Source: Pirellulales bacterium
Lineage (GTDB): Bacteria > Planctomycetota > Planctomycetia > Pirellulales > S012-138
Assembly (NCBI GenBank): GCA_028066245.1
Contig: JALCBR010000002.1
Span: forward strand, 96,758 to 160,757
Direction: 5' to 3'
DNA length: 64,000 nucleotides
Of this stretch, positions 1 to 64,000 are shown piece after piece (within the stretch, counting starts at the first letter, position 1; the number at the start of each line of letters is the position of its first letter). Below the pieces are notes generated by a model. That model ran no database searches. It saw nothing but the letters and a program-made list of their open reading frames with translations, and had not been told where the DNA came from. The position numbers and the translations under genes were made by a program.

Positions 1-1565
1 CGCACGGTTTGGCTGCCATCAGGGAGTGTGCCGAAGCCGGGTGGGAGATAGCCCCCTTGGACCAGTTCTCGGATTGACCCGGAAGGCTGTCCTTCCCGCT
101 TGGCCACCAGCTCCGCAATCCGCCACAGTTCGATCTCGGCCGTGGCGCGCAGCCGGCGCATGGTTTCGATACGGTATTGCGGCGTGGCGTGGTTCTCAAA
201 GAACGCGTCAGACATGTAAGCGAAGATCGTGTCTTGGCGGTCTAGCGGCAGGTACCAGCGCGTATTCTTGAACTCGGCCGTCGCCCCCAACGCATCTGAC
301 GTTCCGTGTACTTCCAGGAATCGTTCCACCAATTTCCTGGACGAGGTCACTAGATGGTAGTCGCCGTTGGCGACATAGAACGAACGCACGCGGTGGTCAG
401 GCGTGCTGAGCAGGGTGACCGTTTTGTCGCCGATGGTGACCTCTTCCAATGTCGCGCTGGGTGTTTCTTCCTGGATTGTCTGCCGTTGGCTATTCATCTC
501 TGTAGCAAACAAGAATGAATTCCTGGCTTCAAACACCAGGCCCATGGAGGCGCCCTCTCGCACAAAGGAATCCAATCCAATCAGCGCTACATCTGAGACG
601 ACCAACGGGCCGAGCACGGCGGACAATTTCGAGTCACGGAGCCCCAGTCGTGTTTGCATGCGAGCGTCAGTCTGGTAGTCCAGCCCGCGCACAGCGATCA
701 AATTACGCATGTCACCGCCGGTGCGGTCGATCAGCTTTCGTAGCCAGATAAAGTTTCCAAAACTACCAGTGCGAACATAGAAGCACTCACGCGGCACGTA
801 CATCGCCATCGGTTCGACATTCGGTTCCGCGCCGGGAAACGGTGGAAACGCTAGAGCAGGCGAAGGTTGGTGTGGGGGAAGAGGCAATGAAGCTGGCGAG
901 GCATTCACATACTTCCCCAGTATGATGTCGCGCTCGATGGTGATACGCTGTTCTTCCGTTCCCAAGAACGGCCCCAGCGTACGATCCATGCTGGAATCAC
1001 CAAATAAGTTTGCCAGCGGGCCTTGCGGGCGATCTCGCCAAGGCAGGTTCAGCCGCAGCGAGAGCAACGAAGCCAGATAGTTATCGATCTGTTGCGGGTA
1101 GTCTGTATCGGAGCTATCCAGCAATCCCGCACCGGCGCGCATTTGCTGCCACCACTCGTCAAGGAGACGTGCGCGTCGCAACGGTGCAAATCGCGGCCGG
1201 ACCTGCACATCAATCGGCTGACCGGCGAACAATCGAACACTAAACGGTTGTCCCCCTTTGAAAAGGAAATAGGCCGTGGCTTGTTCCGGGCGGAGATCAA
1301 ACAAGTTGCGGACCAATCGCCGCAATGGCGGATTGCCATAGGTGGGATAGTGCACGCGATCATTGCGTTCTTCAATCCAGAACCGCAGCACATCTTTGTC
1401 CATTGTATTGGGCGCAAATCGAACCACGATCTTGGCCACACCGTACGGCTCGCCAACGAACGCCTCCACGTCCACGCCGCGCACCTGCGCGGTGGCTGGA
1501 GCATGCGTAAGAAAAGCAAAAGCCAGCAGAAGCCCGATGGCTACCGCAGCACGAATTGAAGACAT
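1..1565 (-). CDS. Partial secreted hypothetical protein (C-terminus beyond left edge)
   Basis: Manual reverse-strand translation from the CAT at 1563-1565 gives MSSIRAAVAIGLLLAFAFLTHAPATAQVRGVDVEAFVGEPYGVAKIVVRF..., open to base 1 with a signal peptide. Missing from the ORF track because there is no in-window stop. Confidence 0.85.
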   Translation of the reverse strand, partial: MSSIRAAVAIGLLLAFAFLTHAPATAQVRGVDVEAFVGEPYGVAKIVVRFAPNTMDKDVLRFWIEERNDRVHYPTYGNPPLRRLVRNLFDLRPEQATAYFLFKGGQPFSVRLFAGQPIDVQVRPRFAPLRRARLLDEWWQQMRAGAGLLDSSDTDYPQQIDNYLASLLSLRLNLPWRDRPQGPLANLFGDSSMDRTLGPFLGTEEQRITIERDIILGKYVNASPASLPLPPHQPSPALAFPPFPGAEPNVEPMAMYVPRECFYVRTGSFGNFIWLRKLIDRTGGDMRNLIAVRGLDYQTDARMQTRLGLRDSKLSAVLGPLVVSDVALIGLDSFVREGASMGLVFEARNSFLFATEMNSQRQTIQEETPSATLEEVTIGDKTVTLLSTPDHRVRSFYVANGDYHLVTSSRKLVERFLEVHGTSDALGATAEFKNTRWYLPLDRQDTIFAYMSDAFFENHATPQYRIETMRRLRATAEIELWRIAELVAKREGQPSGSIRELVQGGYLPPGFGTLPDGSQTV

Positions 1566-1924
1566 TTGAAACTCCACGAAGATGACCAGGGGTCGCCCCA
1601 AGAAGTCATTGAGAACCATTGAAATAAGCGAGGGTCGGTCCGCTGGCCCCAGAACCATTCCAATTTAACGAACCCTCGATTATACGGTCGTCGTCCGTTC
1701 ACCGGCGATGAGTGAGGATTTCAGTTAATCACCGAAGCCCACAACTTCATGTTAATCAATGAGTTACGTCAGGTGGGCGATTCGTACTCCCACAACAGTA
1801 AATGTCAGCTTACGCACAGCAGGAGCGAACTGAGGCTTCCAGAACTTGTCTCGAGCCTAGCGGCGGTTTCGGTCGATTCATCTGCAAGAGTACAAGTTGC
1901 GGTGGGGCGGAAAGCACCGCCTCG

Positions 1925-3073
1925 TCACCTCAACCGCTGGATATACCTCAAGAAATCCGTGTTGAGTTTTTCTAACTCGCCAAAATGTTTGATAAACGTT
2001 GTCAGCCGTTCTTCTGGAGTATCCCAGTCCAGGCGGTTTTTTAGCGAATGCGCTTTGAGGAAGTCACAGTAGGCTTTGCTCTTGCGCTTAATGAGATAGA
2101 AACTCAACGCCCAGGCGACATCATACGCGGTGCGCGCGGTCGCCGTCTGGCGGAAAGCTGCGTCCGAAGAAATCATGTTTTGCAGGTCGGCAGTGGTCCA
2201 ACTGCCCATTTGACTTTTGAATCCATTCAGCCGGGGCTTGTTCACGGCCCCAATTGTTCGCCATCCGCTGCTGCTCCGCAGGTCCGGTGTTTCAAAGTAC
2301 ATCGCCATGCCTTCAGTCAGCCAGACGGGATTATCCGCGAATCGTCGCTGAACTCCGGAGTTATACGCGATCTGATGCGTGGCTTCGTGAATGACGGTGG
2401 CAATCGTCAACCCTCCGCGGTCCGCCGCAAGGATCCGCACGATCTCGCGTTGCGAGAGCCGCTCTCTGCTCGAACCAGCGGCAATGCCTGTCAAGTCGTA
2501 CAGCACCATGCGATTTGTTCTTTGGCTGTAGTAGCCGATCATACTCTCCGCTGCTGCGCCCACTTCATCCTGGGCGAATTGCACATACGAATCTTTGTTC
2601 GGAAACACGACAGCGACGAGCACAAATTTCGGCTCGTGAGTCTCGATGCTTCGCGGCGGGCGGGACCAATAGTTATCGAACGCTTTGGCCAAACGCTCGA
2701 ATAGTCCGCCGCACCAGCGGGCGTAAGCCGTGGATGCCTGGTGACAAATGACATAGTTGGCCGTCGTATGAACCTGAAATCCTTCCGGCAATTCTGCCAG
2801 CAAACTTTGGGCGACCTCCTCCTGGCTCATCGGCTCGAACGCGGCATCATCAGATTCACGCGCCAAGAGGTTGTCAGGCTCGATGTTGTAGATTGCACCG
2901 TCACGGCTTTGAAACAACAGGCCGCCATCCTGCGCTTCGATTAACACACGCCCAACGACCGTCTGTTCCCGGTTTTGATCTCGAAACGTTACTGTCTCGA
3001 CGGCGGCCAACCTGGCGACCGGAAGCAACGCGGCGAGCACCGCAAACAGCGCTGACAGTAGTCTGAAATACAT
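1925..3073 (-). CDS. DUF1570-like secreted protein with metallopeptidase-like HEATH motif
   Basis: 382 aa; N-terminal signal; HEATHQIAYNSGVQRRFADNPVWLTEGMAMYFE motif. Confidence 0.85.
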   Translation of the reverse strand: MYFRLLSALFAVLAALLPVARLAAVETVTFRDQNREQTVVGRVLIEAQDGGLLFQSRDGAIYNIEPDNLLARESDDAAFEPMSQEEVAQSLLAELPEGFQVHTTANYVICHQASTAYARWCGGLFERLAKAFDNYWSRPPRSIETHEPKFVLVAVVFPNKDSYVQFAQDEVGAAAESMIGYYSQRTNRMVLYDLTGIAAGSSRERLSQREIVRILAADRGGLTIATVIHEATHQIAYNSGVQRRFADNPVWLTEGMAMYFETPDLRSSSGWRTIGAVNKPRLNGFKSQMGSWTTADLQNMISSDAAFRQTATARTAYDVAWALSFYLIKRKSKAYCDFLKAHSLKNRLDWDTPEERLTTFIKHFGELEKLNTDFLRYIQRLR

Positions 3074-3106
3074 GGATTCCGTGAGATCACACGAATGGGT
3101 GACGAC

Positions 3107-4186
3107 TCAGGCTGACTTCTCTTTACTCTTGCCGACTTCATACTCAAACTTGCCAAAAATCATTCGGCCGGCGCTGGTTTGCAGCACACTGGTCACGGAA
3201 AGATGAACTTCCTTGCCGATGTGATCACGCCCACCTTCGATAACGACCATCGTTCCGTCGTCCAGATAACCAACCGCCTGATGCGGTTCTTCGCCTGGCT
3301 TGACCGCGCGCACGTTGATTTGCTCGCCGGGGAGGAATAATGGTTTGAGCGCGTTGGCGATATCGTTGAGATTGAGCACGGTCACATCGTGCAGCTTGGC
3401 AACCTTATTCAAGTTGTAGTCATTGGTGATCACCTGGCCGCTGAGTGTCTTGGCCAGCAGCACCAGCTTCAAGTCGACGGGCTGACCTTGCAGTTCCACA
3501 TGGTCCCGATCGTAGATTTGCAGATCGACGCCTTCCATGTTGCGGAGCTTGTTGAGCATATCCAATCCACGACGTCCCCGCCCGCGACGCATGCGGTCAG
3601 AACTATCGGCAATGTTCTGCAACTCGGATAACACGAACCTCGGCACAATGATCTGGTGACTGAGGACGCCGGTCCCCACAACGTCGATGATCCGGCCATC
3701 GATGATCACGCTGGTATCAAGCAGGTACGGCTGCGCCCCTTTGACTTCCTTGGCGAATTCCACATACGGAATAATGAATCGGAAGTCATCCTTGGTTTGC
3801 AGCAGGATGCTGACGCACAGATAGCAGAGAATGGCGCCGATGACGAGTTGAATGGCCCCCAGCCGGTTGGCCTTGAGAGCCGGCGTGGCACCAGGAATTT
3901 CCATAAATGGGCTTAGGACGAGCCCTGCGACGTACGTAAGAAAAAGCCCAACGATCAAGCCAAAGTAGACGGACGAGATCGTGTCAATCCGCTTCTTGCG
4001 AACGAACGTGTCGATGACGACAACCAGAATGGCCAGGCCTATGATGCCGCTGATGACCATCCATTCTTTGCCGTCCTGGATGGCGAGCTCTTGTCTTTGT
4101 CCATAAATGACAATCGCAAGCGTGCTGGCCACAAACAAAAACAACATCCGTAATGCAAACACGGGTGTGTTGATGTCGCGGAACAT
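3107..4186 (-). CDS. PIN/TRAM domain membrane protein (PilT N-terminus-like)
   Basis: Likely start at MFRDINTPVF (CAT 4184-4186); four N-terminal TM segments, PIN motif YLLDTSVIIDGRIIDVV, C-terminal TRAM-like region. Confidence 0.85.
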   Translation of the reverse strand: MFRDINTPVFALRMLFLFVASTLAIVIYGQRQELAIQDGKEWMVISGIIGLAILVVVIDTFVRKKRIDTISSVYFGLIVGLFLTYVAGLVLSPFMEIPGATPALKANRLGAIQLVIGAILCYLCVSILLQTKDDFRFIIPYVEFAKEVKGAQPYLLDTSVIIDGRIIDVVGTGVLSHQIIVPRFVLSELQNIADSSDRMRRGRGRRGLDMLNKLRNMEGVDLQIYDRDHVELQGQPVDLKLVLLAKTLSGQVITNDYNLNKVAKLHDVTVLNLNDIANALKPLFLPGEQINVRAVKPGEEPHQAVGYLDDGTMVVIEGGRDHIGKEVHLSVTSVLQTSAGRMIFGKFEYEVGKSKEKSA

Positions 4187-4478
4187 GCCGCCATCTTCGT
4201 CGGAGTTCGATTTAAGGAAACGATCAAGCACGCGTGAATGGCCCCAGGTTAGGAAGGAACTAAAGGGCGACGGTGTACGGCAATCCAATGCGCCGTAGGA
4301 GCGGTGACGGCGTTGCCGCCCATCTGTCAAATGTAACACCGCAAAGTGGCAAAACCTAGCGACTCTGCCGCATGAGCGCATACCAGCCATACAACCCATT
4401 TGACCGGACTAACAGGACGCAAGAACTTGCCCCGGTTGTGGAATTCTGAAGGCGCTGCCGTGCTGCTAAGCCCTTTGA

Positions 4479-5606
4479 TTACTTCTGTCCGCCAAAGGTA
4501 GTTTCATAATCGACTCCCGCGAACAAGGCTTGGAGCCTGCTCTCTAGTGAAGAAGCATCCCTCAGGATGTCCATTCCAATGCGCACGGCCCAAAGGGGTT
4601 TATCACCCAATGCGTCCACGCCTAGTTTCACTAAGTCCTTGTGTGTGCAAAGGACTTCCGTTGCGCTCGATTCGTTCGCCCATCGCGTGAGGTCATCGAC
4701 ATCGGATTTCGTGTAGCTGTGGTGGTCAGGAAATTCGCGAAACACCACGATCTCCGTTCCCAGCGATTCGAGCGTGTGCCGGAACCCTCGCGGATTGCCG
4801 ATCCCGCAGAAAGCTGCCACTTTCTGTTGTTGGACAACCTGTAGGGCAGATTCGCTCCCGGAAGCGGCCAACAATGAAACCGGCTTGTGCGCAGCCTCAA
4901 GCCAAAGCACATTGCTCTTTGTGGACTTGCTTGCTTGTTGGCGAATAGCGTTGCGACTGTCCTCTGTCACAGCGTCACATCGAGTCAGCAGGATCACGTC
5001 GGCTCGCGCAAGTCCCGTCAGCGACTCGCGGAGCAGCCCACGGGGGAAAACATGACTGAAGCCGAACGGCTCAAGAGCATCCAGTAGTACGATATCCAGG
5101 TCGCGTTTAAGCCGCCGATGCTGAAAGCCATCGTCCAGCAAGATGCATTGGGCTTCAAACTCCTCAATGGCCATCTGCGAGGCGGCGACGCGATCCGCGT
5201 TCTGCAAGTGGGGCACATCTGGGAGCTTCTGTTCCAATTCCAGCGCTTCGTCGTTTCGCGCTCCATCCTCGGCTCCGTAGCCACGACTGACGATTGTCAC
5301 TCGTACATCATGCCTACGCAGCCAGCGAGCGATCCACTCCACCGCCGGAGTCTTTCCGGTGCCACCTAGCGTGATGTTGCCAACGCTGATGACCGGCACG
5401 TCCACGCGAAAACTCTCCGCATTTCCGCGGTCGTAGCGACGGTTGCGCCAGCGCATCGCCCAGGCGTAGGGAGCTTCAACTACTCGCAGCGCGCAGCGCC
5501 ATGCGCCAGCGCAGAATCCCCGTCGCTGGCCACTGACAATTGCGTGAAATTCCTCTGCCGAGAGCATGGATATCAATTCGGGAAACCGCTGTTGTCTTGG
5601 TGGCAC
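4479..5606 (-). CDS. lpxK: Tetraacyldisaccharide 4'-kinase
   Basis: ISVGNITLGGTGKTPAVEWIA P-loop; LLDDGFQHRRLKRDLDIVLLDA; FCGIGNPRGF motifs of LpxK. Confidence 0.95.
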   Translation of the reverse strand: MPPRQQRFPELISMLSAEEFHAIVSGQRRGFCAGAWRCALRVVEAPYAWAMRWRNRRYDRGNAESFRVDVPVISVGNITLGGTGKTPAVEWIARWLRRHDVRVTIVSRGYGAEDGARNDEALELEQKLPDVPHLQNADRVAASQMAIEEFEAQCILLDDGFQHRRLKRDLDIVLLDALEPFGFSHVFPRGLLRESLTGLARADVILLTRCDAVTEDSRNAIRQQASKSTKSNVLWLEAAHKPVSLLAASGSESALQVVQQQKVAAFCGIGNPRGFRHTLESLGTEIVVFREFPDHHSYTKSDVDDLTRWANESSATEVLCTHKDLVKLGVDALGDKPLWAVRIGMDILRDASSLESRLQALFAGVDYETTFGGQK

Positions 5607-5633
5607 GATGGCTAAGTCGAGACCTGTTCGCTT

Positions 5634-7001
5634 CTACCCACCAGCAATCTTTGGCAAGAGCAATAGCGCTACGTTCAGATAGATGGCGATCCCCAGGAAG
5701 TCAATCAGTGATGCGACCAGCGGATTGCTCATCAAGGCGGGATCGAGCCCCAACCGGTGAAATGCCAATGGCAGCAACGTTCCCGCCGCCGTGCCGCACA
5801 ACACCACCAGAAAGAGCGAAGTGGCCACCACTGTCGAGCCAAGCCAACCGGGTTCATCAAAGACCATCGAAGTACCAAATGCCCCTACGGCAAGGATGCC
5901 TCCCAGAGCAACGCCCATCAGAAACTCTCGACGGATGACTTTCCAGCCGTCCCGGAAGGTGATGTCACCTGTTGCCAGAGCTGTGATCACAAGCGTGGCC
6001 GATTGATTACCCGTATTGCCACCGCTGGAATTGACCAGTGGAATGAAGAACACCAGCCAAGTGACCGAAGCCAGTGTTGATTCATGTTCCTGCAAGGCGA
6101 CGGTGGTCAGCAAGGCTCCGCAGAAGAAAATTACGAGCCACACGCCGCGCTTCCAGATCAACAGCGGCAGTTTCGTTTCCAAGTAGCCGTGCTCCAACGG
6201 GTCAATACCACCGACCCGATGCGCGTCTTCGGTCGCTTCTTCCCGGGCGACGTCGATCACATCGTCATGTGTGACGATTCCCAGCATGTGATGTTCGTGA
6301 TCGACGACCGGAATTGCCATCAGATCATACCGAGCTACCTTGTGCAGCACTTCCTCTTGATCGTCTTCGGCTTCGACGGAAACAACGTCGCGCTCCATCA
6401 AGTCAACGATCTTGACGTCGGGATGACCCATCGCGGAGACAAGTTGTCGGGCGGAAACCGTCCCACGCAGGTGGTCCTCCTCGTCAATGACGTACAGGTA
6501 GTAGATGGTCTCCAGCCCTTCAGCCTGTTGACTGACATCCGCCAAAGCTTGTCGGACGGTATCTGTCTCTTTGAGTCGGGCGAATTCTGTTGTCATCACC
6601 GCGCCGGCGGAATCTTCCGGGTAGGCGCGAAGCCGCAACACGTCGCGCCGCATTGCATTGGGCAACAGTGGCAACAGCGTGGCCACGCGGTCGGGAGAGA
6701 CGTGGTCCAAGAGATCAACGAGATCATCATTGGGAAGCCGCTCCAACAGCGTCGCCACATCGTGTTCGTCGGCTGTTTCGATGACCTCAACTTGTTTAGA
6801 CGGATCAAAATACGCAAAGATTTCGACGCGACTCCCATTGTCCGCGTGCTTGAGTACATTCCAGGATTCATCCGCTCTCAAACCTTCCATGAATTCGGCG
6901 GTCCGAGCCGGGTGCAGAGCCTGGCAAAACTCCTGCAACTCCACCGCATTGTTCTCCGCCAACATCTCGCGGATTTCGGGCAAGTACAGCGTGTTGGTCA
7001 C
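5634..7001 (-). CDS. mgtE: Magnesium transporter MgtE
   Basis: MgtE N-domain repeats, CBS pair, C-terminal TM domain with NSSGGNTGNQSATLVITALATGDI. Confidence 0.95.
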   Translation of the reverse strand: MTNTLYLPEIREMLAENNAVELQEFCQALHPARTAEFMEGLRADESWNVLKHADNGSRVEIFAYFDPSKQVEVIETADEHDVATLLERLPNDDLVDLLDHVSPDRVATLLPLLPNAMRRDVLRLRAYPEDSAGAVMTTEFARLKETDTVRQALADVSQQAEGLETIYYLYVIDEEDHLRGTVSARQLVSAMGHPDVKIVDLMERDVVSVEAEDDQEEVLHKVARYDLMAIPVVDHEHHMLGIVTHDDVIDVAREEATEDAHRVGGIDPLEHGYLETKLPLLIWKRGVWLVIFFCGALLTTVALQEHESTLASVTWLVFFIPLVNSSGGNTGNQSATLVITALATGDITFRDGWKVIRREFLMGVALGGILAVGAFGTSMVFDEPGWLGSTVVATSLFLVVLCGTAAGTLLPLAFHRLGLDPALMSNPLVASLIDFLGIAIYLNVALLLLPKIAGG

Positions 7002-7249
7002 AGGTAAACTCTCGGGGGGTAACCTGGAGGTGATCTACGGATGAAGCGAACACCTCAGTTCCTTGGGGATCTCCGCGTCGAAACTCGATTTTCAGCGATC
7101 GATGGTGAATTACCAAGGCGCTAAACCGGCCATCGGCTGACAATCTCTCCGATGCAGGAAATTCAGCGACGGATATCGGGCGCTGACCCATAATTATCCA
7201 TCGTAGGTCAGACTGAGCGTGGTAGGAAACGGCAGACTCTCCGGCTACG

Positions 7250-8275
7250 ATGGCTGTTCGACAATCTGTTGTGACCGATTTTCCCTCCTGTTTCTCTCTT
7301 CCAGTGACCAGCGTTTCAGACAATCAGACCGGACAGCGAGACGCTCTGCGGCCACTGCCGCCGAACCTGGACAGCGTTCAGCCCGGTGGCGGTATCTGTT
7401 ATCGCCTGGAACTGGCTTGGGGATCTTTGCGGCGTGCATATTTGAAGGCGTTTCGGCGCGGGTATATTCAGCGGATGGCCGAATTGCGGACTGGCTCAGT
7501 CGAAGGTGCTCCTCACGAGATCCTCGACCCGCGCGATCTCAAGTACTGTCGCAATCTCTGTACGGTGGATTGGGCGGAAAAGGATGACCCCTTCTCATGG
7601 CGTGAGCGGATTCCCTTTGCCCGTTGGGGGCTGGCCGAATTGCAACTGATGAGCTATCCGCTGGTCGCGGCTACCATCGTCCTGGCATTCACGGCTTATT
7701 GGTGGTTGAGCGTTGTGCCAGGCGTGGTCCTAGCTCTGATCGTGTATTTCTTTCGCGATCCACCACGGATTGTTCCGGATGGACACGGACTGTTGGTCTC
7801 TCCCGCGGATGGAAAAGTTGTGGAGATCACGCAATTGGAACACCATCCCTTGATCGGTGGGTCGGCTGTGCGGATTGGCATTTTCCTCTCCATTTTTAAT
7901 GTACATATCAATCGATCGCCGGCAGCGGCGCGTTGTCTTGGGCTTGAATACTCGCCTGGGAAATATCTCAATGCGCTCAAGCCGGAAAGCGCCCTGGAAA
8001 ACGAAGCCCTGACGATCCTCTTTGAAGACAACGCGGCTCCGTATCGCAACTATGTCGTCCGGCAGATTGCCGGAGCCATTGCTCGACGTATCGTTTGCGC
8101 CGCTCGGATCGGTGAAGATTGGGAGCGAGGTGGTAAGTTCGGCATGATCAAGTTGGGAAGCCGCACAGAGTTGATCATTCCTCAAGATGACAGCTTAGAA
8201 ATTTTGACCAAGATCGGCGAGAAGGTGAAAGCTGGATCAAGCATGATGGCCCGCTACGCGTCCCCCGACGAATAG
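7250..8275 (+). CDS. psd: Phosphatidylserine decarboxylase family protein
   Basis: SPADGKVVEI, GIFLSIFNVHINRSP and the KLGSRTEL self-cleavage region; start uncertain (long N-terminal extension). Confidence 0.88.
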   Translation: MAVRQSVVTDFPSCFSLPVTSVSDNQTGQRDALRPLPPNLDSVQPGGGICYRLELAWGSLRRAYLKAFRRGYIQRMAELRTGSVEGAPHEILDPRDLKYCRNLCTVDWAEKDDPFSWRERIPFARWGLAELQLMSYPLVAATIVLAFTAYWWLSVVPGVVLALIVYFFRDPPRIVPDGHGLLVSPADGKVVEITQLEHHPLIGGSAVRIGIFLSIFNVHINRSPAAARCLGLEYSPGKYLNALKPESALENEALTILFEDNAAPYRNYVVRQIAGAIARRIVCAARIGEDWERGGKFGMIKLGSRTELIIPQDDSLEILTKIGEKVKAGSSMMARYASPDE

Positions 8276-8281
8276 TCCCGT

Positions 8282-9121
8282 ATGTCCAAGCGCAAGAAAA
8301 TCCGCGCCATTGCCGTGTTGCCCACGATGTTCACGTTGGGCAACTTGGTCTGCGGGTTTTTTGCGATCGTCGTGGCGTCCCGTATCGACAAGCCCAACAT
8401 CGAAAACATCATGGGTGAAGCGGATCCTTGGAATCTGATGGTTTCCGCTTCGCTGATCTTCCTGGCGATGATCTTTGACGCGTTAGACGGCCACGTAGCC
8501 CGGCTCTCGCGGACGACCAGCGATTTTGGCGGCCAGTTGGACAGCCTGTGCGACCTTGTAACCTTTGGCGTTGCGCCGGCGTTCCTGTTGGTGAAGATGT
8601 GCCCCAACTTTGCTTTGGAGCATCGATGGGAGGTCTGGGTCATTGCCGCGGCGTTTGTGGCATGCGTTGCATTACGGTTAGCCCGCTACAACGTCGAGAC
8701 GGAAGAAGAAGATCCGCATATGGATTTCAGCGGGCTGCCGTCGCCGGCAGGTGGCGCGGCGATCGCCAGCTATGCATTTATGTTCTATGCGCTGCGAGTC
8801 TTCCCGGACCGGCTCCGTTATGCGGGAACAATCAATTCGGTTGCGGAGACGGCATTGCCGTTCTTCGCGCTGTTTGTAGCGCTGTTGATGGTGTCCCGCA
8901 TCCGTTATCCCCATGTGGCCAATCAATTGTTCCGCGGCCAGCGCAGCTTCGCCCACGTGGTGGGGCTAGTGTTTGCTTTGGTTGTCGTGGTGTTCATTCG
9001 GCACTACGCGGCACCGATCCTGTTCACACTGTTTGTCTTCACAGGCCCGGCGCGATTGGCCTGGCGGGAACTTGCTCGACGCGGAGAACCACGGACGGAG
9101 GAGGATGCGATCTTTGAATAG
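8282..9121 (+). CDS. pssA: CDP-diacylglycerol--serine O-phosphatidyltransferase
   Basis: CDP-alcohol phosphotransferase motif DALDGHVARLSRTTSDFGGQLDSLCD; directly follows psd. Confidence 0.93.
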   Translation: MSKRKKIRAIAVLPTMFTLGNLVCGFFAIVVASRIDKPNIENIMGEADPWNLMVSASLIFLAMIFDALDGHVARLSRTTSDFGGQLDSLCDLVTFGVAPAFLLVKMCPNFALEHRWEVWVIAAAFVACVALRLARYNVETEEEDPHMDFSGLPSPAGGAAIASYAFMFYALRVFPDRLRYAGTINSVAETALPFFALFVALLMVSRIRYPHVANQLFRGQRSFAHVVGLVFALVVVVFIRHYAAPILFTLFVFTGPARLAWRELARRGEPRTEEDAIFE

Positions 9122-9211
9122 TCGCCAAGAGAGGTTCGCCATGGTGATCACATTTTGGAGATCGCGATAGAATAACTGGGACCCTCTGGCATCGCTTTCA
9201 GGAGCACACGG

Positions 9212-9769
9212 ATGGACGGCCACAAACCAATTCGACAGAGGTACTCGCTCTTGGCACTTTTTGCTGTAACAGCGTTCTGTGCGATTTTGGCAATGGGGTT
9301 CGCTTACCCACAGAGCCTGTGGGTAGATGTCACTGTTTTCATCACTTTGTGTCTGTTGCTCTACCTGTGGCGAATGTCGTGGAGCAACGGAACTGAAAAA
9401 TCGACAAGAGAGAACTACCGCAACGCAGCATTTTTCGGCACGATTTATTTTGTAATGGTATTCATCCTTGCATTACCGCCAGTTTGGGATGATTTGGTGA
9501 CAAGCAAGCTGCTTTCCATAGCACACGAAATCTGTCACGGATTCCTTGATGATCAGGGCGCGCCGCAAACGGTCGCAGAGTTCATGCGTCGTCCACTGTC
9601 ACAGGAAGTCGAGGAACAGGCCCGTCTTCCGAAAATATTTTGGCCAATGAGAGAGGGGCACCTCGATGCCGATATCGATTCTTTGCGAGGATTCTCTAGC
9701 GTCGGGCACTGTTTCTTTGTAGGTCTGCTCACTCTGGTTGCATGCATTTCTTGGCGACGTCACACTTGA
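9212..9769 (+). CDS. Hypothetical membrane protein
   Basis: 185-aa ORF with several hydrophobic segments; fits the gap between pssA and ribE. Confidence 0.65.
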   Translation: MDGHKPIRQRYSLLALFAVTAFCAILAMGFAYPQSLWVDVTVFITLCLLLYLWRMSWSNGTEKSTRENYRNAAFFGTIYFVMVFILALPPVWDDLVTSKLLSIAHEICHGFLDDQGAPQTVAEFMRRPLSQEVEEQARLPKIFWPMREGHLDADIDSLRGFSSVGHCFFVGLLTLVACISWRRHT

Positions 9770-9787
9770 TTTAGCAACCTAGTTACC

Positions 9788-10372
9788 ATGTTCACTGGCA
9801 TTATCGAAACACGAGCCCGTGTGGTGGATGTTGTTGAGGAGCCGCCTGGCGTGCGGCTGGTGATTGAAGCTCCCGCAATTGCGGTGGAAGCCAAGTTGGG
9901 TGAGAGCATAGCGCTCAATGGATGTTGTCTGACGGTGGTCAGCATCGCCGGCAGCAAGCTCTCTTTTCAAGCCGGACCGGAAACGCTGGTTCGTACGAAT
10001 CTCGGCAAGCTGACCGTTGACGCCTGCGTCAACTTGGAGCAATCACTCAAAGTGGGTGACCGTCTGGGAGGGCATTTTGTCACCGGACACGTTGACGGTT
10101 TAGGGTCGCTGGCTTCTCGCGAAGATGACGGCGAATGGTCCACCTTCTGGTTCAACGTGCCGGAGGAACTGGCGCGGCATATGGTCGCCAAGGGTTCCGT
10201 GGCCATCGACGGCGTCAGTCTGACGCTGGTTGAAGTCACGGAGAATCGCTTTAGCGTGGCCTTGATCCCACATACGCTCGACGTGACCACGTTGGGAGAA
10301 CTTGCGCCGGGCGATCCCGTCAACCTGGAAACAGACTTATTGGCCAAGTTCGTCCAGAAGCAAATGGGCTGA
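9788..10372 (+). CDS. ribE: Riboflavin synthase (alpha subunit)
   Basis: MFTGIIETRARV start, duplicated barrels, ALNGCCLTVV and GHFVTGHVDG motifs. Confidence 0.95.
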   Translation: MFTGIIETRARVVDVVEEPPGVRLVIEAPAIAVEAKLGESIALNGCCLTVVSIAGSKLSFQAGPETLVRTNLGKLTVDACVNLEQSLKVGDRLGGHFVTGHVDGLGSLASREDDGEWSTFWFNVPEELARHMVAKGSVAIDGVSLTLVEVTENRFSVALIPHTLDVTTLGELAPGDPVNLETDLLAKFVQKQMG

Positions 10373-10429
10373 CCGTTTTGCGGATTTTGAAAAGCGATGC
10401 ACGTCTGGCCCATCGCGATCAATCCCAGC

Positions 10430-11212
10430 TCAGAACCGATGACGGACGGCCCACAGGTCCGGGAAGATTGGCTGAAAGAGCGATTTCTTGAGGAACTCTA
10501 CACCCAGTGATCCTCCGGTCCCGTGTTTGGCGCCGATTGTTCTTTCCACGACTTTCACGTGACGATACCGCCATTCCTGCAAGCCTTCATCAAAGTCAGC
10601 CATCGATTCAAACAAGATCTCCATCCGCGGATCATTGCGGTACAAAGAGAAAATGCCATTCTGGATTTCCACGTTGGCGACCGTGGATTGCTCAACGTCC
10701 TTGTTCTTGATCTCAGCAGGAATCGTGATTCCGTTGAGGTCAAGGAACTTGTAGAAGTGGTCGATCAGTGACGGGTGGCTAAGCCGGCTGCGCAGCGTTT
10801 CAAAATCACCCTCTTCAGGATCTACGTATTTCAGTACTTCAGGGCGTTTGTACCCAAGCAGAAACTCGAACTCGCGGAATTGCCACGACTGGAATCCAGA
10901 GGAAGTTTCCAATCGGTCACGAAAGCTAGTGAAGGACATCGGGGTCATCGTCTCCAAGATATCCAGTTGTGCGACCAAGACCTTCATCATGATCCGCAGT
11001 CTTTTGAACGTGGCGATGGCGGCGAATAAGCGGTTCTCTGAGAAATCTTGGCATACCTTGTCTAACTCGTGCAGCAACTGCTTGAACCACAGTTCATATG
11101 TTTGGTGCACGGTGATGAACAGTAGTTCGTCATGTTCCTCCGGCTCGCTGAGTGGTGCCTGCAGTCCGAGCAATTCGGTAACTTTGAGGTATTTTCCGTA
11201 CGTGATGGACAT
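10430..11212 (-). CDS. kynA: Tryptophan 2,3-dioxygenase
   Basis: ITYGKYLKVTELLGLQ, FITVHQTYELWFKQLLHELD, GTGGSLGVEFLKKSL; start taken at the internal MSITYG. Confidence 0.93.
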   Translation of the reverse strand: MSITYGKYLKVTELLGLQAPLSEPEEHDELLFITVHQTYELWFKQLLHELDKVCQDFSENRLFAAIATFKRLRIMMKVLVAQLDILETMTPMSFTSFRDRLETSSGFQSWQFREFEFLLGYKRPEVLKYVDPEEGDFETLRSRLSHPSLIDHFYKFLDLNGITIPAEIKNKDVEQSTVANVEIQNGIFSLYRNDPRMEILFESMADFDEGLQEWRYRHVKVVERTIGAKHGTGGSLGVEFLKKSLFQPIFPDLWAVRHRF

Positions 11213-11410
11213 GGAGTTTCCCGGTGCGATAACGCCGTGGATTGTGCGGAACCAACTCTTCCTCGCCGCGTTCATTCTCGACACCACCTGGCGAATGTCC
11301 AGCACAGCGAATTCTCACGAGCGGGTATCCGCTGGGTGGAAATTCCCATAAAACGGAGCTTGTGCTGAAGAGTTATTGTGTGCTGTTTGGTTGCTTCTTG
11401 ATCCCATCGC

Positions 11411-12223
11411 ATGTGCTTGCTTGCCGTTCATGTTCGATTTCGTCCCGATGTGCCGCTCCTATTGGCCGCAAATCGGGAGGAGTTCTATTCGCGACCGAGC
11501 CGACCGCCGGAGATCTTTCGTGATGAGCCGCCAGTCCTATGCGGCAGCGACGTACTCCAGGGCGGCACTTGGCTGGGGGTCAACGCCGTCTCGCTAGTTG
11601 TAGGTGTGACGAATCGCCACGGAGAACAAAGCTCCGCGCCGCCAGGTACCCCCGAGTCCAGGTCACGCGGCCTTCTGTGTCGAGACTTGTTGCGCTGCAC
11701 ATCTGTTGTCGCGGCGGTCGATCTGGCCCAACAAGAACTTGCTTCGGGTAGGTACCAAGGTGCAAATTTCTTTATTGCGGACCGGGATCTGGCGTTCGTC
11801 GTCCAGGGAGGTCAGCGTATCGATCGGATCGAACTTTCGTCGGGCATGCATCTGTTGACCAACGGTGACGTTGACGATGCCAAAGATCAGCGGCAAGAAT
11901 TGGCGCGGCAGATGTTCGCAAACGCTGGCTACAAGTCTGTGGATGAGTTTGTGGATGCCGCGCGGAAAATTTGTGGGCATGCGCCTGGTCAGCTGCAAGT
12001 TGCGCAAGAAAGCTCCATCGTCATTGAAGGTTCAGATCGGGGGACGGTTTCTTCGACGGTCATCACTCTCTCCGATGTTCCGTCCGAACGCCGGTACCTT
12101 TTCGCGCCTGGACCACCGCACCGCACAGAGTACGTCGAGCACTCGAACAAATTGAGCATGCTCTTGGAGCGAACTATCGCTGATCAACATTGTCCACCTC
12201 CTTTGGGAGCTGACTCGTCCTGA
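11411..12223 (+). CDS. NRDE (TANGO2-like) family protein
   Basis: MCLLAVHVRF...LLLAANREEFYSRPSRPP; NRDE motif and MC start of the family. Confidence 0.88.
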   Translation: MCLLAVHVRFRPDVPLLLAANREEFYSRPSRPPEIFRDEPPVLCGSDVLQGGTWLGVNAVSLVVGVTNRHGEQSSAPPGTPESRSRGLLCRDLLRCTSVVAAVDLAQQELASGRYQGANFFIADRDLAFVVQGGQRIDRIELSSGMHLLTNGDVDDAKDQRQELARQMFANAGYKSVDEFVDAARKICGHAPGQLQVAQESSIVIEGSDRGTVSSTVITLSDVPSERRYLFAPGPPHRTEYVEHSNKLSMLLERTIADQHCPPPLGADSS

Positions 12224-12284
12224 AGGGACCGGCGAGCTCGGCATTGAGTTGTTCACACGTTCATATCAGGGAGGATTTGCAATC

Positions 12285-13367
12285 ATGCTGCACGCTGTAA
12301 TCATGGCTGGCGGCTCGGGCACACGCTTCTGGCCGGTTAGCCGTCGCGACAGACCCAAGCAACTGATCGCATTGGCTGGCGAGCGGACGATGATCCAAAT
12401 GACGGTTGATCGCTTGCAGGGCCTGGTTGGCCCAGAGCAAACGTTGATTGTTACGAACCAGCGTTTAGTGGAGCCAATTCAGGAGCAATTACCTGAGTTG
12501 CCTGCGATGTCAGTGATTGGCGAGCCGTGCAAGCGTGACACGGCGCCCTGCATTGGACTAGCAGCACTCTTGTTGCTCGAACAAGATCCTGAGGCGGTCA
12601 TGCTGGTGATGCCGGCGGACCATGTGATTCGCCCTGAGGAAGATTTTCAGTCCGCCGTGCAATTTGCTGCAAGCCTGGTCGCTTCTGGCGATGCCGAGAT
12701 CGCGACGTTTGGGATTCGCCCAACATATCCAGCTGAGATCTTTGGATACATCCAGGGGGGCGAACCGATCTCCGACCAAGAATCAGGGATGTCGGCCTTC
12801 GCAGTGGCCAATTTTCGTGAAAAGCCTGGCGCGGAAACCGCACGGGAGTATCTTGCCGGCGGAGATTACTACTGGAACAGCGGGATTTTTCTGTGGAAAG
12901 CCAGCACTATTATGGCGGCGTTGGAGGAACATCAGCCAACCATGGTCGAGCATTTGCGGTCGACTGTGTCAGCATGGAAGACTAACGAGCGTGACGAAGT
13001 GTTTCAGCGGGAGTTCGCCGCGATTGAAGGTATCTCAGTCGACTATGCCGTGATGGAACACGCGAAGAACGTTGTGGTGGTGGAAGCGCCGTTTGAGTGG
13101 GATGACGTTGGCGGCTGGCAGGCAATGGCTCGCTTGCGAAATCAAGACGAGCGCGGGAACACCGTGATCGCTAAGCACCTGGCCGAGGATACATCCGGGT
13201 GCATTGTTCGCAGTGAAGGGGAGCATCTGATTGTGACGCTGGGGCTTGAGGACTGTTTGGTTGTCCACACCCCCAATGTTACGCTGGTCGCTGACAAGAA
13301 CCGTGAAGAGTCGATCCGGAAGCTTGTCGCAATGGTCGAAGAAAACGGCTGGCAGGAATACCTCTAG
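12285..13367 (+). CDS. Mannose-1-phosphate guanylyltransferase
   Basis: HAVIMAGGSGTRFWPVSRRDRPKQ nucleotidyltransferase signature; FREKPG; YYWNSGIFLW. Confidence 0.92.
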   Translation: MLHAVIMAGGSGTRFWPVSRRDRPKQLIALAGERTMIQMTVDRLQGLVGPEQTLIVTNQRLVEPIQEQLPELPAMSVIGEPCKRDTAPCIGLAALLLLEQDPEAVMLVMPADHVIRPEEDFQSAVQFAASLVASGDAEIATFGIRPTYPAEIFGYIQGGEPISDQESGMSAFAVANFREKPGAETAREYLAGGDYYWNSGIFLWKASTIMAALEEHQPTMVEHLRSTVSAWKTNERDEVFQREFAAIEGISVDYAVMEHAKNVVVVEAPFEWDDVGGWQAMARLRNQDERGNTVIAKHLAEDTSGCIVRSEGEHLIVTLGLEDCLVVHTPNVTLVADKNREESIRKLVAMVEENGWQEYL

Positions 13368-13560
13368 GAATTGCCAAAACATGTCAAATGCAGATGAGTA
13401 TGCCATCCACACAGAAACGTCAGCGACGTTGGCGATGGAAGCTACTGGTTGAGGGCGCAGATTGCCGTAAGCAATCAAGGTGAAGATTTGCCTGCTTGAC
13501 TGACCAGTTTATGCCGCCAGCCTGACTAATCCCCACGCAATCGACACTCACTCCAGTTTC

Positions 13561-13806
13561 ATGCAGATTACTGTCAAGCTGTTTGCCGTTGCCCGGCAAC
13601 TGGCCGGCGCGGACACGATAGACGTCGCGTTGCCAGCGGATGCCACCGTTTCAGCCCTACGGACTGCAATCGCAGCGCAACACCCGGCTTTGGAACGGAT
13701 CGTGGGGCAATTGAAGTTCGCCGTGAACGCGGACTATGCCACAGACGAAACCACACTGACCGAAGAGCAGGAGATCGCGTGCATTCCGCCTGTCAGTGGT
13801 GGCTGA
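13561..13806 (+). CDS. moaD: Molybdopterin synthase sulfur-carrier subunit MoaD-like
   Basis: 81 aa; ubiquitin-like fold pattern ending CIPPVSGG (C-terminal GG). Confidence 0.88.
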   Translation: MQITVKLFAVARQLAGADTIDVALPADATVSALRTAIAAQHPALERIVGQLKFAVNADYATDETTLTEEQEIACIPPVSGG

Positions 13807-13880
13807 CAGGCTTGCGCTGTTGGAAGGGCGGTACGCATTGAAGGCGACTGTATCCTAAGAACGCGTGCCGCTGTGCTGGC

Positions 13881-15977
13881 TCATTTACGGTCTTTAGCCG
13901 AAGGGGGCGCAACGAGCGGCTTATCGCCGTTTGCAGAAGATGCGTTCTCTCGTCTGATTCGCAAGATCACGACGGCACGACGCGGCGTTTCGCTCAGAAC
14001 CTTATGATCGAATAGCTGATCAACAGCGGCCAACCCTCCGACCTGCCCGTTCGTTGGTCCTGCACTTGCTTGATGGTGTTCGCGCTGCGACTGACCCTGC
14101 CGCCGTCGCCCGCCGAGTCCAGGCGACCCCGCAAGTTTGTCGAGATCGGCGTTGCCATGATTTCCTTTGCCGCGACCTGCACGGGCGCGCGACCGAACAT
14201 TTCCGCGACGTTGGTTCACGTTTTCGTCTGCCGTGGAGCTACTATTTTCGGAAACCACTGTGTCACCGCCTACTTGCTGATCTTGCAAGCCCGCTTGATC
14301 ATCCGAGAGGCCTATGACTGAATCTGATTTCTCAACGATTGGCCATTGTTGGTACAAACGAACAGGTAGACGAACAGCCAAACCTTGCGAGACCGGCATG
14401 GGCTCGGTATTTGTTCGACCACGTTCGACGTTTTTGTCTGGAGAAGAATTGCGAGCGAACTGTGTGCTTTCTGAGCCGTGTTTCCCTTCCACAAGTGCGC
14501 CCCTAAACCAACTCCCGTCGATCGCTTGGTGTGCAAAGCGATCAATCGATGTCCCTAGGACAACACCATTACCAGCCCCATCTTGATAGAAGTACTGACC
14601 AAGCTGGCTGAACAATTGAGCACTGATTTCTTCGGTCAACTCTTTTTCTTCCGCTGGCGAGTTCGTAGCTGGATCCAATCTCCTGATGAGAGGGGGCTGT
14701 GTTGAAGCAAGAGCTAATCCCGAGATTGCGGCATCGATCCGACCTTGTGTTGATTCAACAAAAAACACTTCAATGCCCAATTGCCCATCAGCGAAAGCGA
14801 GAGTTGAGTCGTTCTTTTCGACTTGTCCACTCGTAGCAATTTGCTGCGCTCTGGCATCGCCGTCCTGTCCGTGGCCTTCACCTGCATCGCGTTTGACAGC
14901 CTCATCTTCTTGAGTTGCCAGCTGCCGCACTCGGCGTTGCGAAAAGAACGCCCACGTTTCACCTTGTGCATCTTGTGGGTCTGAGTTCAGCGCAGACTCA
15001 AACGCCGCCGCGATCTCCGCTTCTGAAACCCCCTCTGGCACGAAAAGATCACAATACAAAACCTCCGTTTGCCATTGTGGTTGCGCAGTGATGTAGTCGG
15101 CGCCGTCCGGAGGTTCGCCAAACTCCGCTAAACTTTGTTGCAGGCGATCTAGCATGCTGAGAACGTCGAGACTGGCTTGCGTATCGTCAGCAGATTCGTC
15201 ATTCTCATCATCCGAAGTGACCTGGGCGAATCGGACGTTGCTACTTCTGCGTCCTAACATTTCGATCTGATGCTCAGGCGAGTCGGCATCAGCAGATCGG
15301 AACTCAAGACCAACTTCCGGCGTGTTTTTCGCTTCGGGCTCCGCGCGGACCTCTGCTTGAACCGACTGGCGATTCTCGACATCGTATGGGTGGCTTGCAT
15401 TCGATTGAGCTTGAATGGAGCTTCCTAGAATACGCACCCCCGCTGATTCTCTAGGCACATTATGACTCAATGCAATGTTGTCACGCATGGCTACATGCGG
15501 AGACGTGCTGCCTGGCGGGAGAAGAATCAACGTAACCAAGCTTACCGCCGCGGCAATCCCGATCCAAGCAGGTGCTTGCCAGCGACTGGCCCTGGGAAGT
15601 GACTCAGGTAGCGCGGTAGTATGCCTTTTCTTTCTTCCATTTCCCTCGATGCGATTTGCTGTTGCGTCACTGCCGGTCGGCTCAGAAGACGTCTTGTGAG
15701 AGGCGGCATCGCGAACGGCCGGACCAAGGAGGATGCCTGGAGGTGCGGCGATGTTCTGTTGGGAGGCGATCTCTTCAAGCACTTCGTCAGTAAAGCGATC
15801 GGTCAGTCGGAACTGAGGAAGTTCTCTGAACGCTGCTTGAATGTCAGGCCAGCCTTGCAGGAATCCACTCAAATCACCGTCAACGTTGGCGGCTTGCTCG
15901 ATTTCTCCGCGCATCGCTTCTGACACCTGATTGTCCAGGTAGGCGGAAACGTCGGGATTATCGCGCCAAGATGACAT
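13881..15977 (-). CDS. Membrane-anchored anti-sigma-factor-like protein, large low-complexity C-terminal part
   Basis: 698 aa; N-terminus SAYLDNQVSEAMRGEIEQ resembles anti-sigma N-terminal regions; one TM WIGIAAAVSLVTLILLP. Confidence 0.75.
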   Translation of the reverse strand: MSSWRDNPDVSAYLDNQVSEAMRGEIEQAANVDGDLSGFLQGWPDIQAAFRELPQFRLTDRFTDEVLEEIASQQNIAAPPGILLGPAVRDAASHKTSSEPTGSDATANRIEGNGRKKRHTTALPESLPRASRWQAPAWIGIAAAVSLVTLILLPPGSTSPHVAMRDNIALSHNVPRESAGVRILGSSIQAQSNASHPYDVENRQSVQAEVRAEPEAKNTPEVGLEFRSADADSPEHQIEMLGRRSSNVRFAQVTSDDENDESADDTQASLDVLSMLDRLQQSLAEFGEPPDGADYITAQPQWQTEVLYCDLFVPEGVSEAEIAAAFESALNSDPQDAQGETWAFFSQRRVRQLATQEDEAVKRDAGEGHGQDGDARAQQIATSGQVEKNDSTLAFADGQLGIEVFFVESTQGRIDAAISGLALASTQPPLIRRLDPATNSPAEEKELTEEISAQLFSQLGQYFYQDGAGNGVVLGTSIDRFAHQAIDGSWFRGALVEGKHGSESTQFARNSSPDKNVERGRTNTEPMPVSQGLAVRLPVRLYQQWPIVEKSDSVIGLSDDQAGLQDQQVGGDTVVSENSSSTADENVNQRRGNVRSRARAGRGKGNHGNADLDKLAGSPGLGGRRRQGQSQREHHQASAGPTNGQVGGLAAVDQLFDHKVLSETPRRAVVILRIRRENASSANGDKPLVAPPSAKDRK

Positions 15978-16280
15978 GGGTTCTGCGATTTGGTTCGCTG
16001 CTCCCGAGAGTTAGAAACTGGTGACCGTCATGGCCGCTTCCGGAGCGAGTTCTCCAGAACGACCGACCTATAACTTGGACGCAAAGCAATGTCTCAAGTT
16101 CCATGCTGAGTCATCCCTCACTCAGGATTACGGCGATCTGCGCATGGAACTGCTCGCCACGTGCTGTCAACGCATGTTACGGAGCCAGCTGGGCCGGGTC
16201 CAGGCTGGATTTTGCGACAGAAAGCCGCTTGCTTTGGAGTCACTAACAATCCGGATAACCGGACCAGCGTTGAAGTGCGT

Positions 16281-17426
16281 TTAGCCTGCGGTGGCTTCGA
16301 TTGGCGTTGAGATGGTCCACTCGGGACTGAGAGCCTTATCATCGGTTCTTGCCACACGGCGGTAGAGCGTATCTCGTTCGACGGGTTCCCGTCCTGCTTC
16401 CTCGATCAGATGGCGGATTTGATCGACGGTCAGCATCTCCGGAGTTGTCGCGCCGGCATCGTGGTAGATCAATTCGTGCCGTACCGTGCCATCCAAGTCA
16501 TCCGCGCCGTAGGAGAGCGCCGTTTGTGCGGTGCCGATTCCCAGCATGATCCAATAAGCTTTGATGTGAGGGATGTTGTCCAACATCAACCGGCTGATGG
16601 CCATTGTCCGCAGATCCATAAATGCGGACGGCTTCTTAATGTGATCCAATCCGGTGTTTTCTGGATGAAACGCCAAGGGAATGAATGTTTGGAAGCCGCC
16701 GGTTTCGTCCTGCAGCTCTCGTAATTGGCAAAGATGATCAATCCGATGATAGGCGTTCTCAATGTGCCCATAGAGCATGGTGCAATTGGTCTTCAACCCA
16801 AGCTGATGCGCTTGCCGATGGATGTCGATCCATTCAGCGGCATCGGCCTTGTGTTCGCAAATCCGGTCGCGAATTTCCGGGTGGAAGATTTCCGCTCCGC
16901 CGCCGGGCATACTGCCCAACCCGGCGTCGATCAACTCTTGCAAAATCTCGTTGTAGGACTTTCCCGTCATGTGCCGGAACCAGTTGATTTCGACTCCGGT
17001 CCAAGCCTTCAGGTGCAGGCGAGGGAAGGCATCGTGCAGAATCCGCACGATGTTGACGTACCATTCGTAGGGTCTCTGGTGGTGTAACCCACCGACGATG
17101 TGCATCTCCGTGCATCCATTGTCAACTGCTTCTTGTCCCCGCGCGATGATCTGCTCATCGCTCATCGTGTAGCCCTTAGGATCCCGAAGGTCCGACCGAA
17201 ACGCGCAAAAAACGCATCGATAGACACACACGTTGGTGGGGTTGAGGTGGGTGTTGATGTTGTAATAGGCCAGATTGCCGTTGTGGCGTTCACGGACGAC
17301 ATTGGCCAGCGCCCCGAGTTCATTCAGCGATACGTCCGGTCCATAGAGGAACAGGCCTTCTTCGCTGGTCAATCGGTCACCAGCGAGGACTTTGTCACGG
17401 ATCGAATTGAACGAAGCGCAAGCCAT
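16281..17426 (-). CDS. mqnE: Aminofutalosine synthase (radical SAM, futalosine menaquinone pathway)
   Basis: CVYRCVFCAF CX3CX2C cluster; HIVGGLHHQRPYEWYVNIVR; GMPGGGAEIF-like SMPGGGAEIFHP; start set at internal MACASFNSIRDK. Confidence 0.9.
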   Translation of the reverse strand: MACASFNSIRDKVLAGDRLTSEEGLFLYGPDVSLNELGALANVVRERHNGNLAYYNINTHLNPTNVCVYRCVFCAFRSDLRDPKGYTMSDEQIIARGQEAVDNGCTEMHIVGGLHHQRPYEWYVNIVRILHDAFPRLHLKAWTGVEINWFRHMTGKSYNEILQELIDAGLGSMPGGGAEIFHPEIRDRICEHKADAAEWIDIHRQAHQLGLKTNCTMLYGHIENAYHRIDHLCQLRELQDETGGFQTFIPLAFHPENTGLDHIKKPSAFMDLRTMAISRLMLDNIPHIKAYWIMLGIGTAQTALSYGADDLDGTVRHELIYHDAGATTPEMLTVDQIRHLIEEAGREPVERDTLYRRVARTDDKALSPEWTISTPIEATAG

Positions 17427-17587
17427 GTGTTCCTGCAGGATTAGACAACGAAGGGCAGTTGACGTTCGAGCTGGGGTGAGATGCGACGATATCCACGATG
17501 TGGTAACCGTAGCGGATTCCGCCAGATTAACAGCCGACAGCGACTCGGGCGAGGGTCCGCTCGCACAGCGGTGATATTCTGTGATGG

Positions 17588-17824
17588 CTACGCTTGGATT
17601 TGACCCCGTCGACCACACAGTGGACAGATCATCGGATCGCCTTCTGGTTGGGGATTCTCAGCATCCACACGGAAAGCTTGGGTTTCACGATACGCACAAC
17701 TGGTGCAGCGGTGCTCCCAGGTATCGATCGTCTGCGTCTCGTCAGCAAAATGATTGTGAGAGCAGTTGATAGTCCCCTCACCGCATTTCTCGCACTCACC
17801 GGCGGCTTGTGTATGGCGCGGCAT
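17588..17824 (-). CDS. Small Cys-rich zinc-ribbon-like protein
   Basis: CEKC, CTSC and CPLC pairs; likely start MPRHTQAAGE (CAT 17822-17824). Confidence 0.65.
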   Translation of the reverse strand: MPRHTQAAGECEKCGEGTINCSHNHFADETQTIDTWEHRCTSCAYRETQAFRVDAENPQPEGDPMICPLCGRRGQIQA

Positions 17825-17901
17825 AATCGAGAACTCTCTCACTGCATCAGCATCTGGTGCACGTAGCTGTTTAGGGATTGGCTGAGCAGTCCATCTCGCC
17901 G

Positions 17902-19743
17902 TTATTCTTGTTTTTGGCCCAGCTGCAACTCTCCGCGTACCCACTGGGCGATGTAGGCGATCACTTCATCGCTGTAACCGCTGTTGGGGTTGGCCTCGAT
18001 ACCGAAGGTCGGCATTGTTGCTTTGTCTTCCTCGTCCCAACCGGCGAGGTAACCATACATGCGTTCATGCTTGGGGTTCCTGACCATTTCCTCAACCCAC
18101 GCCTGAGAACCCCAGTCTGTTAGATCAGGCGCACCCAAGTACCCGGCATCGCCATAGAGATGGCAGTTGGTGCAACCGCCGTCCTTGAGAATCAGCGCTT
18201 CTCCTTCGCTGGCAAGTTTGGTTTGTTCTTCATTCATGTCCATGCCAGCTTTTGCGTGCAGAGCCCAGGCAACTTTGTCCAATTCGTCTCGTGTGTAGAC
18301 GATTCCGGAACCTTCTTCCAGGTTGTTGCCTCCCTCTGTGCTCTTGTGCAAAAACTCCATCACCATTCCATACTCGCGAGCCGCCAGCGGTGTGTTCCCA
18401 AAGAAATCCTCTGAGACAATCCGTTCCGGGTCCAGCATTCCGCGCGCCCATTCTTGTCGCCCAAATCCCCAGAGATTGGAAGCGGTGGGGTTGGCGTTGT
18501 TGTAGCCTTCGCCATTTGGGCCCTGGTAGTTGTGGCATTTCAAACACTGATCAGTGATCACTTGAATGGCAACAGCTTTAGGGTGTTCCCGCATCATGGC
18601 CCTGGCGCCGGCGGGTGGGATCCCGCCATCGGTGGCGCCTGCCAAATCAAGCGCCACTTCAGCTTCCAACTTGGCAGCCCACTTCGCGTTTTTCAGTTCG
18701 GGGTTGGCCGCATCTTCCTGGAAGGCGGCGACCGTCAGGTAGACAATTCCGGCAAAGACTGCGAACAGGAATCCGAGATTGAAATAGTGCCCGACTGGAC
18801 GGCGACCGAGCAGCGGCATGGCAAACAGCACGGCCATGAGCAGGCCGGGAATGACAATCGCGCCGATGATCTCGCCGGTTTCACCGTGGAACAGCTTGAG
18901 GAATTGAAACAGGAACAGGAAGTACCACTCTGGCCGCGCGGCCTCGTACTGTCGCGCACCATCGGCCGGCGCGGTCAACTCTGCCCCGTGGAAATACCAG
19001 CTCAGTCCGCCGACAACAGCCATCACCGCGAGGCATGCCACGGCATCTTTCAGCACTTGGTCTGGCCAGAAGTAGCCATCAGACTTCTTGAGTGGCAGTT
19101 TGGCACACAAGCCATGCCGCCGAAAAAGCGCCAAGTGAACGACTAAGCAACCAATCAGGAGTGCTGGCAGCACACCTGCGTGCAGCGCGAAAAACCGAGT
19201 CAGTGTAGCGTGCGAATAGTTTGTTCCCCCGACGACCAACTCCTGAGCTTTCTCTCCAACCAACGGCGTGATGCCAACCAGGTTGGTTGCCACACGAGTT
19301 GCCCAATACCCTTTTTGGTCCCATGGCAGCAGATATCCGGTGAGTGAGAGTGCGAGCACAATCAGCATCAACACCAAGCCCATCCAGAAGTTGACTTCGC
19401 GCGGCGCGCGGTATGCGCCATCCCACACGACTTGCAAGAGGTGAATGGCCAGCAACACCACCATGGCTTGAGCCATGAAGTGATGAATGCCGCGAAGGAA
19501 CCAGCCGCCGGTCATCTCGTGCTGAATGTAGTAAACGCTTCCCCAAGCAGTTGTTGTAGCGGGGCTATAAGCGGCCCAGAGGATGACGCCGGTCACCAAT
19601 TGCACAAAGAAGGCGAATGCCAGCGTGCTTCCCCAGACATAACGCCAACGGGCGCCGCCAGGCACGCGCTCGTACAACACGTGCCGCATCAAGCCTCCCA
19701 CGCCCGTGCGGTGTTCAATCCAATTCACTAAGCTGTGGATCAT
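17902..19743 (-). CDS. Cytochrome b with C-terminal diheme cytochrome c extension
   Basis: GGWFLRGIHHFMAQ, LLPWDQKGYWATRV (cyt b); C-terminal CLKCH and CTNCH motifs with a downstream TMPTFG Met-ligand candidate. Confidence 0.93.
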   Translation of the reverse strand: MIHSLVNWIEHRTGVGGLMRHVLYERVPGGARWRYVWGSTLAFAFFVQLVTGVILWAAYSPATTTAWGSVYYIQHEMTGGWFLRGIHHFMAQAMVVLLAIHLLQVVWDGAYRAPREVNFWMGLVLMLIVLALSLTGYLLPWDQKGYWATRVATNLVGITPLVGEKAQELVVGGTNYSHATLTRFFALHAGVLPALLIGCLVVHLALFRRHGLCAKLPLKKSDGYFWPDQVLKDAVACLAVMAVVGGLSWYFHGAELTAPADGARQYEAARPEWYFLFLFQFLKLFHGETGEIIGAIVIPGLLMAVLFAMPLLGRRPVGHYFNLGFLFAVFAGIVYLTVAAFQEDAANPELKNAKWAAKLEAEVALDLAGATDGGIPPAGARAMMREHPKAVAIQVITDQCLKCHNYQGPNGEGYNNANPTASNLWGFGRQEWARGMLDPERIVSEDFFGNTPLAAREYGMVMEFLHKSTEGGNNLEEGSGIVYTRDELDKVAWALHAKAGMDMNEEQTKLASEGEALILKDGGCTNCHLYGDAGYLGAPDLTDWGSQAWVEEMVRNPKHERMYGYLAGWDEEDKATMPTFGIEANPNSGYSDEVIAYIAQWVRGELQLGQKQE

Positions 19744-20531
19744 AGTTCTTTGGCGATCTTCTCGGAGCGGCCGGTGAAGAACTCCTGGTAGCGGACAAAT
19801 ACGAACTCCACCCCCTCGTCATCAGCAAACGTGTACTTTCCCTGATCATTGAGCGTTCCGTCTGGCTTATTTGCCGGAGGCAACAGTTGGTCCAGCCCGC
19901 GCGGTGACGGATTAGCCTTACCCTCGGTCAGAGCGGCTTTGGCTCCGTTGGGTTGAAAGACGCTATTGTGGCATGGGCAATGGAATAGATACGCAGGCGC
20001 GAGGTCTTTCTCTGGCTGATCGCCTTCTGTGTTGCCTTCCTCGTCAGCTGCTTCCGCCTCGCGAGTAGCTTTGAGGTCAGTATCTTCTGTGGCAGCGACG
20101 GAACATCCCAGGTGAGGGCAGACGGTGCTGAAAGCGCGAATCTCGCCGCCTTCAGTCACGTTCCGCGCAAGAATCACCTCGCCAACTTTGACGTTCGACT
20201 GGTAGTTCCAGACGTTGCGCTCTTCGCCATAAATAGGGAAGCTGCGGGGAGTGCCATCTTCAGGCACCTGCGCCAAGGGTGCAACTCGCACGTCAAAGCC
20301 GGGTCCGTCTTCAGAGCTTTGTCGGCGAAACAACGGTGCGAGAATCGGCACAGCGCCGGCGATGAGCGGGGCAAGAAACAACAGCGAACCGATGAACCCA
20401 GCCAAGCATTTGATAAATCCGCGACGATCTTGCTCTGAACCAAGTTCTGTCAGGTCAGTGCCTTCGCGAGAGGGTGGCGACATTGCATTCCAACACGGCA
20501 AATGGCAGATCTTTGTTTGATTGAATTTCAT
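19740..20531 (-). CDS. Rieske iron-sulfur protein
   Basis: CPHLGCSV and CPCHNSVF cluster motifs; N-terminal TM; 4-bp overlap with the cyt b gene. Confidence 0.94.
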   Translation of the reverse strand: MKFNQTKICHLPCWNAMSPPSREGTDLTELGSEQDRRGFIKCLAGFIGSLLFLAPLIAGAVPILAPLFRRQSSEDGPGFDVRVAPLAQVPEDGTPRSFPIYGEERNVWNYQSNVKVGEVILARNVTEGGEIRAFSTVCPHLGCSVAATEDTDLKATREAEAADEEGNTEGDQPEKDLAPAYLFHCPCHNSVFQPNGAKAALTEGKANPSPRGLDQLLPPANKPDGTLNDQGKYTFADDEGVEFVFVRYQEFFTGRSEKIAKEL

Positions 20532-20602
20532 CGATCACGGATTGCGTTGGCAACCGCGAAGAGCGCATTCAATCAGTCAAGATCGAACAAGGTGGGGTGC
20601 GA

Positions 20603-21586
20603 TTATCGCATCGCCGCGCGCACAGCGTCAAGAACTTTCGATTGCACGTCCGGGAACACACCTTCAACGGTGGCGCCAGCAGCTGCTTTGTGACCGCCAC
20701 CGTCAAATTGACGTGCCATTGCGGAGCAATCGAAATCACTGCGGCTGCGGAAGCTGATCTTGAACCGAGCCTCTCCAACTTGAACAAAGATCACGGCAAC
20801 CTCTGTCCCCGCTACGGCTAGCGTGAGGTTAACGGCGTCCTCTGTATCACTGCGCAGAGCGCCAGTTGATTGAAAATCCTCGTCCAATACGTGCGTGTGA
20901 ACCAGTCGACCACCAAGGTCAGACTCCGTTTGAGCCAAGATTCGGCCCCGGAGCTTTATTCGTGCCAGTGAATCTTGCTCGTAGAGCTGCTGGAAGATCG
21001 CCGCTGGGTCAGCGCCCGCTTCAACGAGCTGCGCCGCGGCTTGAAATGTCACCGGAGTTGTTGAGTTGAAGCGGAACCAACCAGTGTCTGTTGCGATTGC
21101 AGCGAACAGCGGCATAGCGATCTCCGGCGTCACCCGGACATCAAAATGCTTTGCCGCCTCGAGCACGAGTCGACCGGTCGCCTCGGCCGTGGGGTCTTTG
21201 AAGAGTTCCGCCCCCAGATCATCCTCGCCGACGTGATGATCCAGGATGAACTTCTGCGCCGAACTCGTTTTGACAACGTCCCCCATTTCGCCGAGTTGCG
21301 CCCATGCGCTCGTATCCAACACACCCAGCAGTTCACGGTCAGCGAGATCGTTTGGCTGTACGGAATGACCTAGGACTTCGATCCGTTGTTGCGGATCAAT
21401 GAATGCCAGGTTTGGTGGCGTTTCGTGCGCGTTGACGATCCGTACGTCCTTACCTAGAGCGGTTAGGATGCCGGCCAAACCGAGTTCACTCCCCAGCGCA
21501 TCACAATCAGGCCGGATGTGACTGGTTAGGATGATTCGCTCGTGATCGGCGATGATCTCTTGGAAGCGCGGCCAATTAATAGACAT
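20603..21586 (-). CDS. nrnA: DHH-family phosphoesterase (NrnA-like oligoribonuclease/pAp phosphatase)
   Basis: SHIRPDCDALGSELGLAGIL, LDHHVGEDDLG, C-terminal DHHA1 FDGGGHKAAAG; start at MSINWPRF. Confidence 0.92.
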   Translation of the reverse strand: MSINWPRFQEIIADHERIILTSHIRPDCDALGSELGLAGILTALGKDVRIVNAHETPPNLAFIDPQQRIEVLGHSVQPNDLADRELLGVLDTSAWAQLGEMGDVVKTSSAQKFILDHHVGEDDLGAELFKDPTAEATGRLVLEAAKHFDVRVTPEIAMPLFAAIATDTGWFRFNSTTPVTFQAAAQLVEAGADPAAIFQQLYEQDSLARIKLRGRILAQTESDLGGRLVHTHVLDEDFQSTGALRSDTEDAVNLTLAVAGTEVAVIFVQVGEARFKISFRSRSDFDCSAMARQFDGGGHKAAAGATVEGVFPDVQSKVLDAVRAAMR

Positions 21587-21804
21587 GAATTCGTAAGACG
21601 AGAACCAAGCTGTGGAGAGAATTTTGTGACTCAGCCAGAAGGCATTGAGCAAGAACCATCATAGTTGACCCCCAACAAGTCCGATAGCGGCGCGGAAGGA
21701 GCGACTCTTCCTTCACTTGCGAGAGCGCCGATCCGATTGCCGTTCAGTTCACCTGGACGCTGTCAAGTCATCCCTCGACAGGAGCCTACACGGCCTGCCT
21801 TCAG

Positions 21805-22150
21805 GCGTACGGGCGAAATTGACATTGGTCAAATGTGAGGGGTGTTTCGGGCGTCCACGCGCGCTGCCGAGCGCCATAGGGGGTTGATGGTTAACATGCT
21901 ACTAAGCTTAACGTCGGGATTGCCGGTGATGTTTGCGGTGCCGTTGCTGGTTAATTGCTGGGCATGAAGCGTTTGCGCCCACCCCTTGAATGCGAGAAAA
22001 ACTTGACCGATGTCAATTTCGCCTGTACGCGTGAGAGCGGGGAATGCCGCGGCGATTCCATCGCGCATCTGTGAAGCCATGAGAATGCCGACGAAGAGAT
22101 GTTCTCGAGCGCTTTGTTGATTCCTGTTCTGCTGGCAATTGGTGTCATCC
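21805..22150 (-). repeat. Dispersed composite repeat, copy A
   Basis: Signature inverted pair at 21805-21833 and 22003-22030, plus an arm running to about 22150 that matches copy B in reverse orientation. Confidence 0.85.
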
Positions 22151-22213
22151 AACGCCGTAGCAATAGAGGAATTCATCCCAAAGCTAGTGACGGACCATCA
22201 ACAAGAAAGAGCT

Positions 22214-23149
22214 TTAGTTCTTCTGGTCGTCAATGGTTCGCGCGGAGATCGCGTGAATGTCTGCTTGGATTTGCTGCGTCAGTTGTTCCGGTCCCTCGAA
22301 CGCGACAACGTCCCTCACGCGCCAATGGAAATCAACTTCCAACGGTTGCCCATAAAGATTGCCTTCGAATCCAAGCAGGTGCACTTCGACCTTTTGCCGT
22401 TGTTCGCCAAAAGTTGGGTTGGGGCCGATGTTGATCGCCGCCGGCCAGATTTGATCTCTGGCTAGAGTGGCGCCGCCATAAACGCCAGCGGCGGGGGTCA
22501 GCGTGTCAATGGCATCGATGTTGGCGGTGGGAAATCCGATTTGCCCTCCACGCCCGGCGCCGTGGGTGACCATGCCACGGATGCGATAAGGTTCTGTGAG
22601 TAAATTGGCAGCCGTGTCCACGTCGCCAGCGGCAATGAGCTTTCTTACACGGGAACTCGAGACGATTGCGTCGTCGACATGCAATGCGTCGACAATTTCT
22701 AATGAAATACCGACTGCGTTGCAGAACTCTCGCAAGCGTGCCGTGTCGCCTTCGCGATTGTGCCCGAAGAAAAAGTTTGGCCCTTCGACCATTGCTTTGG
22801 TTGCCAGGTTGCCATTGATGAACGTGTCAAAGAACTCGCCAGCGGAAAGCTTCAGCATTTGCTCGTTGGTCGGATAGCTGATCAAGGCATCCACACCCAA
22901 CTTTGCCAGCAAGTCCGCCTTCCGATCAGTCCACGTCAGCGGTGGTGGACAGGCGTCGGGACGCAGAAGCCGGACCGGATGCGGATCGAACGTAAACACG
23001 ACGGCGGGACCGCCAACTCGTCGTGCTGCGGCAATTAACCGAGCAATGATTTGGGCGTGGCCGCGGTGGACGCCATCAAAATTGCCGACGGTCAGCGCGC
23101 CTCCACGCAAGTCCGCCGGAAAGTCTTCGAAATGCCGAATCAGTTTCAC
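22214..23149 (-). CDS. ribF: Bifunctional riboflavin kinase/FAD synthetase
   Basis: GALTVGNFDGVHRGHAQII; SSSRVRKLIAAGDV; GQIGFPTANID; GVYGGATL. Confidence 0.95.
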   Translation of the reverse strand: MKLIRHFEDFPADLRGGALTVGNFDGVHRGHAQIIARLIAAARRVGGPAVVFTFDPHPVRLLRPDACPPPLTWTDRKADLLAKLGVDALISYPTNEQMLKLSAGEFFDTFINGNLATKAMVEGPNFFFGHNREGDTARLREFCNAVGISLEIVDALHVDDAIVSSSRVRKLIAAGDVDTAANLLTEPYRIRGMVTHGAGRGGQIGFPTANIDAIDTLTPAAGVYGGATLARDQIWPAAINIGPNPTFGEQRQKVEVHLLGFEGNLYGQPLEVDFHWRVRDVVAFEGPEQLTQQIQADIHAISARTIDDQKN

Positions 23150-25431
23150 TCCAACGACCCATCAGCTTGCGGACTCGTGTGCTTTGTACTTTCGTTTGTT
23201 TCTGATCCTTGCAAGATTTTGTACTTTCCAGCCAGCCAGCAGCGAATCTCGTTTGTGTAGTACCGGCTCCAAGCTCTGCCGGACGGCCCCCCACCGTTGC
23301 AAGTTTGGATTTCGTTCGTCGCCAAATCAGCCACTGCTCGATAAGACGGAAAATGGTTGGTCTGGCGACCGTGGGATTGATAGATCACGCTTTGCACGAT
23401 TGTCCCTCGTCCACCTGGCATGGACACCGGGCCATAGTCAAATCGCAACGCCCGGGGGACCTTTCCGCCTAAGAGAACGTTCTTCATCAGCACTTGTTGT
23501 CGCTGACCCCAGGTGGGTACATCGCTCAACGATATCGATCCCAGCACCTGCTGTATGACGTCAGACGTCACTTGACGCCAACCCTCCTTACCGTACCAGG
23601 CAGTTTCATCAAAGCCTTCGCCTTCGCGGAGCAGCGGCCGGTCAAAGTAGGAATAAAACAATGCTGGCAATGCGGTTCTCTCGACAACTTCCTCCCAGGC
23701 GGCTTCGCCGAAACCCCGCCGTCCGAGCACTTCCCGACCAAGTACGGCGTAGATTTCTTCAAACAACGTGGGTGCCTGGGAATCCAGGTTGTAGCACAGG
23801 TCCCAATCCAACAGCAATCGCCCGGCTGCGGTGTCTGAGGCGATGAGCGGTCGCCAGAGTTTGAGGAATTTTTCCGCGTGTTTAGAGTAAAGGTCGCATT
23901 GCATCCGCTGCATGTCCGCAACGGTTGCCGCTTCCAGTTCCAACAGCATGTCCTTGATTCGATTGGAACGATCGAACCCGTGATGCAGGTTCACAACCAG
24001 AGGTCCGTCTTCCGGGTTTTGATCTTCATTGGCCGTGAACAAGATCTCCTCTGGGGGATTCGTCACTCGTTTCAAATGATCGCTAGGCACAAAACCAGAC
24101 CAAGCAGTGTCTGAGTCCCAGGCGGGAAGCGGGGCCAATCCTGTTCCCGACCGGGCAGGCAATATGCCCGATTGCTGATATCCGATGTTGCCGGATGAAT
24201 CGACGATCACCCAGTTAGCGGAGATGTTGACGTTTTTCAGGACATCTTGTGCCTGAGCAACTTGAGAAACTTGTAGCACTTCAAACAGCGATGCGAGCGA
24301 ACTCGCAGCGCCGCCAGGTTGTTGAGCGAAGGCTCGGCTTAAGAACAAACCATTGGGACGCGTTGGGTGCTCATTCGCGGAATGCAAGGCTTCGCACTCA
24401 AGCACGCCACGATCGCTACTCCAATAGGTTGCCTTGGCATCTGCACCGCCGCGCCGTTTGATTGTTTCCGTCCGAGATTCAAGCGGGACGAAATCATCTT
24501 CCCGTTTCGTTTTGCCGTCCCGGCATTCCTCAATGAAGTAATCAACCATGTCCATATAGCCGTACGTAAAACCAAACGAGAGGTCGCGCGTCCGGCCCAT
24601 GGCGATACCTGGAAGTCCCGGCATGTTGACGCCTAGGCGATAGTTATCCGGGGTGTGCAAGACACATTCGGCCCAAACAGGAGGAAGCCGATTGCTTTCC
24701 AAGTGGGGGTCATGGCATTCCAAGGGGAATCCGCTGGCGCTCCGCTTTGCGGAGACGGCCCAATTGTTGCTGGCCGCCATTGGTGAAGCGGCAGACAAAA
24801 ACGGAACCGCCTTAGGGATCATCGGGGATTGGATGTTGATGTCCTTGAGCAACGCAATAATTCTCGGCGTTAGCTCGTGGAGATGAGGCGCGAAAATATA
24901 CTGGAGCGTCTCCTCAGGAACTCCTCCGGCAGCAGCTTGCATGATGAATTTCTCCGCATCTTGCTGGCTCTGCGCGAGCCCTAGATATGACATCAGATGG
25001 ATGCAGAGCAGACAATCTTCCGGTCGCCAAGGCTCGGGTTTCCACCGCAGCAGCTTAAATTCCAACGGCAGCCGCTGCATCTCAAGAAAGTGATTTACGC
25101 CTGCGGAATACGCTTCGGCGAATCGCCGCGCATCGGAGGTCAGATATGCGACATCGTTTGCCGCCGCCTTGGTGAAATCCAATGAGCGCATCGCCAAGTC
25201 GATGTGGAGCGATTCTTCGCTGTCTTTCAATTGTTCGCAAACTCGACCTTGGCCGATGGCTCGAACCATCATCATTTGCACGGCGCGGTCATGCATATGG
25301 GCATAACCCGTTCCAGCGGCCAGCTCAAAGTCATCGTCTCCCCAGATTTCGATAACACCGCCGGTCGTGCGGGCGATTTCAAAGCAGAATTCGCCCGTCT
25401 GAACTTGCTTCCGCTGCTTGCCGATTCCCAT
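23146..25431 (-). CDS. Penicillin acylase (penicillin amidase) family protein, copy 1
   Basis: 761 aa; Ntn nucleophile region AASNNWAVSAKRSASGFPLECHDPHLESNRLPPVW; ends within 4 bp of the ribF start. Confidence 0.92.
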   Translation of the reverse strand: MGIGKQRKQVQTGEFCFEIARTTGGVIEIWGDDDFELAAGTGYAHMHDRAVQMMMVRAIGQGRVCEQLKDSEESLHIDLAMRSLDFTKAAANDVAYLTSDARRFAEAYSAGVNHFLEMQRLPLEFKLLRWKPEPWRPEDCLLCIHLMSYLGLAQSQQDAEKFIMQAAAGGVPEETLQYIFAPHLHELTPRIIALLKDINIQSPMIPKAVPFLSAASPMAASNNWAVSAKRSASGFPLECHDPHLESNRLPPVWAECVLHTPDNYRLGVNMPGLPGIAMGRTRDLSFGFTYGYMDMVDYFIEECRDGKTKREDDFVPLESRTETIKRRGGADAKATYWSSDRGVLECEALHSANEHPTRPNGLFLSRAFAQQPGGAASSLASLFEVLQVSQVAQAQDVLKNVNISANWVIVDSSGNIGYQQSGILPARSGTGLAPLPAWDSDTAWSGFVPSDHLKRVTNPPEEILFTANEDQNPEDGPLVVNLHHGFDRSNRIKDMLLELEAATVADMQRMQCDLYSKHAEKFLKLWRPLIASDTAAGRLLLDWDLCYNLDSQAPTLFEEIYAVLGREVLGRRGFGEAAWEEVVERTALPALFYSYFDRPLLREGEGFDETAWYGKEGWRQVTSDVIQQVLGSISLSDVPTWGQRQQVLMKNVLLGGKVPRALRFDYGPVSMPGGRGTIVQSVIYQSHGRQTNHFPSYRAVADLATNEIQTCNGGGPSGRAWSRYYTNEIRCWLAGKYKILQGSETNESTKHTSPQADGSLE

Positions 25432-25611
25432 TGGTCGTTAATGCCATCAGTCTCTGCGTTCATCAGACGATCCTGAGACCGTCCGCGACAATGTACTTCA
25501 ATCGTGATTCATCCACACGGGCAAAAAGCGCGCGACAGCATCCGCAGTAAGTGTGATCTCCCAAATGCTGCGCCACAGGAGGTGACGTGCATGACGGAAG
25601 AGGCAATGAAA

Positions 25612-26421
25612 CTATGCCGTCGAAAGCAACTCGGTTACAAAGTCGCGAGAATGCTGTAGCAACGTTTGATAGTCATTGTCCTCTACGGATTCGCCGATCA
25701 GTTCAACATCGAAGTAACCGTTGAATCCCGCGCGAAGCAACTCGCCAACGATCTCTTTCAAAGGGAGTTTGCCTTGTCCCAGTCGGCAGCGGTTCTGTTC
25801 GCCATCTGGCGGCTGCGCCGCGTCACCCAAGTGAACAACAGCAATCCGATCAACGATCTCCGCAACACGCCCAAGGGATCGCTCATCAAAGCCAAGTTGA
25901 TATGTGTCATAGACGATGGCCAGACTGTCGTCGGCAACTTGGTCGATCAGGTCAAGCAAGTCTTCGATGCTGGTCAGAAATGTGAATTCTGCGGCGCAAG
26001 CTTCATGCATTGGCTCCAACGCAAGCTTGACATTGTTGTCTTTGGCGGCGGGAAGCAACTCCTGAAGCGCCTCACCCAACAGCCGTCGGGCGTGGTTGTG
26101 CGTATGACCGGATCGGCCACCGCTGTATACAACCACGCAGTCCGCCTTCAATCGGCCAGCCAGAGAGATGGCGTCCAGCGCATCATCAATACTATCGCCA
26201 AACGAACGCCCGTCGCTGCCGGTGAATCCGCCTGCCCAAAGCACGTTGGAGACAGCGAGACCCGAATCTTGGATCAAGTTGATGGCACGCTCTTCGCCAA
26301 AGTCAGAGACTTTTTGTCGCCACACACCGATCGCGGGAATACCGGCCTCGCGATACCGGCCGACATCTTGTTCAAACGTCCAGCGGTAGGTCGTCAGTTC
26401 ATTGATCGAGAGTTGCGCCAT
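25612..26421 (-). CDS. Sugar phosphate isomerase/epimerase (AP endonuclease 2-type TIM barrel)
   Basis: VKLALEPMHEACAAEFTFLTSIEDLLDLIDQV and VVHLGDAAQPPDGEQNRCRLGQGKLPLKEIV. Confidence 0.9.
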   Translation of the reverse strand: MAQLSINELTTYRWTFEQDVGRYREAGIPAIGVWRQKVSDFGEERAINLIQDSGLAVSNVLWAGGFTGSDGRSFGDSIDDALDAISLAGRLKADCVVVYSGGRSGHTHNHARRLLGEALQELLPAAKDNNVKLALEPMHEACAAEFTFLTSIEDLLDLIDQVADDSLAIVYDTYQLGFDERSLGRVAEIVDRIAVVHLGDAAQPPDGEQNRCRLGQGKLPLKEIVGELLRAGFNGYFDVELIGESVEDNDYQTLLQHSRDFVTELLSTA

Positions 26422-26730
26422 CGGACAGTCCCTCGCTTGCGGCGCTCTTCTGGTTTGAGCATCAAACTTCTTGCGTGTCGTCCGCGCCCGATCCTTGGCA
26501 TGATGCTTGCTTCCCGGATCGATGGGACATCGTCACGCAGAATCAATCATGCGAAGTGGTAGTATCAAGCATGCGAGAGGGAGTGTAAAGAAAGTCGCGA
26601 CAGAATCACTCGATGCCATTCTTCGTGACATGCTCATCGTCGATCTTGTCCACTGAGACAAAATCATCCGGAGCGGGATAATGTGCCGCAACGTACCATG
26701 CAGATGGATGACGCGAGCGATGCTGGATCT

Positions 26731-28596
26731 TCATACGCCCGAGAAAACCGGCACGTTGGTATCTTCCTGCGGGACATCACTTTCTTCCTCGTGATCGGGA
26801 CGGTCGCGGAAGATCTCCAGTATGCGCGCTCTTCCAATCTGGTCGTAATCGGGTTCTTGGAAGGAGCGCTCTTCACGCTCACTATTGGGTTCCAATTCAA
26901 GGATGACGACCCGCGTTTTGGGGATGCCAATAAAGTGCCGCTCTTCCGCTCGCTGCTTTCCACCGTGCATATCATAGATTTCGAATAGGCAATTGAGCAC
27001 TTTGCGGAAGCGGCGCGAGCCCACTCCATCTCCGACGAAGATAATGTCCAATTCCAGCGCGTTCATCATCCGCAAGAAGTGGTTCCGGGCTTCGCGAGGG
27101 AACAAACGGTAGTAGGGAGTGCCGATGATCTCGTCAAATAATGAGTCATCGTCGTGCAACTCATCCTCAGGCACGTCACGCGACATGCCCACGATGAACC
27201 AATGTTGCGGGCCGAGCCAAAACCCTTGTCCTCGTTTGAAGACGCGGCGCGCCGCCCGCTTGAACAGTTTCTTGAAGCCGGAAGTCAGCACGCGTCGCTT
27301 TTGAATCTCATCGCGGCGTTCGTAGCGCCATAGGTTGTCAGCCGCAGTCAGTCGGCAAAACGGAACTTCCATGGGCCAGGATGGGCCTTCGATGTCAACA
27401 TGCTGCTCGGTTCCATCGCTAACGTTGATTTTTACATCCAATGGATTAGCGCGAGCCGGGGAAAACCTGACGTCCCAACCCTCGCCGCTAAGCTCGCGAC
27501 GAATCTGACGTTGGGCTGGACGGTCGATTTCGCCTTCGACGAACAAAACAGGCCGAACCGAGTGAGACGGATTGGCAAACCGCCCCATCCAGATCAGTCG
27601 CCACAGCAAATAGAGCACAGCGCCAAATCCAGCCAACACACACCACGAGAAGAACAGCCCGAACAGTGGCGTAACAACCATCCCGGACCTCGCACCAGTC
27701 GCACCTGAAAACAACAAGCTGCCGCGGGTGATGACGATTAGCGCGCATGCGATGAGGCCCACTGCCATCAACTGGGCTGAAATCCAGTCGCGATATTCCA
27801 TGACGCGCACGGATTCATCACCGGAGTGCTTGCTCGTCCCTGAAGCTATGGGCAGCATGGGCTTCTTCCAGGTCAAGACAAGACTGGGAACCAATCGAAG
27901 CATCTGTACGACCAGGACGATAGACATGGCCACGATCAAGCCGACAGCAGGAAACCAAGCCGGCATGAAGATGCCTGCGACCAGTAGGATCACCAGAAAC
28001 AACGATTGAGCCACGAACTCGTCACGCACAGAGCGGGGTTGTTGGCCAACGTGCCTGCTGACAAGCTCGTTATGGATCAATGTGACAGGCAGCAGCAACA
28101 TAAATGCAGCCATGGCCGCCATCGCGCACCAAATGAGAGCCAACACGGCCAGGTATAGTGTGTACGAGCCCGATGCAAGATATTCCCGAATGCTGACGGG
28201 GAAGATGTCTCGCAACATCACGAGAGCCACAAGGACTAGTGATGCGGCGAGGATGCCGTAGGACCACAGGTGGGGCATCGCCTGGGGAAGCGAGGGGGAC
28301 TTGCGAAAATCAACGCCGACTTCCATTCGCCACAGTTGTAGGCGAGTCCAGATGCGAAGAAAGCCGCCACGCAGCCGCTCGATCCATCCGGCGCGGAATT
28401 TCGAATGCACAATCGCGGACACGGCCGCCGCCATCGCCACAAGCAATAGGACGCCAATATCTCCCACGTCAGACTGGATCGAACGTCCGGCAATCTCCAA
28501 CGCGGCGATCAGGACCAGCCATGCAGCCAGCAGTAGCCCGCCCGGCTGAAGTAATTGTCGTGCAATGATCGGGAGTCGGTTGGAAAGTGTCTTCAT
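26731..28596 (-). CDS. Uncharacterised multi-TM membrane protein
   Basis: ~620 aa with about nine hydrophobic segments and a soluble C-terminal region; no antisense competitor; start probably MKTLSNRLPII. Confidence 0.8.
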   Translation of the reverse strand: MKTLSNRLPIIARQLLQPGGLLLAAWLVLIAALEIAGRSIQSDVGDIGVLLLVAMAAAVSAIVHSKFRAGWIERLRGGFLRIWTRLQLWRMEVGVDFRKSPSLPQAMPHLWSYGILAASLVLVALVMLRDIFPVSIREYLASGSYTLYLAVLALIWCAMAAMAAFMLLLPVTLIHNELVSRHVGQQPRSVRDEFVAQSLFLVILLVAGIFMPAWFPAVGLIVAMSIVLVVQMLRLVPSLVLTWKKPMLPIASGTSKHSGDESVRVMEYRDWISAQLMAVGLIACALIVITRGSLLFSGATGARSGMVVTPLFGLFFSWCVLAGFGAVLYLLWRLIWMGRFANPSHSVRPVLFVEGEIDRPAQRQIRRELSGEGWDVRFSPARANPLDVKINVSDGTEQHVDIEGPSWPMEVPFCRLTAADNLWRYERRDEIQKRRVLTSGFKKLFKRAARRVFKRGQGFWLGPQHWFIVGMSRDVPEDELHDDDSLFDEIIGTPYYRLFPREARNHFLRMMNALELDIIFVGDGVGSRRFRKVLNCLFEIYDMHGGKQRAEERHFIGIPKTRVVILELEPNSEREERSFQEPDYDQIGRARILEIFRDRPDHEEESDVPQEDTNVPVFSGV

Positions 28597-28782
28597 GACG
28601 TTCTTATGGCGACCTTGCGTGCGTCTTGAGTTGTGCAGGCAGGGATTCAAAGCAAAGACGGCTTTGTGCTACCGTTTGGATTGGTCAGCATCGCTTCCAT
28701 TGTAAACACGTTGCTCGCCACTGTCCCAAAGAGTTCTGACGCACGGATACAAATGGTTGCTTCCTCTCCAGGGCATTTGTGC

Positions 28783-30657
28783 TTAGCTTTGGCTTCCCAC
28801 CGCGGCCCCAGCGGGCTCCAATGGCGGCAAGGCTTCCTCCAAGACTCCTTTGGCTTTTCGCCACGCTGAGAATCCTTCGGCGATCATCCAGGCTTCTAGA
28901 GCAAGAATCGCCGTGGCAATGCCGAAGAGCAGATAATTGGGCTCCTCCGCGTTCAGCCAACCTTGCATTTGCCAGGCGAGCGCCCAACTGGGCATGATTA
29001 ACATGACTGTCATCGGGATCAAAATGAACCAGACCGGCTTGTTGCGCCGCCAAAGATAAAACGCAGTCACCATGAAGGCCAACCCGGCCAACAGTTGATT
29101 GATGGCACCAAACAGCGGCCAGAGGATCATGCCGCCGGTTCCTGGGCCTTTGGGACCGGGAATCAGCGCAATCACGCCGGCGAGCAATAGAGCAAATCCT
29201 GTGGCAGCGTACTTGTTGGTCAGTGGTTTGACACGAACTGTTGTTGCCAGTTCTTGCACGACGTAGCGCTGCAACCGCGTAGCCGTGTCCAGCGTCGTCG
29301 CGGCGAAACAGGCTACCAAGACAGCGATCACCGCGATCCCCAGCCGCAATGGAATGCCCAAAGCGGTCAAGAAGTTCGCTCCGCCCTCCACAAACGCTCC
29401 CACCATTTGCGGCAAGCCAAAGTCCTTGAAACGCTGCTTGGACGAATAGCGTGCGTTCCAAACCTCCCGTCCGTGGGCCGCAGGCGATGCGGCTGTCGCG
29501 ACAGCATACTCCCCTTCTGCGGTCACGGTTTGCGCCTCATAAACCCCGGATAGGTTCTTCTTAAACTTCCCCATTCCCACTCCGGCACAGCAAGCGAGAA
29601 TCACCAGCACCGCCAAAGCGCCCTCCAGCAACATCGCACCGTACCCCACGTACCGTGCGTCAGGCTCACACGCGACTTGCTTGGAACTGGTTCCACTAGA
29701 GACAAGGCAATGGAAACCGCTGATGGCTCCACAGGCGATGGTGATGAACAGGAAAGGCATGATCGGCGGGGCATCGGCAGGCTGGTCCTGGGCAACCGCC
29801 GGAGCGCTTTCCGTGATCGATGCCCCCCCGGTACTGCCAGCGACGATCAAACCCAACACCAACAAGACTAACGCAACAACAAGCTGGTGACTGTTGATGT
29901 AATCACGCGGCTGCAACAACACCCAAACCGGCAGCACAGACGCAAAAAAGCAATAGGCGAACAGTAGCCCCGTCCAGATTAGGATCGGAGAGAGTGTGAT
30001 CCCCGCCATCGAGATCGGATTGAGTGTAACCGGCAGCCAATTCGCTCCGACAACAACCGCTCCGTACAAAATGGCCAACGCCAACAATGACGGAACCAAC
30101 AATCCTCCGCCACGGCGATAAACCCAGAACCCTACGCCCACGGCAACCGGCATCGCGATCCACACCGACAGTACGGATTCGGGATACATGTTGAAGATCG
30201 TGGCAATTACCAGCCCAAAAATCGCCAAGACAACAGTCAGGGCGAAAAATAATATCGTCAGGAAAAGGACACGCGTTCGTGGCGCGATCACCCGCCCTGC
30301 GACTTCACCCACGGTTTGACCGCGATTGCGTATGGAAACGATTAGAGCGCCAAAGTCATGCACAGCGCCGATGAAGATGCTGCCGAAGACCACCCACAGC
30401 AGAGCAGGCAACCAGCCCCAAAACACGGCAATCGCTGGGCCTACGATCGGACCAGTTCCTGCGATGCTGGTAAAGTGGTGCCCAAAGATCACCTGTTTCT
30501 TGGTGGGCACAAAATCGACGTCATCGCGCAGTTGGCTGCTGGGTACAGGAGCTTTTTCGTCCAGTCCAAAGATTTTTCGCCCCAGCCAGCGCCCATAGGT
30601 GTGATAGGCGACAATAAAACCGACAAACGATCCGACGGCAATCAGCAGCGTGTCCAT
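28783..30657 (-). CDS. cstA: Carbon starvation protein CstA family transporter
   Basis: FIVAYHTYGRWLGRKIFGLD, FGHHFTSIAGTGPIVGPAIAVFWGWLPALLWV; start MDTLLIAVG at 30657 avoids overlap with gltA. Confidence 0.94.
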   Translation of the reverse strand: MDTLLIAVGSFVGFIVAYHTYGRWLGRKIFGLDEKAPVPSSQLRDDVDFVPTKKQVIFGHHFTSIAGTGPIVGPAIAVFWGWLPALLWVVFGSIFIGAVHDFGALIVSIRNRGQTVGEVAGRVIAPRTRVLFLTILFFALTVVLAIFGLVIATIFNMYPESVLSVWIAMPVAVGVGFWVYRRGGGLLVPSLLALAILYGAVVVGANWLPVTLNPISMAGITLSPILIWTGLLFAYCFFASVLPVWVLLQPRDYINSHQLVVALVLLVLGLIVAGSTGGASITESAPAVAQDQPADAPPIMPFLFITIACGAISGFHCLVSSGTSSKQVACEPDARYVGYGAMLLEGALAVLVILACCAGVGMGKFKKNLSGVYEAQTVTAEGEYAVATAASPAAHGREVWNARYSSKQRFKDFGLPQMVGAFVEGGANFLTALGIPLRLGIAVIAVLVACFAATTLDTATRLQRYVVQELATTVRVKPLTNKYAATGFALLLAGVIALIPGPKGPGTGGMILWPLFGAINQLLAGLAFMVTAFYLWRRNKPVWFILIPMTVMLIMPSWALAWQMQGWLNAEEPNYLLFGIATAILALEAWMIAEGFSAWRKAKGVLEEALPPLEPAGAAVGSQS

Positions 30658-30799
30658 GACTTGCGAAAGAATCACGGCAAAGAGAGGGTGATGACCTTCG
30701 CTAATATATCCCATGCGAAGGTCAAGTTGACCGCACATTTCCTCCTTATGTGTGGGCAGCCGCATGTCCGAGAGGCAATCGGCAGCTGCTACCCGACTG

Positions 30800-32086
30800 T
30801 CAACGCTGATCCAATGGCTTGAATTGCCGTTCCTTTTCCCCTGTGTAGATCTGCCGCGGACGGGCGATGCGCTTACTTTCGGAACGGTGCATCTCCAACC
30901 ATTGCGCAATCCAGCCCGGCATGCGTCCCATAGCAAACAGCACGGTAAACATGTCCATGGGAATACCGATCGCTCGGTAAATTACACCGGAATAGAAGTC
31001 AACGTTTGGGTAGAGTTTCCGCTCAATGAAGTAGTCATCAGATAAGGCGACTTCTTCCAATTCTTGAGCGATTTCAAAGATAGGGTCGGGGATGTTTCTC
31101 TTCTTCAACAAGCGATTACAAACATCTTTGATGATCGTCGCGCGAGGGTCGTAATTCTTATAGACCCGGTGGCCAAATCCCATCAGGCGAACTTTGCTGG
31201 ACTTGTCCTTCGCCATATCGACATATTTCTTGACATTGCCTCCGTTGTCCCGAATGTCTTCCAACATTCGAATAACAGCTTCATTGGCTCCACCATGCAG
31301 CGGGCCCCACAGCGCACAGATACCAGCACTGATCGAGGCAAACAAGTTTGCGTTGGAACTCCCGACCATCCGCACTGTGCTGGTGCTGCAATTTTGTTCG
31401 TGGTCCGCATGCACAATCAACAGCAGGTTGAGCGCGTCGACAAAGTCGCAATCAATCTCGTATGGTTCGCATGGCACGGCGAACATCATCCGCAAAAAGT
31501 TCTGACAGTAGTTGAGATTATTTTGCGGATAGATGAACGGTTGCCCGATCGATTTCTTGTAGCTGTACGCTGCAATCGTTGGTAGCTTTGCGATCAACCG
31601 ATAGATGCACAACTCCACCTGTTCGTCATCACGTGGATCGAGCGAATCTTGGTAAAAGGTCGATAGTGCGCTGACCGTCGAAGAGAGAATTGCCATCGGG
31701 TGCGCATCTCGCGGGAAACCGTCATAGAACGCGCTCATGTCTTCATGCAGCAACGTGTGCCGCCGTAGTTTCTGGCGAAATTCATCGAGCTGTTGCCGAG
31801 TTGGCAATTCTCCGTAGATCAACAGATAGCTGACCTCCACGAAGTCGCAGTTGACCGCGAGTTGCTCGATGGGATATCCGCGATAGCGCAAGATCCCGTT
31901 CTCACCGTCCAGATAGGTGATCGCACTCTGGGTGGAGCCCGTATTTACGTAGCCCTCGTCAATGGTGATGTAGCCTGTCTGGGCGCGCAGCGCTGAGATA
32001 TCAACTGCATGCTCCTGTTCGCTTCCTTCGATAACCGGCAACTCAAGCTGCCGATCACCTAGCTGAAGCTTGGCCATCTCACTCAT
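30800..32086 (-). CDS. gltA: Citrate synthase
   Basis: LRYRGYPIEQLA, LHGGANEAVIRML, MGFGHRVYKNYDPRA. Confidence 0.96.
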   Translation of the reverse strand: MSEMAKLQLGDRQLELPVIEGSEQEHAVDISALRAQTGYITIDEGYVNTGSTQSAITYLDGENGILRYRGYPIEQLAVNCDFVEVSYLLIYGELPTRQQLDEFRQKLRRHTLLHEDMSAFYDGFPRDAHPMAILSSTVSALSTFYQDSLDPRDDEQVELCIYRLIAKLPTIAAYSYKKSIGQPFIYPQNNLNYCQNFLRMMFAVPCEPYEIDCDFVDALNLLLIVHADHEQNCSTSTVRMVGSSNANLFASISAGICALWGPLHGGANEAVIRMLEDIRDNGGNVKKYVDMAKDKSSKVRLMGFGHRVYKNYDPRATIIKDVCNRLLKKRNIPDPIFEIAQELEEVALSDDYFIERKLYPNVDFYSGVIYRAIGIPMDMFTVLFAMGRMPGWIAQWLEMHRSESKRIARPRQIYTGEKERQFKPLDQR

Positions 32087-32486
32087 AGACGATCCCTTTC
32101 AAATAACTCGGTTGGTCGCAATTGTCGATGCGCTGGAATGCGCGCCGGTCACGGATTGCTGAACCTAGGATGGAACACACTAACCTGCGATAGCACGTTG
32201 CCACTGGGCGCGCCGAATCCGGAATTTCACAGCGCTTACGGAAGCAATGGCGACGCACCGACATGGTACGCGGATCCTACGATCGCAGCCCTAGAGTGTA
32301 TCCGTACAATTAGCGGCAGACAATTGACATGGGGCACGGCATTTGTATCTCATGCCGTCCCATTGATTTGGCTCAAGATACGGTTCCAAAAAAGCAATGG
32401 TTTGAACCGCAGGTTTTCCACGATTGGCAATCCAGTGATTTCTCTGCAACAGGAAGACGTAGCGTCGTCTGATTTTCCGGATTTCC

Positions 32487-33470
32487 ATGTCAAGCCACCA
32501 CGATCAACTTGAAGCTTTGCTGCTTGCAGATCCTTCGGAGCATGGCATTGCGGTTCTTGCCGATGGCGCGACCGGATCAGAGTTGCAGCGGCGAGGTGTT
32601 TCCACACCTTTGCCACTGTGGTCGACTGCGGCTTTGCTTGACGAAGACTCACGGGTAGTGTTGGGGGGCGTACATCGTGACTACCTTGCCGCCGGTGCGA
32701 AACTGTTGACAGCAAATACCTTCCGCACACACGCCAGAAATCTGCGTTCCTCAGGCAGGGCAGATCAGGCAAATGAGCTTACACGAAACGCAATTGAAAT
32801 CGCCCGATCGGCGATTGCCGAGCACGAAGTTGTCCGCGACCGTGCCCGACAACCTCTGTCTGAGTCCGGTCAACCGATTCTCGTCGCCGGATCCCAGGCT
32901 CCCCTGGAAGATTGCTATTCCCCAGAATTGACGCCGCCTGAAGGTGAACTCCAAGTTGAACATCGGCAGATGTCCGCAAATCTCGCCGACGCTGGTGTGG
33001 ATTTGATTTTTATCGAGACGATGCCGACTTGTCGCGAGGCGGTTTCCGCGGCCATGGCGGCCGCAGAAACGGAGCTTCCGTTTGCGGTTTCATTCGTTTG
33101 CACTGCCACGGGGCACTTGCTCTCCGGCGAGGACTTGACGTCCGCAGTCGCTGCCGTACTTCCATACCGTCCTCGCCTCCTGGGAGTCAATTGCGCCCCG
33201 GCGCCTCGGATGGCAGCAGCACTCACCTTGCTCAAATCCGCAGTTTCGGAAGCACACACCGATGTTGACCTTCTCGCTTATGGGAACATCGGTCAGTCAG
33301 ATCCAGAAATCGGCTGGAGAAACACAAGCGCGGCTGATCCGGTGGTCTACGCGCGCACCGCTCGAGTGTGGCGAGACCTCGGCGTGAAGGTGATCGGCGG
33401 CTGCTGTGGCACAACGCCAGAACATATCGCCGCCTTGCGTGTGGAATTCGCGAGAGTTAATCTTGATTAG
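32487..33470 (+). CDS. Homocysteine S-methyltransferase family protein
   Basis: LADGATGSELQRRG; GVNCAPAPRM; C-terminal GGCCGTTPEHI Zn-binding motif. Confidence 0.92.
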   Translation: MSSHHDQLEALLLADPSEHGIAVLADGATGSELQRRGVSTPLPLWSTAALLDEDSRVVLGGVHRDYLAAGAKLLTANTFRTHARNLRSSGRADQANELTRNAIEIARSAIAEHEVVRDRARQPLSESGQPILVAGSQAPLEDCYSPELTPPEGELQVEHRQMSANLADAGVDLIFIETMPTCREAVSAAMAAAETELPFAVSFVCTATGHLLSGEDLTSAVAAVLPYRPRLLGVNCAPAPRMAAALTLLKSAVSEAHTDVDLLAYGNIGQSDPEIGWRNTSAADPVVYARTARVWRDLGVKVIGGCCGTTPEHIAALRVEFARVNLD

Positions 33471-33549
33471 CTGAGGCTTCTTCGCAGTGGTCGACACCGC
33501 CAGCTAACTATTTGACAAGTCGTCTCTCGGTAGAGGACAGAAGAAAGTC

Positions 33550-33900
33550 ATGGGTGATCTCGAAAGGTCGACGGCTGTCGAGACGCCAGTCGAACCCAGG
33601 CAAACGCCACCTAGGCCAAAGCGTCAACCGCAATTTGGTGTCATGGTTGACAACGATGACGACCATACATTTCCGTATGTGATCGAGGTGTTCCAGAAGG
33701 TTTTTGGATACAAGACAGAGAAGTGCGTCAAACTGGCTTTGACCATTCACAATCAAGGTCGTGCGGTGGTTTGGTCGGGCTGGAAAGAGATCGCTGAACT
33801 CAAGGTTGATCAAATCAAGAGCGCTGGAAAAGATTTCTACGCCGCAGCAGGGCCTGTCGCATATCCGTTGAGTTGCCGTGTTGTTCCCATGCCGGGCTAG
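33550..33900 (+). CDS. clpS: ATP-dependent Clp protease adaptor ClpS-like
   Basis: VMVDNDDDHTFPYVIEVFQKVFGYKTEKCVKLALTIHNQGRAVV matches the ClpS core (NDD...H). Confidence 0.88.
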   Translation: MGDLERSTAVETPVEPRQTPPRPKRQPQFGVMVDNDDDHTFPYVIEVFQKVFGYKTEKCVKLALTIHNQGRAVVWSGWKEIAELKVDQIKSAGKDFYAAAGPVAYPLSCRVVPMPG

Positions 33901-33999
33901 CTTGTAACCTTAAGGCACTAATCCTCTAGCGTTATTGACGCAGGACTCGCAGCGCCCCAAGTGCGAAAGGCAACGAGATTTGGGTAAGCTGCTTCTGGC

Positions 34000-35409
34000 T
34001 CACTTTCTGAGAATGGCGTTCATGTTTCGCTTGTAAGCTTCCACGCCGGGCTGGCCGTAGGGATTGATTCCAATCAACCGTCCTTCTAATACGGTGGCCA
34101 ACATCATGGTTTGTAGAAACTCGCCGAGCGAATCCTCATCCTTGGCAGGCAGCGTGAAAGTGGCCGTCGGGCGGCCGTCTTCGCAATAAGCTTGATTCGT
34201 CCCTTCCATGGCAGCGCGCAGCATGTCAGGCAAAGGCATCCCAGCCAACTCGTTGAGTTGATCTTGATCGACGTCACTCTGCGGGAGCGAAAGCGATGGC
34301 GAACTAAATCGCGCAATGCTCAAATTGGTTATGAGTTTGTCGCGTTGGCCTTCCTGATGCTGTTGTCCACGAGAATGCAAATCGCGTGTGTTAACAACTG
34401 TCAACGGAGTCGGACCACGCTCTTGTTTGCCCAGACTTTCGGCCAGCAGTTGGTCGTACCAAAACCCCACGGCTTCGAGTCCATCAGCCCAGACGGAAAG
34501 AACGCGGATATCCGTGCCGGCCTGCTCCCAGAGTTGCGAGATGGCCACATAGTCCATGGTGGGGTTCTCGCCCGGTAGCGAATTTGCAAAACGCTCGTTC
34601 GCTCTGGCCGCGCCGCCGAGGAGTTGTTCGGCATTTAGTCCTAGTACGGCCGCCGGCAGCAATCCAACCGGTGAGAAAACGGAAAACCGTCCGCCCACGC
34701 CCTCGGGAATGGTGAAGACATTCTGGCAGCCAAGGGCCGTGGATAGATCTCGCAGTTTTCCCTGTGCTCCTGTAATGGGCACGATGAACTCACCAACGCG
34801 GTCGGCGACTTTACCCCGCAAGTCTTGCAGGAACAGTCGGAATCCGGTGGCTGTCTCCAGGGTTCCACCACTTTTACTGATCACGATTACCGCATAGCGG
34901 TCGTGCTTGTTGTCTTGCTCGAACCGACAGGTGCTGACAATGTCCAGCACGGCAGATGTTGCATCGTTATCTAGGCCGTTCCCAGCAAAGTACAACCGCG
35001 GGCCGGAACGTTGTTCAGATGGCAATTCATTGTGCAGCGGGTGACAACAGGCTTGCATGATGGCCTTGGCGCCCATGTACGAACCGCCAATCCCGAGCAC
35101 GACAATCGTATCGACAGCATCCGTCAGTTCTGTGGCAACCCTTTGGATGCGGCCTAGTTCGCTCTGTTCCGTGTCTTGCTCGAACTCGGCCAAGATGCGG
35201 TCTGGCAGTTCGTGAAAGCCAGCGTCCAACGGTTGATCTATCTGTGCAACATCGCCGCCGTCAGCCCAGACCTTGGCGTCAGCCAACACGCGGTCTCGCG
35301 ATTCGGTCAGCTTCGGGTAGAGTTCATTGAGCGCTGCCTGAGTCGGCGCGTTCTCCCGTGGTGACGTCAGGCCTTCAGCCAGGGCAGTTTGGAAATCGTA
35401 TCGCAACAT
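34000..35409 (-). CDS. pgi: Glucose-6-phosphate isomerase
   Basis: VVLGIGGSYMGAKAIM; VISKSGGTLETATGFR; GVGGRFSVFSPVGLLPAAVLG; GQPGVEAYKRNM. Confidence 0.95.
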   Translation of the reverse strand: MLRYDFQTALAEGLTSPRENAPTQAALNELYPKLTESRDRVLADAKVWADGGDVAQIDQPLDAGFHELPDRILAEFEQDTEQSELGRIQRVATELTDAVDTIVVLGIGGSYMGAKAIMQACCHPLHNELPSEQRSGPRLYFAGNGLDNDATSAVLDIVSTCRFEQDNKHDRYAVIVISKSGGTLETATGFRLFLQDLRGKVADRVGEFIVPITGAQGKLRDLSTALGCQNVFTIPEGVGGRFSVFSPVGLLPAAVLGLNAEQLLGGAARANERFANSLPGENPTMDYVAISQLWEQAGTDIRVLSVWADGLEAVGFWYDQLLAESLGKQERGPTPLTVVNTRDLHSRGQQHQEGQRDKLITNLSIARFSSPSLSLPQSDVDQDQLNELAGMPLPDMLRAAMEGTNQAYCEDGRPTATFTLPAKDEDSLGEFLQTMMLATVLEGRLIGINPYGQPGVEAYKRNMNAILRK

Positions 35410-35625
35410 GAAAGTTCTGTGGGCGGCAATGCTTGATCAATGTGCTAAGGACACGTCCTCGCCATGCCGTGGCTCTAGACGTGAAGAGATTCCGAGAGAA
35501 TACCGCGTCGTGGTCCGCGCGGATACCGTCGTTGTCATCTCGCTTCCCCTGGCGATGCCGATGTGCTACCAAAAGACGAAATCCACCGTAACCACGACAC
35601 ATCGGCGCGAAACGAGGCTCTTAAT

Positions 35626-36846
35626 ATGGATATGCACGAATTGACACGCGAACTGTGCGAAGGCAACGAGTCCAAGATCGTGGTGCTGGTGGCTGACGGT
35701 TTGGGCGGATTACCGTTAGAGCCCGGCGGCAAGACAGAACTGGAATCCGCAGCTACTCCCAACATGGACGCTCTGGCCGTGACGGGAATTTTGGGCGGCA
35801 GCATTCCCGTCAAGCCAGGCATTACGCCAGGGAGTGGGCCCGGGCATCTGGGGCTGTTTGGCTATGACCCGTTGAAGTATCGGATTGGTCGTGGTGCTTT
35901 GGAAGCGACCGGCATTGGCTTTGAGTTGCAGCCGGGTGATGTCGCCGCGCGAGGGAATTTCTGTACGCTCGACACGGATGGAAATATCTCGGATCGCAGA
36001 GCGGGTCGTCTTCCCACTGCGGAGAGTACTCTGCTGGCGGAGCGGCTCAATGAAATCAAGATTGAAGGCACCGAAGTAATCGTTCTGCCCGTCCGCGAAC
36101 ACCGGTTCGTGGTCGTGTTTCGCGGACCGGCCTCTGGAGACTTAGCGCTGGGGGATCGCGTCAATGATACTGACCCGCAATCAACTGGTATTCCGCCGTT
36201 GCCTCCAGAAGGTCGTGACAAACCAAGTCAGCGGACGGCCAAGATCGCGGTTCAGTTTGTTGCCGCCGCTGGCGAATTGCTGGCAGATGAACGCCAGGCC
36301 AATGGCCTGACTTTGCGTGGGTTTGCGGAGCGTCCCAACTTGCCTACCTATGAAGATGTGTACGGACTGAAGTCGGCGGCGATTGCCGTGTATCCAATGT
36401 ACAAAGGTCTTGCGCGCCTTGTCGGTATGGATATTGTCGGTGAAGCCAAGACGTTGGACGAGCAAATGGACGTGCTGCGAGATATCTATGATCAGTACGA
36501 TTTTTTCTTTCTGCACTACAAGTACACTGACAGCACTGGTGAAGACGGTGCCTTTGGCGAAAAGGTCAAGAAGATCGAAGCCTTTGACGCGGCGGTTCCT
36601 TCAGCAATTGCCCTGAACCCCAGCGTGTTGATTATCACCGGTGACCACAGCACACCGAGCTTTCTCCGCAGCCACAGTTGGCATTCCGTACCTACGCTGC
36701 TGGCTTCCGCTGCCTGCCGGCCTGATCGATGTACTGAATTCTCGGAATCTGCCTGTGTGCAAGGTGGTCTTGGCCAGTTCGAGGCTAAGTATCTCATGCT
36801 GTTGGCTATGGCCAACGCGGGACGATTGGGAAAGTTCGGTGCGTAG
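35626..36846 (+). CDS. apgM: Cofactor-independent (archaeal-type) phosphoglycerate mutase
   Basis: IVVLVADGLGGLP; ATPNMDALA; SGPGHLGLFGYDP; ITGDHSTPS; start MDMHELT. Confidence 0.92.
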   Translation: MDMHELTRELCEGNESKIVVLVADGLGGLPLEPGGKTELESAATPNMDALAVTGILGGSIPVKPGITPGSGPGHLGLFGYDPLKYRIGRGALEATGIGFELQPGDVAARGNFCTLDTDGNISDRRAGRLPTAESTLLAERLNEIKIEGTEVIVLPVREHRFVVVFRGPASGDLALGDRVNDTDPQSTGIPPLPPEGRDKPSQRTAKIAVQFVAAAGELLADERQANGLTLRGFAERPNLPTYEDVYGLKSAAIAVYPMYKGLARLVGMDIVGEAKTLDEQMDVLRDIYDQYDFFFLHYKYTDSTGEDGAFGEKVKKIEAFDAAVPSAIALNPSVLIITGDHSTPSFLRSHSWHSVPTLLASAACRPDRCTEFSESACVQGGLGQFEAKYLMLLAMANAGRLGKFGA

Positions 36847-36861
36847 TTGCCGCTGATGCCG

Positions 36862-38595
36862 TCACTGATTGGTCGGCGAAGCTCGCCCGCTGCGAACAGC
36901 TTCATCCAACTCCTCTATCTGCTGCGTGATTTCTTGGGCGTTAAAGGGCCAGGCATACCAAGAGAAATAGAGCTTATCCGGCAGCATTTCATAGCTGTCG
37001 CCAAAGAGGTGATTGAAAACGAAACGAAACGAGTTGACCGGCGTGATCTGTGGATAAAGGTCTTTCTGCCACGTTTTGGGTACGAAGTAGGCATTGAGGA
37101 TTGAGATCCGTTCACGCACAAAGAATGGCTGCTGCCGGGCCACCGTTTCGCGCGACCGCAGCGAAGCCGAACCATGATCTGATTGCAGAATGATGATTGG
37201 CGGTCGTTCGGATTTCGCCATGATTTCATCGATTGTGTCACGGATTCTCGTGCTCGCGTACGCAAGTTGGTCCGTGTAGGACTTTTTATCTTGCCATGGG
37301 TTGGCTTCGCCTTTCTCACGCTCAAAGTTCAGTTCAGGTGACACGTCAGATCGACGGTTGCCGTGAGCATCAAAAACGTAGGGGTGGTGAGGCAAAATGA
37401 AGTGTGCAAAAGCGAATGTCGGAGCTGGATCGTTCGGCACATCGCAGAGTTTCTCGAACATCAACTCGTGTGTATCGGCGGCTGTGGGCGCAAGTGGGCG
37501 AAAGGCAGTTGTTCGCAAGAACAGGCCCATAAACTCGCGTTGCAGAAATTCCGGTTCCAACGTGTATGTCACATCCGCATAGTCAGAGCTGTGAGTTGCG
37601 CGCCAACTCGTAGCGAAGTGCACAACCCGGTAGCCTCGATCTTTGAGTGTTGCTGCGACTTTATTTTTGCTCGTTAGCCTCACCATCGGGTCGTAGTTGG
37701 TGTATTTCCAACCGTAGCGTTCAAATTCCGGCGTCAGGTAACGCATATTGAGCGCAGACGGCAATGAGAGAATGGTCATTGCGTAGTTTGCATGGCTTTC
37801 GTCAGCCACGTAGAAACCGCGATCGCGGAGAGAGTTAATGAAGCTTGAGTTGTCGTAGTCAAACAGCTCCTGCAAGATGTCCGCGCGCGCATAGCCGTCC
37901 AGAATGATGTAGTAGATGTCCGGCAACTGGTCTGAGCTAACGGCTTCCGCTTTGCTATCGGGAGCTAATGTCTCGAATGAAGCCAACTGGACGCCGGAGT
38001 TCGGCGCGTCTGCCGACGAATCGCGCTCCAGTGTCATCTCTTTTTGCCGTTTTTTCGCGGCTTTTCGTCGATCTTTCTCGGCTTCTTGTTCTGCGATCTC
38101 GCGCTGATCCTTGCAGTAGTGCTTATATTCGTGCACGAAGTTGCGCGTACATACGGCGAAGAGTATCGCCGTGGTCAGCGCTGCGAATTGCGTAAACGAC
38201 TTCAGTTGCAGTCGCGTCCGCCACAGCCAGGTGATGCCTGCGAGCGCCAATGCGGCATAAACCGCGTAGAGCGGGTAGAGCAATTGGCGGATTTGCGTTA
38301 GCTCCATCGCTTCCCACAGCAGGTCAAAGATCCGGCCGAACGTGAAGAAGAGCAACATCACCCAGCCGGTCATGGCAGCCACGTGACGTCCCTTGCGGCA
38401 AATCAGCAGCAAAACACAAAAGATAAGAGTTGCCAAAGCAACAGACGCAAACAGTGCGATCATTGTCGATCGCGAATCGATATCGTGGGCGTTCTCGGCA
38501 GCGAGGTGCAACGCTGGAACTGCCGCAAGCAAGAGCGGATAGATCAGCAGGACTCTTGAATTTGCCAGCCGTTCTGTGAAGCTCGGACGATTCAT
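36862..38595 (-). CDS. Membrane alkaline-phosphatase/sulfatase superfamily protein
   Basis: Five N-terminal TMs then PDIYYIILDGYARADIL, HFILPHHPYVF, IILQSDHGSAS catalytic motifs. Confidence 0.88.
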   Translation of the reverse strand: MNRPSFTERLANSRVLLIYPLLLAAVPALHLAAENAHDIDSRSTMIALFASVALATLIFCVLLLICRKGRHVAAMTGWVMLLFFTFGRIFDLLWEAMELTQIRQLLYPLYAVYAALALAGITWLWRTRLQLKSFTQFAALTTAILFAVCTRNFVHEYKHYCKDQREIAEQEAEKDRRKAAKKRQKEMTLERDSSADAPNSGVQLASFETLAPDSKAEAVSSDQLPDIYYIILDGYARADILQELFDYDNSSFINSLRDRGFYVADESHANYAMTILSLPSALNMRYLTPEFERYGWKYTNYDPMVRLTSKNKVAATLKDRGYRVVHFATSWRATHSSDYADVTYTLEPEFLQREFMGLFLRTTAFRPLAPTAADTHELMFEKLCDVPNDPAPTFAFAHFILPHHPYVFDAHGNRRSDVSPELNFEREKGEANPWQDKKSYTDQLAYASTRIRDTIDEIMAKSERPPIIILQSDHGSASLRSRETVARQQPFFVRERISILNAYFVPKTWQKDLYPQITPVNSFRFVFNHLFGDSYEMLPDKLYFSWYAWPFNAQEITQQIEELDEAVRSGRASPTNQ

Positions 38596-40046
38596 TTTCG
38601 CTTCAAGATGTAAAGGGACCGCTCTGTTTCTGGGATCTGGACAAAACCCGATATCATGAAGTCTGTCTTGAAAGCAGCTTCAAAGCCTGCCCGTGTATAC
38701 TCGGCAAACACATCTTCGCGGGCAGAGAGCAGGCGCCTGACTTGGGAATCTTCTTTCGGTACGAATTCGACGATCAGCGTTTCCCCCAGGGAGGCCGCGT
38801 AGCGGCTGATGTGCCCAAGCGGAACATTCGCGCCAATGGACAGGTGATGGATGAGTCCCAACATCATCACGACATCGACCTTGGCGCGCGCAGCGCGACG
38901 GGCCAGTGAGTGTCGTTCCTGATGGGCCCATCCCAGATCAGGCGATGGGTTGGTCAAATCCAACAGCAAAGGCAAGATCCTCTGTTCACCCGATTGCTTG
39001 CCCGCTTCGTATGCCGCCTGGACACAGTTGTGATCCAAATCCCAAGCGATCGTATGAGCACCCTGTTCTGCAGCGATCCGGCTGAACGCGCCGTTGTTGG
39101 CGCCGAGGTCCCAAACTGTTGTTGGAGCCAATTCGCGCAGCATGTCTGTGATGATGGCATGCTTGGCTGAGAAGGCAGCTTCGCTGTAATTCAACATGGA
39201 GTCATAGTACTCGGACCAAGTGGACCGGCTTCTGCGCATCTTCAAGCCCGCAACGGTCGACTCCAAATGCTCAAGCATTCGTTTGAGCTGCCGATTGCTC
39301 AGCTGGCCGCCGCGCGCCTGACTTGCCTGGCCTGCGGAGGCAAACCGCCGCAAAAATCGAGCATGAGCGTGGACGTGCAAACCGAGTCCAAGCCCCAGTT
39401 GCGTCCGCCAGGGCAACAGCTTAGCGGCTAGGTTGAGGTCAATCCCATCGAGTTGGTTGCGGAACAAACCGCAGAGGGCCGGATCCACTTTCGCCATCAG
39501 TGCTAATGGCGCAAGAAAGTGTTGGCAGAACTGGCGGTAGGCGATCCAGGGTTGACCCGGCTTGTATTGCTCAAACGAAAGCGTATCGATCAGCGCCCAA
39601 GTGCCGCGCCGAGGCTGAACGTTGAACGCACTTGCGTCGCGCAATGTCATGCCGTGTTTGAGTGCCTTCTGCTGCATCCGCAGTGTTGCTAATGCCGCAT
39701 CTTGCAACTGCGCGAATGACCATTCATACGGATAGCTGATAAACGGAAGTTGTTCCGGATATAGAATCCGATGGGCTTGGCTGGTGTCAAAGATCGGTTC
39801 GGCGACTTCTTCATGCGGAATCATGAGTCCGTCGGCAAGAAGCTCTTCGTACAACCCTGTTGTGTGTAGAAGGCCGTACTCGCGCGCAAAGGAACGATTC
39901 ACCTGCCGAAAGATCTTGCCGCCAAATGAGAAGACGCATCCGGCTGGATCTCGCCAAGAGGCGGAATCACGGTGGTATGGCTCATCTGCGATTTCCTTGG
40001 TGAGAGGCGCAGGCCCAGCAAACGCATTCACCGGCGAAGTCTTCAT
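38592..40046 (-). CDS. Kinase-like domain fused to class I SAM-dependent methyltransferase
   Basis: N-terminal TLRDASAFNVQ...ALIDTLSFEQY resembles a kinase-fold D..N/D-x pattern; C-terminal VWDLGANNGAFSRIAAEQG SAM motif; ATGA overlap with the downstream gene; start at MKTSPVNAFAG. Confidence 0.85.
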   Translation of the reverse strand: MKTSPVNAFAGPAPLTKEIADEPYHRDSASWRDPAGCVFSFGGKIFRQVNRSFAREYGLLHTTGLYEELLADGLMIPHEEVAEPIFDTSQAHRILYPEQLPFISYPYEWSFAQLQDAALATLRMQQKALKHGMTLRDASAFNVQPRRGTWALIDTLSFEQYKPGQPWIAYRQFCQHFLAPLALMAKVDPALCGLFRNQLDGIDLNLAAKLLPWRTQLGLGLGLHVHAHARFLRRFASAGQASQARGGQLSNRQLKRMLEHLESTVAGLKMRRSRSTWSEYYDSMLNYSEAAFSAKHAIITDMLRELAPTTVWDLGANNGAFSRIAAEQGAHTIAWDLDHNCVQAAYEAGKQSGEQRILPLLLDLTNPSPDLGWAHQERHSLARRAARAKVDVVMMLGLIHHLSIGANVPLGHISRYAASLGETLIVEFVPKEDSQVRRLLSAREDVFAEYTRAGFEAAFKTDFMISGFVQIPETERSLYILKRK

Positions 40047-40252
40047 GACAATTCGTCCAATATGAAACGTATCTTTTGACAACCTGTGCTTTCACCAGCG
40101 GCTATGTGAATCCCTCGGGTGGATCTCAAAGCTTGGGTTTCCAAAGCATGGAGCAACTGTGCCGCGCTTTGCGAGCCGCGCGAAATTCGCATTTGGCTTG
40201 GGCGGAACCACACCGCGAGGGCGCCCCTCAACCAGCTGCTATGTTTCGATGA

Positions 40253-40411
40253 TCATTTGGCGCGTTGAAACATCCGCCCTAAGAACGAGAAAGGACGGAC
40301 CAACACTCGACGAAAAAAGAAAGCTCCACTAGCTACGATCGCAATCAAGCATTGCACGGCCAATGACCCTGACATGGGGTCAAGGTAAGCGATGAAAAAT
40401 GACTCGGGCAT
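40253..40411 (-). CDS. 52-aa membrane protein with YLDP.SGS motif
   Basis: Manual translation: MPESFFIAYLDPMSGSLAVQCLIAIVASGAFFFRRVLVRPFSFLGRMFQRAK*. Below the ORF-track length cutoff; one TM; co-directional with the methyltransferase/phosphatase pair. Confidence 0.75.
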   Translation of the reverse strand: MPESFFIAYLDPMSGSLAVQCLIAIVASGAFFFRRVLVRPFSFLGRMFQRAK

Positions 40412-40624
40412 ACCACACGCTCCTTCACATGGTTTGCAGTTGGTGGGATTGCGAATCCTACGCCGGAGCCTGAGATGGAGAAAAGATCACTTCGTGCTTG
40501 CGCCAGCAAGGTAAAGGTTCGTGCGAATGCAAGTTGAATCCAACAAGGGGTCTTGGTGTTGCTTTCAATGCTGTCGCGTCAAGCTGTACTTGGCGTGTGC
40601 TGCGAGGCATGCGAACATCACAGC

Positions 40625-40657
40625 TCTCACACGTACGGGCGAAATTGTCATTGGTCA
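40625..40657 (+). repeat. Solo copy of the repeat signature
   Basis: CTCACACGTACGGGCGAAATTGTCATTGGTCAA, one mismatch in the GAAATTG(A/T)CATTGGTCAA core. Confidence 0.8.
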
Positions 40658-40761
40658 AGTTCGCGCTAGATGGCGTGAGAACTGTCAGGCGCGCTTTCTC
40701 ATCGGCCCCGACGCCGCTAGACTGTTAACAGTCCGCTTGCGTACTCAAAACACAGAGCTCC

Positions 40762-43014
40762 ATGCGTCGCGTTCGCCTGAAACACAATCGCCGCCCGTTT
40801 CTGGCCTACCGCGATTCGCACGGCGTGCCGCGGATTGAAGCTGAGTCGTACGCGTCAGCTCTGTACGGCTTGGGCTACATGCAGGCGCTCGATCGTCCTA
40901 CGCAGATCTTGTTTGCCAGAGCCGTCGCACAGGGGCGTTCGGCAGAATTGATCTCTGACAACGAAAACCTGTTGGAGATGGATCGTTTCTTTCGCCGGGT
41001 TGGCCTATACCTTAACCTCAAGCGCGAAGTTGAATTGCTGGACGAGACGGTCCGTCACAACTTGGAGGCCTTTTGCGAAGGACTCAATGACAGCATGTTG
41101 CCCACGCGGAGGTCACTGCCGATGTGGGCGGTTGGCTTTCAGCCGGAGCCCTGGGATGTGGAAGGGGTCCTGCTGATTGGAAATTTGCTAAATTTCAACG
41201 GCCTGGCCGTTGGGCAGCAGCAGAGCGAACGATTGATCCTGGAGATGGTGCAGGAGGGAATTGAAGAGAAACGTCTGCGGGAACTCTTCTCTCCTTTACT
41301 AGACGATGCGGACCTGGACCTGTTGCGGCAGGTCAAGATTTCCAGCCAGCTTTCTGATGAAGCGCTCGAGCTGATCACCGATCTGCCGAGATTGGCCGGG
41401 AGTAACGCCTGGGCGATCATGCCTAACCGCAGCGAATCCGGCGGCGCACTCCTGGCTGCGGACCCTCACTTGGAGATTAACCGCTTGCCGGCCATTTGGT
41501 ACGAGGCCGTGTTGCAGTTCGGCGACCGCTATTTGATGGGAGCGACATTGCCTGGCTGTCCGACTTTTGGCGTTGGTCGAACTGCGGACGTTGCTTGGGG
41601 CGTCACGTACCTTAAGGGTGACACCAGCGATTACTTCATCGAAGACGTGCGCCAGCACGAGGGCAATTGGCAATATCGTCGCGGTGAATCTTGGCATGAC
41701 TTTGATGTTCGTAGTGAGATTATTCGCCGCAAAGGAACCGGCGAACCCCACGTGTTCCATGTGTATTCCAATGATCAAGGAACTCTGGAGGGCGATCCCA
41801 ATCAGTTGGGACCTGGCTATCAACTGCTAGTTTCCTGGATTGGCGATCACGAAGGCGTCGGTCGGTCCGTGGCAACTTGGGTTAGCTTGGTCGAAGCGAC
41901 TTCTGCCCGAGAGGCCATGAACTTGGTGAGAGAATGCCCTCAACCAACGTTGACTTGGGTATTTGCCGATCGTCGCGGACATGTCGGGCAACAATCGGCC
42001 GGTTGGTTTCCCAAACGGGCTCCAGGTTGCAACGGTGCCGTTCCGCCGCCGGCGTGGGATGAAACCAACCATTGGCGCGGCAGGCTTTCAAATCACATGT
42101 TGCCCTCGGAGTTTGATCCGCCGCGCGGCTTCGTCGCCACAGCCAATGAACCGATCAATCCCGAAGCCGGACCGAAGTTGGTCACGTTACCGACACCAGA
42201 CTACCGCAAGCGACGCCTCGACGAAGAATTGCAGAAACTCCCGCAAGCAACCATCCGGGACATGCAGCGATTGCAGTATGACGTCGTCAACGTTCAAGCT
42301 CGCGATCTGCTCGAAGTCTTCTTGCCGCACTTGCCTGATGGTGAAGTCAAAGAGAAGCTCTCCGCTTGGGACTACAGCTATGACCCTACCAGCGTTGAAG
42401 CCACGATTTTCACGCGACTGTATCGGCAGGTGTTGGTGGAGATCTTTGGTCAAGATCCTCAGCGTGGCGGCATCGGTTGGCGGCGAATTGTCTATCTCGC
42501 CAGCCGAACCGGTTTCTCAACCATGATGGTCACCTGCATTGACCGCGTGCTGATGCAGGAAGATTCATCCTGGTGGGCACCGGGAACCAAAGAACTTCTC
42601 ATCACTGCCGCCGGCGTGCACCTGGATGAGGAATTGAAAAAGAAACCCGCTGCGGCTTGGCGAGAGACGAACGCATTCCGCTTCACCAATCGATTCTTTG
42701 AAGGAACGCTTGTGGGTAAAGCGTTGGGCTTTCACACCGGAGATCGAGCAATGCCCGGCTGCTTTGCCACGCTCTTTCAGGGGCACTTACTCAAAGTCGC
42801 ACAGCGCGAGGCGACGTTCGCTCCGTCGTATCACTTCGTCACGGATTTGAACACGGACGACGCCTGGACCAATCTGCCCGGCGGGCCCAGCGAAAGCCGT
42901 TTCTCAAAGTACTATCGCAGTGACATCCCGTTGTGGGAGACTGGTGAGTACAAACACTTGGACGCATGGCCGCACGAAGAAGAGGAAGCGGATGAAGAAG
43001 AGGACGGAGAGTAG
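40762..43014 (+). CDS. Penicillin acylase (penicillin amidase) family protein, copy 2
   Basis: 750 aa; nucleophile region LAGSNAWAIMPNRSESGGALLAADPHLEINRLPAIW; colinear with copy 1. Confidence 0.93.
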   Translation: MRRVRLKHNRRPFLAYRDSHGVPRIEAESYASALYGLGYMQALDRPTQILFARAVAQGRSAELISDNENLLEMDRFFRRVGLYLNLKREVELLDETVRHNLEAFCEGLNDSMLPTRRSLPMWAVGFQPEPWDVEGVLLIGNLLNFNGLAVGQQQSERLILEMVQEGIEEKRLRELFSPLLDDADLDLLRQVKISSQLSDEALELITDLPRLAGSNAWAIMPNRSESGGALLAADPHLEINRLPAIWYEAVLQFGDRYLMGATLPGCPTFGVGRTADVAWGVTYLKGDTSDYFIEDVRQHEGNWQYRRGESWHDFDVRSEIIRRKGTGEPHVFHVYSNDQGTLEGDPNQLGPGYQLLVSWIGDHEGVGRSVATWVSLVEATSAREAMNLVRECPQPTLTWVFADRRGHVGQQSAGWFPKRAPGCNGAVPPPAWDETNHWRGRLSNHMLPSEFDPPRGFVATANEPINPEAGPKLVTLPTPDYRKRRLDEELQKLPQATIRDMQRLQYDVVNVQARDLLEVFLPHLPDGEVKEKLSAWDYSYDPTSVEATIFTRLYRQVLVEIFGQDPQRGGIGWRRIVYLASRTGFSTMMVTCIDRVLMQEDSSWWAPGTKELLITAAGVHLDEELKKKPAAAWRETNAFRFTNRFFEGTLVGKALGFHTGDRAMPGCFATLFQGHLLKVAQREATFAPSYHFVTDLNTDDAWTNLPGGPSESRFSKYYRSDIPLWETGEYKHLDAWPHEEEEADEEEDGE

Positions 43015-43036
43015 GAAGACTCAATCGCACAAGTCG

Positions 43037-45691
43037 TTATGAGTCCAGCGCTGTTGCGGGCGCTACAATTGTTGACGTTGTGAACGCCGGGGTCATTGTT
43101 CCGCTTGTGACTTCTTCTTGCCACGGTGTCCAGAGTAGCGCGAGAGCGTCGATGATGATGTCCGATTTGCGCGGTGGCAGGGAGATGGTTTGCAGCGCGT
43201 GTTCTTGGGTGGATGTCATTGATTGAATGCGTTCCGTCTCGGTTTTAAGTTGAGCCTCGGCGTCTTTGAGTTCCTGTTGCAGTGCTTCGACTTTCTCTTC
43301 CGCTCGCTTGACGTCTCCGCGTTCGCTGGCAGTTCGGCTGACCTTACGCATCGATGATCCGGCGTGGTTGACGTTGGTGCGACTTGCCCATTTGCGGCCG
43401 AGGACAGCACCCAAGATTGACGAGCTGATCGAGATGACCGAATCAGCCTGCTTCTCCTGGTATTGCGCTTGTTCGCGTTCCACGCGAGCTTCAGCGTCTT
43501 CAATTTTCCGTTTGAGTTTAGCAAACTTTTCCGCGTATTTGTCGCGGAGTTTCTCAAGCTGTTCGTCGCGCTCTTCGAACGCTTTCTGCCTGAGCTGGAT
43601 GCGAAACTCGGCTTCGCTTTCTCCGGGCGCGGAATGGGTTTTCCACCTGGGCGAAGAAAAGACCTGCAACCGCTGTGAACGATAGAGTGTGTCACGTAGA
43701 GCTCGCTGGCACGATGCCAGCCCTCGTGAACGAATCACGGCGTCAGGAAGTGGCGCATAGCTTACAGAGACATTTTCTGCGGTCCCGGCGGGATCAACGT
43801 TTACCGGGAACTTAGTCGGCCATGGTTTGAGCGCAGTCCACAATTCTCCGGCGCTCACGTCCGGATCCAACGGCGCGAAGAATTTGGCAGTTTCCCAATG
43901 ATCGACGCGGCATCCGGCGCGAATGTAGTGAAGCTGAACCGTTGCAACCAAAGCTGGACGGAAGATCAATCGTGCATCGCTCGCCAGCTCAGTGGAGACC
44001 GGAAGGAATCGTTCTTCCAGGCCGGACGCAAGAATCGGGCGATTGCTGGCTGAATGCGCCGTGGTTGCCGAATTTGTGTCGAACTTCTTCTTAATGGGGG
44101 ACTTGGTCTGTCGCGAGCCGGCGTTCGTCCGAGCCGACTCTGGCTTGCCAACTGCCACGGGGGTCAGGTCCGAAAACAGTTCATCCTCCGCCGAACTTGT
44201 CTGGCTCGCGATTGCACTTTCCTCCTGCCGTGTGTCTTTTGTTTCTTTCCTCTGATCTCCGTCGCCCTCAGTGTGTGTTAACTTTTGAATCTGTGTGCGC
44301 GTCAAGGGGCCTGCCAGAAATGAAAGCGCCCAACGCGTCTTGAAAATGGCTGGCGCATCTTCATGGACGTTGTTCATCAAGAACACGCGCTGACCCAGGC
44401 CGGCGAGCGTGGCTTCCATATCGCTACGATCAAACGTTGCTCCTGTAGATGCGGAAGCTCCTTCCAAGCCTTCCAGGACACGCGCTTTGTCGCGTTCGGT
44501 TTGGAGCCTTCCCAAGAACCAGGTACCTGTGTTGGATAGGCCTTTGTAGTCAAGGTCGACGGGATTTTGGGTAGCGAGCAAAATTCCCACGCCGTGCGCC
44601 CGGGCTTGCTTGAGCAACGTGAGCATCGGTTTCTTGGATGGCGGATTGGCCGTCGGCGGAAAGTAGCCAAAGACCTCGTCCATGTAGATCAACGCGCGCA
44701 GACTACTGGTCCCTGGCTGGCGGCGGACCCATGTCAGAACTTCGTTCAACAGCATCGTGACGAAGAACATTCGCTCGGCTTCGGACAGGTGCGCGATCGA
44801 CATGATGGACAGCCGCGGTTTGGCCTCCGTCGTGTAGAGCAATCGCTGGATGTCCAGCGGTTCGCCTTCCATCCAAGTGGCAAATGCCGGTGAAGCCAGC
44901 AGGTTGTTCAACCGCAACGAAAGCGCCAGACGATCCTTGGCTGGAAAGAAAGTTTCGACGTCGATCACGCCCAGCTTGTCAAACGGTGGTTCTTGGATGC
45001 CACGGATCAAGTCCGGCAGGCTCATGTCCTGCCCTGCGCGCCACGAGTGATCTAATAGATTTGAAATCAAGATATGCTCACGGCTATTGACCGGATCCGC
45101 ATCGATATCCAATAGAGCCAACAAGCTGGAAGCAGCAGACGCCACACGTTCACGGATCGCGTCCGCGTCATGCAGTGATTCTTCTGATGGGGCGTTGAAA
45201 CTTCGCAGCACAGAAACCGGCTGACCAGCGGAACTCCCCGGTGTGTAAAGCCCCAAGTCAATCGCTTCCCGCATCCGTGCGATTCTTGCACCGTCCTGAT
45301 TCCAATCGGCCAGCCCGTTACGCCACAGTTCAGCCGTTTGTTGCGCGAACTCGTCCGGCGTGATTCCTTTTCGTTCTGCGGCGCTCTCATCGATCCACGG
45401 GCGGAAGTCTTCGGCGCGCAATTGCGGAAACGTCAGAAACAGATTCGCCAGATCGCCTTTGGGATCAATCGCGATGGCCGGCACGCCATCCAGCGCGGCT
45501 TCTTCCAGTAACGAAATACACAGCCCGGTCTTGCCGCTTCCGGTCATGCCGACGCACACGGCATGCGTGGTCAAGTCTTTGGCGTCATACAACAGCGGAG
45601 CGTTGCCGGTTTGCTCTGCGGCCATGTCATGATCGCGGCCAAGATAGAAAACGCCAAGCTTCTCGAAATCCTGAGTGTGAGGCTGTGACAT
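43037..45691 (-). CDS. HerA/DUF87-type ATPase with long C-terminal coiled coil
   Basis: Walker A VGMTGSGKTGL; IAIDPKGDL; ALIYMDEVFGYFPP; coiled coil EERDEQLEKLRDKYAEKFAKLKRKIEDAEARVEREQ. Confidence 0.9.
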   Translation of the reverse strand: MSQPHTQDFEKLGVFYLGRDHDMAAEQTGNAPLLYDAKDLTTHAVCVGMTGSGKTGLCISLLEEAALDGVPAIAIDPKGDLANLFLTFPQLRAEDFRPWIDESAAERKGITPDEFAQQTAELWRNGLADWNQDGARIARMREAIDLGLYTPGSSAGQPVSVLRSFNAPSEESLHDADAIRERVASAASSLLALLDIDADPVNSREHILISNLLDHSWRAGQDMSLPDLIRGIQEPPFDKLGVIDVETFFPAKDRLALSLRLNNLLASPAFATWMEGEPLDIQRLLYTTEAKPRLSIMSIAHLSEAERMFFVTMLLNEVLTWVRRQPGTSSLRALIYMDEVFGYFPPTANPPSKKPMLTLLKQARAHGVGILLATQNPVDLDYKGLSNTGTWFLGRLQTERDKARVLEGLEGASASTGATFDRSDMEATLAGLGQRVFLMNNVHEDAPAIFKTRWALSFLAGPLTRTQIQKLTHTEGDGDQRKETKDTRQEESAIASQTSSAEDELFSDLTPVAVGKPESARTNAGSRQTKSPIKKKFDTNSATTAHSASNRPILASGLEERFLPVSTELASDARLIFRPALVATVQLHYIRAGCRVDHWETAKFFAPLDPDVSAGELWTALKPWPTKFPVNVDPAGTAENVSVSYAPLPDAVIRSRGLASCQRALRDTLYRSQRLQVFSSPRWKTHSAPGESEAEFRIQLRQKAFEERDEQLEKLRDKYAEKFAKLKRKIEDAEARVEREQAQYQEKQADSVISISSSILGAVLGRKWASRTNVNHAGSSMRKVSRTASERGDVKRAEEKVEALQQELKDAEAQLKTETERIQSMTSTQEHALQTISLPPRKSDIIIDALALLWTPWQEEVTSGTMTPAFTTSTIVAPATALDS

Positions 45692-46188
45692 GCGGTGGCG
45701 AATAGTCAGGGTGCGGAGATTGACGTGTGTTGCGGGTACGGCGCGATCCTCGATGTAGGCTCTAATCTAAAGCATCGATCCGCGAGCGACCATCATTGCT
45801 TTCGCGCCGATGTCTTGCCTCGGAGTGCGGTGTCGAGAGACGTTTTTTGTGTGCGTAATCGCCTGGAGAGCCGAGATTCGCGTTTGTTTGCTTGAGAATT
45901 CAAAAAATCTAGCGTGTTGCCGTATCGCAACGGTATCCCATCGCCGCGCTGAGTTCATTATGAATCTGAATGCGCGGATTGTTGTTTCTTGGCAACATGC
46001 AAATCGTTCACAGCGGCTCGTCTGCTCGCTGTCAACCATCTGTGAGCTATGCTTGATTCAATCGCCATTCCGCGACCATTTCAGCGGCATTCGCCACCAT
46101 CCCGTTCACGCGTCACAGTGTCGTCAAACCCGCAGCCACGTTCGTTTGCACGTGCTTCTGTGGGTCGGCAGCAAGTGAGAGGGCTAAC

Positions 46189-47619
46189 ATGAATCGAAGC
46201 GAGACTAAGAAGATGCACCACCGGGAAAAGAGAACTTCTAAACGCAGGAAAGCAGAACCGCGGCGCGGATCGATTCTTGTCCTGTCCACAATCTTCATGA
46301 TCGTCATGCTCGGATTCATCGCTTTGGCCTTGGATACGGGCTACGTTGCGTCGGTCAAGACCGACCTCAAGCGGGCGACTGACGCAGGCGCTCTGGCCGG
46401 AGCTGGCGCACTTGTCAACGGCAGCGACGTGGCCTCGGCCGAGGTCTTGGAATTCATCCAGGCTAACGCTGTCGGCGGGCGAACGATCTCTGCTGACGAC
46501 GTTGACATCACTTTTGGACATTGGGATGACCAGACGGCCTCATTCGCCGCCAGCAATGAACTCCCTTCCGCTGTGCGAGTTGAAGTTGCGCTTGATGATG
46601 CTCCACTGTTTTTTGCACGCGTCCTGGGGAGAGATTCATTCGACCTGACTGACGAATCGATCGCCATGTACCAGCCGCGGGATATCCTGCTTGTGTTGGA
46701 TTACTCAGGCTCGATGAATGATGACAGCGAATTGAAATCCGAATGGAGAATGGGCGTCACGGAAATCGACACGAACTTACAGCAGATCTATACCGAGTTG
46801 GGCAGCCCGACTTTTGGAAGCATGCAATGGGATCAGACGCTCTCATCATCGTGGAGCAACTCGTACATTCGATCCTATCTGGGCTTGAACTCTGTCCCTT
46901 ATCCTTACCCCGTCGGCAGCTGGTATGAATACGTGGACTACGTCAAGGGATCTGTCCCGTATGACTACAGACACCACTACGGCTACAAGACTTGGATCAA
47001 CTACTTGCTGCATTGGCGAGAGAGCTCGACCGAAACGCCCGCCCTCTGGCAAACCAGCGAGCAACCGATTACCGCGCTGAAGAACTCCGTGAGTGTGTTC
47101 CTCGCCTACCTGCAAGAGGTTGATACGGATGATCGCCTGGGGTTATCCGTATACACGGCTTCGGACGGAACCTCCTATCTGGAGCACGAACTGACACGAG
47201 ACTTTGACGCTGTGGAAACCACCTCGCGTGAACGTCAGGCTGGGCATTATCATTCCATGACGAACATCGGCGCTGGCATCCTGACTGCGCGTGAAGAGAT
47301 CCAGGAGCACGGTCGAACCGGCGCATTCAAGATGATTGTGCTCATGACCGATGGCATCGCTAACAGACCTTACAGTTCCAGCTATGCCAGACAATACGCC
47401 TTGGATCAGGCCCAAGATTGCGCTGACGCTGGAATCCCGGTTGTTACGATCAGTTTAGGTGCTGGAGCTGACACCGGCTTGATGAATTCTATCGCCAACA
47501 TGACCGGCGGAGTCCATTTCAACATTCCGGGCGGCCAATCCGTGGAAGACTATGAAGAGGATCTAAAAGACGCCTTCCGAGAAATCGCCGATGACCGGCC
47601 GCTGAAACTGGTCAAATAG
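46189..47619 (+). CDS. TadE/TadG-like pseudopilin-type protein with vWA domain
   Basis: RRGSILVLSTIFMIVMLGFIALALDTGYVASVKTDLKRATDAGALAGA; MIDAS DYSGSMNDDS; VLMTDGIANRP. Confidence 0.88.
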   Translation: MNRSETKKMHHREKRTSKRRKAEPRRGSILVLSTIFMIVMLGFIALALDTGYVASVKTDLKRATDAGALAGAGALVNGSDVASAEVLEFIQANAVGGRTISADDVDITFGHWDDQTASFAASNELPSAVRVEVALDDAPLFFARVLGRDSFDLTDESIAMYQPRDILLVLDYSGSMNDDSELKSEWRMGVTEIDTNLQQIYTELGSPTFGSMQWDQTLSSSWSNSYIRSYLGLNSVPYPYPVGSWYEYVDYVKGSVPYDYRHHYGYKTWINYLLHWRESSTETPALWQTSEQPITALKNSVSVFLAYLQEVDTDDRLGLSVYTASDGTSYLEHELTRDFDAVETTSRERQAGHYHSMTNIGAGILTAREEIQEHGRTGAFKMIVLMTDGIANRPYSSSYARQYALDQAQDCADAGIPVVTISLGAGADTGLMNSIANMTGGVHFNIPGGQSVEDYEEDLKDAFREIADDRPLKLVK

Positions 47620-47654
47620 GTCCGGCCGGCGACCAACACAGAAGAAATGACCCG

Positions 47655-47689
47655 GACTTGAAGGATCAACTTCAAGTCTGTTTTTTTTT
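47655..47689 (+). terminator. Rho-independent terminator after the vWA gene
   Basis: Perfect 9-bp stem GACTTGAAG-GATCAA-CTTCAAGTC followed by TG then nine T residues. Confidence 0.9.
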
Positions 47690-47810
47690 CTGGATCTACG
47701 GTTCGGTCCATGTCAAAGCATCTTCACTCGAGATTGCTTCTCTTGTTGACGGCCCGTCGCCAACATTGACGAAATTAATGTTGCTGAGGTGTTGAACGAC
47801 ACGCGACTGC

Positions 47811-48163
47811 GCGCAGAACAGGAATCAACAACGCGCTCAGAAGATCTCCCTGATTGGTGTTCTATTCGTCGCAAGCCCATCGCTTCGCGGCCGCGTGATT
47901 GAATTGCCGTGGCGTTTCCCGCGCGGCCTGCTCTCATGCGTACGGGCGAAATTAACATTGGTCAAACTTTTCCCGCCTCCAGGGGGTGGCGCAAACGCTT
48001 CACGCCCATGCAATTGACCAGCAACGTCACCGAGAACATCACCGGCAATCCTGACGTTAAGTTCAGTAGGAAGTGAACCGGCAACCCCTTATGGTGCTCG
48101 GCAGCGCGCATGGCGGCGCGAAACACCCTTCAAATTTGACCAATGTTAATTTCGCCCGTACGC
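47811..48163 (+). repeat. Dispersed composite repeat, copy B
   Basis: Signature inverted pair at 47938-47966 and 48135-48163; the interior aligns to the reverse complement of copy A (e.g. GATTGCCGGTGATGTT, GAAGCGTTTGCGCC). Confidence 0.87.
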
Positions 48164-48338
48164 GTGAGCGCAGGGCGCGTGGGCTCCATCGCGGGGGACT
48201 TGCCAAACTCCGTCCAGGCCAGCGGAACAGCAATCGGACATGTGCTTCGGCACCGCAGTTCCGGGAGCTTTCTGCGTTGACAGCTATCAACTGGGCAGCG
48301 AGATTTTGGGCAATTTCCCAAACGTGGTCTTTCCCTAA

Positions 48339-50369
<2,031 letters not shown>

Positions 50370-50524
50370 TATCATTCTTGACGCATTGATCTCGTCGTGG
50401 AAACGCGTCCCTCGAGGAATTCTACGCCAATTGCATTCCCGGCGCATGCGGCGCACAACAGCGACTGAAGCTTGACGGCGCGGACCGGCTGCTCGCATTA
50501 GCTTGTAATGTGTTTCGTCACTCG

Positions 50525-51655
50525 CTACTTGCGTGTCGGACTCCACGGCGGTAAGGCGCGCTGCGTGGTGCGAATGGGATCTTCCCCGCGATGTCGCATT
50601 GGCCGCGGCGGATCCTCTCCAGGAACCGCAACGCGCCTCAAGGGGCGATCCTCTGTCGTGGCGTCAGTCGACGAGTTTCGTGTTGATGGTCGATCTTGAC
50701 CTTTGTCGTATGCGCCACGGAGGTAATCGTCCAATGACGTTCCGTGTTCAGACGCGGTCGTTGCTTCGGATTCGAGTTCGCGAACTGTGTTGTCCGGAGT
50801 CCGCGCGAACCGAGCGCCGTCAGGTTCAACACCGGCGAAATCTGCCAACAGCGGCATATCCGCCACATGGCTTGTTCCGTCAGTGGTTTTCATACGGACA
50901 TAGAGTTGCAATCGTGAGCTTTCCGGCGGGGCGTTGGGCCAAAGAAGCTGGCAAACAACCTTGGGCCCTTGTCGCGTCCGCACGAGCAGATCACGGACTT
51001 CATCTTCCTGATAATCCCACCGCGCTACTCTGGCCAAGTGCTCAGGCAGCGAAGGGTCAACCGCTACGATGGAAAGTTCTCCAAGCGCCGCCAAAGGCTG
51101 ATCTTGGGCATCGCGCGGCTCAAACACGACGACAAGCCCGTCATCGCCCCGCGCGCCGTCCAGGTTTAAGGCGCGTGTGCGGCGCGGATCAATGATGATC
51201 TTTTCAACTTTGCCGATGGAATCGACCGGCGCACCCGGACGAACATCCAATCCTGGCAGGATCAATTCCAAGTCATTGAGCGCGCCGCCATCCGGAGGCA
51301 TGTCGGAAGGAGGAGCATTGCGATTGGGATTGAACGGCGCCGGCGGAACTTCATCGTCCAATGGATTGCCGGGATCGCCGGGACGCGGGAAGGCTGGCGC
51401 CGCACCTCCGTCACCAAAGTCAACGCTCGGCGGTTCCAGCCCTTCGACTTGTTCCTCAAAGTCCTGTTCCGCGTCGGTCAAAGCCTTCAGTCGCTGAATC
51501 TCGCGGTCCTGCTCATCAATGCGAATTTCCTGTTGCAGGATCCACTCGTTGAGTTCGAAGTTCTCGCGCATCAGGTCACGACACGGATTGGCGTTGCGAC
51601 AACCAACCAGAGCAACAAGACAGACGGCAATCATCCAGCGATGCTGCATGAGCAC
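50525..51655 (-). CDS. Hypothetical lipoprotein with coiled-coil segment
   Basis: Lipobox IAVCLVALVGC near the N-terminus; heptad-like QEIRIDEQDREIQRLKALTDAEQDFEEQ. Confidence 0.8.
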   Translation of the reverse strand: MLMQHRWMIAVCLVALVGCRNANPCRDLMRENFELNEWILQQEIRIDEQDREIQRLKALTDAEQDFEEQVEGLEPPSVDFGDGGAAPAFPRPGDPGNPLDDEVPPAPFNPNRNAPPSDMPPDGGALNDLELILPGLDVRPGAPVDSIGKVEKIIIDPRRTRALNLDGARGDDGLVVVFEPRDAQDQPLAALGELSIVAVDPSLPEHLARVARWDYQEDEVRDLLVRTRQGPKVVCQLLWPNAPPESSRLQLYVRMKTTDGTSHVADMPLLADFAGVEPDGARFARTPDNTVRELESEATTASEHGTSLDDYLRGAYDKGQDRPSTRNSSTDATTEDRPLRRVAVPGEDPPRPMRHRGEDPIRTTQRALPPWSPTRK

Positions 51656-51817
51656 TTAGCGCGCACAGGCGAACACAAAGAAATCCCCCACAGAAAAAGG
51701 CGGTGGGATCGTAGCGAAATGCCTTACTGCTGGAAAGACGGGTTAAATGATAGCGGCGCAACGATGGCTAGCGGACAATTTGCTCATGTTCCACAAACCG
51801 CTGTTGCGCCCATCGAC

Positions 51818-52306
51818 CTAATGCGTGAAACGATAGCGAATTTGTGGCGTTACGCGCGGCGGTACATAAAGCACTGAACCGCCGGAAGGTCGATAAACAC
51901 CATAGGGCGATGTGTACGTGTTGTAGCGGCTCCCATAGATGCGGCTCCCGCCGGAGTATAGCCTTGAAGGCGTCCGATAGATCCCGCCATAGTAGTACAG
52001 TCGCGACAGGCTGCCCGGATGATTGTTGATCAGGTATCGCGAGGGGAAACTATTACCACGCCCATAGTAGCGCGTGCGGTCCAGTGCAGGACTGTATTGC
52101 CCGTAAAGCCGACCACTTCCTGACACAGCTCCAGGCAAAGGATAATGATTCACCAAATAAGGAGCAGGGCGATAGACTCCATATCCATAGCTGGTGATCG
52201 GCCTTCGAGAAACGCCATACCTTTGTGCTTGGGCAGGCAACGCAGCCGCAAAGATGGCAGTCAGGCAAGCAGCAAAGAGAATTCCTGAGAAGAATGCACG
52301 CAACAT
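51818..52306 (-). CDS. Secreted Tyr/Arg/Ser/Gly-rich protein
   Basis: Start MLRAFFSGILFAACLTAIFAAALPAQAQ signal peptide (CAT 52304-52306); mature part rich in YG/YR/RYY. Confidence 0.75.
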   Translation of the reverse strand: MLRAFFSGILFAACLTAIFAAALPAQAQRYGVSRRPITSYGYGVYRPAPYLVNHYPLPGAVSGSGRLYGQYSPALDRTRYYGRGNSFPSRYLINNHPGSLSRLYYYGGIYRTPSRLYSGGSRIYGSRYNTYTSPYGVYRPSGGSVLYVPPRVTPQIRYRFTH

Positions 52307-52625
52307 GGGCAGCACTTCCTGGGTTGAGCCTGGCGGTATCATGCCAAACGAGGAGCAGCGGACCGGTGAGTGCCTCCCCCGAAGCATCAATCTTGGGTGA
52401 CCAGTCTATGCGAGATTGGTTTAGACTCGCAAGCTTACAACAAACCGAGATCGACAATTCGATGAGCTTCTCCTGTACTTTGTGTGAGATTCGACACAAG
52501 AAGAGTGGTTCGTTGACACTATGCGTGAGCTAAGCTGCCGCCCGCACCGCTAATTGGTCAGCGGGCGGGTCGGCAGAACATGACTCCCTAGTCGCACGCG
52601 ATATGAGAAGTACGTGCGTTGGTGA

Positions 52626-53024
52626 TTACAGCCGCAGTGCCGGTGATTGCCGCTGCGGAATGGCAGCAATTTGGAGTTGATCACGATAGACAATCTGACC
52701 TGGCTGCCGTGTCCAGAGCTTGCGGACGGGAACACCTTCCTCTTCCAGCAGCGAGACCAGCTGCCACATCTGGCTGATCAAGGGCTGCGCGTCCTCGCGG
52801 AACCAGAAGATTGTCCGCCAATCACGATCCTCCAATGACGGCGCCTTGAGGTTCTGGTTGAACCAGTCAAGCGTTTCCCGCAACCGCTGGCGGGTTGCAT
52901 CCGAGACCTGATGTGAGTCCTCAACCTGCGCTGCGGCAACGAAGACCCCACCCGGCCGTCCGGTGCTTGAGTACCGGCGACGAGATTGGAATCGCACGTA
53001 TGTTTCCGTTGCGTAGGGAGCCAT
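52626..53024 (-). CDS. Hypothetical protein
   Basis: Likely start MAPYATETYVRFQSRRRY; plausible soluble composition; no family recognised. Confidence 0.6.
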   Translation of the reverse strand: MAPYATETYVRFQSRRRYSSTGRPGGVFVAAAQVEDSHQVSDATRQRLRETLDWFNQNLKAPSLEDRDWRTIFWFREDAQPLISQMWQLVSLLEEEGVPVRKLWTRQPGQIVYRDQLQIAAIPQRQSPALRL

Positions 53025-53451
53025 CTCGCATCGTTTCACTCCACAGCTGAAATCGCCAACCAACGGGCGTAGCACAAGCCGGACGACGTTGACTGATAAG
53101 AAGAGTCTCACAGGAGAGTCCTGTTGAGTCACAGAGGAGAAGGACAAGCAGAGCCTATTTGGGTTCGCTGGGATTCTTGCGACAAAGTGAAGCGCTCAGC
53201 GGACTTGAGCAGTTGCTGTGGCAACCTCCTTTTGCAGAAACACCTCAGGTTTTGTGAGGGTGAAAGAACTAGACCATCGATCAAGCGATCCAAGAATAGT
53301 CCGCAATAAAAATTTGACAGGGAGCCAGCGCATACCTACGCTCACTAGGTGCTGCGCTTATATGGATTGAGACATCCTGACCCGACTGGCAGTCACGCAA
53401 GTGCCTGCAGGAAATTAGGTGTTCAGTCGACCGACGTGTCGCTCATTGTCC

Positions 53452-53817
53452 ATGAAAACGGCGTTATTCATCCTGGCAGTTGTCGTGATCCTTGGCCTTG
53501 CCGTGGCGTTGTTTGCGATACGCAGGCCTGGCGGTCAGAAAACAAGGCTGGTCAAATCAGAGCGGGTGGACGAAAACGGAAACGCGCGGAGGGTTTATCT
53601 GCGACGGCCCGGTTTGACCGCCAAAGTTTGGTTTGAACGCTCGACTTCATCCCCCAACGAGTTTGACGTTCACCATTCGGGTGATATTCAAGGGTATTCG
53701 GTCTCTACGCTGACTAACGAGCCGCTTCACCTAGTGGAAGCGCGAGAAGGCTTGCATGACCTGGGAATGGACATCGACACTTGCTCTTGGAGGCAACTGT
53801 TGAAGTCAGCGAAATAG
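53452..53817 (+). CDS. Small membrane-anchored hypothetical protein
   Basis: MKTALFILAVVVILGLAVALFAIRRP single TM followed by a soluble domain. Confidence 0.65.
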   Translation: MKTALFILAVVVILGLAVALFAIRRPGGQKTRLVKSERVDENGNARRVYLRRPGLTAKVWFERSTSSPNEFDVHHSGDIQGYSVSTLTNEPLHLVEAREGLHDLGMDIDTCSWRQLLKSAK

Positions 53818-53872
53818 CAGCGCTTGTTGGTTATCGTCCTGGACCCCAGCCGCTGCCAGATGTGTGTGCGAC

Positions 53873-55171
53873 TCAGCCGTCGGCAGAGCACTCCTGCAGC
53901 CGGCGTTGAAGAAACCGCATTTCCGGCGTGCTGCAGCCTGTCGCCAGGGCGCGTTTAAATTCTTCCGCGGCCTCTGCCGGTTGTCCCAGCCTGCGTAAGA
54001 GGTCGCCCTTGGTCGAAGGGAGAAGATAGTAATTCTGGAGTGCTTTGCTGTTTTCGATTTGAGCTAGTGCTTGCAAACCCGCTGCCGGACCTTCGATGCG
54101 AGACAAAGCGACGACTCGGTTCAAAGCGACAACAGGTGAGTGGGATATCGCCAGCAAGCGATCATAGTGCCAGAGGACAGCTTTCCAATCGACTGCATCA
54201 ACTGATGGGGCCGTCACGTGGAGCGATGCCAGCCCTGCCTGTAAATGGTATTCGGAGAGATCATCTCCACACGCGGACTCACCCAAGTGAAAGAGGCCGC
54301 GTCGGATCAACTCACGGTCCCAGCGATTGCGATCTTGGTCATCCAGTAGCAATAGTTCGCCGCTTTCGTCCTCTCGTCCGGGAAAACGTGCTGCTTGCAA
54401 GAGTAAGAGCGCTAACAAAGCTTGTGTCTTGGGTCCGTTGGTTTCGGCCCGTGTCGAGAGCAGCGACGTCAAGCGAATTGCTTCTGCACACAGGTCACGG
54501 CGAATGAGTCGATCGCCCGAGTGGGCTGTATAGCCCTCGTTAAAGATCAGGTAGAGCACTCGCAAGACAGTGTCCAGCCGGCCGGTTTTCTCCTCAATGT
54601 CTGGCAGCGAAAGGGAGATCCCCTTCTCTTTGATACGTTTTTTGGCGCGGACCAGCCGTTGAGCGATTGCCGTGGGCGCCGCAAAAAAGGCCTTAGCGAT
54701 CTCTTCAACCGAAAACCCTCCCACAGATTTTAGCGTGAGCGCAATCCGGGCGTCGCGGGGAATCAATGGATGACAGCAGGCAAAGATCATCGCCAACTGA
54801 TCGTCCGCCAGCTCGTCATCACCTAGGTCCGTCTCCCGGGGCAATTCCGGCATTCGCGCATGGGCGAAATCCTCTTTCTTCTTCTCGAAATTCGTTTGTC
54901 GGCGCAGGATGTCTATGACGCGGTTGCGCGCAACCTGTGCGAGCCAGCCGGTAGGGTTTTGCGGAATCCCGTGGAATGGCCAGCGGCGCAGCGCTTGGAT
55001 AAGTGCGTCTTGGACCGCTTCTTCGGCCAAGTCCAGTCGTGCTAGGCCAATCGAACGGGCAAGGTTAGAGACCAGCCGTCCCGACTCGTGGCGAAACAAG
55101 TGTTCGACGATCGTCGGTACGGATTGCTCGGAATTGCCCATTCGATCAGGGTTGGTCGCATTGGGTTGCAT
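53873..55171 (-). CDS. RNA polymerase sigma factor, ECF with C-terminal extension (ECF42/SigJ-like)
   Basis: Sigma-2 region DLAEEAVQDALIQALRRWPFHGIPQNPTGWLAQVARNRVIDILRR; C-terminal TPR-like region. Confidence 0.9.
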   Translation of the reverse strand: MQPNATNPDRMGNSEQSVPTIVEHLFRHESGRLVSNLARSIGLARLDLAEEAVQDALIQALRRWPFHGIPQNPTGWLAQVARNRVIDILRRQTNFEKKKEDFAHARMPELPRETDLGDDELADDQLAMIFACCHPLIPRDARIALTLKSVGGFSVEEIAKAFFAAPTAIAQRLVRAKKRIKEKGISLSLPDIEEKTGRLDTVLRVLYLIFNEGYTAHSGDRLIRRDLCAEAIRLTSLLSTRAETNGPKTQALLALLLLQAARFPGREDESGELLLLDDQDRNRWDRELIRRGLFHLGESACGDDLSEYHLQAGLASLHVTAPSVDAVDWKAVLWHYDRLLAISHSPVVALNRVVALSRIEGPAAGLQALAQIENSKALQNYYLLPSTKGDLLRRLGQPAEAAEEFKRALATGCSTPEMRFLQRRLQECSADG

Positions 55172-55198
55172 ACCTTGCCGCGCAGGCTTTCATTCTGA

Positions 55199-55561
55199 TT
55201 AGTCGACCTGGTCAATTTCGCGGAGTTCGATCTTGCCGCCCAATTCCAGTTGCGGGCAGTCGCTGCAAATCTTGACCGCCTCGTCATAGTCGGCCGCTTC
55301 AATCAAGAAATATCCGCCGACAAGTTCCTTGGTTTCCAGGTATGGACCGTCGACAACTTCCGGCTTGTCGCTGGCCGGGAGCATGACTTTTCCCGGTTCG
55401 TCTTTCAGTTTGTTGCCGCCCTTGTGAATGCCCCGGCTTTTCAAACTTTCGGCCCACGCGAAGTATTTTCCAACGGCTGCCTGCATTTCCTCCGGAGAGA
55501 AGTTCTGAAATTTCTGTCCCATTTCCTGCGTATCATAGAGGACGAGCATAAACTGTGACAT
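55199..55561 (-). CDS. YCII/DGPF-domain protein
   Basis: MSQFMLVLYDTQEMG...VVDGPYLETKELVGGYFLIEAADYDEAVKI; immediately upstream of the sigma factor gene. Confidence 0.9.
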   Translation of the reverse strand: MSQFMLVLYDTQEMGQKFQNFSPEEMQAAVGKYFAWAESLKSRGIHKGGNKLKDEPGKVMLPASDKPEVVDGPYLETKELVGGYFLIEAADYDEAVKICSDCPQLELGGKIELREIDQVD

Positions 55562-55954
55562 TTCTGGCTCCCGTGCTTTGGAGGAATGGAGTTTTCAGCT
55601 TAACGAGCGGCCGGGCAAGAATTCGACATCTGAAAAGCGAATTTTCAAAAAGCCCCCAACGCCATCCGAAAATCGGAGCACCTGGCCGGCTTGATCTGTG
55701 GAGAAAAATTTGCCTGCCGCCGCGTCATCACGGAAGTGCGAGATCGCTCCATGGTCCGTAACGCATAACGATCCACCATGTGCGGAATCGACATACATTC
55801 AAGTTATCTGTCCCGAATTTGCAGAGAACCTCCCCGTGGGGCAACTAGGATGCTGAGCGCCGTTTTGGCATACTTCTGAAAAAGCCAGCGGATGCACGGA
55901 TGCCGTTGATTGTTTCCACGAATTCAACCTTAGAACTTTGCCACGGAGGCCTGC

Positions 55955-57022
55955 TTGTCTTCCTATCAGCCAATTACAGATATCGAGACCAATAAGCCCA
56001 TCTTGACGGTGCAACATCACATCCTGCGTGAACAGGAGAAGTTTCCCGGCGTAAGCGGTGAGTTTTCTTGGCTGTTGTCCGGCATCACATTGGCCACCAA
56101 GATGATCCAGGCCAAGGTTCGCCGAGCGGGTCTGGCGGACATCCTTGGAGACTACGGTGAAACCAACGTCCAGGGAGAGCAACAGCAAAAACTGGATGTC
56201 TACGCCAATCAAGCCATGTTTCATTGCCTCTCGTTGCGGCAGAGCGTTCGTGTTCTGGCATCTGAAGAGAACCAGCGGGCGATGACTTTCGAGCGCGGAC
56301 AAAAAGGCGGGAAATACGTTGTTGTCTTTGATCCGTTGGATGGGTCTTCCAACATCGACGTCAACGTTTCCGTCGGTACGACGTTTTCAATCCTCCGCTG
56401 CGCGGCGCCCCCTGATGCACCTGCCGATGACCAGGTTCTGCAACCCGGCGCCCAGCAAGTGGCAGCCGGTTACGTGGTTTACGGCTCATCGACGATGCTG
56501 GTTTATAGCGCCGGGAACGGCGTCCACGGGTTTACGCTGGACCCCAGCGTGGGCGCCTATCTGTTGAGCCACGAGGACATTCGCATGCCGGAGACAGGCA
56601 AGTGGTATTCCGTCAACGAGGCTCACCGCGACACGTTCCCGCCTGTCTACCGCCAATATCTGGAGAAGCTCCGCACCGGCGCATTCGGACACCGCTATGC
56701 GACGCGGTATATCGGCAGCATGGTGGCAGATTTCCACCGCACGTTGCTCAAAGGGGGCGTTTTCATGTATCCGCCCACCTCCGACTTTCCCGATGGCAAA
56801 CTCCGCCTGTTGTATGAGGCAAACCCAGTCGCTTTTCTTGCCGAACAAGCGGGCGGAACTGCCAGTGACGGTCGTCAGAGACTATTGGATGTTGTGCCAT
56901 CAAGCATTCACCAGCGGACGCCGCTGATTGTTGGAGGCAAGTCTGAGATGGAAGCTTTTCATGCCTGCCTGGATGCGGCGAAGCCAGAGGCCATGGTTTC
57001 TTCCAATTCAGAGCAAGCGTAA
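55955..57022 (+). CDS. fbp: Fructose-1,6-bisphosphatase class I
   Basis: VVVFDPLDGSSNIDVNVSVGTTFSI; TTG start preceded by GGAGG at about 55944-55948. Confidence 0.95.
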   Translation: MSSYQPITDIETNKPILTVQHHILREQEKFPGVSGEFSWLLSGITLATKMIQAKVRRAGLADILGDYGETNVQGEQQQKLDVYANQAMFHCLSLRQSVRVLASEENQRAMTFERGQKGGKYVVVFDPLDGSSNIDVNVSVGTTFSILRCAAPPDAPADDQVLQPGAQQVAAGYVVYGSSTMLVYSAGNGVHGFTLDPSVGAYLLSHEDIRMPETGKWYSVNEAHRDTFPPVYRQYLEKLRTGAFGHRYATRYIGSMVADFHRTLLKGGVFMYPPTSDFPDGKLRLLYEANPVAFLAEQAGGTASDGRQRLLDVVPSSIHQRTPLIVGGKSEMEAFHACLDAAKPEAMVSSNSEQA

Positions 57023-57093
57023 CTTTGCCATAAGTCGTGGCGGCGAGAAGGTCTCATGCTGCCAGTCAAGTAGCTTGAACTGATCGCTGGCCT

Positions 57094-58746
57094 CTAATAC
57101 TTCATCCGTAATTCCGCTCGAAATCCTGGACTGATGTTTTCGCTCTCGCGTTTTGCTGCGAAGCCATCCATTAGCAAAATGTAGTGCTGTCCGAACGCTC
57201 GTTGCCAACGAATAACGGCACCCAGGGCACCGGTATTGTCGCCCTTTGTTTCCGCATGCCCTCCAATCTCAAAGATCACCTGCTGTCGCGTGTGGTCGTA
57301 GAAGAACTGGTAGCCCACGCTGCCACCGGCGCGATTGTTCGTTCGTGCTCCCAGCGGAGCGTCGAGCGCGCCAATACCCGGAGCAGAATACAACACACCG
57401 GTCTGTCCCAATGGTCCGGCAGCCAGCGTCCCTCGCGCCGGCGAAGTGAATTGATCGATGGCCCAAAATCCGTTCACATAGATCAGGTCTTCCACCCCGT
57501 GTGGCGTCCACGAAGTCTGAGCGAAGAGCAGCTCGCCTTGGTCTGCAAACATCGTGCGGCCACTTGTTGGATAGCTGGCCAGGACATGCAATGACGTGTT
57601 GTACGTGTTGTGAAAGAGATGATGCCGTTGAATGCTGCTCCAACCGAAGGCCGCCAAGTCACCTGTACCTGCGGCATTGCTGAACACGAACGTCGCGTCA
57701 AAGTTGACCGTGCTGTGGGCAAAGTCGCTTTCTGTTAACAGTGCCACCATGCGGGAATTCCCGTCGTCCAGGTTGATGTCCTGAAAAGGGCTGTTGCGAT
57801 TGATGTTGTCCCAGGCATAAACCGCGGTCATCCGCAGGTTCAACAGTGATCCAGCGTTGAGCGTATTCCGCGTTACGGTCACGGCATCAATCACATCCTC
57901 GTTGATCAGCAGCCCTTGCTGCGCGAGCAGCGGCATTCGTCCCACCGCGAATCCGTAGTCCAAAGCGCGCGTATCGAAAGGGTCAAGTCGCGGAAACACC
58001 TCGCCAAAATCGCCTTCAAAGAACATCGTGTTGAAGCGGAAGTTGCTGCCATCGAAGCTATCTCCGTTGCGGAAGTCATATCCGCTGAACCTTCTCACGC
58101 TGCCCTCTTCTTCGTCGAATGGCCGAAACTGCATCAGCACGCGTTCTGTTCCGCTCAAGTTCAGCTGCGTAAACAAGTCCCAGCGGTGAGCCCATTCGGC
58201 CACAGGATCGCCTGGTCGCTGCAAGTCTGCATATTGCACGGCCGATCGGTACTCGCCAAAGACCCAAAGCGCCGGTCTCCAGATAGCACCGGTGTGAGTT
58301 TGGATTCCGTGCGCCAACGGACCATTGGCCAGAAACCCTTCGTTCCATTCGAACAGCAACGGTGGACGTTGCGGAATCGGTTGAATGCCGATCGCTACGC
58401 TATCCAACTCAGTGTGAAGACGGTCATGCTTGCCGCCAAAGATATGCTCAAACGACTGAGCTAAAGGTTGGGCTGGTTGCGAGATAAACGTGGGCGCAAG
58501 CTCAATCAACTCCCAATGCCACGGCGTTTCCGGCTCTTCATGCTCGGTCAAGATCACGCCACGCGTGTGGCTCACGCCCACCGTGTTGCCATCCCATGCT
58601 TGAATGGTATGGCCTTCAACCATGGAAGGCGCGCTTTGCGGTGCGGACGGCAGGCGAGACACTCGTTGAGCCAGGGCGCGTGGAGCCACAATCCATGCCA
58701 AGAGCATGACCGCGACCACCGGCAAGATGACTGTTCGCACGCGCAT
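57094..58746 (-). CDS. Predicted outer-membrane beta-barrel (porin-like) protein
   Basis: Signal peptide; alternating amphipathic strands; terminal aromatic FRAELRMKY. Confidence 0.72.
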   Translation of the reverse strand: MRVRTVILPVVAVMLLAWIVAPRALAQRVSRLPSAPQSAPSMVEGHTIQAWDGNTVGVSHTRGVILTEHEEPETPWHWELIELAPTFISQPAQPLAQSFEHIFGGKHDRLHTELDSVAIGIQPIPQRPPLLFEWNEGFLANGPLAHGIQTHTGAIWRPALWVFGEYRSAVQYADLQRPGDPVAEWAHRWDLFTQLNLSGTERVLMQFRPFDEEEGSVRRFSGYDFRNGDSFDGSNFRFNTMFFEGDFGEVFPRLDPFDTRALDYGFAVGRMPLLAQQGLLINEDVIDAVTVTRNTLNAGSLLNLRMTAVYAWDNINRNSPFQDINLDDGNSRMVALLTESDFAHSTVNFDATFVFSNAAGTGDLAAFGWSSIQRHHLFHNTYNTSLHVLASYPTSGRTMFADQGELLFAQTSWTPHGVEDLIYVNGFWAIDQFTSPARGTLAAGPLGQTGVLYSAPGIGALDAPLGARTNNRAGGSVGYQFFYDHTRQQVIFEIGGHAETKGDNTGALGAVIRWQRAFGQHYILLMDGFAAKRESENISPGFRAELRMKY

Positions 58747-58825
58747 TTGGATGAGAAGTCAGCTCCGCGAGTCTCTTCGCGACGTTGTAGCGACTCGCAA
58801 GATGCAACGGACCTTTCAAGGACGG

Positions 58826-61036
58826 CTACTGTTCATGCACACGGAAGACAGCATTGCGAGAGTGTAAGGACAAATGGCCGGCCACAATTTCATTGGCCAC
58901 TTCGCGTGCGCTCATGTCGTAATCAAAACCAACGCTAGAAATCTCATGCACGAGATTGACTGGCACCATTCCGGCAATTAACTCCACATGTGCCGTATAA
59001 GGACCATCGCACGTGAGTTGCTTTGCGTCGATGTGATACTTCGCGTACCTCCACCCGCGGTTGGCGGCCAGATTTTGTTTGTGTTTTCGCGCACCCAGCG
59101 GACGGCCCAACACGGTGAAAGGTCGCGTTTCCGGTCGCATGTATGGCAACGGATCTAGTGAGTACGGCACGTTGAGTATCTGCTCACGTTCGCCGCCAAA
59201 GACGTTACGGGTGATAAATCGTGATTGGAGGGAGAACAACTGTCGGTCCAGCGGCAGCTTGCCGTTGTGGACATAAAACGAATGGCTGTCGCGCACATCG
59301 CCGTTTGGGTCCAGGTCACCAGAGACAAAGACGATGCGTCCCTGCCGATCGGCAACTGTTACGCGCAAGAAAACTAGTCGCTCAGCGTCAAAGCCGGTGG
59401 GGACTCCATGTCCGTCGGTTCCGTTAAAGACTAGGATGCGGAAATCGAGGCCATCTTGATCGACGTTGACCAGTTCAATCTCGCCCAATTGGTAGCCGGT
59501 GCTCAACACCTGGTGCTGCAAGGCCCTGGCTTCGGCACGAAGTTCAAACTGTTTCCGCAAGATGTCCGCGGCGCGGAACCTGCGCGCGGCATCTTGCCAC
59601 GCCGGCGGAAAGTGAGAGTTCTCCGGCAGATTGTGCTCAAACTCGATGGTGCCCCAGCCTGCACGGTAGTCGAACTGCAACCACTCGCGCATCGTCGCTA
59701 AGCCCGTGTACGGTGAGTTTCTTTTGAACGCCACATGTTCTTCGCGCATGGCTTCCGGATTGTGCGGAAAGATGCCCGGATGCACGATCGGATAATCGGG
59801 GCCCACGATCATATGGTTGGTTCGTTTCCGGCTCGGCGTGACAGTGTTTCCCACCTGCGCAGCCGGTTCGCAGGCATAGCCCGCCGCCCGGCCTGGTTCT
59901 ATGCTCATATGGCAGTCCTGGCAGGATTGCTGCTTTTCTCTGGCTGCGGGAGAACTCTTGAATTCGCTGAAGGCATCTTCCAGTCGGAACCCATTGGGCG
60001 CAAACACGTCATGGCATGCGCCGCAAAATGCTGGCGTTGTCAGCGCGAAGAATGGGACGGCGGCCTGATGGACGTCGCGACCACGCGTGTCTGGGTCGGG
60101 CGAAGGCTTCAAAACGCCGTACTTGTCAGGATTCGCAAACACTTCTTGCAAAACTTTGCTGCCAGTCGGTCCATAGATAGGCGCATTCAGGCCGCCGGCA
60201 ACGAGCGCCAGTCGGCCCGACCCTTTCCCCCAAGCTTGATTGACGCGGTGGCAGACAACGCAGGTGACACCCTCTCGCGACGTGGGGTGGCGATCCATGT
60301 TGGACATCACTAGCGGTTCGCCCATTGTTAGCCCAACCGGTGTATGGCAGCGGATGCAAAAGTCTCCCAACGTTCCGTTGTTGAGCTTGTTGATCTTGTT
60401 GTACATCGCGTTGAACACCGGGCTGAGCTGCGCATACGCGTGTGCGGAGACGGACCATTCCCGGAAATGCCCGGGATGGCACGTTTTGCATTTGGCCGCC
60501 GAAGGAAAAGGATCGTCCGTGAAGCAATCGGCGTGAGCCTGATCAATCACAAATTGCACAACTTCTGTTCGCGGTGGAGCATCGCCAGCAATCCCCGGCG
60601 GAAGAGGAGCCGTGGTGGAATCTGGCGTTGTCTCCCTGGTCGCGTTCACCGCCGGCTCCTGGTGAGTGACAGGGAGAATGCCTGACTTTGGGATGCTTTC
60701 CGCGCGCGAGGTTGTTGCTGGCTTTGTCTGGGGAGTCTTTGTTCCTTCTTCGATTGAGCAGGTATTCTGTCGGTGCAGCGAACCACCACATGTCTCGGGG
60801 AGCTGAGCCAACACTGCCGTGACGTCTGCGGAAAAAAGCCGCGGCGGTTCCGTGTTCGTTGTGGGGCCTGCTGTAGAAGGAACTGAGAGCGCTGTTTGGG
60901 CGGAGAGTTGCTTGTGGCTGTCTGTCAGGGAACGGTCACTCTCGATAGTGGGGAGCAACTCAACGGGATCGCCCAACGCAACCCAGCTCAGCAAAATCGC
61001 TGCAGTTGATCCAAACACAATCGCGCGAATCGACAT
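58826..61036 (-). CDS. Pentaheme c-type cytochrome (c554-like family)
   Basis: Five CXXCH: CKTCH, CIRCH, CVVCH, CGACH, CQDCH; N-terminal signal/anchor. Confidence 0.9.
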   Translation of the reverse strand: MSIRAIVFGSTAAILLSWVALGDPVELLPTIESDRSLTDSHKQLSAQTALSVPSTAGPTTNTEPPRLFSADVTAVLAQLPETCGGSLHRQNTCSIEEGTKTPQTKPATTSRAESIPKSGILPVTHQEPAVNATRETTPDSTTAPLPPGIAGDAPPRTEVVQFVIDQAHADCFTDDPFPSAAKCKTCHPGHFREWSVSAHAYAQLSPVFNAMYNKINKLNNGTLGDFCIRCHTPVGLTMGEPLVMSNMDRHPTSREGVTCVVCHRVNQAWGKGSGRLALVAGGLNAPIYGPTGSKVLQEVFANPDKYGVLKPSPDPDTRGRDVHQAAVPFFALTTPAFCGACHDVFAPNGFRLEDAFSEFKSSPAAREKQQSCQDCHMSIEPGRAAGYACEPAAQVGNTVTPSRKRTNHMIVGPDYPIVHPGIFPHNPEAMREEHVAFKRNSPYTGLATMREWLQFDYRAGWGTIEFEHNLPENSHFPPAWQDAARRFRAADILRKQFELRAEARALQHQVLSTGYQLGEIELVNVDQDGLDFRILVFNGTDGHGVPTGFDAERLVFLRVTVADRQGRIVFVSGDLDPNGDVRDSHSFYVHNGKLPLDRQLFSLQSRFITRNVFGGEREQILNVPYSLDPLPYMRPETRPFTVLGRPLGARKHKQNLAANRGWRYAKYHIDAKQLTCDGPYTAHVELIAGMVPVNLVHEISSVGFDYDMSAREVANEIVAGHLSLHSRNAVFRVHEQ

Positions 61037-61260
61037 GGTCCTTCGGTGGGGCACTCAATGCGGTTGATCTGGCCATGGCGCAGCGCGCACCATCCCATGT
61101 CAATTGCATCGGGAAGGATATCCCAGCGATTGAGACATTCCGCGTCGCGGAAGCAATCGGTGTGCGGTAGAAGCTTGCTAGTCCACGTGCGGAACCGTTT
61201 ACCGATAGCATTGCCAGCAATGGTTCCAGCGACACTGGGAAGCTTGGTTCCGCGCAGAGT

Positions 61261-62475
61261 TCAGGGAAGGTGACTTCCCGGTTCCTCAAGTTCGCTGAGT
61301 TCACGCCCGTCACTGGAGCGGGCGAATTTGTGAGCTACGTCTGCGATTGCCTTTGCTGCTTCCGCGCATGACGTGGCGTCTGTGGCGAGAGAGAAGTCAC
61401 CGTCATCGATCTTTTTGTAGAACGGTTGGGCGATGTCAACGACGCGCTGCAAGCTCGGTGGAACTTCACTCAGTTCATCCAAGATGTCCTCAGTCAGGTA
61501 CTCAAATGCGTCAATCACCCGGTCGGCGACCGACTCGAAGTATTCGCCATCTTCATCTGTGGCGACCGAAAGATTTTGTAGTGAGACCTCTAATTCGGCG
61601 ACGGCGCCCAACACCAACATCATCCGTTTGCGACCTGCGCTGGTACGTCCTGGTTTGACGTGCAGTTGCTGGAGCCACAGCGTGGAAACCGACGCATTGA
61701 CGTGCTGGGCCAAATGAAAGTTGTGCCGCAGGTCGGAAAGAAACATCTCGGCGAAATCAAAGTTGCGTGATCCGTGGGAATGCCCGGCATTGACCAGCGC
61801 CTCCTCGCCGACGGCATGGCATTGGAAACATCGGCGGGCGAGTGAATACAGATCATCTGTGCCGTTTTTTCCCGCAGCGATACTGGCAGCCAATCGTTGC
61901 GAGTGGTGTTCGGCCGTTTCCGTTTCCCTCCTTGTCCCAGACGGTCCGTAGACAGCATGCGAGTTCAGCCAACCGGTCGCTCCCCCGGCGGGGTTGTGAC
62001 AAGATTCGCACGAGACACCGGGTACGACGTCAGGTCGACCGAATTCATCAACTCGCGGAGTTGCATGGCAGCGAACGCACAGTGAATTACGGGCGATTTC
62101 CTTCAACGGGATTCCCAGCGCTTCGGCATATTCACGTGCTGTGCTTTGCGTTCGCAGCAGATCGAAAGCTCGTCCAGCATGTTTGGTCTGCTTCCAATGT
62201 TCGTATTCAGCCTGGTGGCAGTTACGGCACTCCAACGGTCCGACGACGTGCTCAGCAATGAATTTCCGACGGGGTTGGCGTTCCGTCAGATCAAGTGTTG
62301 CGCGAGGTCGCCCGAGACCTGATTGCGCATCACTGGCTGCGAATTCAGCGCCGGCGCCGGCGATTGTCAACAACACAACGCAAGGTGCGCACAGGATGAA
62401 TGAAATGCGAACCGCACGGCTAGTCCGTGAGCGATGGCATTTTGTCATCGAGTCTCCGTCCATCGATGCAGGCAC
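61261..62475 (-). CDS. Tetraheme c-type cytochrome A
   Basis: Four CXXCH: CRNCH, CVRCH, CESCH, CFQCH; signal sequence; start may be the internal MTKCHRSR. Confidence 0.9.
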   Translation of the reverse strand: MPASMDGDSMTKCHRSRTSRAVRISFILCAPCVVLLTIAGAGAEFAASDAQSGLGRPRATLDLTERQPRRKFIAEHVVGPLECRNCHQAEYEHWKQTKHAGRAFDLLRTQSTAREYAEALGIPLKEIARNSLCVRCHATPRVDEFGRPDVVPGVSCESCHNPAGGATGWLNSHAVYGPSGTRRETETAEHHSQRLAASIAAGKNGTDDLYSLARRCFQCHAVGEEALVNAGHSHGSRNFDFAEMFLSDLRHNFHLAQHVNASVSTLWLQQLHVKPGRTSAGRKRMMLVLGAVAELEVSLQNLSVATDEDGEYFESVADRVIDAFEYLTEDILDELSEVPPSLQRVVDIAQPFYKKIDDGDFSLATDATSCAEAAKAIADVAHKFARSSDGRELSELEEPGSHLP

Positions 62476-62506
62476 TCATCCCTTCATGCCGGTGTTGGGA
62501 AACACC

Positions 62507-63691
62507 TTATTTTCCTGGATCAAAGACCTTGCCCATCACTCGCGGTGAAATACGAACCGAATCGGGCAGACGGTTTCCATCGGCATGGCGGGCGATGAAC
62601 TTGTTCGCTTCTTCCGCGACCAAGGCCGCCGCCAGGGAGTATTTTCGCTTATCGTCCGCAGTCAACGCGCGCAGCGAGTCTCGGGTGAACTGGAAGTTGT
62701 TGGCCACTTCCATGACAGGGGCCAGGTCGGCGAGCTGGGTCTCGGCCAGAGCTCCCAGTGCGTCTTCGATACGATCGCAAACTTCTCGCCCCAGTGAACG
62801 GCGGTCTGTTGATGTGATGCTTGCCCGAACTCGAAGGCTCAATTCCAAGTCAGCTAGTTTTCCGGCAAGGAACATCAGCCTATCCCGGCCTTCAGCAGTG
62901 CGGTTCTCAGACCCTGCCAGCCATAGCGATGGCGTCTCTGCGTTCTTCCCGCGATCAAGCAAGACATTATGGCGAACTTCACCTTGGGACCAACGCACGA
63001 TTTCAAATCCTGACGACGTTGGATGCCCTGCCGCGATCAATTCTTCGATGGGAACGATGTGGCATGTCAGGCAGTTCTTTGCCACGGCCAGCACATCATC
63101 CGCGCGTTTCATGCCGGCGTTTCGGCAGGCAGCTAGTCGTGCGGCGCGATGTTCGGCGGATTCGGCATTTCGCTGGTTGAGCAGTTCTGTCATCGTGAAA
63201 TCCATGCCGCGACCGTAATCGGCGTGGATCTTAAACCAGCCGCCTTCCCCGCCAGCCTCGCCATGGCACGATTCGCACGAATTGCCGGGAGCGACACTCA
63301 GCGCGCCGTTTTCGACGATCGGTGTGCCGTGACATTGCGTGCAGACACTCTCAGCACTGGTGATTTTGTCGACAGGTATTCCCAGCGCCGTTGCGAAATC
63401 GGCAGCCTTGGCGTGCGTCAGGCGTTGCCATGCCTTGCTGCCGTGCGATGATGCCTGCCAGGCGGCGTGCTCTTGGTCATGGCAAGTGCGGCATGTTTCC
63501 CGCCCGATGACCTTGGCCGGATCAACGAGTTGTCCCGCGAGGTTTTGAGATTGCGCTCTAGCCTGAGGAACCGGGTGGATGGCCGCCGTTGAACTCTGCC
63601 GAGAACTCAAGCCGATCCCGCAAAGAGTTGTCGTGACAATAACGTAATAGGTCAACGTACGGCGTTCGAGCAGACGTGGCGTAAGACGCAT
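62507..63691 (-). CDS. Tetraheme c-type cytochrome B (paralog of A)
   Basis: Four CXXCH: CRTCH, CTQCH, CESCH, CLTCH; same motif order and spacing style as A. Confidence 0.9.
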   Translation of the reverse strand: MRLTPRLLERRTLTYYVIVTTTLCGIGLSSRQSSTAAIHPVPQARAQSQNLAGQLVDPAKVIGRETCRTCHDQEHAAWQASSHGSKAWQRLTHAKAADFATALGIPVDKITSAESVCTQCHGTPIVENGALSVAPGNSCESCHGEAGGEGGWFKIHADYGRGMDFTMTELLNQRNAESAEHRAARLAACRNAGMKRADDVLAVAKNCLTCHIVPIEELIAAGHPTSSGFEIVRWSQGEVRHNVLLDRGKNAETPSLWLAGSENRTAEGRDRLMFLAGKLADLELSLRVRASITSTDRRSLGREVCDRIEDALGALAETQLADLAPVMEVANNFQFTRDSLRALTADDKRKYSLAAALVAEEANKFIARHADGNRLPDSVRISPRVMGKVFDPGK

Positions 63692-63861
63692 GGCCAGAGT
63701 TCCTCCGTGAGCGCGGGCTACTGCAACCTCGTCTGACGGCGGTTGATCTCACCATTCAGACTGATTGGCATTCTCGCATATTCGTGTTGGTTTCACTACT
63801 CTGATGCACGTGTGCACTGCCATCATATTGATAGCCGGGGCGAGTTGCCGGTTGCCATATC

Positions 63862-64000
63862 TGTTCGAGAACATCTCCCTGATTGGCGTTCTGTTCGTCG
63901 GCATTTTTTCATCGCTTCGCGGATGCGTGATGGAATTGCCGTGGCGTTCCCGCGCGCCCTGCTCTGAGGCGTACGGGCGAAATTGACATTGGTCAAATTT
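63862..64000 (+). repeat. Dispersed repeat, copy C, truncated by the right window edge
   Basis: Left arm TCTCCCTGATTGGCGTTCTGTTCGTCG...GATGGAATTGCCGTGGCGTT plus signature at 63969-63997. Confidence 0.82.

Follow-up and report, generated by a model that had tools for sequence, protein, structure and literature searches.

Several described families of intergenic repeats and their parent elements bear comparison with the repeat that lies upstream of ligA in this Pirellulales genome, which we regard as a non-autonomous mobile element (MITE). RUP, the repeat unit of pneumococcus, is a known MITE linked to IS630-Spn1 (PMC2229807), and the present family resembles it in its ~100 intergenic copies, its IS630-family ends and its TA target. 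RUP is, however, 107 bp long with no internal inverted module reported in PMC2229807, whereas the present MITE measures ~500 bp, encloses a recombining core and has IS relatives that were all found broken. The Correia/NEMIS elements of Neisseria are likewise TA-ended MITEs; they come in two lengths, and the longer of the two includes an internal insert in which a motif for protein binding (IHF) is found (PMC2229807). They differ in terminal inverted repeat and host, and in the present MITE it is the inner module itself that has inverted repeats on either side and that is found both ways round. REP, BIME and REPIN elements share the paired inverted conserved motifs, the intergenic location at gene 3' ends and the preference for convergent or unidirectional gene pairs (PMC3733652, PMC3116915), but theirs are RAYT transposases and GTAG/CGTC-tagged palindromes, neither of which was found for the present MITE. 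Finally, the IS630-family element ISY100 (Tc1/mariner) has the same TA target and a DDE_3 transposase (PMC2170065), and the termini of the present MITE are those of relics of this kind in its own genome; ISY100 is autonomous, whereas no intact copy was found here. The element is best filed as a high-copy, IS630 (Tc1/mariner-type)-derived MITE family with a recombining core, a reading to which we give a probability of about 0.87.

The window, a stretch of 64,000 nt, is part of contig 45, and its end is the contig end (C45:160757). The copy upstream of ligA, copy B, was delimited by aligning family copies with their flanks, similarity stopping at CTAG-type termini, and occupies 47729..48249 (+), 521 bp, in the arrangement L-core-R. 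The interval 47811-48163, which the original prediction had taken for the element, is therefore the middle of a longer unit. Pfam analysis of the neighbours places copy B between a Tad/VWA-domain gene (46189-47619, +) and ligA (48354-50369, +), whose identity was confirmed; the predicted position directly upstream of ligA holds, as the element ends 104 bp before the start codon at 48354. The nearest named relatives of this LigA belong to Planctomycetaceae/Pirellulales MAGs, with 66% identity at best, so that an uncultured bacterium of this group is the most likely host. A strong terminator-like hairpin followed by a T-run is present at 47653-47680, behind the Tad/VWA gene and outside copy B.

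The family unit consists of an L arm of ~200 bp (outer end CTAGAGCGCTTTTCTTGTTGACG), an inner repeat with the 29-bp signature, a ~168-bp core, a second signature and an R arm of ~86 bp. In copy B, the L-type left arm spans 47729..47937 (+) and has the outer end CGAGATTGCTTCTCTTGTTG (family consensus CTAGAGCGCTTTTCTTGTTG); a left arm common to the copies had been predicted, and it is real, but it is ~200 bp rather than ~125 bp long. The R-type right arm spans 48164..48249 (+), and its end, which read inward is the family's CTAGAGCACCTGTCCGATTGCTGTTCCGCTC, resembles the 5' end of the IS630 relics described below. The two facing signatures are indeed present and exact, at 47938..47966 (+) and 48135..48163 (-). 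They lie within inner inverted-repeat arms of 52 nt each, at 47918..47969 (+) and 48132..48183 (-), which are 90% complementary to each other, and they enclose the 168-bp core at 47967..48134, which across the family occurs in both orientations relative to the arms. The signatures had been called terminal; they are inverted but internal, the true CTAGAGC ends being located ~85-210 bp further out. Just outside each signature (window 47937 and 48164) lies a single hypervariable base, G, C or T and hardly ever A when read inward; nearly every copy has it between two conserved blocks, CTCTCA and GCGTACGG.

Within the window, the signature has six matches at up to 3 mismatches, against 0.00 expected from shuffles. 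Copy A occupies 21720..22217 (-), 498 bp. A FAD synthetase/riboflavin kinase gene (22214-23149, -) meets it with its 3' end at the L end (CTAAAGC), which contains the stop codon of that gene. The shared interior of ~170 bp predicted for copies A and B was recovered as a match of 178 bp at 85% identity; this match is inverted (21781-21958 versus 48010-48187), so copy A lies on the opposite strand. A decayed half-copy at 40619..40661 (+) retains one signature and part of the inner repeat and has lost the core; it adjoins a penicillin amidase-family gene (PF01804; window 40762-43014). The start of a third copy, at 63910..64000 (+), is cut by the contig end.

With up to 3 mismatches allowed, the 4.94-Mb draft genome of 186 contigs yields 204 occurrences of the signature, 104 of them forward and 100 reverse; 98 of the matches listed are exact, while the reversed-pattern control has none. 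Pairs of signatures mark ~100 copies of one element, dispersed in intergenic DNA; BLAST of the genome with a 401-bp query returned 119 pieces, with whole copies at 80-88% identity, and 66 near-complete cores from the genome-wide copies formed the set analysed further. Many of these matches fall at contig ends, many contig ends lie within the element, and the repeat has evidently caused the assembly to break there; the family thus limits assembly. Outside this genome, the signature had no match in 57 relatives of the same family or order, in the viral contigs, plasmids and phages scanned, or in an exact scan of the genomes of 85,462 species from which the records of this genome itself were possibly excluded. 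BLAST of the core against the genomes of the relatives returned only short pieces at background level (best E 0.001). The MITE family is real, lineage-restricted and high-copy, lies far from chance, and is ordinary in kind apart from its unusual inner core.

The termini are CTAG-centred (CTAGAGC...GCTCTAG): conservation starts at the CTAG, and the flanks beyond it are unrelated between copies. The R arm of the aligned copies has the outer end CTAGAGCACCTGTCCGATTGCTGTTCCGCTC, read inward, and shares only ~10 of its 14 terminal bases with the L end, a point against the IS630-derived MITE reading. The terminal motif CTAGAGCRCYTKTCYKRTTG has 120 matches in the genome against 11 for its control, and one of these abuts a DDE_3 (IS630) transposase relic on contig 16. 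The best-preserved copies have CTAG at both ends, and no target duplication longer than this CTAG/TA was seen. The copies are non-coding, with disrupted frames and no gene inside, and they are short, although at ~500 bp they exceed the usual range of bacterial MITEs, which published descriptions put at under 200 to 300 bp.

Degenerate IS630-family (DDE_3; PF13358) transposase relics in the same genome, on contigs 16 and 60 with a further relic on contig 121, have ends that match the terminal 20-37 bp of the MITE. The relic on contig 16 (L138, C16:19012-19618, ~607 bp) contains a truncated, frameshifted transposase between CTAGAGCGACTCTTTGATTGCTGTTCCG... and ...GTAAGTGGAAAAACGCTCTAG; that on contig 121 (L178, ~14789-15230) has the same 5' end, and that on contig 60 (L139, ~38878-39450) consists of a transposase fragment and a 3' end closely similar to that on contig 16. 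A transposase 3' fragment also adjoins the element on contig 69 (L154, ~12570). The ends of the MITE and of the relics on contigs 16 and 121, relatives that are themselves broken, are thus similar; no intact IS630 transposase with these ends was found in the draft genome. Mini-elements of ~100 bp (86-171 bp; L119, L123, L124, L125, L136, L182, L185), which carry both L and R ends and no core, bridge the MITE and the relics: some of their R ends have the relic form (CTAGAGCGGCTCTTTGATTG), the R end being IS-relic sequence in L124 and L136 and intermediate in L185. L119, L123 and L182 look like core-deletion derivatives. With its ~100 dispersed, non-coding intergenic copies and termini common with IS630 relics, the element bears out the original prediction of a non-autonomous mobile element.

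Within the IS630 family, ISY100 transposes into TA with TA duplication (PMC2170065), and a CTAG preference for IS630 is named in the reference list of that paper. The terminal CTAG consensus agrees with this, and so does the placement of the copies among genes. Only one of 46 copies with usable flanks overlaps a predicted gene, a low-scoring one, and the neighbouring gene pairs are convergent in 17 cases and divergent in two (p = 0.0007). By comparison, the window's own gene pairs are convergent and divergent in seven cases each, and its longer gaps are more often divergent than convergent. At 13 of 62 precisely located ends, the neighbouring gene stops with the TAG or TAA that belongs to the terminal C-TA-G, the offset being identical in every case; an insertion into a TAG stop codon at its TA would produce this arrangement. 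Such insertion explains the position behind genes, a preference also shared by REPs (PMC3733652), without invoking function, with which it remains compatible.

As we infer the movement of the MITE itself, an IS630 transposase would have recognised the MITE ends in trans and inserted the element at TA within CTAG, presumably duplicating the TA. Insertions in intergenic DNA, mostly downstream of genes and in many cases right within a TAG stop codon, may have persisted because they were harmless there; the copies would have decayed afterwards. Since only broken IS630 transposases were found, the MITE is probably no longer moving. Under plain decay, however, one would not expect the termini to be less well preserved than the internal signatures.

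In 38 L-core-R copies, substitution amounts to 2.1% in the right signature, the best-conserved 29-bp stretch of the element, and 4.7% in the left one, against ~9-10% over most core positions and ~17% in the R arm. The L arm, which many copies have lost in its outer part, shows a still higher value. The signatures are the two substitution minima along the whole element. By local alignment the core is 90% identical and both arms 84-85%, so the contrast between core and arms is moderate. Copies were partly found through the signature itself, but where one signature of a copy is perfect, the other still averages ~0.6-1.4 mismatches in 29, with one truncated copy set aside. Signature conservation is hence not a search artefact.

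These minima lend some weight to a possible but, in our view, rather unlikely alternative, in which the signatures and core are a functional module kept by selection at ~100 intergenic sites, the MITE being only its vehicle. A TTGACNNNNGTCAA-type palindrome might, for example, be the target of a protein of the nucleoid, a regulator or a recombinase, which would be compatible with a MITE origin. Besides surviving conditioning, the conservation would agree in this respect with Correia elements, in which the internal insert carries an IHF site (PMC2229807), and the enrichment behind convergent genes points the same way, although that location is also expected from insertion neutrality. On the other hand, the promoter scan of the element found nothing beyond chance, its two terminator-like matches both lying outside, and there is no Rfam match. 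Furthermore, about one left signature in three lacks an intact palindrome: the predicted TTGAC-ATTG-GTCAA hairpin is present in copy B, but 21 of 65 copies have TTGTC as their left motif, and the hairpin is not strictly kept. Similarity between signatures could also result from gene conversion that has its centre in the longest exact repeats. The association of alleles between the two signatures of one copy is weak (p = 0.01 at position 18), and we draw no argument from it.

In the MITE family as we read it, the core adds a second history. Across loci it occurs in both orientations relative to the arms, L-core-R in 39 copies and R-core-L in 10, a comparison between loci rather than within the population of one locus. 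On the weakly resolved core tree, the inverted copies require 7 changes, of which at least two are forced by supported branches. Over 43 core sites with two alleles, r2 drops with distance, being 0.17 at <5 bp and ~0.04 at >15 bp, a trend matched in none of 2000 permutations; core variants lose their linkage over tens of bases, as gene conversion would give. Together, both orientations and the linkage decay point to recombination between the inverted repeats and between copies. The ~170-bp core, between two inverted repeats of ~45 bp, would thus have kept recombining, probably by homologous recombination or gene conversion, so that cores flip and variants shuffle, while selection or conversion may have kept the signatures.

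An improbable variant of this scheme replaces general homologous recombination by a site-specific recombinase that flips the core at the signatures, as a genome-wide inversion system. The two orientations with their several changes on the tree would suit it, as would strongly conserved signatures that are inverted and 168 bp apart, and the genome has 26 PF00589 matches, which amount to some 20 genes or gene fragments for tyrosine recombinases, as well as four serine-recombinase genes. None of these, however, is linked to the element, free flipping would give a ratio of 1:1 rather than 39:10, and the ~45-bp common repeat is long enough for RecA-type exchange. Linkage decay throughout the core is not expected from such inversion, and its gradual course favours general recombination over a dedicated recombinase. 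Slightly less probable still is a combined view, in which a transposon spread ~100 invertible cassettes; their signatures would be sites at which a host recombinase or DNA-binding protein acts in trans, so that cores behind many genes continue to be flipped or exchanged.

The other readings fare worse. We consider a structured non-coding RNA or RNA leader family very unlikely: as single-stranded DNA, copy B has a stable predicted fold (z = -7.3), and the placement is intergenic, but the fold is accounted for by the inverted repeat itself, compensatory changes are few (covariation term only -0.65 kcal/mol), the core is found in both orientations relative to the arms, and Rfam at gathering and relaxed thresholds gave no match to the element and one weak chance hit outside it. 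Hardly more credible, and if anything less so, is the REP-like alternative, in which a RAYT (Y1) transposase would have mobilised a family of the REP, BIME or REPIN type. Two short inverted conserved motifs around a spacer do resemble a REPIN, and the genome has three Y1_Tnp genes; neither the signature nor the element ends occur near any of the three, and the termini are of IS630 type, the relics with the same ends being DDE_3. A protein-coding family in the core is refuted, despite stretches that read like protein in one frame, by 1-bp length differences (224-228) and by a best frame that is open in only 28 of 65 copies.

The IS630-derived MITE family makes up ~1% of the genome (~100 copies of ~500 bp in 4.94 Mb). 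Its diverged copies constitute a natural data set on the recombination of repeated DNA in one bacterial genome, and they also bear on why an internal motif outlasts the ends of the transposon that carried it.
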